Source: a virus
IMG/VR virus record: IMGVR_UViG_3300020171_000065
Coordinates: 1-42,624 of that record
DNA: 42,624 bases
Strand: one strand, 5' to 3'
The translations under genes and the position numbers were made by a program. The notes under the pieces were generated by a model that was not told where the DNA came from, made no database searches, and was given only the letters and a program-made list of their open reading frames with translations. Below, piece by piece: positions 1-42,624 of this stretch; within the stretch, counting starts at the first letter, position 1; each line of letters starts with the position of its first letter.

Positions 1-761
1 AAAATTGGAGTAGCGGATCTGCGGGAAATAGCATGATTTTTGAGACCACAGCAAATGGGAGCCCGTCCCCAGTTACCAGATTGTTTATAGACCAAAGCGG
101 CAACGTCGGCATCGGGACGACGAGTCCAGCACAGGCATTACATGTTCAGGGTCGCATAGCAATGAATACATGGACAGCAGATGGAGATACAGTTGCGTAT
201 AGAGATACTGCCACAAATGCTATTGCACTACAAGCGTCTGATTTAAGGTTGAAGAAGAATACCGAAAAACTGAAAGGAGCGTTAAGTATTGTTTCACAGA
301 TAGATACCTATAAATATAATATGAAAGACGAGAAAGACGGAACTAAAAAGAGAATTGGTATAATGGCACAAGATGTTTTAGGAATACTCCCAGAGCTTAC
401 CTATGAGATTACAAGTGAAAACTCTACAACAACATATTATGGTATCCATTACGACAAACTACCAGTATTGCTTTTGGAAGCAGTTAAAGAATTAAAGGGA
501 CAAATTGACTCATTAACCCCAGCAGGAATACAAGATTTAGTAGATAGGATAACAGTATTAGAGGCACAATATACGAAAATGGATGCAAGGATTTCGGCAC
601 TGGAAGCCACATCAACACCCCTTCAAGCAGGATTTGTAGGCACAGATATAGCGATAGGTGGAGGGATAATGGCTATAATCGCAGCAATACTAATCTTCCT
701 TAAAAAGAAATTCAATATAGATTTATTACAATACTTAAAATTAAAAGAACAAGTAAAATGA
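1..761 (+). CDS. Tail fibre, C-terminal part with S74 auto-chaperone (continues from 40242-42624)
   Basis: This is the 3' part of a fibre gene whose 5' part lies at 40242-42624. The last base of the window plus bases 1-2 form a codon (AAA), and the frame stays open from base 3 to the TAA at 761. It carries a GNVGIGTTSP beta repeat, then an S74 (endosialidase-type) intramolecular chaperone. Its autocleavage signature SDLRLKKN begins at base 237, with the Ser and Lys of the expected dyad present; the family cleaves just before this Ser after trimerisation. A coiled coil follows (VLEAQYTKMDARISALEAT), then a hydrophobic segment (about bases 660-705) and a KKK-containing basic tail. A transmembrane helix after an S74 domain is unusual for a phage fibre. 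The role in receptor binding is inferred. The first in-frame ATG at 33 is not the true start. Confidence 0.85.
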   Translation, partial: NWSSGSAGNSMIFETTANGSPSPVTRLFIDQSGNVGIGTTSPAQALHVQGRIAMNTWTADGDTVAYRDTATNAIALQASDLRLKKNTEKLKGALSIVSQIDTYKYNMKDEKDGTKKRIGIMAQDVLGILPELTYEITSENSTTTYYGIHYDKLPVLLLEAVKELKGQIDSLTPAGIQDLVDRITVLEAQYTKMDARISALEATSTPLQAGFVGTDIAIGGGIMAIIAAILIFLKKKFNIDLLQYLKLKEQVK

Positions 762-788
762 AATGGGAGATATAATAGGAGAATAAAT

Positions 789-1055
789 ATGGATAACAAT
801 CAAACAATAAAAGAAATATACCGAGCCGTAGGAAACTTAGATGGTAAAGTAGATGGCATTAATAACCGTTTAGACAGAATGAATGGAGCTATTGCCAAGA
901 ATGTTGGCTATATTGATGTCTTACAGAAAAAACAACATATTTACGAAGGAGTAATGAAAGAAAAAACAGACAACATAACAAGAACAGGAAAGATAGTGGC
1001 ACTTATCATTGGACTAATAACGATTGCCGGATTGGTCATTTCATTTTTCAAATAA
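789..1055 (+). CDS. Small coiled-coil protein with C-terminal membrane segment (XhlA/holin-like candidate)
   Basis: The protein has 88 residues: a charged helical N-terminal half predicted as coiled coil (residues 1-60) and one hydrophobic segment near the C-terminus (about 68-86) ending SFFK. This layout resembles XhlA-type haemolysin/holin accessory proteins of phages, but I do not recognise a diagnostic motif. An AGGAG sequence lies 7 nt before the ATG, so this is one of the few genes here with a Shine-Dalgarno site. It follows the fibre gene by 27 nt. It could be a holin, a spanin-like protein or a membrane anchor for the fibre; the call is tentative. Confidence 0.6.
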   Translation: MDNNQTIKEIYRAVGNLDGKVDGINNRLDRMNGAIAKNVGYIDVLQKKQHIYEGVMKEKTDNITRTGKIVALIIGLITIAGLVISFFK

Positions 1056-1092
1056 GAAGCACACTAACAATTAAATAACGGAGGTGAGCACA

Positions 1093-1905
1093 ATGCAAAA
1101 GAACTCACTAGATGGGTTCGTCGGAAAAGACAGACAGGGTGGCAAGGTCATCCGTCTAAACCGCAAGCGACTGAGCTTCAATGGTAAGGGATACGCAGAA
1201 GTCGTATTCCTCGGAGACATCCACTATGGTCATCCAGGGTGCGATGTCGAGAGAGTCCAAAAAATGATTGACTATTGTCTTTCAAAGAACATCTATGTTC
1301 TTGGTATGGGCGACTATATCGAAGCTGGGCTTCGTAATTCAGTCGGGGACTCTGTGTATATGCAGAACCTCAACCCCCAAGAGCAGATGGACTTCGTGCT
1401 TGACGTGTTCAAGCCACTCGCAGACGCAGGTTTGCTGATTGGTCTACATATCGGAAACCACGAGGGTCGTATTCTCAAGGAGACTTCGGTCAATCTTGCG
1501 AGCCTAATTGCTCGCATGTTGGGAGTTCCGTATCTCGGATATGCCTGTTGGAACATTATCTATGTAGGCAATCAGAGCTATACAATATACTCTCTACATG
1601 GGTCATCTGGCTCACGGTATGTCTATACCAAGCTAAAGGCTTTGGTAGACATCTCTCACAACTTTGATGCAGACATCCTTGCAATGGGACATGTTCACGA
1701 ACTAGCCGATGAGGCAATTCTCGTCCAACAGGTGGACAAGCAACGCAAGATGGTTATAGAAAGGAAGAAGTATCTTCTTATTACGGGTTCGTATTTGAAA
1801 TACGATGACAGTTATGCCCAGGAGAAGGGCTACCCAATGGGTAAGCTCGGCTCTCCCAAGGTGAAACTGTTCGCCAATAAATACGACATCCACATCTCAA
1901 CTTGA
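1093..1905 (+). CDS. Calcineurin-like metallophosphoesterase
   Basis: A 270-residue metallophosphoesterase with the family's ordered metal-ligand motifs: GDIHYGH (D-x-H), GMGDYIE (GD), GNHEGR, SLHGSSGS (His) and GHVHE (GHxH). The family hydrolyses phosphomono- or diesters with two metal ions; the substrate here is unknown. The start is ATG 1093 because a GGAGG site at 1080-1084 is 8 nt upstream; a GTG at 1084 would lie inside that site. It opens a GC-richer cassette (1093-2887) whose codon use (CGC/CGT for Arg, AAG for Lys, CTC for Leu) and strong ribosome-binding sites differ from the AT-rich, SD-less genes around it, suggesting recent transfer. Confidence 0.85.
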   Translation: MQKNSLDGFVGKDRQGGKVIRLNRKRLSFNGKGYAEVVFLGDIHYGHPGCDVERVQKMIDYCLSKNIYVLGMGDYIEAGLRNSVGDSVYMQNLNPQEQMDFVLDVFKPLADAGLLIGLHIGNHEGRILKETSVNLASLIARMLGVPYLGYACWNIIYVGNQSYTIYSLHGSSGSRYVYTKLKALVDISHNFDADILAMGHVHELADEAILVQQVDKQRKMVIERKKYLLITGSYLKYDDSYAQEKGYPMGKLGSPKVKLFANKYDIHIST

Positions 1906-1912
1906 GGTTGCC

Positions 1913-1954
1913 ATGGGCAAATCTAAGCGTCGGCTTAAGAAACGAAGGAGGTAA
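1913..1954 (+). CDS. Possible 13-residue basic peptide
   Basis: A mini-ORF encoding MGKSKRRLKKRRR. A GAGG sequence sits 5 nt before its ATG, and its stop overlaps the GGAGG site of the next gene, so translational coupling is possible. It may only be a spacer that presents the ribosome-binding site; the strong base bias (9 Lys/Arg of 13 residues) could simply reflect AAG/AGG-rich sequence. No family is recognisable. Confidence 0.25.
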   Translation: MGKSKRRLKKRRR

Positions 1955-1956
1955 TT

Positions 1957-2355
1957 GTGGGCAAGAAGGCAAGAGTAGAGTCCTTGATTAAGAAATGGAA
2001 GCGTCCTCTTCGCCTTCAGGACTGGTTCGTCTTAGCCAGAATTGTCAAGGAAGAAGACGACCACGAGATTATAGGCAGAGCTGGACAAGTAGATATTCGT
2101 CCATCTGTCTTTGAGGCGATTATTGAAATCAACGCAACCACAGAAGAGAATTACATTGAAGCGACCGTCTATCACGAATTGGCACACATCAAAACCAGAG
2201 AAATCTTTTGGCAATTACGCCAAGTATTTCTTGCAATGGATTGTGGAGAAGCCCTGGTAGAAATTCTCAACGCTTGCGAAGAGTCACAAGTTCGCCATAC
2301 AGAGTTCCTGATTGGCAGGATGCTCTGTGCCCCAAGAATACTGGAGGAGAAATGA
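1957..2355 (+). CDS. HExxH zinc metallopeptidase-like protein
   Basis: A 132-residue protein with HELAH at residues 73-77 within a helix (TVYHELAHIKT), the zinc-binding motif of gluzincin-type peptidases such as SprT/ImmA-like proteins. A later Glu-rich helix (EESQVRHTE) could supply the third ligand; I infer this. It starts at GTG 1957, 6 nt after a perfect GGAGGT. It lies in the SD-bearing cassette between the phosphoesterase and two zinc-ribbon genes, and its end overlaps the next ATG (ATGA). ImmA-like peptidases often cleave repressors, but there is no HTH domain or cognate repressor here, so the target is unknown. Confidence 0.7.
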   Translation: MGKKARVESLIKKWKRPLRLQDWFVLARIVKEEDDHEIIGRAGQVDIRPSVFEAIIEINATTEENYIEATVYHELAHIKTREIFWQLRQVFLAMDCGEALVEILNACEESQVRHTEFLIGRMLCAPRILEEK

Positions 2356-2636
2356 AATGCACATTGTGCGGCGAAGTCCTTGAAAGGATTTACCACAGGT
2401 TTCCAGAGATGAAGGGAAACTACTGCAGAAAATGTTCTGCAATCATCTACGGGATTTGTGGCTTCACTCACTATGCCAACGACCAAGAAGAGGAAATGAA
2501 CTGCATGAAATGTGGTTCATTGATGGCAAAGAAAGACGCAAACACCTTTGACAACATTGTCGGCATATTCTGTAGAGATTGTGCCTCAACTGTCTTCCAA
2601 GCATATTGGAATGAATATTTCAAGGAGGGAAAATGA
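2352..2636 (+). CDS. Double zinc-ribbon protein
   Basis: A 94-residue protein with two four-cysteine units: CTLC...CRKC near the N-terminus and CMKC...CRDC in the second half, each a likely zinc ribbon. The start at ATG 2352 is preceded by GGAGGAGAA and overlaps the stop of the previous gene by four bases. Function is unknown; zinc ribbons commonly bind nucleic acid or proteins. It is part of the SD-bearing, GC-richer cassette. A longer frame from 2208 exists but would overlap the upstream gene deeply and lacks a ribosome-binding site. Confidence 0.7.
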   Translation: MKCTLCGEVLERIYHRFPEMKGNYCRKCSAIIYGICGFTHYANDQEEEMNCMKCGSLMAKKDANTFDNIVGIFCRDCASTVFQAYWNEYFKEGK

Positions 2637-2887
2637 AGCTCTTTAGAAGCACTTGTTGCAAAAGCCCTGTGGCTACTCGCAGAACAGTAGATATGAAGAC
2701 ACTGTATTACATCTGTGTTGAATGCGGAGAGCCCTGCCAGGCGGAATGGATGGAGGCAGAAGTCGGGGAATCCAATGTTGGCTCAAGCACTTGCTGTAAC
2801 GCTGGTGTCCATGTCGTCTACCATAAGTATGGTGGCAAACGATGGCACTGTGATAAGTGCGGTAACCCATGCGAGGTGGTCATCTAA
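2633..2887 (+). CDS. Zinc-ribbon protein
   Basis: An 84-residue protein with paired cysteine clusters: STCCKSP...CVECGEPC and STCCNAG...CDKCGNPC. The two halves are alike, suggesting an internal duplication of a CC-x(n)-CxxC unit. AGGAGGG lies 4 nt before the ATG, and the ATG overlaps the previous stop (ATGA), so it is translationally coupled. It is the last gene of the SD cassette and is followed by the hairpin at 2934-2982. Function unknown. Confidence 0.7.
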   Translation: MKLFRSTCCKSPVATRRTVDMKTLYYICVECGEPCQAEWMEAEVGESNVGSSTCCNAGVHVVYHKYGGKRWHCDKCGNPCEVVI

Positions 2888-2933
2888 CGAGACAATCGTA
2901 ATGGCACTGTATCACCTATGAATAAAGAACTGT

Positions 2934-2982
2934 GGGGGCGCCTGGGATTGCTGTTATCTTCGGATAACACCCTTTCGCCCCC
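2934..2982 (+). terminator. GC-rich three-tier hairpin at the cassette end
   Basis: GGGGGCG (2934-2940) pairs with CGCCCCC (2976-2982); inside, GTTATC pairs with GATAAC around a TTCG tetraloop. There is no T-run after it (CCTACTATTAA), so it is either an imperfect terminator or a boundary or processing hairpin. It separates the SD-bearing cassette from the SD-less genes. Confidence 0.5.
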
Positions 2983-3002
2983 CCTACTATTAAATCAAAA
3001 CT

Positions 3003-3665
3003 ATGGAAGAAATAATAGAAGCGGGTAAAATATTGGCACAGATTATAAGAAGATTAGAAAAGATGGTAAGACCTGGAATTACCACAAAAGAACTGGATAA
3101 ATATGCCAGAGATTTTCTTATTATTAATCAGGTAAAATCAGCATTTTTAGGATACAAGAAGTTCCCTGCCGTGCTTTGCACATCTGTAAACGATAAGGGC
3201 ATTCACGGAGTTCCGTCTAATTATGTTCTTAAAAATGGAGATATTATTGATTTGGATTTGGGCATAAAACACAAAGGGTATTTCGCTGATATGTCAAAGA
3301 CAATTCCTGTTGGGCAAGTTAACCAAAAAGCAAAGCACTTGATCAAGACAACCAAGAATGCCCTGATTGAAGGAATAGCACAGGCCAAGCCAGGCAACGC
3401 AATAGAAGATATAGGAAACGCTATTGAAAACTATGTTCTTAAAAAAGGACTTAAGATTTCAAGAGATTTCTGTGGACACGGCATAGGTAAAAAACTACAT
3501 CAATTACCAAATGTCCGGAACTACGGCACTAAAGGAAAGGGTTTGAAGTTGAAAGAGGGAATGGTAATATGTATAGAGCCACTAGTTATTGGCGATGGAC
3601 TAAAAGCACACTTTGAACACATGGTTCTTATAACAAAAACTGGTAATAAAATACTAACAATATGA
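3003..3665 (+). CDS. map: Methionine aminopeptidase, type I
   Basis: A 220-residue enzyme that removes the N-terminal Met from nascent proteins. Metal ligands are all visible: D85 (in DLDLG), D96 (YFADMS), H159 (CGHGIG), E192 (CIEPL) and E205 (FEHMV); H68 (HGVP) is the conserved substrate-site His. Spacing matches E. coli MetAP up to E192, but the loop to the last Glu is about 18 residues shorter, and there is no N-terminal extension. The start has no Shine-Dalgarno site, only an A-rich leader. The stop overlaps the amidase ATG, so the two are co-translated. A phage-encoded MetAP is uncommon; it fits with the phage-encoded GroEL as a protein-maturation function. Confidence 0.92.
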   Translation: MEEIIEAGKILAQIIRRLEKMVRPGITTKELDKYARDFLIINQVKSAFLGYKKFPAVLCTSVNDKGIHGVPSNYVLKNGDIIDLDLGIKHKGYFADMSKTIPVGQVNQKAKHLIKTTKNALIEGIAQAKPGNAIEDIGNAIENYVLKKGLKISRDFCGHGIGKKLHQLPNVRNYGTKGKGLKLKEGMVICIEPLVIGDGLKAHFEHMVLITKTGNKILTI

Positions 3666-4180
3666 CAACAGAATTAGGAGCAATAGACAAAAAGAGGTTA
3701 GCTAAAATGATTGATTTGTTATTGGCATTGATAGCGGCGATAAAGAAGCTAAAACCAAAATTAATTGTTTTACACCACACGGCAACCTCCAGGTCGTTCA
3801 CATCGTTCGTAGCGATAGATAGAGGACATAAGAACAGAGGTTATCCAAAAAGCAATCTTGGCTATTATTGTGCTTACAATTATCTTGTGATAGGAGATGG
3901 AACTGTGCATCAGGCCAGAACAGATTTAGAACAAGGACAAGGGGCTTCTACTTGCCGGGAACGACATCTGGATATTTGCCTTACGGGAAATTTCCAAACA
4001 GATTATTTGTCAGAAGAACAAAATAAAGCTTTGACTAATTTATTAGATGATCTGAAAATGAAATATGGTATCAATGATATAAAACTTCACAAGGATTTTT
4101 ACAACACTTTATGCCCTGGAACTAACCTTATATCGTGGTTAAAGAACTATCAGAATGCCACCAGAGGGCACGGGGCTTGA
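3662..4180 (+). CDS. N-acetylmuramoyl-L-alanine amidase (endolysin)
   Basis: A 172-residue Amidase_2/PGRP-fold protein. After a hydrophobic or helical N-terminal stretch (residues 1-35) come LHHTATS (first zinc His), YNYLVIGDGTVHQAR (core strand), and HKDFYNTLCPG, which contains the second His and the Cys of the zinc site. It cuts the amide bond between muramic acid and the stem peptide and is the likely lysis enzyme. It overlaps the methionine aminopeptidase by four bases and precedes the holin candidate, forming a lysis module. There is no cell-wall-binding domain, so it is a single-domain lysin. Confidence 0.9.
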   Translation: MTTELGAIDKKRLAKMIDLLLALIAAIKKLKPKLIVLHHTATSRSFTSFVAIDRGHKNRGYPKSNLGYYCAYNYLVIGDGTVHQARTDLEQGQGASTCRERHLDICLTGNFQTDYLSEEQNKALTNLLDDLKMKYGINDIKLHKDFYNTLCPGTNLISWLKNYQNATRGHGA

Positions 4181-4201
4181 AATAAGCGATTTATATGTGC
4201 G

Positions 4202-4213
4202 AAAGGTCGTTTA
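4202..4213 (+). promoter_or_regulatory. AAAGGTCG leader element, copy 1
   Basis: AAAGGTCGTTTA lies 34 nt before the ATG at 4236. A near-identical element is at 22654 (35 nt before an ATG), with related copies at 7451 (33 nt) and 12428 (32 nt). Fixed spacing in front of four unrelated genes suggests a 5'-UTR or promoter-linked signal. Confidence 0.45.
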
Positions 4214-4235
4214 GCAACATTAAACATAAAAACTT

Positions 4236-4424
4236 ATGGAAAAATCATTTTGGCAATCAAAGACAATCATCGTGGGCTTAATAGAAATAGTAGTAGGTAT
4301 TTTAATGTGGGTTCAGGGGATAGTTGTGGCAGGCGCGCCGTTAACCTTGTCCGGACTCTTAAAAGTTATATTGAGATTGATCACCGAGTCAAAGGTAATC
4401 ATGGGAAAGAAAAAGACCGTTTAA
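4236..4424 (+). CDS. Small membrane protein, holin candidate
   Basis: A 62-residue protein: short N-terminal segment (MEKSFWQSK), hydrophobic helix about residues 10-32, a second hydrophobic stretch about 35-49, then a basic tail ending MGKKKTV. Size, two helices, basic tail and position directly after the amidase fit a holin, but no sequence motif proves it. It is preceded by the AAAGGTCG leader element and has no Shine-Dalgarno site. An overlapping frame at 4250-4432 is probably a shadow. Confidence 0.6.
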   Translation: MEKSFWQSKTIIVGLIEIVVGILMWVQGIVVAGAPLTLSGLLKVILRLITESKVIMGKKKTV

Positions 4425-4442
4425 TAATTTAATATAATAAAT

Positions 4443-4628
4443 ATGGTAGATGAATTAGATGAGATAGACGAAGTTACCCCAGAAGAAGTCGCCCCTGAAA
4501 TTAAGGAAGAGGTTGAGTCAGAAACTCCAGCGGAGGCAGAAGAAACTCCAAGCGAAACTCCAGAGCCAACCGAAGAAATAACCGAAGAGGTTGACGAGGA
4601 CGAAGGCATTGACGATGATGGGGAATAG
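4443..4628 (+). CDS. Acidic low-complexity protein
   Basis: A 61-residue protein made almost entirely of Glu, Asp, Pro, Thr and Val, with no Cys, His or Trp. It resembles the acidic N-terminus of the scaffold-like protein at 22689 (both begin MV and then alternate acidic and Pro/Thr blocks). It is intrinsically disordered in all likelihood. Possible roles are a DNA mimic or a charge partner for a basic protein; this is speculation. It starts after an AT-only leader and is followed by a terminator at 4672. Confidence 0.6.
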   Translation: MVDELDEIDEVTPEEVAPEIKEEVESETPAEAEETPSETPEPTEEITEEVDEDEGIDDDGE

Positions 4629-4671
4629 GTGTAGGATATAAATGTATACTTCAAATTTTTCTTTCGCCATT

Positions 4672-4690
4672 AACCCCTTCGGGGGTTTTT
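4672..4690 (+). terminator. Rho-independent terminator
   Basis: AACCCC, TTCG tetraloop, GGGGTT, then a run of T residues (4686-4690). It ends the lysis-module transcript just before the promoter at 4711. Confidence 0.85.
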
Positions 4691-4710
4691 GGTTGCTGTG
4701 GAAAAAACAC

Positions 4711-4739
4711 TTGACAAGATTTGTGAATGGGTGTAGTGT
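4711..4739 (+). promoter_or_regulatory. Sigma70-type promoter
   Basis: TTGACA at 4711-4716, 17-nt spacer, TAGTGT at 4734-4739, with GGGTG just before the -10 as in the promoter at 13798. The predicted start of transcription (about 4746) coincides with an ATG, so the transcript may be leaderless. Confidence 0.65.
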
Positions 4740-4745
4740 TATCTA

Positions 4746-4847
4746 ATGAACGCAAAACAACACAACTTAATAGTTGTAAGCAGTGCACTGCTTTTTAGCA
4801 GACAATTTAGAAGTTTTGCTTTCATTCCGTTAGGCCCATCTCTTTGA
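4746..4847 (+). CDS. Leader ORF overlapping an attenuator-like terminator
   Basis: A 33-codon ORF beginning exactly 7 nt after the -10 of the 4711 promoter (leaderless) and ending in TGA inside the hairpin of the terminator at 4835-4858. The peptide starts MNAKQHNL and contains hydrophobic and aromatic residues without a single over-represented amino acid. Its placement is that of an attenuation leader peptide. The inverted repeat AGCAGTGCACTGCT lies within it. It may instead be a small RNA of about 110 nt. Confidence 0.4.
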   Translation: MNAKQHNLIVVSSALLFSRQFRSFAFIPLGPSL

Positions 4848-4858
4848 GGTGGGTTTTT
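4835..4858 (+). terminator. Rho-independent terminator within the leader
   Basis: CCCATCTC, loop TTT, GAGGTGGG (one G-U pair), then TTTTT. It lies downstream of the promoter at 4711 and overlaps the leader ORF stop, so it either ends a small RNA of about 110 nt or acts as an attenuator for the methyltransferase locus. Confidence 0.8.
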
Positions 4859-4864
4859 CGGTGT

Positions 4865-5110
4865 TTAACAATCCGACTGGAGATTTGAATTGGGGGAATT
4901 GTCGGTCCACAGAAAAGTCCCCAAGCTTCATTGATGGCCAAGCAGCATCTTGGATTTGCCGATGGGAATGAAGTATCAATGGAAAGGGTCACTCACGCTA
5001 CCAAGTCCTTTCCCCCCAGGTTGAAAAACCATCTGGGCTGATAGGGAAGCTGAGAAGCGCCGATATAAAAACGGATAAACGCTTCAAAATATTACAGTTC
5101 TCTCGGAGAT
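4865..5110 (+). ncRNA. Structured non-coding region of unknown class
   Basis: About 245 nt with no supported ORF, GC-richer than its surroundings, and dense in inverted repeats: CCGAC/GTCGG (4873-4905 region), CTTCATT/AATGAAG (4926-4972) enclosing CCAAG/CTTGG, GGAAAGG/CCTTTCC (4981-5013), CCCA-GGTT/AACC-TGGG closed by a GAAA tetraloop (5015-5038), and GAAGCG/CGCTTC (5054-5085). The GNRA tetraloop and nested stems suggest a folded RNA. I do not recognise tmRNA, RNase P, group I or group II signatures. It could be a 5' leader of the methyltransferase or an independent RNA. Confidence 0.45.
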
Positions 5111-5153
5111 ACTTAGATTCTGTTTGCCTCCGGGAATGATTCTTAAAAAAATT

Positions 5154-5951
5154 ATGATTAAAAACAAAATAATACAAGGCGACTCATTAGAGGTTCTTAA
5201 AACCTTGCCAGACGAAAGTATTGATTGTTGTATAACCAGCCCTCCCTACTGGGGCCTCCGCGATTATGGAACTGCGAAATGGGAAGGTGGCGATCCGAAT
5301 TGTGAGCATAAGGTTGGTAGGGCGACAAGGGGTGGATTATCTGACTTTCAGAAAAATAATAAAGGAAGTTTTGGAGACGAGGCGGTTAGGCAAGGGGAAC
5401 ATTGTCCTAAGTGTGGCGCGAAGAGAATAGATAATCAACTTGGCCTTGAAAAAACTCCTGAAGAATATGTATCTAAAATGGTTGAGATATTTAAGGAAAT
5501 TAAAAGAGTATTAAAAAAAGAAGGAACTGCGTGGCTTAATTTAGGGGATAGTTATGTAGGTGGGGGTAGGGGTGGAAAAGGACAGTGTGGTAAGGGTTCA
5601 ATGGAAGAGGGTAGGTATGAAAATGGTCAACGAATAGGATTGCCTACTGGTGATATCCCAGGATTAAAAAGTAAGGATTTAGTTGGTATTCCCTGGCGAG
5701 TAGCATTTGCCCTCCAAGCCGATGGCTGGTATCTTCGTCAAGACATTATTTGGGCGAAACCAAATCCTATGCCCGAAAGCGTAACTGACAGATGCACAAA
5801 GAGTCATGAGTATGTTTTCTTATTAGCGAAAAGCCCGAGATACTACTTTGACTCGGCGGCTATTGCAGAACCCGTAACAGATGTGATAAAATATAAGAAT
5901 GGACTACGGCAAATACAAAGAGAGTCGCTTACGGGCGACAACGAAATATAA
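5154..5951 (+). CDS. DNA methyltransferase (N4C/N6A class), N-terminal part, interrupted by an HNH gene
   Basis: N-terminal portion of a beta-class methyltransferase: the catalytic motif TSPPYWGLRDYG is about 30 residues in, followed by TPEEYVSKMVEIF, the WLNLGDSY block, GIPWRVAFALQADGWYLR and KSHEYVFLLAKSPRYYFD, all typical of type II/orphan enzymes. After AEPVTD it runs into inserted sequence and stops at 5951. The AdoMet motif (DPFMGSGTT) is in the same frame further on (6468-6758). Start chosen at ATG 5154 because homologous enzymes begin close to the NKIIQGDSLE block; ATGs at 5124 and 5136 are possible. Only one stop (TAA at 5949) separates the two parts in this frame. Confidence 0.85.
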   Translation: MIKNKIIQGDSLEVLKTLPDESIDCCITSPPYWGLRDYGTAKWEGGDPNCEHKVGRATRGGLSDFQKNNKGSFGDEAVRQGEHCPKCGAKRIDNQLGLEKTPEEYVSKMVEIFKEIKRVLKKEGTAWLNLGDSYVGGGRGGKGQCGKGSMEEGRYENGQRIGLPTGDIPGLKSKDLVGIPWRVAFALQADGWYLRQDIIWAKPNPMPESVTDRCTKSHEYVFLLAKSPRYYFDSAAIAEPVTDVIKYKNGLRQIQRESLTGDNEI

Positions 5952-6426
5952 CGCCAGCAAGAATGGACAGAAGAAGAGGGCAGAATACCGCAAATCAATG
6001 GCGGGGAAATTGACGCAACAGAAATGGCGACAAAGCGAAAAAGGGAAGGAGTATCTGCGAAAGTATATGGAAAAGTATCGGAAATCGGACAGGCGGAAGA
6101 TAGCAGTGAGCAAGCACACAAAAACATTAAAGTTCAAGGCGACATTAAAAAGATTTCAGAACTCACCGAAGGGCCGAGAATGTTTAGCGAGGGGAGTCCA
6201 CAAAAGACGGGTGAGAATGAAGCTAACTATTTGCGATTTAACGGCCGACCAATGGGCCGAGATACAAAAGAAACAGAACTATCTTTGCAAGATTTGCGGG
6301 GAAAAGAAGCCATTGACGAGAGACCATATAATCCCGCTAACGAAAGGCGGACAACACACGGCAATCAACATTCAAGCAGTTTGTCGGAGTTGCAACGCTC
6401 GGAAAGGAAATCGCACAAGTCAGTAA
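5899..6426 (+). CDS. HNH endonuclease inserted in the methyltransferase gene
   Basis: A 175-residue protein: a basic N-terminal two-thirds rich in Lys/Arg and Tyr (DNA-binding), then an HNH core with CKICGEKK, TRDHIIPLTKGG, the N of INIQAVCRSCN and a terminal CxxC pair. It lies in frame +1 relative to the methyltransferase, overlaps its premature end by 53 nt, and fills nearly the whole insertion, so there is little room for a self-splicing intron. It is most likely a homing-type endonuclease gene. No Shine-Dalgarno site; base composition is GC-richer than the other three HNH genes, suggesting a separate origin. Confidence 0.85.
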   Translation: MDYGKYKESRLRATTKYNASKNGQKKRAEYRKSMAGKLTQQKWRQSEKGKEYLRKYMEKYRKSDRRKIAVSKHTKTLKFKATLKRFQNSPKGRECLARGVHKRRVRMKLTICDLTADQWAEIQKKQNYLCKICGEKKPLTRDHIIPLTKGGQHTAINIQAVCRSCNARKGNRTSQ

Positions 6427-6467
6427 TTACCCCCGGACAAACTCCACACGGGAAAGCACTTAAAAGA

Positions 6468-6758
6468 ATGGCAGGAGAAAAAGACCCAGAGTATCTTACT
6501 CGCAATAAACGCTCCGTCTGGACAATAACCACCAAATCATTTAAGGAAGCTCATTTCGCTACATTCCCAGAAGATTTAATTGTGCCGATGGTAAAAGCAG
6601 GGTGTCCGAAAGATGGCATAGTTTTAGATCCGTTTATGGGAAGTGGGACAACAGCATTAGTCGCCAAGAAATTAGCAAGGAATTATTTGGGCATAGAACT
6701 AAATCCCGAATACATAAAAATAGCAAACGAACGATTGCGACAGGACATATTATTATAA
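6468..6758 (+). CDS. DNA methyltransferase, C-terminal part
   Basis: The frame of the N-terminal part resumes here and carries TRNKRSVWTI, AHFATFPEDLI, the AdoMet-binding motif VLDPFMGSGTT and GIELNPEYI, the canonical C-terminal half of these methyltransferases. The first plausible internal start after the HNH gene is ATG 6468 (MAGEKDPEYL), giving 96 residues. The frame is open back to 5952, through the whole HNH gene. The two parts could reassemble as a two-chain enzyme (motif IV and motif I on different chains), be reunited by readthrough or RNA processing, or be inactive. Confidence 0.7.
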   Translation: MAGEKDPEYLTRNKRSVWTITTKSFKEAHFATFPEDLIVPMVKAGCPKDGIVLDPFMGSGTTALVAKKLARNYLGIELNPEYIKIANERLRQDILL

Positions 6759-6791
6759 AAACCACCCTGTTAATAACTATTGGTAAGTCCC

Positions 6792-6820
6792 TTGACAAAT
6801 AAATAAATAGGGTATATCAT
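6792..6820 (+). promoter_or_regulatory. Sigma70-type promoter of the HNH gene
   Basis: TTGACA at 6792-6797, 17-nt spacer, TATCAT at 6815-6820. The ATG of the HNH gene at 6827 is 7 nt after the -10, so the mRNA should be leaderless. Confidence 0.7.
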
Positions 6821-6826
6821 TAAAGA

Positions 6827-7270
6827 ATGGAAAATGAATTAGAAAAAAAAGAGAATATTGAAGGATACGGAAATACTTTAGGAGAACTTGGAAGTTATTA
6901 TAATCTTAGAAAATGTGTTGATTGCGGCGTTAAATATTACGGTGGGACAAACTCTAAAAGATGTAAAGATTGTGGGATTAAAAATAATGAAAGGCGCATA
7001 ATGAGTCGTAAGTATTATAAGAAGATAGAATATCTTAAAAAATTACCTGATAACTGTATTTTTTGTGGAAGTAAAAAGAGTTTGGAAATTCATCACATAG
7101 ATGCTAATCCGAAGAATAATGATATAAAGAATTTATTAAGAATATGTTGTAAGTGTCATAGAGTTCTTCACAGTAAAATTTATAATAAGATTTTTAGTCC
7201 AGAAATAAGAAAGGCAATAAAATTATGGCAAAAGGAACCAAAACAAAAGAAACGAGAAATCAAAATTTAA
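6827..7270 (+). CDS. HNH endonuclease
   Basis: A 147-residue protein with a first zinc unit (CVDCGVKYYG...CKDCG) and an HNH core: NCIFCGSKK, LEIHHIDANPKNND, and NLLRICCKCHRVLH. Likely a free-standing homing endonuclease. It has its own promoter (6792) and probably starts at its ATG without a leader. Its last 46 nt overlap the HTH ORF at 7225 in another frame. It is AT-rich like the phage backbone, unlike the HNH gene inside the methyltransferase. Confidence 0.85.
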   Translation: MENELEKKENIEGYGNTLGELGSYYNLRKCVDCGVKYYGGTNSKRCKDCGIKNNERRIMSRKYYKKIEYLKKLPDNCIFCGSKKSLEIHHIDANPKNNDIKNLLRICCKCHRVLHSKIYNKIFSPEIRKAIKLWQKEPKQKKREIKI

Positions 7271-7374
7271 CTGAATTGAAATCAAAAATGACTTTCAAGA
7301 ATTTGGCTAAGATGTTTAACATATCTGAAACAAGAGCCAAACAGATTTATTATAGGCAAATCAAAAAGGGATAA
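7225..7374 (+). CDS. Small helix-turn-helix protein
   Basis: A 49-residue ORF below the usual length cut-off. The C-terminal half MTFKNLAKMFNISETRAKQIYYR has the pattern of an HTH as in sigma70 region 4 (x-F-x-x-L-A-x-x-F-N-I-S-x-x-R-A-x-Q-I). It begins inside the 3' end of the HNH gene and ends at the terminator at 7364. It could be a small transcription factor acting on the promoters here. It has no Shine-Dalgarno site. Confidence 0.6.
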   Translation: MAKGTKTKETRNQNLTELKSKMTFKNLAKMFNISETRAKQIYYRQIKKG

Positions 7375-7387
7375 TAGCCCCTTTTAA
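7364..7387 (+). terminator. Rho-independent terminator
   Basis: AAAAGGG (7364-7370) pairs with CCCTTTT (7379-7385); TTTT AAT follows. It overlaps the stop codon of the HTH ORF. Confidence 0.65.
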
Positions 7388-7416
7388 TATTAAAAAGTTA
7401 TTCACAGGTAAGGGTC

Positions 7417-7444
7417 TTGACAAATAATTTGGAAGGTATAAAAT
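7417..7444 (+). promoter_or_regulatory. Sigma70-type promoter of the early operon
   Basis: TTGACA at 7417-7422, 16-nt spacer, TAAAAT at 7439-7444. The predicted transcript start (about 7451) falls on the AAAGGTCG element, so this element would form the very 5' end of the mRNA. Confidence 0.7.
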
Positions 7445-7450
7445 TAAGAA

Positions 7451-7462
7451 AAAGGTCGTAGA
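7451..7462 (+). promoter_or_regulatory. AAAGGTCG leader element, copy 2
   Basis: AAAGGTCGTAGA, 33 nt before the ATG at 7484 and at the predicted +1 of the 7417 promoter. See copies at 4202, 12428 and 22654. Confidence 0.45.
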
Positions 7463-7483
7463 TAAAATTAAACTAAAAAAATC

Positions 7484-7789
7484 ATGAACAAAATAACTAC
7501 ATCGGAAGACCTATATCGTTTCTTAACTAATCTTGAAAATCCAACTTATTTAAGAAATGAAGTTAGGGACTATTGTAAAAAGGGCGAATTTGATATGGCT
7601 TTCTCTGTTATTAGAGATTGTGAGAAGAAGTCAACTTGTTGCGGTGCGCCATTGGTGGGAGGAATCCAATGTGAGAACTGTGGGTCAGGAGAAAGAGAAG
7701 AGATAGCTGATGACCACATAGCTCTTGAAGTTATGGAAATGGAAACAGAAGAAGCAAAAGAGAACGAGAGAATTTACGGGGAATTATAA
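7484..7789 (+). CDS. Small zinc-ribbon protein
   Basis: A 101-residue protein with a helical N-terminal half and a zinc-binding cluster STCCGAP...CENCGSG around residues 51-68, then an acidic helical tail rich in Glu. Function unknown. First gene of the operon from the promoter at 7417. Confidence 0.65.
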   Translation: MNKITTSEDLYRFLTNLENPTYLRNEVRDYCKKGEFDMAFSVIRDCEKKSTCCGAPLVGGIQCENCGSGEREEIADDHIALEVMEMETEEAKENERIYGEL

Positions 7790-7804
7790 GTAACATAAAA
7801 AATT

Positions 7805-8032
7805 ATGAAATACAAAATTACTATTGAGAAAATAACAGAGGAAGAAGTTCCTGAAACAGAATATAAGAGAAACGAGAGATTTGGGCGAGAGGAAGACAGA
7901 GATGAATATAAATATGGATATATTGAAACTGGAAAAATGGAGATTAAAAGAAACGAACAGGAGATTTATGTTCAAGAGATAGATGATTTAGATATAGGAG
8001 AATTAGCTATCTACATTAATAGGGCAAAATAG
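7805..8032 (+). CDS. Hypothetical charged protein
   Basis: A 75-residue highly charged protein (many Glu, Lys and Arg) beginning MKYKITIEKITEEEVPE, a beta-strand-type start seen in several small phage proteins. No recognised family. It starts after an A-rich leader without a Shine-Dalgarno site, 15 nt after the previous stop, in the same operon as the nuclease that follows. Confidence 0.6.
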   Translation: MKYKITIEKITEEEVPETEYKRNERFGREEDRDEYKYGYIETGKMEIKRNEQEIYVQEIDDLDIGELAIYINRAK

Positions 8033-8066
8033 GTTTGGTAAATTAAAAATTAAGTTATAAAAAATC

Positions 8067-8903
8067 ATGAAAAAGGAAATTAGAGTAGTCAAAAATGGTA
8101 TTGTCCAAATAAGTTTGCCTGACGAGAGGTGGTATACATTTGATTCGGTAGATCCGCGGACAGGTAATCCGGTTTATGAGTATTGGCCATCTGTTACTTG
8201 GATCGCTTCTTACTATCCTAAAGACATTAATTTTATGAAATGGTTGGCTTCCAAGGGATGGGATGAGGCAGAGTCATTAAAGGTATTGGCCGGGGACAGA
8301 GGTTCTAAGGTTCATTATGCTGTTGAGACCCTACTAAAAGGAAAGGAGGTTACAATGGCTGACAAGTTTATCAACCCAACTACTGGTGAGCCAGAGGAAT
8401 TGTCAGTTGATGAGTATTCTTGCTTAATTGATTTTTCTAACTGGTTCAAGTCGCAGGAGAATATAGAGATTGCTGGGATTGAGATTACTCATTTCAATCA
8501 CGAGCATAGGTATGCTGGGACAATAGATATTCTTTGTAGGATTGATGGCCAACTATATGTATTGGATCTAAAGACGAGCAAGAGTATTTATCAGGGTCAC
8601 AAACTTCAGATTTCTGCCTATAGTCATCTTGATGTTCCGTTAAAAGATTATGGTATTTCAGATAAGGAATGGAAAGAAAGGAAGATGGCTATCCTACAGG
8701 TAGGTTATAAAAGAAACAAGGATAGGTTCAAGTTCACAGAGATAGATGATTGCTTTCCTTTGTTCTTGGCAACCAAGCAGGTCTGGGCCAATGAGTGCGA
8801 GAAGATTCAGCCGCCTCAGTTAGATCTTCCATTAAAAGTGAAGTTGGATTTAGAAGAAGCTATTAAGTCAAAGGTCGCAGAGAAACCAACAAAAAAGAAA
8901 TGA
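8067..8903 (+). CDS. RecB-family PD-(D/E)xK exonuclease
   Basis: A 278-residue nuclease of the RecB/Cas4-like family. Motifs: RGSKVHYAVE (the conserved His, about residue 83), IEITHF (Glu), GTIDILC (D154), LDLKTSK (D167-x-K169) and QISAYSH (motif with Gln and Tyr). It would process DNA ends in phage recombination or replication. The end overlaps the next gene's ATG by four bases. A Lys-rich tail ends the protein. There is no Cys cluster, so it is not an iron-sulfur Cas4-type enzyme. Confidence 0.85.
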   Translation: MKKEIRVVKNGIVQISLPDERWYTFDSVDPRTGNPVYEYWPSVTWIASYYPKDINFMKWLASKGWDEAESLKVLAGDRGSKVHYAVETLLKGKEVTMADKFINPTTGEPEELSVDEYSCLIDFSNWFKSQENIEIAGIEITHFNHEHRYAGTIDILCRIDGQLYVLDLKTSKSIYQGHKLQISAYSHLDVPLKDYGISDKEWKERKMAILQVGYKRNKDRFKFTEIDDCFPLFLATKQVWANECEKIQPPQLDLPLKVKLDLEEAIKSKVAEKPTKKK

Positions 8904-9349
8904 AATTTCAAAAGAAAATATCAATCAAAGGCGACTTCGCCAAAAAGGGCGATGAGATTAAAGACGAGGATATAATTCAGTTATTAGATGAGGGCAGAAC
9001 TGTGCAGGGGAATTATGGCCCACAACACATTTTTAAGATTAAAACTGCTATGCAAGACGAGAAGGACTTCTCATTGAACCAAACCTCAATCAATAATATG
9101 ATTGATGCTTTTGGCGAGGATAGCAAGAAATGGATAGGAGAGAATATCAAGGTCTGGGCCATATTGTCTAATGTGCAAGGCAAGATGATCAAGGTCTATT
9201 ATCTTTCACATCCTGACGCAGAAATTGATGAGCAGGGTAACTTTGTTTTGTCTGGGCATGATAACGACATCCCCACCATAGATGAAGAGACAGGAGAAGA
9301 AGTAAGTGGCACAGAAGATATGCCGGGGGAAGATGATATTCCGCAATAG
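8900..9349 (+). CDS. Hypothetical protein with acidic SSB-like tail
   Basis: A 149-residue protein with a compact N-terminal domain that includes a KVWAILSNVQGKMIKVYYLSHPD strand pattern, then a disordered acidic tail ending MPGEDDIPQ. The tail resembles the acidic C-terminal peptide of single-strand-binding proteins (DDDIPF). Together with the adjacent RecB-like nuclease, a single-stranded-DNA-binding role is plausible. The fold is not certain and the final Phe is replaced, so this is inference. Confidence 0.6.
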   Translation: MKFQKKISIKGDFAKKGDEIKDEDIIQLLDEGRTVQGNYGPQHIFKIKTAMQDEKDFSLNQTSINNMIDAFGEDSKKWIGENIKVWAILSNVQGKMIKVYYLSHPDAEIDEQGNFVLSGHDNDIPTIDEETGEEVSGTEDMPGEDDIPQ

Positions 9350-9623
9350 ACCAGTATTTCAGTGGATGGTTAAAAGTAAAACCCGGCCCAAGAAGTTTCA
9401 TATCATATCTTATTATGAGAATGACATCAAGGGCCGGACTTTTGACCATTGGCATTGTTCGTGTGAGGGGTTTTTCACGGCAAGGAAGCACAATCACTTT
9501 TGTAGCCACATTAGGCGTGCTACTCACAAATTTAACGGATTAACTTATGAACGAGAAAACTATCAACTTAAATCAAATAAAGCTGGACAAGAACCACAGG
9601 TTTCCAATAGAAAAGAAGATTGA
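9333..9623 (+). CDS. SWIM zinc-finger protein
   Basis: A 96-residue protein containing WHCSCEGFFTARKHNHFCSH, which matches the SWIM pattern CxCx(n)CxH. SWIM fingers bind DNA or proteins. The start ATG 9333 overlaps the end of the previous gene by 17 nt; an upstream GTG at 9306 is possible. The C-terminal 25 residues overlap the next gene in another frame by 77 nt, so the true end of the functional domain is before that overlap. Confidence 0.65.
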   Translation: MIFRNRPVFQWMVKSKTRPKKFHIISYYENDIKGRTFDHWHCSCEGFFTARKHNHFCSHIRRATHKFNGLTYERENYQLKSNKAGQEPQVSNRKED

Positions 9624-9771
9624 AATTGGAGAGGATGTTCTTATTACAATGAAAGCGTGTTGTTTCGGAGAAGATGTCCGAGACAATCAGGACGGGACTG
9701 TGAATGTCACTTATGTCTTGAAGCCCATTGAGGTTATCATAGACAAGAAAGTCATTCATCTAAAGTCCTAA
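9547..9771 (+). CDS. Hypothetical small protein
   Basis: A 74-residue protein with an IEIGEDVLITMKACCFGED...DNQDGTVNVTYVLKPIEV pattern, mostly beta strands, seen in small phage proteins of unknown role. It overlaps the SWIM-finger gene by 77 nt in another frame; both frames have good protein-like composition. It is the last gene before the structured tRNA region. Confidence 0.6.
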   Translation: MNEKTINLNQIKLDKNHRFPIEKKIEIGEDVLITMKACCFGEDVRDNQDGTVNVTYVLKPIEVIIDKKVIHLKS

Positions 9772-9795
9772 TTTAAGTGGCGACCCTGTGCGATA

Positions 9796-9851
9796 ATGCT
9801 CCCTTACATCTCTTGGCCTTATGGGCTTAGAGGTTTAGATAGGGGGAGCAT
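9796..9851 (+). ncRNA. Large two-tier hairpin upstream of the tRNA
   Basis: ATGCTCCC (9796-9803) pairs perfectly with GGGAGCAT (9844-9851). Inside, CTCTTGGCCT pairs with GGGCTTAGAG (one mismatch, G-U pairs) around a three-base loop. A further hairpin CCACC/GGTGG lies at 9854-9868, immediately before the tRNA. Possibly a precursor leader or a separate RNA. Confidence 0.5.
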
Positions 9852-9874
9852 AACCACCGGCAGGGTGGCTCAAT

Positions 9875-9991
9875 GGGGCAGAGGCGAATTTGGTATTACG
9901 CGCTCTGGCGAAGTTTTCACGATTTCTTTGACCAGGGTGAGGAGTTTTTTCCGACTCTCCTCATTAGCAGGTTCGATTCCTGTCTGCCCCA
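9875..9991 (+). tRNA. Class II tRNA (Leu-like) with elongated anticodon arm
   Basis: Acceptor GGGGCAG (9875-9881) pairs perfectly with CTGCCCC (9984-9990), followed by discriminator A and no encoded CCA. The D-arm GCG-AATTTGGTATTA-CGC is Leu-like, the T-arm GCAGG-TTCGATT-CCTGT is canonical, and a long variable arm TGAGGAG/CTCCTCA (9938-9963) marks class II. The anticodon arm is abnormal: CTCTGG/CCAGGG is extended by CGAAG/CTTTG (one bulged A) to 11 pairs with a 12-nt loop, about 18 nt more than a normal arm. The usual T8 is A. So no anticodon can be assigned. It may hold a tiny intron, be a tRNA-like regulatory RNA, or be degenerate. Confidence 0.65.
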
Positions 9992-9993
9992 CT

Positions 9994-10107
9994 ATGTTAG
10001 ATAACATTTTCAGAGTAATTCTATACATCTTAATAGGAATTATGATCTGCGGGATTGTTATTGTTTTACTACCTTGGTTTTTAATAGTTTGTTTTTTAGA
10101 AAGATGA
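9994..10107 (+). CDS. 37-residue single-pass membrane protein
   Basis: Encodes 37 residues starting MLDNIFRVILY with a long hydrophobic helix (about residues 7-32) and a FLER end. It starts 3 nt after the tRNA 3' end. The same frame can be extended upstream to 9796 but that would read through the tRNA and hairpin, so I start at ATG 9994. Function unknown; a small membrane peptide could affect host membranes or lysis. Confidence 0.5.
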   Translation: MLDNIFRVILYILIGIMICGIVIVLLPWFLIVCFLER

Positions 10108-10134
10108 AGTGCTTAATAATTAAATAAAAGTAAT

Positions 10135-10338
10135 ATGAAGGAAATAACTATATTAAATGAACCACCTGTAATTCTTACGAAAGATGTGAATTTTATGAAC
10201 AAGATAAAAAAGCGAGGCATAAACAAAAGCGGGGATATTATTTTATTGCCAGAAGATGCTATTTTAGTTCAGATGCCTATTTATAAAATTATAGATAGCA
10301 AATCTCTTAAAAAGATTTCTAAAACAACCTGTTCATAA
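10135..10338 (+). CDS. Hypothetical protein
   Basis: A 67-residue protein, mixed alpha/beta, basic in the middle (KIKKRGINKSGD), ending TTCS. Not recognised. It starts after an A-rich leader without a Shine-Dalgarno site and its stop overlaps the following ATG (TAATG), so the two are probably translated together. Confidence 0.55.
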   Translation: MKEITILNEPPVILTKDVNFMNKIKKRGINKSGDIILLPEDAILVQMPIYKIIDSKSLKKISKTTCS

Positions 10339-10718
10339 TGAAGCACCCAATTCATCAAATCGTAGATAAATTCTTTGAGCTTAAGGGCTGGGATTACAAA
10401 TCCAAGGAGTTTTACAAGGATCATCCGTATGATAGATATGTTGGCGTGGCTAAACGATTGCTTAGAAAGTGCCGAGGTGATGTAGAACTCGCCAAAAGCA
10501 AACTCTGGGACATGAAGCGCTGGGCCAAAGAAAACAATTGCGACTGGGCTATTGAAACTATTATAAAGCGGTGGGATGAGGACTCTGGCAAAGTAGAACA
10601 AGAAATAAAAACATTAGAAATAGCAGACACAAAAAGGTCGCACTTATCAGAAGAAGAAAAGAGAGTAAATATCCAAAAATTAAATGAGATGAAGGCAGGT
10701 GCTTTTAGTGAAATATGA
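10338..10718 (+). CDS. Hypothetical helical protein
   Basis: A 126-residue helical protein with a basic, Trp-rich N-terminal region (KGWDYKSKEFYKDHPYDRY, LWDMKRWAKENN) and a charged C-terminal tail. The layout (helical, basic, Trp-containing) recalls small DNA-binding or replication accessory proteins but I cannot place it. It overlaps the previous gene by one base, and a hairpin follows at 10727. Confidence 0.6.
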   Translation: MKHPIHQIVDKFFELKGWDYKSKEFYKDHPYDRYVGVAKRLLRKCRGDVELAKSKLWDMKRWAKENNCDWAIETIIKRWDEDSGKVEQEIKTLEIADTKRSHLSEEEKRVNIQKLNEMKAGAFSEI

Positions 10719-10726
10719 ATAAAAAA

Positions 10727-10756
10727 ACTCCTGCCTCGCTTTTTGAGAACAGGAGT
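10727..10756 (-). terminator. Hairpin terminator reading best on the minus strand
   Basis: ACTCCTG (10727-10733) pairs with CAGGAGT (10750-10756), with an inner CTC/GAG. On the plus strand no good T-run follows, but on the minus strand the stem is followed by seven T residues. This suggests termination of leftward transcription, although no minus-strand gene is seen. Confidence 0.5.
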
Positions 10757-10785
10757 GCAAAAATAATTTTGTTGCTCTACTAAAG

Positions 10786-10815
10786 TAGACAGAAAAATGG
10801 TAAAATGGTTACACT
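10786..10815 (+). promoter_or_regulatory. Possible sigma70-type promoter
   Basis: TAGACA at 10786-10791, 18-nt spacer, TACACT at 10810-10815, 30 nt before the transglycosylase ATG. Weaker match than the other promoters here. Confidence 0.4.
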
Positions 10816-10844
10816 ATTAAACAAGCATTAAGGGATTATATAAG

Positions 10845-11339
10845 ATGAAACAAGATGGCGAACCGCCACTTATAACAATAATAGTTTATCTGATTATAAT
10901 AGCTCTAATTATTGTGTCTTGGGTTTTTATAAGACCATCTGTGTTAACCAGAAGTGGCAAGGTTAACATAGAAACCAGAGAGGAAAGTGTTGTTGGTCAG
11001 GTAGTGGCACACGATAACCCGCGGACAGAGATTTTGGCCAGTATTAAGACGGAAGTGTTAAAAGATAATTCATATCCCAGAGATATGAGAGATACGATAA
11101 AAAAATTGATTAAATGTGAAAGCAGTGGGAATATTTATGCTCATAACGAAGATGACCCCAATGGTGGAAGTTTCGGAATACTACAATATCAAATTCCTAC
11201 ATTTCAGCATTTCTGTGTAAAGAAATATGGTTTGAATAATGATATTTGGAATCCTGATATTCAGATAGAGTGTTGTGCCAAAATGTTAAGCGAAGGATTG
11301 ATAAATCATTGGACTTGCGGAAGAACACTTGACAAATAA
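10845..11339 (+). CDS. Membrane-anchored lytic transglycosylase-like protein
   Basis: A 164-residue protein with one N-terminal membrane helix (about residues 8-28) and an SLT/lysozyme-like domain: KCESSGN (catalytic Glu in the E-S-x-G pattern), GGSFGILQYQ (the GxxQ strand) and QIECCAKML. It would cut the glycan backbone and may act in lysis or in DNA entry. The signal-anchor arrangement recalls secretory endolysins. The C-terminus (NHWTCGRTLDK) overlaps the -35 of the promoter at 11329, and a similar C-terminal sequence (HWVCWRKLYN) reappears after the HNH gene at 12100-12165, implying that the HNH unit disturbed this gene's 3' end. Confidence 0.8.
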   Translation: MKQDGEPPLITIIVYLIIIALIIVSWVFIRPSVLTRSGKVNIETREESVVGQVVAHDNPRTEILASIKTEVLKDNSYPRDMRDTIKKLIKCESSGNIYAHNEDDPNGGSFGILQYQIPTFQHFCVKKYGLNNDIWNPDIQIECCAKMLSEGLINHWTCGRTLDK

Positions 11340-11356
11340 ATATATAGGTTTATACT
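11329..11356 (+). promoter_or_regulatory. Sigma70-type promoter of the HNH unit
   Basis: TTGACA at 11329-11334 (inside the last codons of the transglycosylase gene), 16-nt spacer, TATACT at 11351-11356. Predicted transcript start about 11363, right before the first hairpin strand. Confidence 0.75.
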
Positions 11357-11364
11357 AAAAGAAC

Positions 11365-11416
11365 AGCGGTGAGTTTTCTATTTATGCCCTCGCATAGCTC
11401 ACCGCTTAGCGAGGGC
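11365..11416 (+). promoter_or_regulatory. Interleaved-hairpin RNA leader (switch or pseudoknot)
   Basis: Stem A: AGCGGTGAG (11365-11373) with CTCACCGCT (11398-11406), 9 pairs. Stem B: GCCCTCGC (11386-11393) with GCGAGGGC (11409-11416), 8 pairs. The strands alternate A-B-A'-B', and only two bases separate A' from B', so the stems are more likely mutually exclusive than a stable pseudoknot. It sits at the 5' end of the HNH mRNA. Confidence 0.6.
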
Positions 11417-11425
11417 TTTGTATAA
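11384..11425 (+). CDS. Possible leader peptide inside the RNA switch
   Basis: A 13-codon ORF (MPSHSSPLSEGFV) starting between the strands of the two alternative stems and ending just before the HNH start. Ribosomes translating it would disrupt both stems, the arrangement expected of translation-coupled regulation. No Shine-Dalgarno site. Confidence 0.3.
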   Translation: MPSHSSPLSEGFV

Positions 11426-11429
11426 ATCT

Positions 11430-12092
11430 ATGCCAAAAGGATATGCTAAAAGTGGAATAAATAAGGGACAATTTAAGAAAGGACATATTCCTTGGATTAA
11501 GGGCAAAAGTGGGGTTATGGTTGCGTGGAATAAGGGAATTCCTTGCTCTGAAGAAACGAAAAGAAAGATAAGCGAATCTCATAAGACGGGTAAATTTATG
11601 AATTGTGAGGTTTGCGGTAAAGAGTTTTGGGTAATAAAATCTGCTTGGGATGTTCGTAAGTATTGTAGTAGAAAATGTTATTGGGTGGTCGGGATAGAGA
11701 GAATACGCAAACAAGGATTAAATAATAGAAAATATAATACTAAGGAAGAACTACATCAGGCAAATTTAGCGAGTGGTAGAAAGTGTTATAGAAAACATAT
11801 TGAACAAAGAAGGTTTTATTATCGTGAGCTTAACTGTAAAAGGAGGAATGTCGGAGGAAAGCATAGCTATGGGGACTGGAGAGAAATGAAAGAAAAGTAT
11901 AATTATACTTGTCAAATATGTGGTAAAAAAGAGCCAGAAATTACTCTTACTGAAGACCATATTATTCCAATTTCAAGATGGAATGAATGGATTAAGGAAC
12001 ATTCTGAAATTACCTATCAATGTAATGATATTGAGAATATACAACCCTTGTGTGGAAAGTGTAATGGTTGGAAGTGGGGCAAGATTTTATAA
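11430..12092 (+). CDS. HNH endonuclease with N-terminal DNA-binding modules
   Basis: A 220-residue homing-type endonuclease. The N-terminal part has basic repeats (KSGINKGQFKKGHIPWIKGK, CSEETKRKISESHKTG) typical of NUMOD-type DNA-binding modules, then a zinc unit CEVCGKEF...CSRKCYW, and the HNH core CQICGKKEPE, TEDHIIPISRW, NIQPLCGKCNGWK. ATG 11430 is preferred over the TTG at 11418. It is expressed from its own promoter through the hairpin leader. It is followed by a fragment resembling the transglycosylase C-terminus, consistent with insertion at that gene. Confidence 0.85.
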   Translation: MPKGYAKSGINKGQFKKGHIPWIKGKSGVMVAWNKGIPCSEETKRKISESHKTGKFMNCEVCGKEFWVIKSAWDVRKYCSRKCYWVVGIERIRKQGLNNRKYNTKEELHQANLASGRKCYRKHIEQRRFYYRELNCKRRNVGGKHSYGDWREMKEKYNYTCQICGKKEPEITLTEDHIIPISRWNEWIKEHSEITYQCNDIENIQPLCGKCNGWKWGKIL

Positions 12093-12099
12093 ACAACTT

Positions 12100-12165
12100 A
12101 TGGAATGGATGTTTGAAAATGATTTGAAAGAGCATTGGGTATGTTGGCGGAAACTTTACAATTAA
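12100..12165 (+). pseudogene. Duplicated transglycosylase C-terminal fragment
   Basis: Twenty-one codons ending EHWVCWRKLYN then TAA. They align with the transglycosylase C-terminus (INHWTCGRTLDK), sharing the M, L, HW, C, R and L positions. It probably represents the original or a paralogous 3' end displaced by the HNH unit. Confidence 0.5.
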
Positions 12166-12170
12166 AGTAA

Positions 12171-12425
12171 ATGTTTATAATTAACAATAAAAATATGAAT
12201 ATAAAAGAGTATAAATTAGAAAATTGGGCAGAATTATTAGATAAAGATTGGGATTATTTAAGACAAGATAATGGTTCTGGTAATGTTGAAAGAATTATTG
12301 ACCACCTTTTCGCCTCCCAAAAGCAAGAGATAATAGAAATGATAGAGAAAAATGCGGTTGAAGTAGATTATGGCGGATTTGTCCAAGCGGTTTTGTTAGA
12401 TACTATCCTTAACCAACTAAAATGA
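12171..12425 (+). CDS. Small protein of the SQKQEI family, member 1
   Basis: An 84-residue protein containing LFASQKQEIIEMIEK. The same sequence block recurs in the genes at 12460 and 13120. The start could be ATG 12171 or 12195; the second matches the conserved AAAAATATGAA start context of the family. No function is recognised; the repeated LxSQKQEIxxxI helix may be an interaction motif. It has no Shine-Dalgarno site. Confidence 0.6.
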   Translation: MFIINNKNMNIKEYKLENWAELLDKDWDYLRQDNGSGNVERIIDHLFASQKQEIIEMIEKNAVEVDYGGFVQAVLLDTILNQLK

Positions 12426-12427
12426 AT

Positions 12428-12436
12428 AAAGGTCGG
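12428..12436 (+). promoter_or_regulatory. AAAGGTCG leader element, copy 3
   Basis: AAAGGTCGG, 32 nt before the ATG at 12460, followed by the ATTATTAACCCC junction repeat. See copies at 4202, 7451 and 22654. Confidence 0.35.
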
Positions 12437-12459
12437 AGAGAATTATTAACCCCAAAAAT

Positions 12460-12735
12460 ATGAAGGAAGAATGGGAAAAACAATTTGATAAAGTATTTAA
12501 TAAAGCAAGAGGGGAACATAATATCGTTGGAGATTTAATGATTAAAGATTTTGTTCGCAAAGCCCTCACCTCCCAAAAACAAGAGATATTAGATGAGATA
12601 GAATTAGAAATAAAAGAAAGATATTATGACGATAAAAATGCTGGTAGTTCAGATATTACCATAGGAGAGATGTTTGAAAGAGGGTGTAATTCTGGATATA
12701 TCCAATGTGTGAATATAATTAAACAAAAAAGATGA
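12460..12735 (+). CDS. Small protein of the SQKQEI family, member 2
   Basis: A 91-residue acidic helical protein with ALTSQKQEILDEIEL in the middle, followed by a region containing GEMFERGCNSGYIQCVNII that resembles the GYxxAxxxxxxII helices found in small phage proteins. It begins MKEEWEKQ after the repeated leader ATTATTAACCCCAAAAAT. The stop overlaps the next ATG (ATGA). Function unknown. Confidence 0.65.
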   Translation: MKEEWEKQFDKVFNKARGEHNIVGDLMIKDFVRKALTSQKQEILDEIELEIKERYYDDKNAGSSDITIGEMFERGCNSGYIQCVNIIKQKR

Positions 12736-12878
12736 AGGAAGATAAATTAGTATTGAAATTAGTTTTAGGTAACATAATTTTTTGGACTAAGAGAAAATGG
12801 AATAAAATAACTACTCGCAGAGGAGAAAGAAGTTTAGATGATTTTTATAATTTTGCAAGGAGAAGTAAAAACCTATGA
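12732..12878 (+). CDS. Small basic hypothetical protein
   Basis: A 48-residue ORF with ATGA overlaps at both ends. It begins MKEDKLVLKL, has a hydrophobic stretch (LVLGNIIFW) and a basic Arg/Lys-rich second half ending RSKNL. Its four-base overlaps with both neighbours support it as a real gene. Function unknown. Confidence 0.5.
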   Translation: MKEDKLVLKLVLGNIIFWTKRKWNKITTRRGERSLDDFYNFARRSKNL

Positions 12879-13147
12879 TTACTAACCCCAAAAAGATGAA
12901 GGAAGAATATCCAAAAGATAAATTATTTGAACAATTAGCAGACATAGAACATAAGCGTTGGGCTGATTGGCAAAGTTGGTGTCATAAAGTTTTAAGAGAA
13001 AATTGTCCATCACCAGAATTAGAAAAAGTGCTTGAAAGATGGGACAAGCAAATAGCAACTGATTATAAGGATTTAATTGAACAGGAAAAGAACAGCGACA
13101 GAGAACAGGTTATGAGATATTGGAAATTATTAACCCCAAAAATATGA
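12875..13147 (+). CDS. Hypothetical protein with IEHxRWxxW motif
   Basis: A 90-residue protein containing LADIEHKRWADWQSWCHKVL and a later LERWDKQIATDYKDL...SDREQVMRYW, a pattern found in a family of small phage proteins whose role I do not know (RyR-like repeats share the E-H-x-x-W core). It starts with ITNPKKMKEE, encoded by a copy of the junction repeat, and its own end (LLTPKI) is encoded by the next copy. Confidence 0.65.
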   Translation: MITNPKKMKEEYPKDKLFEQLADIEHKRWADWQSWCHKVLRENCPSPELEKVLERWDKQIATDYKDLIEQEKNSDREQVMRYWKLLTPKI

Positions 13148-13377
13148 AGGAAGATACAAAAGAATATGTTTTTTGCGGAGAGCAAACAAGAAAGGCGATT
13201 AGTTGTGATTGTGGTATATTCTATTTTAAGGATGATGTTATTAAATTACTCGCCTCCCAAAAACAAGAGATATTAGAAACGATACAAAAAGATTTAGTAA
13301 AGGGAAAGTTTTATCAGATTTGTAGTAATGAAACAACTTTTATGGATTATCTAAAACAATTAACACTAAAAATATGA
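13120..13377 (+). CDS. Small protein of the SQKQEI family, member 3
   Basis: An 85-residue protein with LLASQKQEILETIQK, close to the blocks in the genes at 12171 and 12460, preceded by a short Cys-containing region (CGEQTRKAISCDCGIFYF). The start at 13120 overlaps the previous gene by 28 nt; ATG 13144 is the alternative that matches the conserved start context. The end (LTLKI) is again encoded by a junction repeat. Confidence 0.6.
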   Translation: MEIINPKNMKEDTKEYVFCGEQTRKAISCDCGIFYFKDDVIKLLASQKQEILETIQKDLVKGKFYQICSNETTFMDYLKQLTLKI

Positions 13378-13796
13378 AGGAAGGGAAAACAAAGAAGAAA
13401 TACATTCCTACACAGAAGAAGATAGCAAGAGTCGCCAAAGAGTGTTTGGAATTGTGGAAACTGGCTTGTTATAAAATGTGGGGAGATGAGTGTATTTTTT
13501 CTGGCACTACCAACGAAACTACTTATCATCATTATATTCTTAAAAGCAAAAATGTTAGATTAAGATTTGACCCAATGAATGGTGTTCCGATGAGAAACAG
13601 CAATGAGCATTACTTAATACATCACGGCAACAATCCCGAAACCATAACAGATTTATACAATGAGATAAGAAGAAAACGAGGCAAGAAATGGTGTGATTAT
13701 ATCGCAAAAGAAAAAGCCAAAGACAACTACAGCTTTCTAACATTAAGAAACATAACAGAGCAACGAGATAAATTAAAAAAGTATTTAGATAATTAA
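13374..13796 (+). CDS. NinG/HNH-like recombination nuclease candidate
   Basis: A 140-residue basic protein. The central section CIFSGTTNETTYHHYILKSKNVRLRFD...NGVPM...NEHYLIHHG has the order of an HNH-fold domain (Cys, HH, Asn, HH) and resembles NinG/Rap-type proteins that act in phage recombination. The N-terminus is Lys-rich. It starts after a junction repeat (ACTAAAAATATGAAGG). It fits next to the RecB-like nuclease as part of a recombination set. The second Cys pair seen in most zinc-HNH proteins is missing. Confidence 0.6.
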   Translation: MKEGKTKKKYIPTQKKIARVAKECLELWKLACYKMWGDECIFSGTTNETTYHHYILKSKNVRLRFDPMNGVPMRNSNEHYLIHHGNNPETITDLYNEIRRKRGKKWCDYIAKEKAKDNYSFLTLRNITEQRDKLKKYLDN

Positions 13797-13797
13797 C

Positions 13798-13826
13798 TTG
13801 ACAAGGTTTTCAATAGGGTGTATTAT
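13798..13826 (+). promoter_or_regulatory. Sigma70-type promoter upstream of the chaperonin operon
   Basis: TTGACA at 13798-13803, 17-nt spacer ending AGGGTG, TATTAT at 13821-13826. The best promoter match in the window. Predicted start about 13833. Confidence 0.8.
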
Positions 13827-13848
13827 TAAAAGTAATTAAGATATTTAT

Positions 13849-13887
13849 ATGACATCTCTGCTTATTATTAATTTTAATCGTCTCTAA
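13849..13887 (+). CDS. Leader peptide of the chaperonin operon
   Basis: Twelve codons (MTSLLIINFNRL) between the promoter and an attenuator-like terminator. The TAA stop is inside the terminator stem, so a ribosome at the end of this ORF would block hairpin formation. Same layout as at 4746. Confidence 0.4.
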   Translation: MTSLLIINFNRL

Positions 13888-13910
13888 CCTTTTTGGATTA
13901 GGGATTTTTT
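13881..13910 (+). terminator. Attenuator-like terminator one base before the start codon
   Basis: TCTCTAACC pairs with GGATTAGGGA (one bulged A, loop TTTTT), followed by TTTTTT. It lies between the promoter at 13798 and the ATG at 13912, so the operon can be expressed only by readthrough or antitermination. Confidence 0.75.
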
Positions 13911-13911
13911 T

Positions 13912-14139
13912 ATGGAAATTCAAGCAAAAGATTTCAATACTAGGGCCGACTTAGAGGCATATATAACGGCAGAGTTTGGCAATAGCATTTCAAAGAATAG
14001 AGATGCTGGACACATAGTAAAGGGCAAACGGGAAGAACTTAAAAAGCTGTCTTTGTCTGACTTGACCACAATTTTTGGAGTAAGGTGTAAAATAACAGAT
14101 GATAGCAGCGAGAGTTATAAAAAAATAATTAAAAAATAA
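13912..14139 (+). CDS. Hypothetical protein upstream of the chaperonin
   Basis: A 75-residue protein, basic in its second half (KGKREELKKL, ending SYKKIIKK), with a FNTRADLEAYI helix near the start and a likely strand DLTTIFGVRCKI. It is not GroES: it lacks the mobile-loop and beta-barrel pattern and is shorter. Its ATG immediately follows the attenuator hairpin, and the chaperonin gene starts 4 nt after its stop. Confidence 0.55.
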   Translation: MEIQAKDFNTRADLEAYITAEFGNSISKNRDAGHIVKGKREELKKLSLSDLTTIFGVRCKITDDSSESYKKIIKK

Positions 14140-14143
14140 AATA

Positions 14144-15691
14144 ATGAACGAACATCGCTTGATCAAAACAGATAAAGAGTGTCGCATGGCACTCAAAAGA
14201 GGAGTAGACGCAGTCGCAGATGTAGTTAAGAAGACGCTTGGGCCTTACGGAAGAAATGTAATAATAGAACGCAAAAAGAAAGTCCCACGCATAACAAATG
14301 ACGGAGTATCAGTGGCCAGTGAAATAGTATTAAAAGACGAAACCGAAGATGTAGGAGCTCAGGCAGTAATAGACGCTGCCATAAAAACAAACGAACAGGT
14401 AGGAGATGGCACAACAACATCAATAGTTTTAGCACAAGCTGTGTTTGAAGAAGTAATAAACCGCCTGGACGAAAAGAATTCTATATTAAGTTCATCTTGT
14501 AATTTACTGGACTTAAAAAGAAAGATAGATAAGTCCTGCAAGGAAGTAGTAAAGAAGTTAATAAAATCCAGCAAACAAATAAAGACCAAAGAGGACCTAG
14601 ATAATGTAGCTATAACTTCTATTGAAGACGAAGAAATGGGCAAGATAGTATCTAATATGGTATGGACAATCGGCAAGGACGGGTTCGTAAATGTAGAAGA
14701 TAGCTTTTTACAAGAAACTGAAACAGATATAATCAAAGGAATGAAGTTCTTTGGAAAATACGCCGCTCCGTTTATGATTACTAATAGCAAGAAACAGGCA
14801 GTATTCAGGGCAGTTTCTGTATTAGTAACCAACGAGCCGTTAGAAGATCCAAACAATCTTAAAGGCATAGCAGAACAGGTGGCCCAAAGAGGTAGGCCAG
14901 AGTTAGTTGTTTTCGCCCCACTGTTCAGTGTTGAAACATTGAGTTCAATATTCAACACACACAAACAGGCAAACTTTAGGATACTGGCGATTAAGGTAGC
15001 TTCTGCAACCCCGGAACAGCTAGAAGACCTTGCTTGTTATGTCGGCGCTAACTTTATAGACAAGGACAAAGAGATGTCAGTAGAGTCAGCATCATTTAAT
15101 GACTTGGGATATGCCCAAAGAATAATAGCAACAGATGACGAAACAATAGTAATAGGTGGCAAGGGTGAACAAAAAGACATCAATGCTAGAATTAAAGAAA
15201 TAAAATCACACCTTGTGCTTGAAACACTCCCAGAGTTCAAGAAAAACATTGAAAGGAGAATAGCTTCTTTGTCCGGAGGAGTAGGAGTAATCAAGGTTGG
15301 TGCTAAAAGCGAAGTAGAACGAGGTTATATCCGCCTAAAGGTTGAAGATGGGGTATGTGCTACTAAAGCCGCTTTACAAGAAGGCGTAGTAAAAGGAGGC
15401 GGATTAGCACTTAAGGAAATAGCAGACAAACTTCCGAAGGGTGATATTCTAAAGAACGCCTTATCTAAACCTTATGAGCAAATACAAGAAAACGCAGGTG
15501 GAAAGTTAGAGATAGGAAATGTATTAGACCCTGTAAAGGTCGTGAGAATAGCTTTAGAGAATGCTTGTTCTCTGGCATCTACATTAGCGACAACGGAGTC
15601 AAGTATAGTTTGGAAACGCCCAGAGTTAGCAGAAGATGTTCACGAAGCAGTAAAGCGTTGGAAGGCCTTAGGCCCCGATGAAATGAGATGA
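14144..15691 (+). CDS. groEL: Group I chaperonin (GroEL/Cpn60), phage-encoded
   Basis: A 515-residue Cpn60 with the equatorial signatures LGPYGRNV, VGDGTTTSIVLA (ATP-site Asp at residue 88) and VEDGVCATKAALQEGVVKGGG, which holds the Asp needed for ATP hydrolysis. The apical domain is present but divergent. The C-terminal Gly-Gly-Met tail of host GroEL is absent; it ends KALGPDEMR. It forms folding chambers for nascent proteins. No GroES is found in the window, so it must use the host co-chaperonin or work alone, as proposed for some large-phage chaperonins. Expression is downstream of promoter 13798 and its attenuator. Substrates may include the major capsid protein or the 2,219-residue protein. 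Confidence 0.93.
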   Translation: MNEHRLIKTDKECRMALKRGVDAVADVVKKTLGPYGRNVIIERKKKVPRITNDGVSVASEIVLKDETEDVGAQAVIDAAIKTNEQVGDGTTTSIVLAQAVFEEVINRLDEKNSILSSSCNLLDLKRKIDKSCKEVVKKLIKSSKQIKTKEDLDNVAITSIEDEEMGKIVSNMVWTIGKDGFVNVEDSFLQETETDIIKGMKFFGKYAAPFMITNSKKQAVFRAVSVLVTNEPLEDPNNLKGIAEQVAQRGRPELVVFAPLFSVETLSSIFNTHKQANFRILAIKVASATPEQLEDLACYVGANFIDKDKEMSVESASFNDLGYAQRIIATDDETIVIGGKGEQKDINARIKEIKSHLVLETLPEFKKNIERRIASLSGGVGVIKVGAKSEVERGYIRLKVEDGVCATKAALQEGVVKGGGLALKEIADKLPKGDILKNALSKPYEQIQENAGGKLEIGNVLDPVKVVRIALENACSLASTLATTESSIVWKRPELAEDVHEAVKRWKALGPDEMR

Positions 15692-16101
15692 GAATTAAAA
15701 AGATAATAAGTTATTTCTGGGGACTCTTTAGAAAGCAAACACTTGAAGAGTCGGAGGGCAAGCCGTTCAATAATTATGTTTCGGAAGTTAGCTTTAGCAA
15801 ACATCAAATTGATATTTTCATGAAAGAGTGGTTTATGAAAAAAGACATAGAACAAGGAAAATGTCCAGTATGTTTTACTGATTTAATAGAAGAATCTCGT
15901 TGCGATGAAGATGGTGATTGTTGGGAAGTAATGATTTGTCCTCATTTAATGATTCATGATAGAGAGAATGCTTTATTATTTGTTAATAAGTTTATACAAA
16001 AAAATGGGATTGATTATTCTGACAAGAAAATAAGAGAAAAGATATTTGACTTAGCTATCGGTGAAAACTGGGATTCATTAGCAAAATTAGGAACTTTATG
16101 A
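15688..16101 (+). CDS. Hypothetical protein with zinc-like cluster
   Basis: A 137-residue protein with a basic, hydrophobic N-terminus (MRIKKIISYFWGLFRK), a CPVC pair at about residue 60, then C...H residues (SRCDEDGDCWEVMICPHLMIH) that could bind zinc. It overlaps the chaperonin gene by four bases (ATGA), so it is translationally coupled to it. No family recognised. Confidence 0.6.
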   Translation: MRIKKIISYFWGLFRKQTLEESEGKPFNNYVSEVSFSKHQIDIFMKEWFMKKDIEQGKCPVCFTDLIEESRCDEDGDCWEVMICPHLMIHDRENALLFVNKFIQKNGIDYSDKKIREKIFDLAIGENWDSLAKLGTL

Positions 16102-16331
16102 CCGGCAAAACAAAAGCACAAGAGGACTTAGAGATAAGGAAAACAACAATGACCAATTGTGTTGATGATATAATCGGCAAAATGAAAACGCTTGGCTTAA
16201 GTGTTCGTGAATCCCTGATAGTATTAAAAGCCACAGAAGAAACAATAGACAAAGAGGTTCAGGCAGATGTAAATAATAAACCATTAAGTACTTACGCGCT
16301 AAACCCATGGCATCCCTCAAAAGGACAATAA
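16098..16331 (+). CDS. Hypothetical helical protein
   Basis: A 77-residue helical protein (TGKTKAQEDLEIRK...VLKATEETIDKEVQ) ending YALNPWHPSKGQ. It overlaps its neighbours at both ends. Its last codons and the next gene's first codons share the sequence CATCCCTCAAAAG, which recurs one gene later. Function unknown. Confidence 0.55.
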   Translation: MTGKTKAQEDLEIRKTTMTNCVDDIIGKMKTLGLSVRESLIVLKATEETIDKEVQADVNNKPLSTYALNPWHPSKGQ

Positions 16332-16549
16332 TAAATACATCTCTTGTATCTCCAGATTATGGTTATGACGAAAAAACTGATAGTTATTATTGGCTTTATA
16401 AGATTAGCAATGGCTCTGTAAAAAAGGGAATTACAATACCTTGTTCTGTTATTAAGAAAACAGCAAAGATGGGAGAGGTAAAAAGGTATTTAGATATGTT
16501 AATTATGTTATCATCAGAAATATGGGAACATCCCTCAAAAGAAAAATAA
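16307..16549 (+). CDS. Hypothetical protein
   Basis: An 80-residue protein beginning MASLKRTII and ending WEHPSKEK, with a central YGYDEKTDSYYWLYKISNGSVKKG strand pattern. It overlaps the previous gene by 25 nt and the following one by 28 nt. Ends and starts of successive genes here are encoded by the same short repeat (CATCCCTCAAAAG). Function unknown. Confidence 0.55.
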   Translation: MASLKRTIINTSLVSPDYGYDEKTDSYYWLYKISNGSVKKGITIPCSVIKKTAKMGEVKRYLDMLIMLSSEIWEHPSKEK

Positions 16550-16701
16550 CAGACAAGCAAAAGTATTATATGAGCTTAGTGTTAGATCCTATTCTATCCC
16601 CGGCAAGGAGAAAAGGAATAACTACTTTAATGAGGAGAAGGAATATAAGTTTTGAGGCAGCCCAGAAGCTCCAAGCAAACAAGATAATAGAAAATATATG
16701 A
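16522..16701 (+). CDS. Small basic protein
   Basis: A 59-residue ORF beginning MGTSLKRKIT, very like the start of the previous gene (MASLKRTII), with a basic middle (PARRKGITTLMRRRN) and an amphipathic helix at the end. ATGA overlap with the next gene supports it. It could bind nucleic acid. No family recognised. Confidence 0.5.
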   Translation: MGTSLKRKITDKQKYYMSLVLDPILSPARRKGITTLMRRRNISFEAAQKLQANKIIENI

Positions 16702-16949
16702 CATTGACAAGACACCAAAAAGGACTTTTAATAATAGTATGCTTCTTTATAGGAGTAGCAATAGCGATAGGAACATTTTTCGTAGTAAAGAGTTATACTA
16801 AGAAAATACAAGAGGAATATGCTCAAAGAGGTATTATGTCTGTAATTTATGGCGTAGAGGACTCTATTGAAAAGAATGGCTTTGTAATAATAACATTTCC
16901 AGACAGAAGCACTGGTCAATCAAAAGAATTAAAACTTATAAGAGAATGA
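16698..16949 (+). CDS. Small membrane-anchored protein
   Basis: An 83-residue protein with an N-terminal membrane helix (about residues 9-31) flanked by basic residues, then a soluble domain of about 50 residues ending LKLIRE that includes a FVIITFPDRSTGQ strand. Four-base overlaps on both sides. Function unknown; the topology would place the C-terminal domain outside the membrane or, if inverted, in the cytoplasm. Confidence 0.6.
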   Translation: MTLTRHQKGLLIIVCFFIGVAIAIGTFFVVKSYTKKIQEEYAQRGIMSVIYGVEDSIEKNGFVIITFPDRSTGQSKELKLIRE

Positions 16950-17065
16950 AAAATAAGAAATGTAAAACTTGCGAATACTGGTATAGTGGAATGTGTTTGC
17001 GTTATCCGCAACAAGTAAAGAAGGATGAAGACAAAAAGTGTGGGGAACATAAAGAAAAGAAATAA
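16946..17065 (+). CDS. 39-residue cysteine-rich protein
   Basis: A 39-residue protein with CKTCEYW, MCLRYPQ and KKCGEHKEKK: four Cys and a terminal His in a pattern found in small zinc-binding phage proteins. It is below the usual length cut-off but has an ATGA overlap with the previous gene. Function unknown. Confidence 0.55.
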   Translation: MKNKKCKTCEYWYSGMCLRYPQQVKKDEDKKCGEHKEKK

Positions 17066-17080
17066 TTAATAATATTATTT

Positions 17081-17269
17081 ATGGAAAATGAAAAAGAATT
17101 AGAAGAATTGCCTGAATTATATATTAAGTTATGTTTTATGTGTGATATGAGATGTCCTGTTGAAAATATGAAAGCATTTAAGTATATGGAGTTTATAGAT
17201 GATGACGGCAAAAAGGTTTATGAGAAAGTTTATGTTTGTAATAATTGTTTGAAAAAGAATAAGAAATAA
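17081..17269 (+). CDS. Small zinc-ribbon protein
   Basis: A 62-residue protein with CFMCDMRC near the middle and CNNCLKKNKK at the end, two CxxC pairs that could form one zinc ribbon. The start has an AT-only leader. Its stop overlaps the next ATG (TAATG). Confidence 0.6.
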   Translation: MENEKELEELPELYIKLCFMCDMRCPVENMKAFKYMEFIDDDGKKVYEKVYVCNNCLKKNKK

Positions 17270-17571
17270 TGAAGATACCAGCACAGATTAAAATAGGAGG
17301 TCACATTTATCAAGTTGTTTATCCTTATGTTTTTAAGGAGAGGTTTGATAGAGCTGGTTCTACTGATGGCGATGCTTGTAGGATTCTTATATCTAATAAG
17401 TGTGATGGATTAGAAATGCCGCAGTCAAGGATAGAAGAAATATTTATACACGAAGTGTTACACGCAGTAGATAGCATCTATAACGGAGGCAAACTTGAAG
17501 AGGAAGATGTCAAGCGATTAGCAGAAGGATTGTATCAAGTATTATCAGATAATAATTTGTTAAAGAAATAA
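17269..17571 (+). CDS. HExxH metallopeptidase-like protein
   Basis: A 100-residue protein with HEVLH at residues 61-65 in an IFIHEVLHAVD helix, and strands before it (IGGHIYQVVY, ACRILIS), matching small SprT/ImmA-like zinc peptidases found in phages. A second candidate Zn ligand may lie in EEEDVKRLAEGL. It is the last gene before the terminase genes. It is a different type from the HELAH protein at 1957, so the phage has two such proteins. Confidence 0.7.
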   Translation: MKIPAQIKIGGHIYQVVYPYVFKERFDRAGSTDGDACRILISNKCDGLEMPQSRIEEIFIHEVLHAVDSIYNGGKLEEEDVKRLAEGLYQVLSDNNLLKK

Positions 17572-17573
17572 TT

Positions 17574-18023
17574 ATGGCTAAAGTAGGAAGACCATTAAAA
17601 TTTAAGACAGTTAAGGGATTAAAGACGAAAATCACTAAGTATTTTAAGGAATGTGAGGAAAAAAAGAAACCTTTAACAATTACAGGATTGGCATTAGCGT
17701 TAGATACAAATAGGCAAACTTTGTTAGAATACGAGGGAGAAGTAGAAGGAAGAGAAAAAAAAGACCCATTGTTTGCTGACACAATAAAAAAGGCGAAGTT
17801 GATGTGTGAGAACTTTGCTGAAGAAAGATTGTTCTCTGGCGGGACAGTTGCCGGTGTTATATTTAATTTAAAGAATAATTATGGGTGGAAAGACGAGTCA
17901 AAGGTAGAGCATTCGGGCGATGTTAATATAGGCGGATTTAATTATGTCAAACCCAAAGATAATAACCCCAACAATAAAACCAACAATAAAGCAGGACAAA
18001 GCATATCAAGCGCTTCAGGATAA
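17574..18023 (+). CDS. terS: Terminase small subunit
   Basis: A 149-residue DNA-recognition subunit of the packaging motor. It opens GRPLKFKTVKGL, has a helix-turn-helix-like segment (TGLALALDTNRQTLLEY) and a Phe/Asn stretch GVIFNLKNNYGWKDES that is typical of small terminases. It binds the phage DNA at packaging start and loads the large subunit. Its last 80 nt overlap the large subunit gene in another frame, so the two are tightly coupled. Confidence 0.85.
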   Translation: MAKVGRPLKFKTVKGLKTKITKYFKECEEKKKPLTITGLALALDTNRQTLLEYEGEVEGREKKDPLFADTIKKAKLMCENFAEERLFSGGTVAGVIFNLKNNYGWKDESKVEHSGDVNIGGFNYVKPKDNNPNNKTNNKAGQSISSASG

Positions 18024-19338
18024 AGATATAATCTTTTTAGTGTTTGGTGGTGGAGCGGGAGGAGGTAAAAGCTGGATTGGTTGTGAATGGCAGATAACAA
18101 ATTGTTATATGTTTCCCGGCACTCGTTGGTTTATTGGCAGAAAAGAGTTGAAGCGACTGATGAACTCAAGCTATATTACTTTTACAAAAGTATGTCAGCA
18201 TCACGGAATACCGAAAGATGATTGGAAATTGAACGGACAATACAATTACATTGAGTTTAAGAATGGTTCAAGAATAGATTTGCTTGATTTAGATTATAAG
18301 CCATCTGACCCAGAGTATGATAGATTTGGTTCATTAGAATATACTGGTGGCTGGATAGAAGAAGGCGCAGAAGTTAAGTTTGGAGCATTTGATGTGTTAA
18401 AGACCAGAATAGGCAGGCACTTGAATAAACAATATGACTTGTCGCCTAAAATGCTGATAACCTGTAATCCGGGAAAGAATTGGTTGTATAAGTTAGTTTA
18501 TATCCCGTGGAAGAAGAAAGAACTACCGAAAGAATACGCTTTTATTCAGTCCTTATATGGAGATAATCCATATACAGCAAGCGAATATGGCAAGATGTTG
18601 GCTCAAATCAGGGACAAGAAACTGAAACAGAGATTGATGTTTGGCAACTGGGAGTATGATTGGGACCCGAATGCCCTGATAGAATATGACGCCATACTGG
18701 ACATGTTCACCAATTCTGTGCCAGAGGATAGGCAAAAGTATCTGACCGCAGACATTGCTCGCTATGGAAACGCCAAGATAGTTATTGCTTTGTGGAAAGG
18801 GTTTAGTATTTATAAGTTATTGGTGTTTGAAAAGCAGGGGATAGACCAGACAAGCGACCAGATAAGAACGTTGCTTCAGAATGAGGGTATTCCTTATTCT
18901 CACGCAATAGTTGATGAAGATGGTGTAGGCGGCGGAGTTATGGACAATTTAAGAGGGATTAAGGGCTTTGTAGCTAATTCATCGCCATTGCCCAACCCAA
19001 TAACAGGAGAGAAAGAGAATTACAAAAACCTGAAAGCACAATGCTCCTATATGTTAGCAGATAAGATAAACAATAGAGGGATAAGTATCACTGCTGAAAT
19101 GCTGGAAACCTACAAAGAATTCATCATTGAAGAAATAGAACAGATAAGAGCTAAAGATGTAGAAAGAGACGCGCCCTTGCAATTAGTTCCCAAAGATGAG
19201 ATTATAGAAACGCTGGGACACTCGCCTGACTTTGCCGATACATTGATGATGAGAATGTATTTTGTCCTTAAGAGTCCGCAAGCACAAACAATAACGACTT
19301 ATGTTCCAAAGTGGGCAGGGTATGGCAGAAAAGTTTAA
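17944..19338 (+). CDS. terL: Terminase large subunit
   Basis: A 464-residue packaging motor with an N-terminal ATPase domain (Walker A GGGAGGGKS, Walker B-like GGWIEEGAE, coupling TCNPG) and a C-terminal RNase H-like nuclease (TADIARYG, VDEDGVGGG, HSPDFADTLMM). It cuts concatemeric DNA and drives it into the prohead. It starts inside the small-subunit gene. The circularly permuted assembly would fit a headful-type mechanism, but the sequence alone cannot decide this. Confidence 0.93.
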   Translation: MSNPKIITPTIKPTIKQDKAYQALQDKDIIFLVFGGGAGGGKSWIGCEWQITNCYMFPGTRWFIGRKELKRLMNSSYITFTKVCQHHGIPKDDWKLNGQYNYIEFKNGSRIDLLDLDYKPSDPEYDRFGSLEYTGGWIEEGAEVKFGAFDVLKTRIGRHLNKQYDLSPKMLITCNPGKNWLYKLVYIPWKKKELPKEYAFIQSLYGDNPYTASEYGKMLAQIRDKKLKQRLMFGNWEYDWDPNALIEYDAILDMFTNSVPEDRQKYLTADIARYGNAKIVIALWKGFSIYKLLVFEKQGIDQTSDQIRTLLQNEGIPYSHAIVDEDGVGGGVMDNLRGIKGFVANSSPLPNPITGEKENYKNLKAQCSYMLADKINNRGISITAEMLETYKEFIIEEIEQIRAKDVERDAPLQLVPKDEIIETLGHSPDFADTLMMRMYFVLKSPQAQTITTYVPKWAGYGRKV

Positions 19339-19365
19339 TTATTAGAGGGTTGTATATTTACACTT

Positions 19366-21324
19366 GTGATAGGAGATTTACCAGTTGATAAAGATGGAAA
19401 ACCAACATTACCTAAGTCAAGGTATGAACCTACTGAGCCAGTTAGGTTAATGACTGACAGGGTAAAGAAGGACTATTTTATCGGTTATACTATCAACCAT
19501 AAACCTTACGCAGAGTTTAATGACAGGGATTTGGTGACTGTTATAGGCGATAATCAAAAGAAGTTTAACTCATATATCCCGCCAGAGAGCAGTGATCCAG
19601 AAGAAAGCTGGAGGTGGCGCGGAGTTAGACCTATTACTCGCAATAAGATAATATCTTTAGCAGCCCACACGACTGCTTCTATTATTTTCCCTAATGTGTT
19701 TGCTCAAAATGAAGCAGACGAAGAAGACCAACAGGCAGGGGAGATAATGAGGGACTTAGTTAAATGGAATATAAAGAACTCCAAGTATGAGATTTCTTTC
19801 TTATTTGGTGTTATTGCTGCACTGGTTAATCCTGTGAGTTATTTTAATATTGATTTCATAGAGAGATTACAGACCATCAAAGAACGCAACGAGAACGGAA
19901 GCATAACCACAAGGGATGTGCTTGACGATGTATTATCCGGAATTCAGCTATACTCTGTGCCAGCAGATGAGATGATGATTGGTAATATCTATGAGTTTGA
20001 ACTCCAGAGACAAAGGTTTTTAATACGAAGACGCTTCATTGAATACGATGAAGCAATGGCAATTCACGGCGAACACGCTAATTTTGAGTTTGTTCAGCCA
20101 GGGATACAAACCATTTATGATAATGCAACTGATACCTTTTATGACCAAGTAGACGAGGAAATGCCTACAATGGTTGAGGAGGTTGTCTATTTTAACAGGA
20201 GAGAAGACACAGAGATACCCTTTGTCAATGGTATTTATATGGGAGATACTGATGTGAACGATAATCCAATGCGACACAGGGACAATAGAGGCAAACCTTA
20301 TTATCCTTATGTGAAGTTTGGGTATGAGCCAATAGACGAAAAGAAGTTTTATTTCTACAAGTCAGCCGTTGATAAGATAGCACCTGACCAGGACTTAATA
20401 GACACAATGTGGCGAATGGTAATGGATGGAACATTCTTAGCTGTTATGCCACCTATGGGCATAAGTGGTAGCGCTGAACGAGCCCCTACGAGCATTATAA
20501 TGCCTGGGGCTGTTTCTAATCTACCCGAAGGCACAGAGTTCCACAATTTAGCCCCTAAGAGCGACCTGAACGCTGGCTGGAGGGCTTTACAGGGCATAGA
20601 GGAGTCAATCATTGAGGGATCACAAGCACCATCAAGGCAGGGCATAGCTGAAAAAGGCCAGAAGACCGCATTTGAGATAAGTAAGATTGAAGAGAATGCT
20701 CGTGTTCAGTTGGGTATATTCGGTAAACAGCTTAAAGATATGGTTGAAAGTGTTGGTTCTTTGATGATTAACTTGATTATACACTTCCAAACAATAGGCG
20801 AGGCAGAAGAATTGACAGGAGGCGAGACCCAAATGAAGTTCAGGACTTTCTTATTAGAAGACGAAGTAGACGAGGGCAAGAATGTAACCAAGAAGATTAA
20901 GTTTTCCGAGGAGTTGATAGGTTCTGTTTACTCTGAAGAAGAAAAAGAACAGAGAGAGAGGGCATTGATTGATGAGGAAGGGGGGTTTGATTCTAACACT
21001 CGGATATACAAGGTTAATCCTGAATTGTTTAGCAAGTTAAAGTTCAAGGTGGTTGTTGAGGCAGACAGCTTATTGCCAAGGAATGAAGCATTTGAAAAGG
21101 CACTGAAGTTGGAAGCGTATGACAGAATGATACAGAACCCATTTGTTGACCAAGAGGCAGTAACAAGAGATTTCTTAGTCAAGCCATTAGCCAAGAGCGA
21201 AGCAGAGAAGTATATGAAAAAGCAAGTCCCAGGACTATTGCCACAAGAAGCAGGGCAAGGTGGACAGGGAATGGGATTAGCCAAGAAAGCTGTTAATAGT
21301 GAGGCATTAGCGAGTATTTTGTGA
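19366..21324 (+). CDS. Portal protein
   Basis: A 652-residue portal. The N-terminal part includes VRLMTDRVKKDYF and RVRPITRNKI-type helices; later TIMWRMVMDGTFLAVMP, a characteristic loop and QAPSRQGIAEKGQKTAFE. It forms the dodecameric vertex through which DNA passes. The start is GTG 19366; the leader has no clear Shine-Dalgarno site. It is followed after one base by an HNH gene. Confidence 0.85.
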   Translation: MIGDLPVDKDGKPTLPKSRYEPTEPVRLMTDRVKKDYFIGYTINHKPYAEFNDRDLVTVIGDNQKKFNSYIPPESSDPEESWRWRGVRPITRNKIISLAAHTTASIIFPNVFAQNEADEEDQQAGEIMRDLVKWNIKNSKYEISFLFGVIAALVNPVSYFNIDFIERLQTIKERNENGSITTRDVLDDVLSGIQLYSVPADEMMIGNIYEFELQRQRFLIRRRFIEYDEAMAIHGEHANFEFVQPGIQTIYDNATDTFYDQVDEEMPTMVEEVVYFNRREDTEIPFVNGIYMGDTDVNDNPMRHRDNRGKPYYPYVKFGYEPIDEKKFYFYKSAVDKIAPDQDLIDTMWRMVMDGTFLAVMPPMGISGSAERAPTSIIMPGAVSNLPEGTEFHNLAPKSDLNAGWRALQGIEESIIEGSQAPSRQGIAEKGQKTAFEISKIEENARVQLGIFGKQLKDMVESVGSLMINLIIHFQTIGEAEELTGGETQMKFRTFLLEDEVDEGKNVTKKIKFSEELIGSVYSEEEKEQRERALIDEEGGFDSNTRIYKVNPELFSKLKFKVVVEADSLLPRNEAFEKALKLEAYDRMIQNPFVDQEAVTRDFLVKPLAKSEAEKYMKKQVPGLLPQEAGQGGQGMGLAKKAVNSEALASIL

Positions 21325-21325
21325 T

Positions 21326-21901
21326 ATGATGGTAGAAAAATATAAAACAAATAGAAGCGAGGGGAATAAAAAGCGTTATATTAAATACCCTTGGTTAAAA
21401 AAACAAATTTCTAATAAGTTAAAGGGTAGAAAGAAATCTGAAGAAACTAAAAAAAGAATGAGAGAAAGCTGGAAAGAGGGTCGTGAAATGGTAGGGGGAA
21501 TGAAAGGAATGAAGCATTCTAAGGAATCTAAGGAACAAATGAGTAGAGCAAAGAAAGGAAAACATCTTTCTCCTAAAACAGAGTTTGAGAAAGGAATGAT
21601 TCCTTGGAATAAAGGAAAAGATTGTCTTCAATTATCTGGCGAAAATCATCCCAATTGGAAAGGTGGAAAATCGTTTGAACCTTATTCAATAGATTGGACT
21701 GAAACATTAAGACGAAGCATTAGAGAACGAGATAGGTATATTTGTCAATTATGTAGTGGCTATGGCGATAATGTTCATCATATTGATTATGATAAAAAGA
21801 ATTGTAATCCAGATAATTTGATAAATCTTTGTAGGGGTTGTAATAGTAAAGTGAATTTCAATAGAGATTATTGGACAGAGTATTTTATAAAGGTCATTTA
21901 A
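21326..21901 (+). CDS. HNH endonuclease with NUMOD3-type repeats
   Basis: A 191-residue homing-type endonuclease. The N-terminal half has two or three repeats of the KSEETKKRMRESWKEG / HSKESKEQMSRAKKGK pattern (NUMOD3-like DNA-binding modules) followed by GMIPWNKGK and NHPNWKGG. The HNH core is CQLCSGYG, NVHHIDYDKKNCNPDNLINLC, RGCNSK. It sits between the portal and the next virion gene, one base after the portal stop, and is AT-rich like the backbone. Confidence 0.85.
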   Translation: MMVEKYKTNRSEGNKKRYIKYPWLKKQISNKLKGRKKSEETKKRMRESWKEGREMVGGMKGMKHSKESKEQMSRAKKGKHLSPKTEFEKGMIPWNKGKDCLQLSGENHPNWKGGKSFEPYSIDWTETLRRSIRERDRYICQLCSGYGDNVHHIDYDKKNCNPDNLINLCRGCNSKVNFNRDYWTEYFIKVI

Positions 21902-21919
21902 TAAACCAACATAAACAAT

Positions 21920-22138
21920 ATGAGATTTCCAGAAGCAGACAAATATAGGCGAGCTGTGATAGCCGCCAAAGCAAAAGGAGTTGTAGAAGACGACAAGAGT
22001 TTAGAGTGGTGGACAGCAGTATGCGAGGCATACGAGATATTGGGTGGCAAGGTATGGGGCAAAGAAGAAATGCTCAAAGAACTGACCCCTAAAGTTGTGA
22101 AAAAAGAGGAAAAGAAACCAATTAAGAAAAAGAAATGA
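21920..22138 (+). CDS. Hypothetical virion-region protein
   Basis: A 72-residue protein with a compact N-terminal part (DKYRRAVIAAKAKGVV, SLEWWTAVCEAYEILGG) and a Lys-rich tail (KKEEKKPIKKKK). Its stop overlaps the next gene's ATG. It lies between portal and scaffold genes, so a role in the head or neck is possible; no motif confirms it. Confidence 0.55.
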   Translation: MRFPEADKYRRAVIAAKAKGVVEDDKSLEWWTAVCEAYEILGGKVWGKEEMLKELTPKVVKKEEKKPIKKKK

Positions 22139-22485
22139 TTGCGTATTTACAAGGCATTTTTGTAAGATACCTAACAAAGCATTTATTTAATGCTGTGAGT
22201 GAAAGAGATTTGTTAAAAGCAATAGGTAAAGACAATAAGGGGTTGACCATAATCAGCTACAAAGGCAAGAGATTAAATCCTGAAAAGGTTGTAAGAATAA
22301 AGGACTCCGCAGAACTATTTACCAAGTCAGACATTTGGAAAGTATTAAAGAACGAGGTTAAGTTTCAAGCAAACAGGAGAATGTATGATAAGAGTAGAAA
22401 TGTAAGCGATATTCTTTTTGGTAAAGCAATGTTGTATAACCTTGAAGTAATGGATAACAAATTGAAAGAACTATCACAATTATAG
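22135..22485 (+). CDS. Hypothetical virion-region protein
   Basis: A 116-residue protein with a hydrophobic start (IAYLQGIFVRYLTKHLF), a GKDNKGLTIISYKGKRLNPEKV strand region and a helical C-terminus ending LKELSQL. Not recognised. Its stop codon shares a base with the first strand of the pseudoknotted leader that follows. Confidence 0.55.
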   Translation: MIAYLQGIFVRYLTKHLFNAVSERDLLKAIGKDNKGLTIISYKGKRLNPEKVVRIKDSAELFTKSDIWKVLKNEVKFQANRRMYDKSRNVSDILFGKAMLYNLEVMDNKLKELSQL

Positions 22486-22675
22486 GGTTGCAAAGTTGGG
22501 TGTCTGGAGGGATACCTGATATCGTTCCCATAGCTATTCAGCGATGGTAGCGGTGGCAACCCGTTGGGTATCCCTTCAGTCATCTAACGGATGACTATTT
22601 TAGGTAGTATGCACCTTAAGCATATTAAAGGTTGCGAGAACCTTAATCTCGTTAAAGGTCGTTTATAACCTTGAA
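22485..22675 (+). ncRNA. Pseudoknotted RNA leader before the scaffold gene
   Basis: Two interleaved stems: GGGTTGC (22485-22491) with GCAACCC (22556-22562), and GGAGGGATACC (22506-22516) with GGTATCCCTTC (22567-22577, one G-U). Then a hairpin AGTCATC/GATGACT (22578-22596) followed by ATTTT, a TATGC/GCATA hairpin, and AAGGTT-gcgag-AACCTT (22628-22644), whose loop can pair with CTCGT at 22648-22652. No ORF explains it. It precedes the scaffold-type gene and could be a regulatory leader or a packaged or structural RNA. Confidence 0.55.
22654..22665 (+). promoter_or_regulatory. AAAGGTCG leader element, copy 4
   Basis: AAAGGTCGTTTA, 35 nt before the ATG at 22689. It is identical over 12 nt to the element at 4202 (34 nt before its ATG). 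Confidence 0.5.
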
Positions 22676-22688
22676 ATAAAATAAACTT

Positions 22689-23348
22689 ATGGTTGAAAAA
22701 ACAGATGAGATAGAGGACGAAACTATCTCTCCGCACGAACCTGCGGAAGAAGAAACTCCAGAAGATACAGAAGTTGAAGAACCTTCTGAAGACATTGACT
22801 ATACGGCAGAGCTTGAAAAAGTAAAAACACAGTTGGGAAAAGCTGAACATAGGATTGTTGAGCTTAAAAAGGATAAGAAGAAGGTGGAGGAAGATGACGA
22901 CTTTGACGAGCCAGTTAGTAAAAACGAGTTGCGGGATATTATCCGCGAGGAAATGCAACCTCTTAAAAAGGATATGAATCGCAACCGCGCACAGGAACAA
23001 GCTCAATCCGTATCACAGAATACGGCAGAGAGAGAGCTTATAATGTTTCATTATGAAAACTCTATTGTTCTAACTGGTAATGTTGAAGTTGATATAGAAA
23101 ACGCACAAGCTCTTGCTAATAGGGGAAGAATGAAAAAACAGCTTAGTGAAGCTCATAGAGCTTTAAGGTCTAACGCAATGAAGGGAAAGGGTGCTGAATC
23201 GGGTCAAAAGAAAGATCCAGTAGCTCTTGAACCTAAACTTTCTCCAGAGAATACCAAGTTGCTTCGTATTGCGAACGCAAAGTGGGACGCTTCTAAGAAG
23301 GGCTGGGTATATCCTTCAGGCAAGATCATAAAACCCGAAGAGTTATAA
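22689..23348 (+). CDS. Scaffold-like protein
   Basis: A 219-residue protein: a very acidic N-terminus (residues 1-45), a coiled coil (ELEKVKTQLGKAEHRIVELKKDKKK), acidic linker, then helices including RAQEQAQSVSQNTAE and a basic C-terminal part with LLRIANAKWDASKKGWVYP. Composition, coiled coil and position before the major capsid protein fit a capsid scaffold. The N-terminus resembles the acidic protein at 4443. The role is inferred; I see no clear scaffold motif. Confidence 0.65.
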   Translation: MVEKTDEIEDETISPHEPAEEETPEDTEVEEPSEDIDYTAELEKVKTQLGKAEHRIVELKKDKKKVEEDDDFDEPVSKNELRDIIREEMQPLKKDMNRNRAQEQAQSVSQNTAERELIMFHYENSIVLTGNVEVDIENAQALANRGRMKKQLSEAHRALRSNAMKGKGAESGQKKDPVALEPKLSPENTKLLRIANAKWDASKKGWVYPSGKIIKPEEL

Positions 23349-23433
23349 GAAGTTATTTGTTAATCCTCTTGTCTATCTATTGGGTCGTTAGATTAGAGTA
23401 GTCAATGTGATATAAATCTAATACTGACTAAAA

Positions 23434-23940
23434 ATGAATAAGAACGATGTTAAGATTGTACAACATCCAGGTCCAGTAAGAGAGTATGATACAGAGGACT
23501 TGACAAATTCAGACGAATCAACAGTTTTGTATGTTGGCGAACCAGTCAAAAGGACTGATGGAACCGCCGACTATTTGGAACGACTGGAAACAGGCGATCC
23601 AGAAATAGCAACTGATTTGTTCGTAGGAATTGTTGTAAAGGAGGGAACAGAAACTGCTACCGCTAATGGTAAGGTTTTGGTTAATTGCCTTATCCCATCA
23701 CAAACTGTGTTAAGGGCTAAAGCCGTAACCGCTACTAACATTAACACAGCAGCCAAGTTACTTGCTTTTATGCACAATAGTGTCACTTTCACTCTGACAT
23801 CTACTGTTTTTGCGATTGACGAAGACGAAACCGATGATCCAAATGTCCACGGACTTAGGATTATTGATGGAGACATTGTCAAGGGTACTTTGGATGTCCT
23901 TGTTCATAGCATGGTATGCGAGTCAGGAGCTTATATCTAA
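23434..23940 (+). CDS. Head decoration-like protein
   Basis: A 168-residue beta-rich protein without transmembrane helices. It has GPVREYDTEDLTNSDES (a disordered acidic start), then LYVGEPVKRTDGTADYLE and strands typical of head-decoration or capsid-fibre proteins lying just before the major capsid gene. A hairpin TTAGATT/AATCTAA lies in its leader. Role inferred. Confidence 0.6.
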   Translation: MNKNDVKIVQHPGPVREYDTEDLTNSDESTVLYVGEPVKRTDGTADYLERLETGDPEIATDLFVGIVVKEGTETATANGKVLVNCLIPSQTVLRAKAVTATNINTAAKLLAFMHNSVTFTLTSTVFAIDEDETDDPNVHGLRIIDGDIVKGTLDVLVHSMVCESGAYI

Positions 23941-23946
23941 TAATCT

Positions 23947-24891
23947 ATGCCTATGAATACCGGGTATAACCCTTCGCTGGTAAAAACAGCAATAGACGAA
24001 GTTTTCTACGGAGAATATGACCGAGAAAGCGAGCCACAGGAAGTTCTTGCTACTAATCCTATCTTTTTCAAACAGAGCCAAACCGACAGAGGAGCGGTAA
24101 TCTCTGAAGAATATGAGGGACCAGGAGCATTTGAAGTCCATGTGGAAGAGGAAGAGATAAAGCAAGCCACAATCAGGACTGGTAATCAGAAGACACATAC
24201 TGTCTTGAACTACAAGAAGGGAGTAAAGATCCCAGTTGAGTTCTACGAAGACGATATGCATGACGCTGTGAACCAAACTATCGCCAAATTTGGAATGAGA
24301 GCAAGAACATCAAGAGATAAGTATGCCTATGAACTTTCATACGGTAATGCTTTCTCAGTAACTACATCTGATGCAGTTGCATTGATTTCAAACTCTCATA
24401 CCTTAATGAGTGGAGATACTTTGGACAATCTTGAAACTGGTACGCTTACTCCTGCCAATCTTGAAACCATAATTAAGTCGTTGAGGTTACAAAAGGCACA
24501 GGACGGTGAATTAGGAGGACACAATGCAGCTGGTCTGCTTGTTCCACCTGCTTTATTCCCTGATGCCATTGAATTCGCTGGAAGTGAGTTGAAACCTGAT
24601 GTTACAGATAATAACCTAAACTATTTCTCAAGGATTTATCCTGGAATGGTTGTGGGAACATCTGCATATTTGGACTCAACTTATAACAGTTTGAATTCAA
24701 ATGCCAACACTTCTTACTTCGTAGTTTCCAGAAATCACACTATCATGAGATGGGTAAGAAAATCTCTTACAACTTCACTTGTTCCGCCTGACACTGATGA
24801 CCAAGATAGGTATCATTACAAGGCGAGATACAGAGAAGTGGTTTCAGTAGTTTCTCCAGAGGGAATAGTCGGGAGTAATGGAACAGTTTAG
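23947..24891 (+). CDS. Major capsid protein (HK97 fold)
   Basis: A 314-residue capsid protein. It shows the layout of the Mu gpT-like or HK97-fold family: an N-terminal arm, the conserved block TVLNYKKGVKIPVEFYEDD in the middle, LRLQKAQDGELGGHNAAGLLVPPALF and C-terminal WVRKSLTTSLVPPDTDDQDRYHYKARYREVVSVVSPEGI. It forms the icosahedral shell. It lies directly after the decoration-like gene, with an AT-rich leader. Confidence 0.85.
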   Translation: MPMNTGYNPSLVKTAIDEVFYGEYDRESEPQEVLATNPIFFKQSQTDRGAVISEEYEGPGAFEVHVEEEEIKQATIRTGNQKTHTVLNYKKGVKIPVEFYEDDMHDAVNQTIAKFGMRARTSRDKYAYELSYGNAFSVTTSDAVALISNSHTLMSGDTLDNLETGTLTPANLETIIKSLRLQKAQDGELGGHNAAGLLVPPALFPDAIEFAGSELKPDVTDNNLNYFSRIYPGMVVGTSAYLDSTYNSLNSNANTSYFVVSRNHTIMRWVRKSLTTSLVPPDTDDQDRYHYKARYREVVSVVSPEGIVGSNGTV

Positions 24892-24911
24892 ACACTAATC
24901 ATACAAAACCT

Positions 24912-25508
24912 ATGAACACAAAAGATATATTATTGGGAATAGCGTTTGTTGTGGCTTTGATTGCTTTGATAGTGTCTATAGGCGCTCGTTCCGATTACGA
25001 ACCACTAGGAGGATATACTGCAGGAGATTGGGAGGCGGCCGATGATTTGATTGCCGGAGACGATTTAACGGTAGCTGGGTTGGCCACAATAGGAGAGACG
25101 CTGACTGTTACCGGAGAAACGAATTTGGTGAATCTGATTTACGGGGGTGCCGTGACAACGATTTCTACGAGTTCTGCCACATATACTCTAACGGCTGCGC
25201 AGATTTGTGATTCCGCAGTGATTAGTTATCAGAATACTGCGACATCATCAACCCTTACGCTTCCAGCTACCACTACTTTGGCGGCAGATTGTCTGACCGC
25301 TGATGGTGATACAAAATATGTGTTATTAGAAAATGCCGCAACTACTACCTATAATGCTACAATAGCTGCTGGCACTGGTAATACATTGCTTGAACCATCT
25401 GGAGGAGATGTAATTATTGCTCAAAACGAATGGGCATTGATACAGCTTACAAGAGTACGACTTGCAGAATATGCTGTTATAGTTACTTCTATACAGGACG
25501 CTGATTAA
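24912..25508 (+). CDS. Signal-anchored beta-rich structural protein
   Basis: A 198-residue protein with an N-terminal hydrophobic segment (about residues 6-26, LGIAFVVALIALIVS) and then a Thr/Ala/Ser/Gly-rich beta region (DLTVAGLATIGETLTVTGETN) like the exported fibre-type proteins of Patescibacteria. It sits between the major capsid gene and the papain-like protease gene. The hydrophobic N-terminus is unusual for a virion protein and predicts export or membrane anchoring. Confidence 0.6.
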   Translation: MNTKDILLGIAFVVALIALIVSIGARSDYEPLGGYTAGDWEAADDLIAGDDLTVAGLATIGETLTVTGETNLVNLIYGGAVTTISTSSATYTLTAAQICDSAVISYQNTATSSTLTLPATTTLAADCLTADGDTKYVLLENAATTTYNATIAAGTGNTLLEPSGGDVIIAQNEWALIQLTRVRLAEYAVIVTSIQDAD

Positions 25509-25509
25509 C

Positions 25510-25554
25510 GGATAATCGATCCCTGCCCCTTTTCCTTGCTGGGGCAGGGTATCC
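25510..25554 (+). terminator. Strong hairpin between structural genes
   Basis: CCCTGCCCC (25521-25529) pairs with GGGGCAGGG (25541-25549), extended outside by GGATA/TATCC (25510-25514 and 25550-25554). No T-run follows, so it may be an RNA-processing or attenuation signal rather than a simple terminator. Confidence 0.5.
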
Positions 25555-25574
25555 ACGACATAATTAATAAAAAT

Positions 25575-25970
25575 ATGACTAAAAATAACTTACTAATACT
25601 TGTTTTCGGAATAGCTGTAGCTGTGTTTGTGTTGATAGTGTTTAATGTTGCTCCTGTCAATTTAGGTGCAAGAGACAATATCTTTAGCGGAGGAGTGACA
25701 AATGCAAGTTCAACAGTGGCCACAACTACAGGTGGAACTTTAATATTGGCTGCTAATTATGACAGACAATATGTTTCGCTTTGCAATGACGACGCTACAA
25801 ATCCAGTGTATGTTCATTTCGCTTCTGCAACTACGAGTGTAGTTTCAAAAGAAGGATATAAGCTAAAAGCCACTGAATGCTATGAGATTGACACAAGCAA
25901 CTTATATGTTGGTGCAATATACGGAATAGCAACTGGCGGGAATGTAGTTATTACAACATTATCAAAATAA
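25575..25970 (+). CDS. Signal-anchored small structural protein
   Basis: A 131-residue protein with an N-terminal hydrophobic helix (about residues 5-25, LLILVFGIAVAVFVLIVF) and a Thr/Val-rich beta domain with two Cys (SLCNDD, ATECYEI). Start chosen at ATG 25575 after the hairpin; an upstream in-frame ATG at 25536 lies inside the hairpin. It probably belongs with the preceding exported protein. Function unknown. Confidence 0.6.
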   Translation: MTKNNLLILVFGIAVAVFVLIVFNVAPVNLGARDNIFSGGVTNASSTVATTTGGTLILAANYDRQYVSLCNDDATNPVYVHFASATTSVVSKEGYKLKATECYEIDTSNLYVGAIYGIATGGNVVITTLSK

Positions 25971-25974
25971 AACT

Positions 25975-26760
25975 ATGGATTATGGCTTCATACCAGATAT
26001 ATTGGAAGCAGACCATTATGTTTTCGGTTCTCAAGAGCTATCAGATAATGTTTTGAACTTTACGGGCCAATGGGATAAGTATCTGCCAGCGATAGAGTTA
26101 CAGGAAAAGAATATGGTTGAAACATATAATTGTGTCTCATTCGGAACGCTTAATGCGGTGGAAATTCTACATAAGTTCTTATTTGGGAAAGAAGTAAATA
26201 AGTCCGAAAGATACTTGGGAATATTGTCAGGAACAACAGAATCAGGCAACAGCCCGCACAAAGTAGCAGAAACATTAAGAAAGACAGGCACTATCCCAGA
26301 GAATGAATTACCGTTTAGTAAAGACATTGATACTTGGGACAAGTATTATTCTCCTAAGCCAATGACCTCAAAGTATATTGAAATTGGAGAGAAGTGGCTT
26401 AGCAAATATGATTTTGGCCACGAATGGGTTTTCGCGAATGATTATTCTGGTAATAGACAGGAACTTCTAAAACAGGCATTAAAAAGGTCTCCATTAGGAA
26501 TTTCTGTTTATGCTTGGAAAAAGAAAGGGGATATTTATGTTAAGGACGATCAGTTAGACAATCACTGGTGTTGCCTTTACGGTTATGTTGATGGGGAATA
26601 TTTCAAAGTATTTGACCATTATGATAATACTTTTAAGAAGTTGGACTGGGATTACAGATTTGGCTTCTGTAAAAGGTATTCTTTGGGACTAAATTTGGAA
26701 AAACAAATGAATTTCTTTTTGAGAATGTGGCGTAGTATAATTAACTTTTTAATAAGATGA
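25975..26760 (+). CDS. Papain-like cysteine peptidase
   Basis: A 261-residue protein resembling C1-type cysteine peptidases. Candidate catalytic residues: C53 in ETYNCVSFGTLNAVE (Cys at the start of a helix), H197 in LDNHWCCLYGYVDGEYFKVFD and D214 shortly after, in the family's Cys...His...Asp/Asn order. A short hydrophobic helix ends the protein. It lies in the virion operon, so it could be a prohead maturation enzyme or a virion enzyme that cuts a host surface layer. The fold call rests on motif order alone. Confidence 0.65.
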   Translation: MDYGFIPDILEADHYVFGSQELSDNVLNFTGQWDKYLPAIELQEKNMVETYNCVSFGTLNAVEILHKFLFGKEVNKSERYLGILSGTTESGNSPHKVAETLRKTGTIPENELPFSKDIDTWDKYYSPKPMTSKYIEIGEKWLSKYDFGHEWVFANDYSGNRQELLKQALKRSPLGISVYAWKKKGDIYVKDDQLDNHWCCLYGYVDGEYFKVFDHYDNTFKKLDWDYRFGFCKRYSLGLNLEKQMNFFLRMWRSIINFLIR

Positions 26761-27932
26761 GTTTAACTATTTCAAACACTAAGGACTCTCTAACGGGGAT
26801 GATCCATTCCACTAATTTAGATAAGATTAAAAATATCAATGACTTATTTAGGCGAGCTGCTAACAAGTTGTTGGCAGAAGTTGATCCGCCCGACACCATT
26901 AAGATAGCTCAAATCACTAATGCAGTTCATTCTGATATTTATGATTATTCTGCCCCGTCTGACTTAAAAGGCAATATGATTATAGATATAAGGCCTCAAG
27001 TTAATCGGGCATTATCAGACAGAATGGGGCAAAGGTTTATTGAACCGTTTGATTTACGCAAGAGAAACAATACATTTAATGTGCTTTATAACTCAGGCGA
27101 AAAGTCCTTGCGCTTATCAAAGAACATCTCACCTGCTGGGATTACCTTACACGACCTAAACTCTATAACAGCTAATGGCACTTGGGCAGTAGGAGGAGAT
27201 GCTACCAACCTAACTGCTGACTCATTGAATGTTATTTCAGGTAGTGCGTCTTTGAACTTTGATTTAGATGGCTCTGGGACAACTGGATATATAGAAATAT
27301 CAGATATGACTGATGTTGATTTATCTGACCAAGATGAAATAGGTCAGATTTTTGTTAGGGTTTATATCCCCGACTCATCTACGGTTACTAATTTTATATT
27401 AAGGTGGGGCAATGATACTTCTAATTATTGGCACTCTACCGTTACAGCACCACATGACCAGACCACATTCAAGACGGGCTGGAACATATTAAGATTTAAT
27501 TGGAATGGAGCAACTGAAGTGGGCACAGTTGACCCAGAAGCAATTGACTATCTGAGAGTAACAGTAACCTATGACGGAGATGCTGATACAGATTATAGAG
27601 TAGACAAAATATCTTGCTCATCTGGCGAGATATGGGAAGTAGTTTATTATTCAGAGTTTTTATTCAGGACTTCTGGAGGAACTTGGCAAGAAACCACAGG
27701 AACTGATACGGATATAATCAACTTAGATGTTGATGGGTATAATTTATTCCTTTACGAATGTGCCATATTGGCAGCACAACAAGCCCAGACAGACCAAATG
27801 ACTGAAGATATTAATTTCTTTAAGAGAGAGCTTTATGGCTACGGAAAAGAGCCAGGGCTTTATAGCATTTACAAAACAAAGAACCCAAATCAAGTTAAAA
27901 AACCAATCGACTTTTATTATAGAATTCGGTGA
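26757..27932 (+). CDS. Connector-like protein with jelly-roll insertion
   Basis: A 391-residue protein. The N-terminal (LFRRAANKLLAEV) and C-terminal (YECAILAAQQAQTDQMTED) parts are helical, as in head-tail adaptors. Between them lies a beta-sandwich-like stretch of about 160 residues (TGWNILRFNWNGATEVG, IDYLRVTVTYDGD) that looks like a carbohydrate-binding-type jelly roll. It overlaps the protease gene by four bases. Role as neck or adaptor is inferred from order and layout. Confidence 0.6.
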   Translation: MSLTISNTKDSLTGMIHSTNLDKIKNINDLFRRAANKLLAEVDPPDTIKIAQITNAVHSDIYDYSAPSDLKGNMIIDIRPQVNRALSDRMGQRFIEPFDLRKRNNTFNVLYNSGEKSLRLSKNISPAGITLHDLNSITANGTWAVGGDATNLTADSLNVISGSASLNFDLDGSGTTGYIEISDMTDVDLSDQDEIGQIFVRVYIPDSSTVTNFILRWGNDTSNYWHSTVTAPHDQTTFKTGWNILRFNWNGATEVGTVDPEAIDYLRVTVTYDGDADTDYRVDKISCSSGEIWEVVYYSEFLFRTSGGTWQETTGTDTDIINLDVDGYNLFLYECAILAAQQAQTDQMTEDINFFKRELYGYGKEPGLYSIYKTKNPNQVKKPIDFYYRIR

Positions 27933-27933
27933 T

Positions 27934-29724
27934 ATGCCAAAATTTGAACTAATAGACCAATTTATAAGCTATGTTACTTTGAAGGACAAAACAAATACTG
28001 ACCCTCGTTATTTGGTTGAGGGAAGTCAGAATGTTTTAATTGACGAGAAAGGCAGGATAGCAATAAGGAACGGATACACAATTTATGGTGCAGCAAGTTC
28101 TGCGATAAATGCAGTAGAAAGTAACTATGATTGGAAAACAAGCACAGGAACAGAACTGAACCTAAGAGCTTATGATGACGAGTTAGAGTTCTACGACAGC
28201 AACAAGTCAGCTTGGACAAGGCTAGCAAGCGCATTCGCGGCAGTAGATTTTAGCTTTGATACTTGGTGGGATAACTCAGAGGGAATTGATCTTTTACTAT
28301 TTGTTAATGGGGTAGATAAGATATGGGAATGGTCTGGAGGGACTGCCGTATTATCTTCTGCTACTGCCAACACACTTACAAAAACGGGCACAGCTACTTG
28401 GGCAGAAGCAAGGTTTTTAACAGCAGGCACAAGACAGGTTATTATAAACGGAACAACTTATACTTATACAGGAGGCGAAGGCACTACTACTTTAACGGGC
28501 GTGACTGGTGACCCGAGTGCAGAAGCAGCCAACTCAACTGTATTTCAGGCGATTATACTTAATGATAATCAACCAGCCAATAATACTAAAAATGATTTTA
28601 TAAGAATTCTAAATAATCATCTCTATGTTGGGTCTGTTTCTTCAAGGGTAGTGTATATTTCAAAAAGTGCTAATTATATTGACTTTACATATTCAAGCCC
28701 AAGGGTTACCACAGAAGGTGGGTTATTAACATTAGATAGTTTTGTTGTGGGTTTTGCCCCGCAAGGACAACAGATGTTTATCTCTGCAGGCAAAGATGAT
28801 TGGTATAAGGCGGACTTTGAAGTATTAGATGTGGGAGGAATTGTAACAGAACTATTAACCGCTAAAAAGCTAAAGACAGGAACTAACCAAGGGGCTAAAT
28901 CTCACGACTTAATCACAAATGTAGGCAACAACATTATGTTTATTAGTAATGAACCGGCTTTAAGAGAGTTTGGGGATTTAGAGAACCTGGAAGGACCACA
29001 ACTAAAAGCCATATCAAATCCTATTAAACCTGATTTTGATGCTGCCGACTTTACGGGTGGGCATATAAAGTCGCACAATCTAAGAACTTACATATCTGCA
29101 CCGAACGATGATAGGGTTTTTATCAATGAAATACGAGAAAATGAGAGAGGAGAACTAACAAGGTTCTGGCAACCGCCACAAGTTATGCCAATTAGAAGAT
29201 TTGCTGATATAGGCGGTGTGCTTTATGGGCATTCAAACAGAGTGCCAGAGAGTTATAAGCTGTTTAATGGAACTAATGACGAGGATATTTCCTTTGATGC
29301 TAAGGCGATAATGGCTTACAGAAACTATGGAACTAAAGAAAACTATAAAAACCTTGACGAGTGGCTGACTGAAGGATACATCTCTGCCAACACTAAACTA
29401 AAACTTGAGATTAGATATGACTATCAAGGATACACACAGATACTTGAAGCAGACATTGAGGGCGACAATGATGATATTTTATTCCAAGCCACAGGCACAG
29501 GTTCTTTAGCGGAACAACCATTAGGAGAGTCGCCATTGGGAGATAATCCAGAAGAGTCATCGTTGCTTCCTAAGTTTATGAACATAAAGTCGTTTCCTAA
29601 AGCAGATTTCTTTGAGATACAAGTTAAGTATTCTACTGACACCAAAGACGCACAATGGCAGTTGCTCTCATTCGGTGGAAATATTAGAATATCAAAATCA
29701 ACCCCTATAATTATAAAAACATAA
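27934..29724 (+). CDS. Beta-propeller-like tail nozzle protein
   Basis: A 596-residue protein. It starts MPKFELIDQF; the region YLVEGSQNVLIDEKGRIAIRNGYTIYG is typical of podovirus tail tubular/nozzle proteins that begin their beta-propeller this way. Many short Trp/Asp/Gly-rich blades follow (WDNSEGIDLLLFVNGVDKIWEW). I chose ATG 27934, just after the previous stop; an upstream in-frame start overlaps that gene. A tail-tubular-B-like role is inferred. Confidence 0.6.
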   Translation: MPKFELIDQFISYVTLKDKTNTDPRYLVEGSQNVLIDEKGRIAIRNGYTIYGAASSAINAVESNYDWKTSTGTELNLRAYDDELEFYDSNKSAWTRLASAFAAVDFSFDTWWDNSEGIDLLLFVNGVDKIWEWSGGTAVLSSATANTLTKTGTATWAEARFLTAGTRQVIINGTTYTYTGGEGTTTLTGVTGDPSAEAANSTVFQAIILNDNQPANNTKNDFIRILNNHLYVGSVSSRVVYISKSANYIDFTYSSPRVTTEGGLLTLDSFVVGFAPQGQQMFISAGKDDWYKADFEVLDVGGIVTELLTAKKLKTGTNQGAKSHDLITNVGNNIMFISNEPALREFGDLENLEGPQLKAISNPIKPDFDAADFTGGHIKSHNLRTYISAPNDDRVFINEIRENERGELTRFWQPPQVMPIRRFADIGGVLYGHSNRVPESYKLFNGTNDEDISFDAKAIMAYRNYGTKENYKNLDEWLTEGYISANTKLKLEIRYDYQGYTQILEADIEGDNDDILFQATGTGSLAEQPLGESPLGDNPEESSLLPKFMNIKSFPKADFFEIQVKYSTDTKDAQWQLLSFGGNIRISKSTPIIIKT

Positions 29725-29740
29725 TCATTAACTAAAAACT

Positions 29741-31141
29741 ATGTTTCAATTACTTGTAAAAGCATTCATCGCTGGAATTCTAACTATATCAGCCACAGTT
29801 GCTGGGTGGTTTATACCAGCCCCAGAACCAGTAAATCTTACACCTCTTGAAATAGAAATATCAATGTTAGAACAACAACTTGATGAACTATTAGAACTGG
29901 GAGGAGTTAGATTTGTAGCAGGCGAAAGATACCGAATAGCTGGTGGCGGCATATCCTCATCTGCTACCTCAATTACGCTTCAATCATTCCAAACCCTTGA
30001 TGGCAGGGAGCTTGTTATGGCTACTCACTTTGGGGATACGGGGTGGCTAACGCTTGAGCCAGGGACTTCCAAAAAGGAGCTTATAAGTTTTACAGCAATA
30101 AGCCAGTCAGGAAGCTCTGATGAGGCAACTTTGAGTGGTGTAACCAGAGGATTAGATTTTGTATATCCTTATACTGCGAGCACAACGCTGGCACAAGCCC
30201 ATTCGGGTGGTGCTTTGGTGATTATATCAAACCCGCCACAGCTTTATAACTCTGCAGCATTCAAAGCCAACGATGAAACGATAACAGGTGATTGGACTTT
30301 CACATCTACTGCTACGGCTCAATATGACGCTGGGCCGTCTTTTACAGTTGATAACGAGCTTATAACTAAAAAATACGCTGACGATTTGGCAATAGCTGGA
30401 GCGGCCGACGCCAACTTGACGACTAAAGGTCTTGTAGAAATAGCCACAAGAAGTGATTTGATAGCAAGTGCTGCCGCCTCATCAAGCGACACAACTGCTT
30501 ATCTCGTTGTTCCAACAAGCTATTTTGCTACCACAACTTCTGCCACGACAAGTGTGCCAGTGACTAACTCAAGTGGCAAGTTAAGTCAGGGGTTTTTGGA
30601 CTTAACAGCAGATTTTGCTTTTACAGGAGCAGTTAGTATAGCCACATCATCTTCGGCAGATGTATTTAGCTTAATTCCTGCTGGAGTGATACAAATGTAT
30701 GCTACAACAACAGCTCCGAGTGGTTGGCTATTATGTGATGGAACTGCTTATTCTACTTCTACTTATCCTAATTTATTTTCAATAGTTGGGTATAATTATG
30801 GCGGGAATGGAACATCAACATTTGCTACTCCGAATATAGAAGGTAGAAATGTAATTGGATATGGTTCATCAACTCCCGCGTTAGGGACTACTACTCCAAC
30901 TACAGATACAATGGGTAAAACTGGTGGAGAACAAAGCCATACGCAGACAGAAGCCGAAATAGCAGCTCATACGCATACTGTTCCTTATTCTGATAATGAT
31001 ACAGCTGCCACGGCTGGTAATACTATTTACGGACATGTCGCGACAGCAAACGCAAACAAAACAAGCAGTAGCACTGGTAGTGGCAATGCATTTAATGTAT
31101 TAGACCCATACATAGTTCTCAACTATATTATCAAATACTAA
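29741..31141 (+). CDS. Exported collar-domain tail fibre
   Basis: A 466-residue protein with a signal-type N-terminus (MFQLLVKAFIAGILTISATVAGWFI), a coiled-coil segment (IEISMLEQQLDELLEL), fibre-like beta repeats and a C-terminal phage tail-collar domain: PAGVIQMYATTTAPSGWLLCDG, YPNLFSIVGYNYGGNG, FATPNIEGRNVIG. Collar domains bind host surface structures. The signal peptide is unusual for a phage fibre and recurs in the fibre at 40242. Confidence 0.75.
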   Translation: MFQLLVKAFIAGILTISATVAGWFIPAPEPVNLTPLEIEISMLEQQLDELLELGGVRFVAGERYRIAGGGISSSATSITLQSFQTLDGRELVMATHFGDTGWLTLEPGTSKKELISFTAISQSGSSDEATLSGVTRGLDFVYPYTASTTLAQAHSGGALVIISNPPQLYNSAAFKANDETITGDWTFTSTATAQYDAGPSFTVDNELITKKYADDLAIAGAADANLTTKGLVEIATRSDLIASAAASSSDTTAYLVVPTSYFATTTSATTSVPVTNSSGKLSQGFLDLTADFAFTGAVSIATSSSADVFSLIPAGVIQMYATTTAPSGWLLCDGTAYSTSTYPNLFSIVGYNYGGNGTSTFATPNIEGRNVIGYGSSTPALGTTTPTTDTMGKTGGEQSHTQTEAEIAAHTHTVPYSDNDTAATAGNTIYGHVATANANKTSSSTGSGNAFNVLDPYIVLNYIIKY

Positions 31142-31142
31142 T

Positions 31143-32720
31143 ATGCCAACTATAACAAACAATCAAAGACCACCCGCCTCAATACTTGGTGTCCAGCCAC
31201 CTGAAGCGTTTGAGCCAGTAAAACCTCCCAACGGGAGAGAGGATTTAGGCATAACACCAACAAAGCCAACAGAGATTATAGTAGAAAGCACCAAAGAACC
31301 CCACAAAGCAGCAGACGAAGACAATGTAAAACTACAAAACATACTTGATATTCTTGGAAAGAACATAGAAGAGAAGTTGGCCCAAAAGAAAGAATTAGAA
31401 ACAGAACCAACCGAACCCATTGATTTAGAAGATGACGACGACGAAATAGACGATGAAACACAACAGCAATTAGACACATTAAGCAACGAGGTTGATACCT
31501 ATGACGCAGATATTGACGCTGTTGAAAAAGAGCTGGAGGCGTGGAAAGAAACAGCAGACGCGGCAACAGCAAGTTTAATCGCTAACATTAAAGCAAGATA
31601 TGAAATTCGCAGAGAAGAGATGAGGGATATAAACAAACGAGCAGAAGCGTCTTTACGAACTTGGGGGTTGAGAACTGGAGCAACAAGATACGGAGGAACG
31701 ATAATGACTGGCGTTATTTCTGAAGAAGAAAGTCAGGGCGTTAAGCGTTTGTCTGCATTAGATGCTGAAGAGAAGTCGCTTATCTTAGAAGCTCAAAACG
31801 CTAAAAACGAAAGGGATTTTACTACTTTACACGACAAATTGGCAGGCATTGAAGAAAAGCGAAACGCCAAAGTAGAAGCACTAAACGCCTTGAACAAAGC
31901 AATAATGGACAGAAACGAAGAGATACAAGAACACAAAACTAAAATATCCAGGCAGGGTGCTGTTGCCAGTTTAATATCTCAAGGCATAACAGATCCAACT
32001 CAATTATTCGGGGATCTTAATTATGATGCGGCAGGAAACCTAACTGGCGATATTTCAATGGAAGAAATAAACGAAGTGTTGAAGAATATGCCTGGGCAGG
32101 GAGCATTAAAAACACAAGTAGTTGAAGTCGGTGGCAAGAAACAGCTCATAAACACACAGACGGGCGAGGTTATAGCTGATTTAGGCGAGACAACAAATGA
32201 TGTAACCACAATGCTTGTGAAAGAAAAGGGTAGACAATTACTAATAGATAAGAACACGGGGGAAATTATAAAAGAATTTGGAGCTGGAAGCACAGATGAT
32301 GTAGAAAAGGACTTTGATACTGCCAGACAGATAATAGCAGATAACGCAGATGCTCTTCCTGAAGTATTAAAGTCTAAGTTATTAGAATTAAAAGATAAAT
32401 TGGGATTAGATGTAAGTGATATCAATGCTCTGTTAGACGAGGCAGAGGCAGGAAAAAGACCACAAGATGATACTCTTAAACTTTCTGCTGAAATGTTAAT
32501 GACAAAATACTGGGATGATAAGTTTTGGAAGGGCCGTGGCGGAGAGTTGACAGAAGCAATAGAAAAAGTTGAAAAGGTTTTGTTAGACAGCGGTGGTAAA
32601 ATTAAGATTAGTGGAAAAGAATATACACTAACAGAAGAAGAACTTAACAAGTTAAAGGGATATTTAAGAGATGTAAAGTATAAAAGAGTAAAAGAATTAA
32701 GAGAATTATACCCTGATTAA
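31143..32720 (+). CDS. Coiled-coil internal virion protein
   Basis: A 525-residue highly charged protein: a Pro-rich N-terminus (residues 1-60), acidic stretch (EDDDDEIDDE), long coiled coil (residues 90-260), and a helical C-terminus. No enzymatic motif. Its place before the giant protein suggests an internal or ejected virion protein. It begins two bases after the fibre stop. Confidence 0.6.
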   Translation: MPTITNNQRPPASILGVQPPEAFEPVKPPNGREDLGITPTKPTEIIVESTKEPHKAADEDNVKLQNILDILGKNIEEKLAQKKELETEPTEPIDLEDDDDEIDDETQQQLDTLSNEVDTYDADIDAVEKELEAWKETADAATASLIANIKARYEIRREEMRDINKRAEASLRTWGLRTGATRYGGTIMTGVISEEESQGVKRLSALDAEEKSLILEAQNAKNERDFTTLHDKLAGIEEKRNAKVEALNALNKAIMDRNEEIQEHKTKISRQGAVASLISQGITDPTQLFGDLNYDAAGNLTGDISMEEINEVLKNMPGQGALKTQVVEVGGKKQLINTQTGEVIADLGETTNDVTTMLVKEKGRQLLIDKNTGEIIKEFGAGSTDDVEKDFDTARQIIADNADALPEVLKSKLLELKDKLGLDVSDINALLDEAEAGKRPQDDTLKLSAEMLMTKYWDDKFWKGRGGELTEAIEKVEKVLLDSGGKIKISGKEYTLTEEELNKLKGYLRDVKYKRVKELRELYPD

Positions 32721-32722
32721 AT

Positions 32723-35700
32723 ATGGCAATAGATTTAACTGCCTATAACAAGAAATACCAGGGTGGTGGAGTGGTAGAGCAATCTCCTGCCACGACTTTG
32801 AATTTGTCTGCTTATTGGAATAAGTATGAGGGAGGGACACAAACAGTGCAACAGTTAGGTGGGCCTTATGCACCACCCAGTCCTGTTGGTTCAATGCTCG
32901 GAGCAGCACCATCAATAATATCACAAGGGCCAGAGGGACAAATTAGAAGAGTAAGAGATATGTTGGGCATTGATTTGAAGAAAGCAATGAAGGAATATGA
33001 GAAAATGCCAGCAACAGGTGTTGGTGGTCCTTTGTTTGGGATGGGTAAAGCTCTCGCGGGAATAGTTCCACAAGTAAAGGCAGTTGAAGAAAAAAGAAAA
33101 GAAATTAACAATCTTAATTTGGCAATTAAGTTTCACGATGAATTTTTAGAGTCCGCAGAAGAAAAACCCGGATGGTTGGATAGTTATTTTCAAGGAATAA
33201 CAAGTGTAATGCAAGAACCTCAAAAACTTATTCCTATTGCAGGAGTAGGATTTTCTTTAGAGGAAGGAATGGAAACTATCAGGGCGGCCAAGAAATTAGA
33301 AGAAGGTAAAAAGATAACTTCTTATGAGAAAAGTTTAATAGAAAAAGCCAGAGCCAAAGGACTGCCAATAGAAAGAAAATGGACTTATTATGCTGGACAA
33401 GTTGTTACTAGTATGATGACTTATATCGCAGAGTTTTCATTATTGAAAGCAGCAGTAGCCAAGCCAGTTGAATTGGCTGTTAAAAAAGCAGTAGGCAAGG
33501 GTGTGCAAGTGGCTGTGGCGCAAACGCTTCAAAAAGTATGGAATGTCCCAGCCAAGATAGGAATCAATGACCTTTTGGCTAAAGGAATAGGGGTTGCCGC
33601 ACAAGCAGGAGTTTTCTCTGCCATAAGAACTCCAGTAGATGTGGCTGAAAAAGCAATACCATATCAAAAGGAATTACAGAATCCTTCTTTCAAGTATCTA
33701 TATGAGGATCTTGGAGAATTTAATTGGAAAGTAGAAGCAACAAGGGCTTTTGGGAGCAACGCTGTAGAAGTTTTAACTGAATATGTTGGAGGACTCGTTC
33801 AAAATCCAGTTAACTTTTTGGCTAAAGCAACATTAGGAAAATGGTTAGCCAAAAAAGGTATTGTATTGACGAGTAAATTATTAAAAGATTTAGCAGGAAC
33901 AGCAAGTTGGAGTGGTATAATTGGAGAGGTTTTTGAAGAAGAGTTAGCTGAATTACTTCAATCGCCAATTGAGGGGAGAGAATATAATGCGCCATGGACG
34001 CCAGAAGGTATAGAAAGATTATTAACAGAAACATTAGGTATTGCAGGATTTAATGGCATTGCCAGGATACCAACAACAGCTATTAGTTCTATTCAGAAAG
34101 TAAAAGAAAAAACAAAACAAGACCTTATAAAACAAGGATACACGGAGGCAGAAGCAGAGAAGATGTCAAGGGAGGGTGGTTTTGTTAAGTTACCAGGAGT
34201 CCCTTCAGAGCCACAAAAACCCCCCGTAGAGCCGATTACACCTGAAAAAGGTGTTATACCTCAAGAATTACAACCCTTAGCCACAGAGGCAAGGAAGTAT
34301 AAGAGTGCGGAGGAGTTTGTTAGTAATTTTCAAAAAGCATTTCACGGAACTCCAACAGAATTAAAAGAGATAGGATTTGGTGAGGGCATCAGGTCAAGAA
34401 CTTTTATGGGAGATACTGTAAAAGTTAAATCAGGAGCGATATTCTTCACGCCAGACAAAAGTGTTGCTGATTTTTTTGCAGATAATAGAGCAGATTATTT
34501 GAAAGATTTGGGCAAGAAAACAAGTCCAACCACTTATGAAAGATACCTGAATATAAAAAACCCCCTTGATTTAACTACTATTGGAAAAGCGGATAAATTC
34601 TTTTATGATAATAATTTAATGGATGATTTTGGTAGAGCAATAGGCGAATCACCGATAGGGGAACAAGGCATAAAAGAAATGATAGAAGATAGCAAGGTGG
34701 ATATAAAAGCAGAAGATTTGTGGAATGTTTTTGATGATAAAATTCTAACTGATAAAATTAAAAAACTTGGATATGATGGTGCTATTTTAGAAGAAGGACA
34801 CGATAGAGGAACTTCTTATGCAATTTTTAATCCCGAACAAGCATTTACAAAACAACAACTCACAGACATCTACACCCAAGCCACTAAAGAAGTAAAGGCA
34901 GTAGCAAAACCAAAAGATGAAAAAGATTATAGTAAAATTAGAGAAAAATATGTATCAAAAACAAAAAGAACAGATGATTATACCGTGCGAGAACCAAAAG
35001 ATTTATACAACTCGCCGGTTGCAATCAAATACAAAAAAGAAGGTAGCGTTACCTTTGCTAATCAAAAAATTAACGAACCTGCTGATGTCGCTTTTGCGTT
35101 CAAGCAATTAAAAAATGAAGCAGTAGAAAAATTTTATGTTGTCGGACTAAAAGGGAATAGACCCGTTACCGTTGAATGTATTTCAATGGGGACTTTGAAT
35201 GCCAGCTTGGTGCATCCGAGAGAAGTATTCGGACTATTGATTAAAAATAAAGTTGATGGAGTATATTTTGTACACAATCATCCTTCTGGAGATATTAAGC
35301 CGAGTGAAGATGATTTAATGACGACAAAAAGATTAGAAAGTGTAGCAAAAGATTTTAACATTGATTACGGGGGACATATAATTATTGATGGTAATAAATT
35401 TGGTTTTATCGGCAAATCAACAGGATTGAATGACTACGAATCTTCTTATGTCAGAGAAATAACTCATCACAAGAAAGCAATAAATTCAAAAGATGTATCT
35501 CTTTATACAAAATATGCGAAATGGACAGCAGACAAGCCAACTGATTTTGAAATATCTAAACCGGAAGATACTTATGAATTAATAAAGGGTTTGAATTTAG
35601 ACAAAAAAAATAACACATTAGTGCTTCATCTAAATTCAAGGAATATAGTTATTACTGCTCAAGCCATTCCTAAGACCGCATTGAAACATAGTGAAATATT

Positions 35701-38700
35701 TGAACAGGCAACAAAACTTCAGACAAGTAATATAATTTTGGTCAACACTGGACTAAAGGGAAGTGAGGTTCTTGAACTTTCAAGAAAATTCAAAATGTAT
35801 GGCGTTACTCTTCTTGATGTTATAGAAAAATCATCAACCAAAGAAGCTTATGAATCAAGAAATGAACAAGGATTTGTAAAAGAAAATATACCAGATTATT
35901 TATCAAAGAAAGAAGAGGCCACTAAAGCAGAAAAAGAAGAGATTACCAAATCTATTAAAGAAAAACTGGAAGAGATTGAAGCGGAGATCTGGATGGAATT
36001 AGATACAGCAGAAGCAGGTTATCGTTTTCTGCCAGAACCATTTGATATTAAAGAAAGGATGGAGGAAAGAGCGGGAACAGAGGCAGAATGGGAAGGAGTT
36101 TCATCATCTTTTCCGGACTGGATGCCATCGCATCTTAGGAAGAAACCTCTTGTGAATAAAGTAAAAGACCATATGATGGAAGGCACAAGGCCAGTTAAGG
36201 GAAGTAGGATAATGGAACTTTATAATGTTGTAAGAGAACAGATCTCTGATAGATACGGAGAAGCCAGAACAGAGATTCTGAAAGAAGCAGGAGCGTCTGA
36301 ACGAGATGTATGGGTTCAAGAACTGGGGTTGCCAGAGCCAAGTCCGGCTAAACCAAAGGGAGTAGATTATAAAATAAAGATTAGCGTTGAAAGATTACAA
36401 AAGAAGTTAGCAAAAGGATTACCTACTGGCAAAGTAATGGGCCAGGTTAAAAAAGCAACAGGACAAGAACCTGCTCCATTCGTTGAGATTAGAAAAAGAG
36501 AAACTACTCTCTTAAAAGAAAGAATTAAGGATATACAAAAACAAGCCAAGATTGAAAACTGGGGTAAGATTAAATTGGCACAAGCGATTGAGAAAGCTCG
36601 TATCAGCCAAGAGAAAGCTGTTAGAAAAGAGCAACTCAAAATCTTAAAAACTGGAATAACAGAAAGAATTAAGGGTATTCAGAAAGGCGTTAGGGAGGGC
36701 AAGGTAACTACTAAACAAGAAATAAAAGCAACCCAGACCGAGCTGTTGGGTATTTTAGATAATTCAGGACTTGAATTAGCCGATAAAGCAAAGTTCCGCA
36801 AAACAATAAAAAACATTCAAACACAAGAACAATTAAAAAGTGAATTAACAAAGTTTCAGGAGCGAGTTGCTACCTTAGAAGAAAAAGCTACCAAGAGGGC
36901 TTTGAAGAAAAAGATTATTAACGAATTAAAACAAACAAAGGTTAGAATGCAGGCAGGGAAACCAGTGGGCAGATTTACTCCTGAAGTTCAAGTAGTATTA
37001 AATCAATTAAGAAAAGCATCTAAAATTAAAAAGAGTGAAGCAGAAACAATAATCAATGCTAATTTAGAAAAGTATAAAAATGATATTCCGCCAGAAAGCG
37101 TTGCCTTAGAGAATAAAATTCTATCTATGATTGCTGGAATGGATGAAATGGCTGTTAAAGATTTACAGAATACATTGAGGCAGATTCAAGAAATTAAGGC
37201 GACAGGAAAATTGACTGCTGAATTAAAAAAGTTTAACCGAGAAGCAGACATAAGCCAATGGAACGATAAGGTAGTTGATATAATAACTGGCGGAAAGGGA
37301 ATCCCTGCGAACATAAGCACAATAGGAACTGCCGAATTAAGACCAGATAAACTAAGAGATAGAGTCAAAAAGTTTATAGGAACTATCGGTAAGAGTTATG
37401 TTGGGTGGAATGATATTATAGATATGTTGGCTCGTAAAACAAAAGCGAAACCAGGAACAACTTGGCTTGATGATTTTGCCGATGTGATGGATGAGGAAAA
37501 TGCAGTTAAGAAGGGCAACAGAACAAATACTGAACAAGCCCAAAAGATGGCAGAAGACACGCTTGAAGTAAAAACTGATAGAGAAATGGTTAGAAGATTT
37601 AGGGATGATGCCAATGAAGTTTCCTTAGGAACATTTAAGAATGCTGAAGGCATAGAAACAGAAATTATCTTTACAAAGTCAGAAGCACGCAAGAGATGGA
37701 TGGAATTACAAGATCCTTCCTTAGATGAATCTTTTAGAAAGGGAATGTTTTATACCGATGAGATAATAAAATCTATTGAGGACTTTTTAACCCCACAAGA
37801 CAAGGCATTCGCTAAGGCACAGATGGATTTTTATAAAGAGTATTACAAAGGAGTTAATGAAATCTATGGCGATATTTATGGAGTTGATTTGCCACAGAAC
37901 GAGCATTATAGTCCTATAAAACGAGAAGGCATAGCAAGAGATGAGTCAACTGGTTTTGGCGAGTTTTTACAAGAAGTATCCGTCAGAAAAGCCGTGACTT
38001 CAGGTTCTTTGAAATCAAGAGTTAAGAATATAAAACCACTTCATAAACAAAGCGATGTTGCTATTTTAGAACAACATATAGCAGAGATGGAACACTTTAA
38101 GAATTGGGCACATAAGATAAGAGATTTGAAGGCCGTGTTTGGTAATCCGCAAACAAGAGCAGCTATTATAAGAGAACACGGAAAGGGAATGTTGGCAATG
38201 GTTGATAATTTCTTAAATGATTTTACAAGGGGGGGGACAGAACTTGCCTCAAGATTAAGTTGGTTAGATAAATTAAGGGGAAATTATAGTAGAGCAGTTT
38301 TGGGGATTAAGCCATCTATTGGAATTAAGCAACTTACATCTTTTGTGGCTTATGCGGACACTATCCCAGTTAAGGACTTTGGGACTGGTGTAGTAGATTT
38401 TTGGAGAGACCCAATTAAAAATATAAGAACATTAAGAGACCAATCTGAAATGATGAAAGTCAGGGGGAAATATATGGAACGAGACATTAGGACAGCAATG
38501 AGGTCCGACGCTTATGCTTCTTTTAGAAAGAAACCAAGTTTCTTGAATTCTTTAATGTTGAATATTCAAACAGGCGACCAGGGAGCAATTTATGTTGGTG
38601 GTTGGGCTGTTTATAAATATCATCTTAAACAAGGGAAATCACAAGCTGAAGCAATAAGAATCTTTGAAAAAGTATCTTCTGAAACACAACAATCAGCTGA

Positions 38701-39382
38701 TTTGTCTAAGCAATCTTATTGGCAAAGGGGTGGGTCATTTGCTAAATTATTTACAATGTTTAAGTCAGCACCTAATCAATTCTTCAGAAAAGAGTTGGGG
38801 GCAGTAAGGAATGTTGTTCACGGAAGAACGACTATAAAACAAGCCGCAAAAACAATAGCAATATACCATTTTATATTACCTATGCTTTTTCAATGGGTAT
38901 CTGATTGGTTTAGATGGGATGAAGATGAGCAAAAGAGAGCAATGATTTTAGGTCCATTCAATGGTATTTTTATAGTAGGAGATGGATTAGATTATCTTAT
39001 TAGATTAGGTTTAGATATGAAAACTTGGGATGCGGAGATACCCCTGTATAGTATATTTGACGATATAGGAAAATCAGTTAAGTTAATAGGAGACGACGAT
39101 ATAACCACAGAAGATGTGTTTGAGGCAATAAGGGGGTTGTTAGGAGCTACTGGAGCGGTAACAGGAAAGCCATTAAAGCAAACGCTTGATATGGGATCTG
39201 GCGTTAAGGATGTTTTATTTGGAGAATATGGTCAGGGATTGGGGAAAATTTTAGGATGGTCGCCTTATGCCACTGAAAAGAAAAAACCAAAAAAGATAAA
39301 GAGCGGAATAACAATTCCAAGCATTGAAATTCCTGAAATTAATATACCAAGTATAGAAATTCCAAGCATTGAAATTTATTAA
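32723..39382 (+). CDS. Giant polyvalent virion/ejection protein with ART-like and RadC-like JAB domains
   Basis: A 2,219-residue protein. It starts with two short repeats (LTAYNKKYQGG, LSAYWNKYEGG) and has a hydrophobic helical region (residues 200-470). Around residues 535-720 it has an ART-like polyvalent domain (FHGTPTELKEIGFG...IFFTPDKSVADFF...LGYDGAIL). Residues 795-905 form a RadC-like JAB domain with HNHPSG at 851. Long basic coiled coils follow (residues 1200-1520), then a C-terminal region (LPQNEHYSPIKR) common in large phage ejection proteins. The tail ends in IPSIEIP-type repeats. Polyvalent proteins are thought to enter the host with phage DNA to counter defences. It takes up about one-sixth of the genome. 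Confidence 0.85.
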   Translation: MAIDLTAYNKKYQGGGVVEQSPATTLNLSAYWNKYEGGTQTVQQLGGPYAPPSPVGSMLGAAPSIISQGPEGQIRRVRDMLGIDLKKAMKEYEKMPATGVGGPLFGMGKALAGIVPQVKAVEEKRKEINNLNLAIKFHDEFLESAEEKPGWLDSYFQGITSVMQEPQKLIPIAGVGFSLEEGMETIRAAKKLEEGKKITSYEKSLIEKARAKGLPIERKWTYYAGQVVTSMMTYIAEFSLLKAAVAKPVELAVKKAVGKGVQVAVAQTLQKVWNVPAKIGINDLLAKGIGVAAQAGVFSAIRTPVDVAEKAIPYQKELQNPSFKYLYEDLGEFNWKVEATRAFGSNAVEVLTEYVGGLVQNPVNFLAKATLGKWLAKKGIVLTSKLLKDLAGTASWSGIIGEVFEEELAELLQSPIEGREYNAPWTPEGIERLLTETLGIAGFNGIARIPTTAISSIQKVKEKTKQDLIKQGYTEAEAEKMSREGGFVKLPGVPSEPQKPPVEPITPEKGVIPQELQPLATEARKYKSAEEFVSNFQKAFHGTPTELKEIGFGEGIRSRTFMGDTVKVKSGAIFFTPDKSVADFFADNRADYLKDLGKKTSPTTYERYLNIKNPLDLTTIGKADKFFYDNNLMDDFGRAIGESPIGEQGIKEMIEDSKVDIKAEDLWNVFDDKILTDKIKKLGYDGAILEEGHDRGTSYAIFNPEQAFTKQQLTDIYTQATKEVKAVAKPKDEKDYSKIREKYVSKTKRTDDYTVREPKDLYNSPVAIKYKKEGSVTFANQKINEPADVAFAFKQLKNEAVEKFYVVGLKGNRPVTVECISMGTLNASLVHPREVFGLLIKNKVDGVYFVHNHPSGDIKPSEDDLMTTKRLESVAKDFNIDYGGHIIIDGNKFGFIGKSTGLNDYESSYVREITHHKKAINSKDVSLYTKYAKWTADKPTDFEISKPEDTYELIKGLNLDKKNNTLVLHLNSRNIVITAQAIPKTALKHSEIFEQATKLQTSNIILVNTGLKGSEVLELSRKFKMYGVTLLDVIEKSSTKEAYESRNEQGFVKENIPDYLSKKEEATKAEKEEITKSIKEKLEEIEAEIWMELDTAEAGYRFLPEPFDIKERMEERAGTEAEWEGVSSSFPDWMPSHLRKKPLVNKVKDHMMEGTRPVKGSRIMELYNVVREQISDRYGEARTEILKEAGASERDVWVQELGLPEPSPAKPKGVDYKIKISVERLQKKLAKGLPTGKVMGQVKKATGQEPAPFVEIRKRETTLLKERIKDIQKQAKIENWGKIKLAQAIEKARISQEKAVRKEQLKILKTGITERIKGIQKGVREGKVTTKQEIKATQTELLGILDNSGLELADKAKFRKTIKNIQTQEQLKSELTKFQERVATLEEKATKRALKKKIINELKQTKVRMQAGKPVGRFTPEVQVVLNQLRKASKIKKSEAETIINANLEKYKNDIPPESVALENKILSMIAGMDEMAVKDLQNTLRQIQEIKATGKLTAELKKFNREADISQWNDKVVDIITGGKGIPANISTIGTAELRPDKLRDRVKKFIGTIGKSYVGWNDIIDMLARKTKAKPGTTWLDDFADVMDEENAVKKGNRTNTEQAQKMAEDTLEVKTDREMVRRFRDDANEVSLGTFKNAEGIETEIIFTKSEARKRWMELQDPSLDESFRKGMFYTDEIIKSIEDFLTPQDKAFAKAQMDFYKEYYKGVNEIYGDIYGVDLPQNEHYSPIKREGIARDESTGFGEFLQEVSVRKAVTSGSLKSRVKNIKPLHKQSDVAILEQHIAEMEHFKNWAHKIRDLKAVFGNPQTRAAIIREHGKGMLAMVDNFLNDFTRGGTELASRLSWLDKLRGNYSRAVLGIKPSIGIKQLTSFVAYADTIPVKDFGTGVVDFWRDPIKNIRTLRDQSEMMKVRGKYMERDIRTAMRSDAYASFRKKPSFLNSLMLNIQTGDQGAIYVGGWAVYKYHLKQGKSQAEAIRIFEKVSSETQQSADLSKQSYWQRGGSFAKLFTMFKSAPNQFFRKELGAVRNVVHGRTTIKQAAKTIAIYHFILPMLFQWVSDWFRWDEDEQKRAMILGPFNGIFIVGDGLDYLIRLGLDMKTWDAEIPLYSIFDDIGKSVKLIGDDDITTEDVFEAIRGLLGATGAVTGKPLKQTLDMGSGVKDVLFGEYGQGLGKILGWSPYATEKKKPKKIKSGITIPSIEIPEINIPSIEIPSIEIY

Positions 39383-39387
39383 AAAAA

Positions 39388-39480
39388 ATGATTAGAATAA
39401 TAATAACAATCTTTTTAGTGTATGTATTAGGAATAATAAGCATTTATTTTATGGATAAAATGAGTAAATATAAAATTTAA
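39388..39480 (+). CDS. 30-residue single-pass membrane peptide
   Basis: Starts MIRIIITIFLVYVLGIISIY and ends MDKMSKYKI; one hydrophobic helix covers most of it. It lies in the gap between the giant protein and the collagen-like fibre, and starts 6 nt after the giant protein's stop. Too short for standard gene calls. Function unknown. Confidence 0.4.
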   Translation: MIRIIITIFLVYVLGIISIYFMDKMSKYKI

Positions 39481-39484
39481 TAAT

Positions 39485-40228
39485 ATGCCAAAGAAAAAAC
39501 TAAAGAAATATCTACAATTCGCACAGAATCCTACTCTTGGCTTTTATAAAGCACTTGAAGATATTAAAAAGACCGCCGAAGAATCTGCTAAAAAGGAAAT
39601 AGATAAATTGAAAGCAGGCATAGGGGAAGAAATGCGAAGCATATTAAAAGAACAGGTGCTTGGGAGTAAAACATTTAACATTGGATTAGAGGGCATTGAA
39701 AGAATAAAGGGTGATAAGGGAGACAAAGGAGAGCAGGGCGATAGGGGCGAGCAGGGAGATTCTATCGTCGGACCACAAGGCATTAGGGGCGACACAGGCG
39801 AGAGAGGAACTGACGGCAAGAATGGCAAAGACGGGTTACAAGGAGTGAAAGGCGACAAGGGAGACAAGGGCAAAGATGGATCACCTGACAAACCACAAGA
39901 TATAATTAAAAAACTACATGGGCTAAAGGGCGATGAACGCCTTGACGCTTCTGCTATTAAAAACTTGCCAGCATCAACACAATTTGGAGGGAAATTACAC
40001 AGGGGAGGTGCTACCTATATTAAAAATGAACTTTTGGGAACTGGAGATGGCACAACAAAAACATTTACTTTAGCACATCAACCATATACAGCAGATGATG
40101 TTGCCCCCTATGTTGGAACTGGTAGAATGTTTAGGACTGATGATTTTACAATAAGCAATAAGGATATTACATTTATCACTGCCCCACCAACAGACGCTAA
40201 AGTGAGAGCAGATTATAGAAAATCATAA
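39485..40228 (+). CDS. Collagen-like tail fibre
   Basis: A 247-residue protein with a coiled-coil N-terminal part (KALEDIKKTAEESAKKEIDKLK), then about 65 residues of Gly-x-y repeats (KGDKGDKGEQGDRGEQGDS...), and a C-terminal beta domain ending RADYRKS. Collagen repeats form trimeric stalks in phage fibres. The absence of a signal peptide contrasts with the neighbouring fibre proteins. Located directly before the main fibre gene. Confidence 0.75.
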   Translation: MPKKKLKKYLQFAQNPTLGFYKALEDIKKTAEESAKKEIDKLKAGIGEEMRSILKEQVLGSKTFNIGLEGIERIKGDKGDKGEQGDRGEQGDSIVGPQGIRGDTGERGTDGKNGKDGLQGVKGDKGDKGKDGSPDKPQDIIKKLHGLKGDERLDASAIKNLPASTQFGGKLHRGGATYIKNELLGTGDGTTKTFTLAHQPYTADDVAPYVGTGRMFRTDDFTISNKDITFITAPPTDAKVRADYRKS

Positions 40229-40241
40229 TTAATACCATAAT

Positions 40242-42624
40242 ATGAAAAAACTTATTTTAATAGCTACACTACTTTTAATACCTCTAATAGCATCTGCTGT
40301 TTTACCAGCTTGGTTTGATGATTCAAAAATAGAACTTGGAGGATCAGTTTGTTACCCGTATATGGGTTGCACGGGTGCTGACACCTCCGCCTGGACTGGT
40401 GTAGTCAGGGTAGATAGTGGTGTATGGGCGACTACTACGGCTGGGGTATTTACCGCCTCTGGAACACTATTAGATTTAACAGGAACTGTTTTCAGTGTAA
40501 ATGAAGGAACTTTAACTACTGGAAAGTTCTGCCTTTTTGATGGCACGAATATAGTTTGTAACTCAGATGCAGGGGCCACCCTAACTCAAGAACAAGTAGA
40601 GGATTTTGCTGGCAACCTAATAGCCACTTCTACTGGGACACATACTTTAATCACAATTACCTATCAAGACGCAACTGGCGACATGGATTTTGTGGTAGAT
40701 AATGATTTGGCAAATTATAGCAATGCGACTTCTTCATTTTTAACATCAGACATTTATTGGACAGGAACTTCTACTAACTTAGTAGCCGCTACTGGTAGGA
40801 CTTCGTTAGGGCTTGGGACTATGGCACTTTTACCAAACACTGGTTCAACAACAATAACAACTTTGGGAACTATTGCTAATGGTATTTGGCAAGGGACTGC
40901 GATAGGAAGCACATATATTGCTTCCTCCACTCAATGGGACACAGCATATACAGACCGACTTAAATGGGATGGTGGTTCTGCGGGATTGGTAGCGGCAACA
41001 GGCAGGACTTCTTTGGAACTTGGTTCTATGTCTTTATTGGCTAATACTGGCTCAACAACAATAACCACTTTGGGAACAATAGCAACTGGAGTGTGGGAGG
41101 GAACGGCAATTACAGATGCTAATGTGTCAGACACTCTCACTTGTTCTGTGGTATCAGACGCAGATAAAGGTGATATTACTATTTCATCAGGAGTATGGGG
41201 ATTAGATGATAATCTTAACTTAACTTTTGGAAATACCACTACAACTAATTTGGTGATTACTACTGCTTTAACCTTACCTACTGCTTGGACAGGCGTATTG
41301 AGGACTGATAGCGGGGTAGTTTCTACTACAACTGTAGGGGCAGGAACGGTTACGAGTGTAGATTTTAGTGTGCCAACAGGATTAACAATCGCCAATAATC
41401 CGATTACTACCTCAGGGACTTTGGCTTTAGGTTGGGATACTGGATATGCTGGAGTTTTAACCGCCTCTACCACTAATTGGCAATCCTTTTATACTACTCC
41501 TTCAGGGAGAATAACAGCAGGAACGGGGCTGGGTTGGTCAACTAATACTCTTAACTGGTCTTCTACTGGACTGACTTGGGCGGGGAACGCTATTGGAAAT
41601 ACGGTTGGTGGCACAGGACTGGATACTTCAGCTTGGACTGGAATTGTTAGGGTGGACTCGGGAACATTTTCTACTACCACTGCGGGAGAGTCGTTATTTA
41701 CCGACGCAGGAACATTTACCTATCTTACATCTACTACTGACGGATTTGCGATTGGTGGAACAACCACCGCTAAAGCTAATTTTTATGTTTATCCTGCTAC
41801 GGGAGAAGCGACTATTAGATTAGATGAAGCAACTGGTGATGGTGGATTAACGATTAAAAACACAATTGCTGCTGCCGCAAATCGTATATCAATGATTCAT
41901 TTTAAGGGAGACACTGATGGATTATTAACAATGGCAATGATTAAGGCAAATTGGATGGATTCTTCTACATCAACTGCTGCCTTGACTTTTGAAACAAGAA
42001 AAGACGGAGCCAGTAATACAAGAATGGTTATAAGTGTAGATGGGTATATAGGCATAGGAGATGAAAGTCCTGCTTCTTTATTCACAGTTGGGGCAAGTGA
42101 TGCCTTTCAGGTAAATGCTACTGGGAACATAACTTCTGGTATTTGGAATGGCACACCCGTTGGCACTCAATGGGGAGGGACTGGACAAAATTGGTCAGCA
42201 GTGGCAACGGGTTCAATCGCTTACTTTAGTGATACGGGGGCGATGAATACATTAGCTAAAGGAAGCGATACTCAAGTTCTTACATTAGCAAGTGGTATTC
42301 CTTCTTGGGCGGCAGCAGCAGGCGGAGGCGAATGGACAGACGGGGGAACCGTTCTTTATCCAAATGAGATAGGATTAGATAATGTTAGTATAGGAACAAC
42401 CACAGAACACGCAAAACTAACGGTTCAATCTACATCAACTACAGATATCCTCAATCTTTTTGAAACAAGTGGGACAGAGGTGTTTACTGTGTTGGAGAGC
42501 GGCAACGTCGGCATCGGGACGACGACGCCTGCATATAAATTACACGTCATGGGAGACATGAATCTTTCTGCAGGAAGTGTTTATAGGATAGACGGAGTTG
42601 AGCAATCAGGTTCAAGCAAATGGA
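40242..42624 (+). CDS. Tail fibre, N-terminal part (runs off the window; continues at 1-761)
   Basis: The frame is open from ATG 40242 to the end of the window (794 codons plus one base) and continues in frame at base 1, giving 1,047 residues in total. It starts with a signal peptide (MKKLILIATLLLIPLIASA). The body has beta repeats: AWTGVVRVDSG, AWTGVLRTDSG and AWTGIVRVDSG; two copies of a LVAATGRTSL...TITTLGTIA unit (about 40784-40910 and 40988-41105); and GIGTT motifs near the end. These match fibre-type proteins of Patescibacteria and their phages. It is predicted to be exported, and its C-terminal S74 domain (at 237) would self-cleave after trimer formation. Confidence 0.85.
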   Translation, partial: MKKLILIATLLLIPLIASAVLPAWFDDSKIELGGSVCYPYMGCTGADTSAWTGVVRVDSGVWATTTAGVFTASGTLLDLTGTVFSVNEGTLTTGKFCLFDGTNIVCNSDAGATLTQEQVEDFAGNLIATSTGTHTLITITYQDATGDMDFVVDNDLANYSNATSSFLTSDIYWTGTSTNLVAATGRTSLGLGTMALLPNTGSTTITTLGTIANGIWQGTAIGSTYIASSTQWDTAYTDRLKWDGGSAGLVAATGRTSLELGSMSLLANTGSTTITTLGTIATGVWEGTAITDANVSDTLTCSVVSDADKGDITISSGVWGLDDNLNLTFGNTTTTNLVITTALTLPTAWTGVLRTDSGVVSTTTVGAGTVTSVDFSVPTGLTIANNPITTSGTLALGWDTGYAGVLTASTTNWQSFYTTPSGRITAGTGLGWSTNTLNWSSTGLTWAGNAIGNTVGGTGLDTSAWTGIVRVDSGTFSTTTAGESLFTDAGTFTYLTSTTDGFAIGGTTTAKANFYVYPATGEATIRLDEATGDGGLTIKNTIAAAANRISMIHFKGDTDGLLTMAMIKANWMDSSTSTAALTFETRKDGASNTRMVISVDGYIGIGDESPASLFTVGASDAFQVNATGNITSGIWNGTPVGTQWGGTGQNWSAVATGSIAYFSDTGAMNTLAKGSDTQVLTLASGIPSWAAAAGGGEWTDGGTVLYPNEIGLDNVSIGTTTEHAKLTVQSTSTTDILNLFETSGTEVFTVLESGNVGIGTTTPAYKLHVMGDMNLSAGSVYRIDGVEQSGSSKW

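Follow-up and report, generated by a model that had tools for sequence, protein, structure and literature searches.

The question raised by this locus is why four consecutive virus genes should each carry a strong Shine-Dalgarno (SD) sequence when almost none of their neighbours do. The window analysed here is the whole 42,624-base virus record IMGVR_UViG_3300020171_000065. A tail-fibre ORF (from 40233) is still open where the contig stops on the right and resumes in frame on the left, as far as 761. The contig is therefore probably a near-complete, circularly permuted genome; the joined ORF (40233-42624 with 1-761) has an S74 chaperone end. Genes throughout are ORF calls, the contigs are metagenomic and the hosts were deduced. 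The cassette at 1093-2887 and its signals comprise the following parts.

1080-1084, plus strand: GGAGG, SD of the phosphoesterase gene, before ATG 1093; -15.4 kcal/mol
1093-1905, plus strand: calcineurin-like metallophosphoesterase, 270 aa, from its motifs and PHROG 7339 'DNA repair exonuclease' (E 2e-46)
1913-1954, plus strand: possible 13-aa basic ORF (MGKSKRRLKKRRR), predicted from sequence only; weak GAGG upstream, -6.8 kcal/mol
1947-1951, plus strand: GGAGG, SD of the HELAH gene; -13.9 kcal/mol
1957-2355, plus strand: 132-aa protein with a HELAH (HExxH) motif, GTG start
2343-2347, plus strand: GGAGG, SD of the first zinc-ribbon gene; -9.3 kcal/mol
2352-2636, plus strand: 94-aa zinc-ribbon protein, ATG start in an ATGA overlap with the preceding stop
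2624-2628, plus strand: GGAGG, SD of the second zinc-ribbon gene; -11.8 kcal/mol
2633-2887, plus strand: 84-aa cysteine-rich, second zinc-ribbon-like protein, ATG start in an ATGA overlap; no family match
2934-2982, plus strand: GC-rich, terminator-like hairpin at the module end, from sequence and folding; no clear U-tract

The initial annotation had described four genes with GGAGG 4-8 nt before each start in a genome otherwise nearly free of SDs, with higher GC, different codon use and a GC-rich hairpin at the end, and all of these observations were borne out. GGAGG at 1080, 1947, 2343 and 2624 lies 8, 5, 4 and 4 nt upstream of the respective starts. Within the -18 to -3 stretch it precedes 4/4 cassette genes versus 0/52 other genes of the window, a split that represents one arrangement in C(56,4), or ~2.7e-6. 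The gene at 789-1055 is preceded by a weak GGAG (aataggagaataaatATG), and that at 12875 has AAGGAG, but well upstream. The pairing energies listed above were calculated with RNAduplex against a patescibacterial 16S tail, which is an assumption; with the same tail the 52 other genes reach -8.3 kcal/mol at best, with a median of -2.3 kcal/mol. Of the SD islands in the window, the cassette likewise ranked first in a gene-order test (4/4 versus 3/61 outside, permutation p 0.0085).

ATGA stop/start overlaps couple the cassette genes at 2352-2355 and at 2633-2636, and the first gene shares part of its stop codon with a GAGG, so that the SDs lie partly inside the preceding reading frames. The candidate 13-aa ORF ends in AGG AGG TAA, which is the SD of the next gene. 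Comparable gene overlaps elsewhere in the window occur without an SD. In composition, GC3 of the cassette genes is 0.47-0.54 compared with mostly 0.20-0.46 in the rest of the window, they are four of the five poorest fits to its codon use, and the GC content of the 1.8-kb cassette is about the highest among stretches of equal size. The gene at 9547-9771 is also an outlier in codon use, and has no SD.

The hairpin has outer arms GGGGGCG...CGCCCCC and an inner TGTTATC-TTCG-GATAACA stem-loop. It lies in the contig's most stable 60-nt fold (-26.8 kcal/mol, rank 1 of 4257), with modest significance against shuffles (z -1.8). Transcription may terminate here, ahead of the downstream methionine aminopeptidase (MetAP) and lysis genes; the type I MetAP, at 3003-3665, is closest to those of Patescibacteria. 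In a promoter search, the stretch around 1056-1092 showed no sigma-70-like site, and hits did not exceed those in shuffles, although the host promoter type may differ. Direct or inverted repeats that might mark an insertion around the window cassette were confined to short ones at chance level.

The phosphoesterase retains the motifs GDIH, GD..E, GNHE, H and GHVH, so that all five metal-binding blocks (D-x-H / GD / GNH / H / GHxH) are present, and residues D42, H44, D74, N122, H123, H169, H200 and H202 are invariant in ten proteins. The window protein falls just under the cut-off of the Pfam calcineurin-like family, whereas relatives exceed it, and the nearest solved structures by profile are the DNA polymerase II small subunit and SbcD. 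The enzyme may be a nuclease or phosphodiesterase that serves nucleic-acid metabolism or the takeover of the host. AlphaFold models of the phosphoesterase (pLDDT 50) and the HELAH protein (pLDDT 46) were too poor for use. The HELAH protein matched no family but has a relative 3' of the phosphoesterase gene in L309/G464 (30% identity, E 4e-7; HECIH). Pfam gave no SprT-like or HExxH protease family match for the 1957-2355 protein, and its L309 relative matched SprT-like at E 0.016 only, under the cut-off. Relatives of the 94-aa zinc-ribbon protein adjoin the phosphoesterase in G454 (50%) and L309 (38%). Neither the HELAH nor the zinc-ribbon genes had homologues in named phages at E 0.1, and no cassette gene matched PADLOC defence families or NCBIfam.

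Pattern searches recovered phosphoesterase relatives in many viral contigs, and in roughly a dozen further phage contigs the same SD oddity surrounds the gene. Given this recurrence around one enzyme gene, the cassette looks more like a self-contained gene module that travels than a one-off accident. Close relatives (47-83% identity) occur in largely SD-less phages and are usually SD-led, often with adjoining SD-led zinc-ribbon and HExxH genes and a GC-rich hairpin after them. In the phosphoesterase phylogeny, the window protein belongs to a supported clade of seven (99/98) together with L214/G454 (83% identity to the window protein), L001/G008 (63%), L216/G455 (61%), L217/G456 (60%), L287/G457 (53%) and L218/G459 (47%). 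All seven members lie in SD-poor contigs and 6/7 have strong SDs. The phosphoesterase gene of G456 has only AAGGAAG (-6.4 kcal/mol), yet its operon mates are SD-led (a zinc-ribbon gene and an HNH gene).

The make-up of the module varies among carriers. G455 has five consecutive SD-led genes (zinc ribbon, DUF4406, phosphoesterase and two small genes), while in G454 the SD-led phosphoesterase and two zinc ribbons are followed by one further gene and then the amidase gene, which adjoins the module in the window also. L309/G464 repeats the order of the window, with a phosphoesterase fused to a C2H2 finger, an HExxH gene and a zinc ribbon, all SD-led, and G466 has an SD-led run with an HExxH gene and zinc ribbons. 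In the 46.9-kb G467, the phosphoesterase is the sole strong-SD gene (1/66). Some other relatives in SD-poor contigs likewise have weak SDs (L321, -4.2; L324, -7.4; L334, -6.8 kcal/mol). More distant relatives in SD-poor contigs frequently have no SD, as in L336, L261 and L331, and for this reason the strong SD is a property of this clade and not of such phosphoesterases generally.

Across 13 contigs, the SD of the phosphoesterase ranks first in strength in six (window 1/65, G454 1/47, G455 1/70, G459 1/22, G467 1/66 and G469 1/55) and among the top three in 10/13, giving a combined p of 1e-6 that ignores relatedness and the slightly wider choice of starts allowed for the phosphoesterase. The top SD island contains or touches the phosphoesterase gene in 8/13 contigs; in G008 and G467 this island is a single gene, and several islands do not reach significance on their own p value. 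G465 (which has introns and is SD-richer), G468 and G469 showed no SD island, and G465 was rejected as a clean SD-less contig, with 19/74 genes over the SD threshold. GC3 of the phosphoesterase gene exceeds that of its context in 12/13 contigs (Wilcoxon p 0.0005), and tracks it with a steady positive offset (r 0.77, p 0.002).

Module-end hairpins are the most stable fold in the window, G008 and G456 and rank fourth in G455, but are less striking in G454 (rank 21) and G457 (rank 42); most have no clear U-tract. G008, G457 and L313 have in common a leader with the SD and a GTCC arm, and a trailer with a GGAC arm and a hairpin in which both arms vary together, while the genes flanking this conserved leader and trailer differ between G008 and G457. 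In L001, the phosphoesterase gene lies between the 11-bp arms of a perfect inverted repeat (TAGAAGTCCAA / TTGGACTTCTA, ~634-645 and 1461-1471), one immediately before the SD and one immediately after the stop, and the repeat is partly retained in G457 and L313.

The initial annotation further took the cassette for an import of recent date, from a phage or host that relies on SD-led translation, with genes that may act in another context or at another time. Here a foreign or mobile origin is supported by the sequence comparisons. The nearest sequenced relative phage, G015 (major capsid protein, MCP, 76%), lacks the cassette at the matching place, where a coiled-coil/TM gene is directly followed by lysis-type genes, although these genes are too divergent to provide a clean empty site. 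The phosphoesterases of the window and G454 are 83% identical, against 31-50% for their other matching proteins. Conversely, those of G008 and G457 share 53%, against 65-94% for proteins elsewhere, indicating that the gene moves or is replaced. The window TerL profile had no match in G454, G455, G456, G457 or G459, and other terminase-like genes are present in G008/G457 and G455. A recent import from an SD-using donor was not supported in that form, as the whole seven-member clade and most close relatives reside in SD-poor phages and are mostly SD-led.

The host is probably a member of the Patescibacteria. SD-poor genomes occur in both Bacteroidota and Patescibacteria. Among named phages, the nearest TerL proteins are those of Bacteroidota phages. 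Bacteroidota are nevertheless the less likely host, because the phage MetAP matches Patescibacteria at 54% (E 2e-67) and Bacteroidota at only 47% (E 1e-54), and because a phage contig syntenic with the window (GroEL, TerL, portal, MCP) was binned with a Microgenomatus MAG (L079, DYGI01000003.1). L079 and L037, an IMG/VR record from another sample, represent the same or nearly the same phage. The window also encodes a GroEL-like chaperonin (14144-15691), which was uninformative as a host marker, being ~34% identical to every phage group. G081, the genome that matched the phage MetAP best, has no more strong SDs than the internal control (2/40). The patescibacterial 16S genes examined end in GGATCACCTCCTT and keep CACCTCC, so an SD is readable in principle, and the cassette SDs may be used in the true host. 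A first scan of species genomes with the phosphoesterase patterns found no relatives, and 287 Patescibacteria genomes gave only four weak matches (24-34%), one of them within a pair of ~400-aa ORFs that is apparently chromosomal.

We consider it reasonably likely that the cassette is a moron-like mobile accessory operon that is translated via the host anti-SD and whose SDs are probably kept by selection. An operon of a metallophosphoesterase, a small HExxH protein and zinc-ribbon proteins would move among SD-less phages and bring its own expression signals, namely a strong SD for each gene, stop/start overlaps and a stable GC-rich 3' hairpin. Host ribosomes would retain the CCUCC anti-SD even though the host rarely uses SDs, and because they would start on module genes by SD:anti-SD pairing, translation of the module would not depend on the A/T-rich leaders of the resident phage. 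The hairpin would insulate the module from the downstream MetAP and lysis genes.

The competing view that the module has been imported repeatedly or recently from SD-using phages, so that its SDs and high GC3 are inert relics of the donor, seems to us unlikely, though it accounts for some of the data. It fits the excess of phosphoesterase GC3 over context in 12/13 contigs, the more distant homologues in SD-using Bacillus, Geobacillus and Moorella phages, and the 45-49% relatives in SD-richer contigs (L316-L319, L325 and L328), which show that SD-using carriers exist. Against it, all seven clade members inhabit SD-poor phages, G008, G457 and L313 have a conserved leader and trailer, and the tracking of context GC3 with a steady offset is a pattern that a single fresh import would not produce. 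In G008 the composition has adapted, making it the kind of relative, uniform in composition (gene GC3 0.27, context 0.28), that the initial annotation had named as refuting its import, and AGGAGG is nevertheless retained. That these SDs persist in SD-less phages among proteins 50-80% identical suggests selection, and the signals are thus probably not relics. An artefact of start choice, chance or chimeric assembly at the contig start we regard as very improbable. The cassette does lie 1 kb from the contig end, and small ORFs and their starts are uncertain, but the 4/4 versus 0/52 split, the tail-fibre frame across both contig ends, the amidase neighbour shared with G454 and the independent contigs from other metagenomes all contradict it.

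A further reading is that the SD-led island forms a translational regulon for those ribosomes whose anti-SD is exposed, either bS21-free or belonging to a second, SD-using cell, so that two modes of initiation would separate the module from the SD-less genes in time or place. In Flavobacterium, occlusion of the anti-SD is lifted in ribosomes that lack bS21; in F. johnsoniae these ribosomes prefer exceptionally strong SDs and translate rpsU (PMC9976891). Several module SDs are below -13 kcal/mol, the threshold of that study, where it was computed with another program; this similar strength, albeit by a different calculation, makes a regulon possible, as does the anti-SD kept in patescibacterial relatives. 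However, no bS21 match was found in G081 (a genome that may be incomplete), and none of the module phages examined encodes bS21. We hold this reading to be improbable; if it were true, the second cell could be a bacterium carrying a patescibacterial epibiont. The cassette resembles Bacteroidota rpsU, with its extended SD and bS21 autoregulation (PMC9976891), in having a very strong SD alone in an SD-less genome, but rpsU is a host housekeeping gene with known autoregulation, whereas the cassette is a phage operon with none known.

Returning to the favoured accessory operon, phage morons are accessory genes with their own expression signals inserted between phage genes (PMC2920897). Similarly, the cassette is accessory, absent from the nearest relative, deviant in GC from the rest of the phage, equipped with a 3' hairpin, found in several phage types and situated near the lysis region. 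It differs in that its conspicuous autonomous signal is translational, consisting of strong SDs in an SD-less genome; because the promoter search was weakly negative, we call it moron-like only. The PHROG 7339 proteins of Moorella MTATph1, Bacillus Stahl and Geobacillus phages share fold motifs, length and 25-30% identity over most of the protein. The clade of the window is separate and supported, and its members include finger fusions (L309, L312) and genes split by group I introns; the gene lies near lysis genes here, compared with near terminase or portal genes in the Moorella, Stahl and KLEB27-3 phages.

SD-less bacteria retain a ribosomal anti-SD, and the module bears on its use: strong SDs across divergent SD-less phages provide a natural set of test genes, for which either the anti-SD of such hosts is fully usable or a special state of the ribosome is exploited. 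The mode of initiation can also mark a mobile module within a phage genome, so that SD islands could be used for finding accessory genes.

Some relatives have further features of their own. Group I introns (Rfam RF00028) split the phosphoesterase gene in L347 (5781-5965) and L343 (4973-5335); in L347 an HNH-like ORF (~6396-7337) lies in an apparent second insert, and the gene in L334 looks interrupted too. N-terminal zinc fingers are fused to the phosphoesterase in L309 (5896-6810; C2H2, Pfam) and L312 (5917-6810; Cys-rich), matching the free zinc-ribbon genes that adjoin it elsewhere. Finally, L210/L211 (G009) has a relative of the window TerL, widespread, perhaps archaeal-like, GAGGT-type SDs and long direct repeats near its right end; its phosphoesterase (34%) is not SD-led, and small genes, a zinc ribbon among them, come after it.
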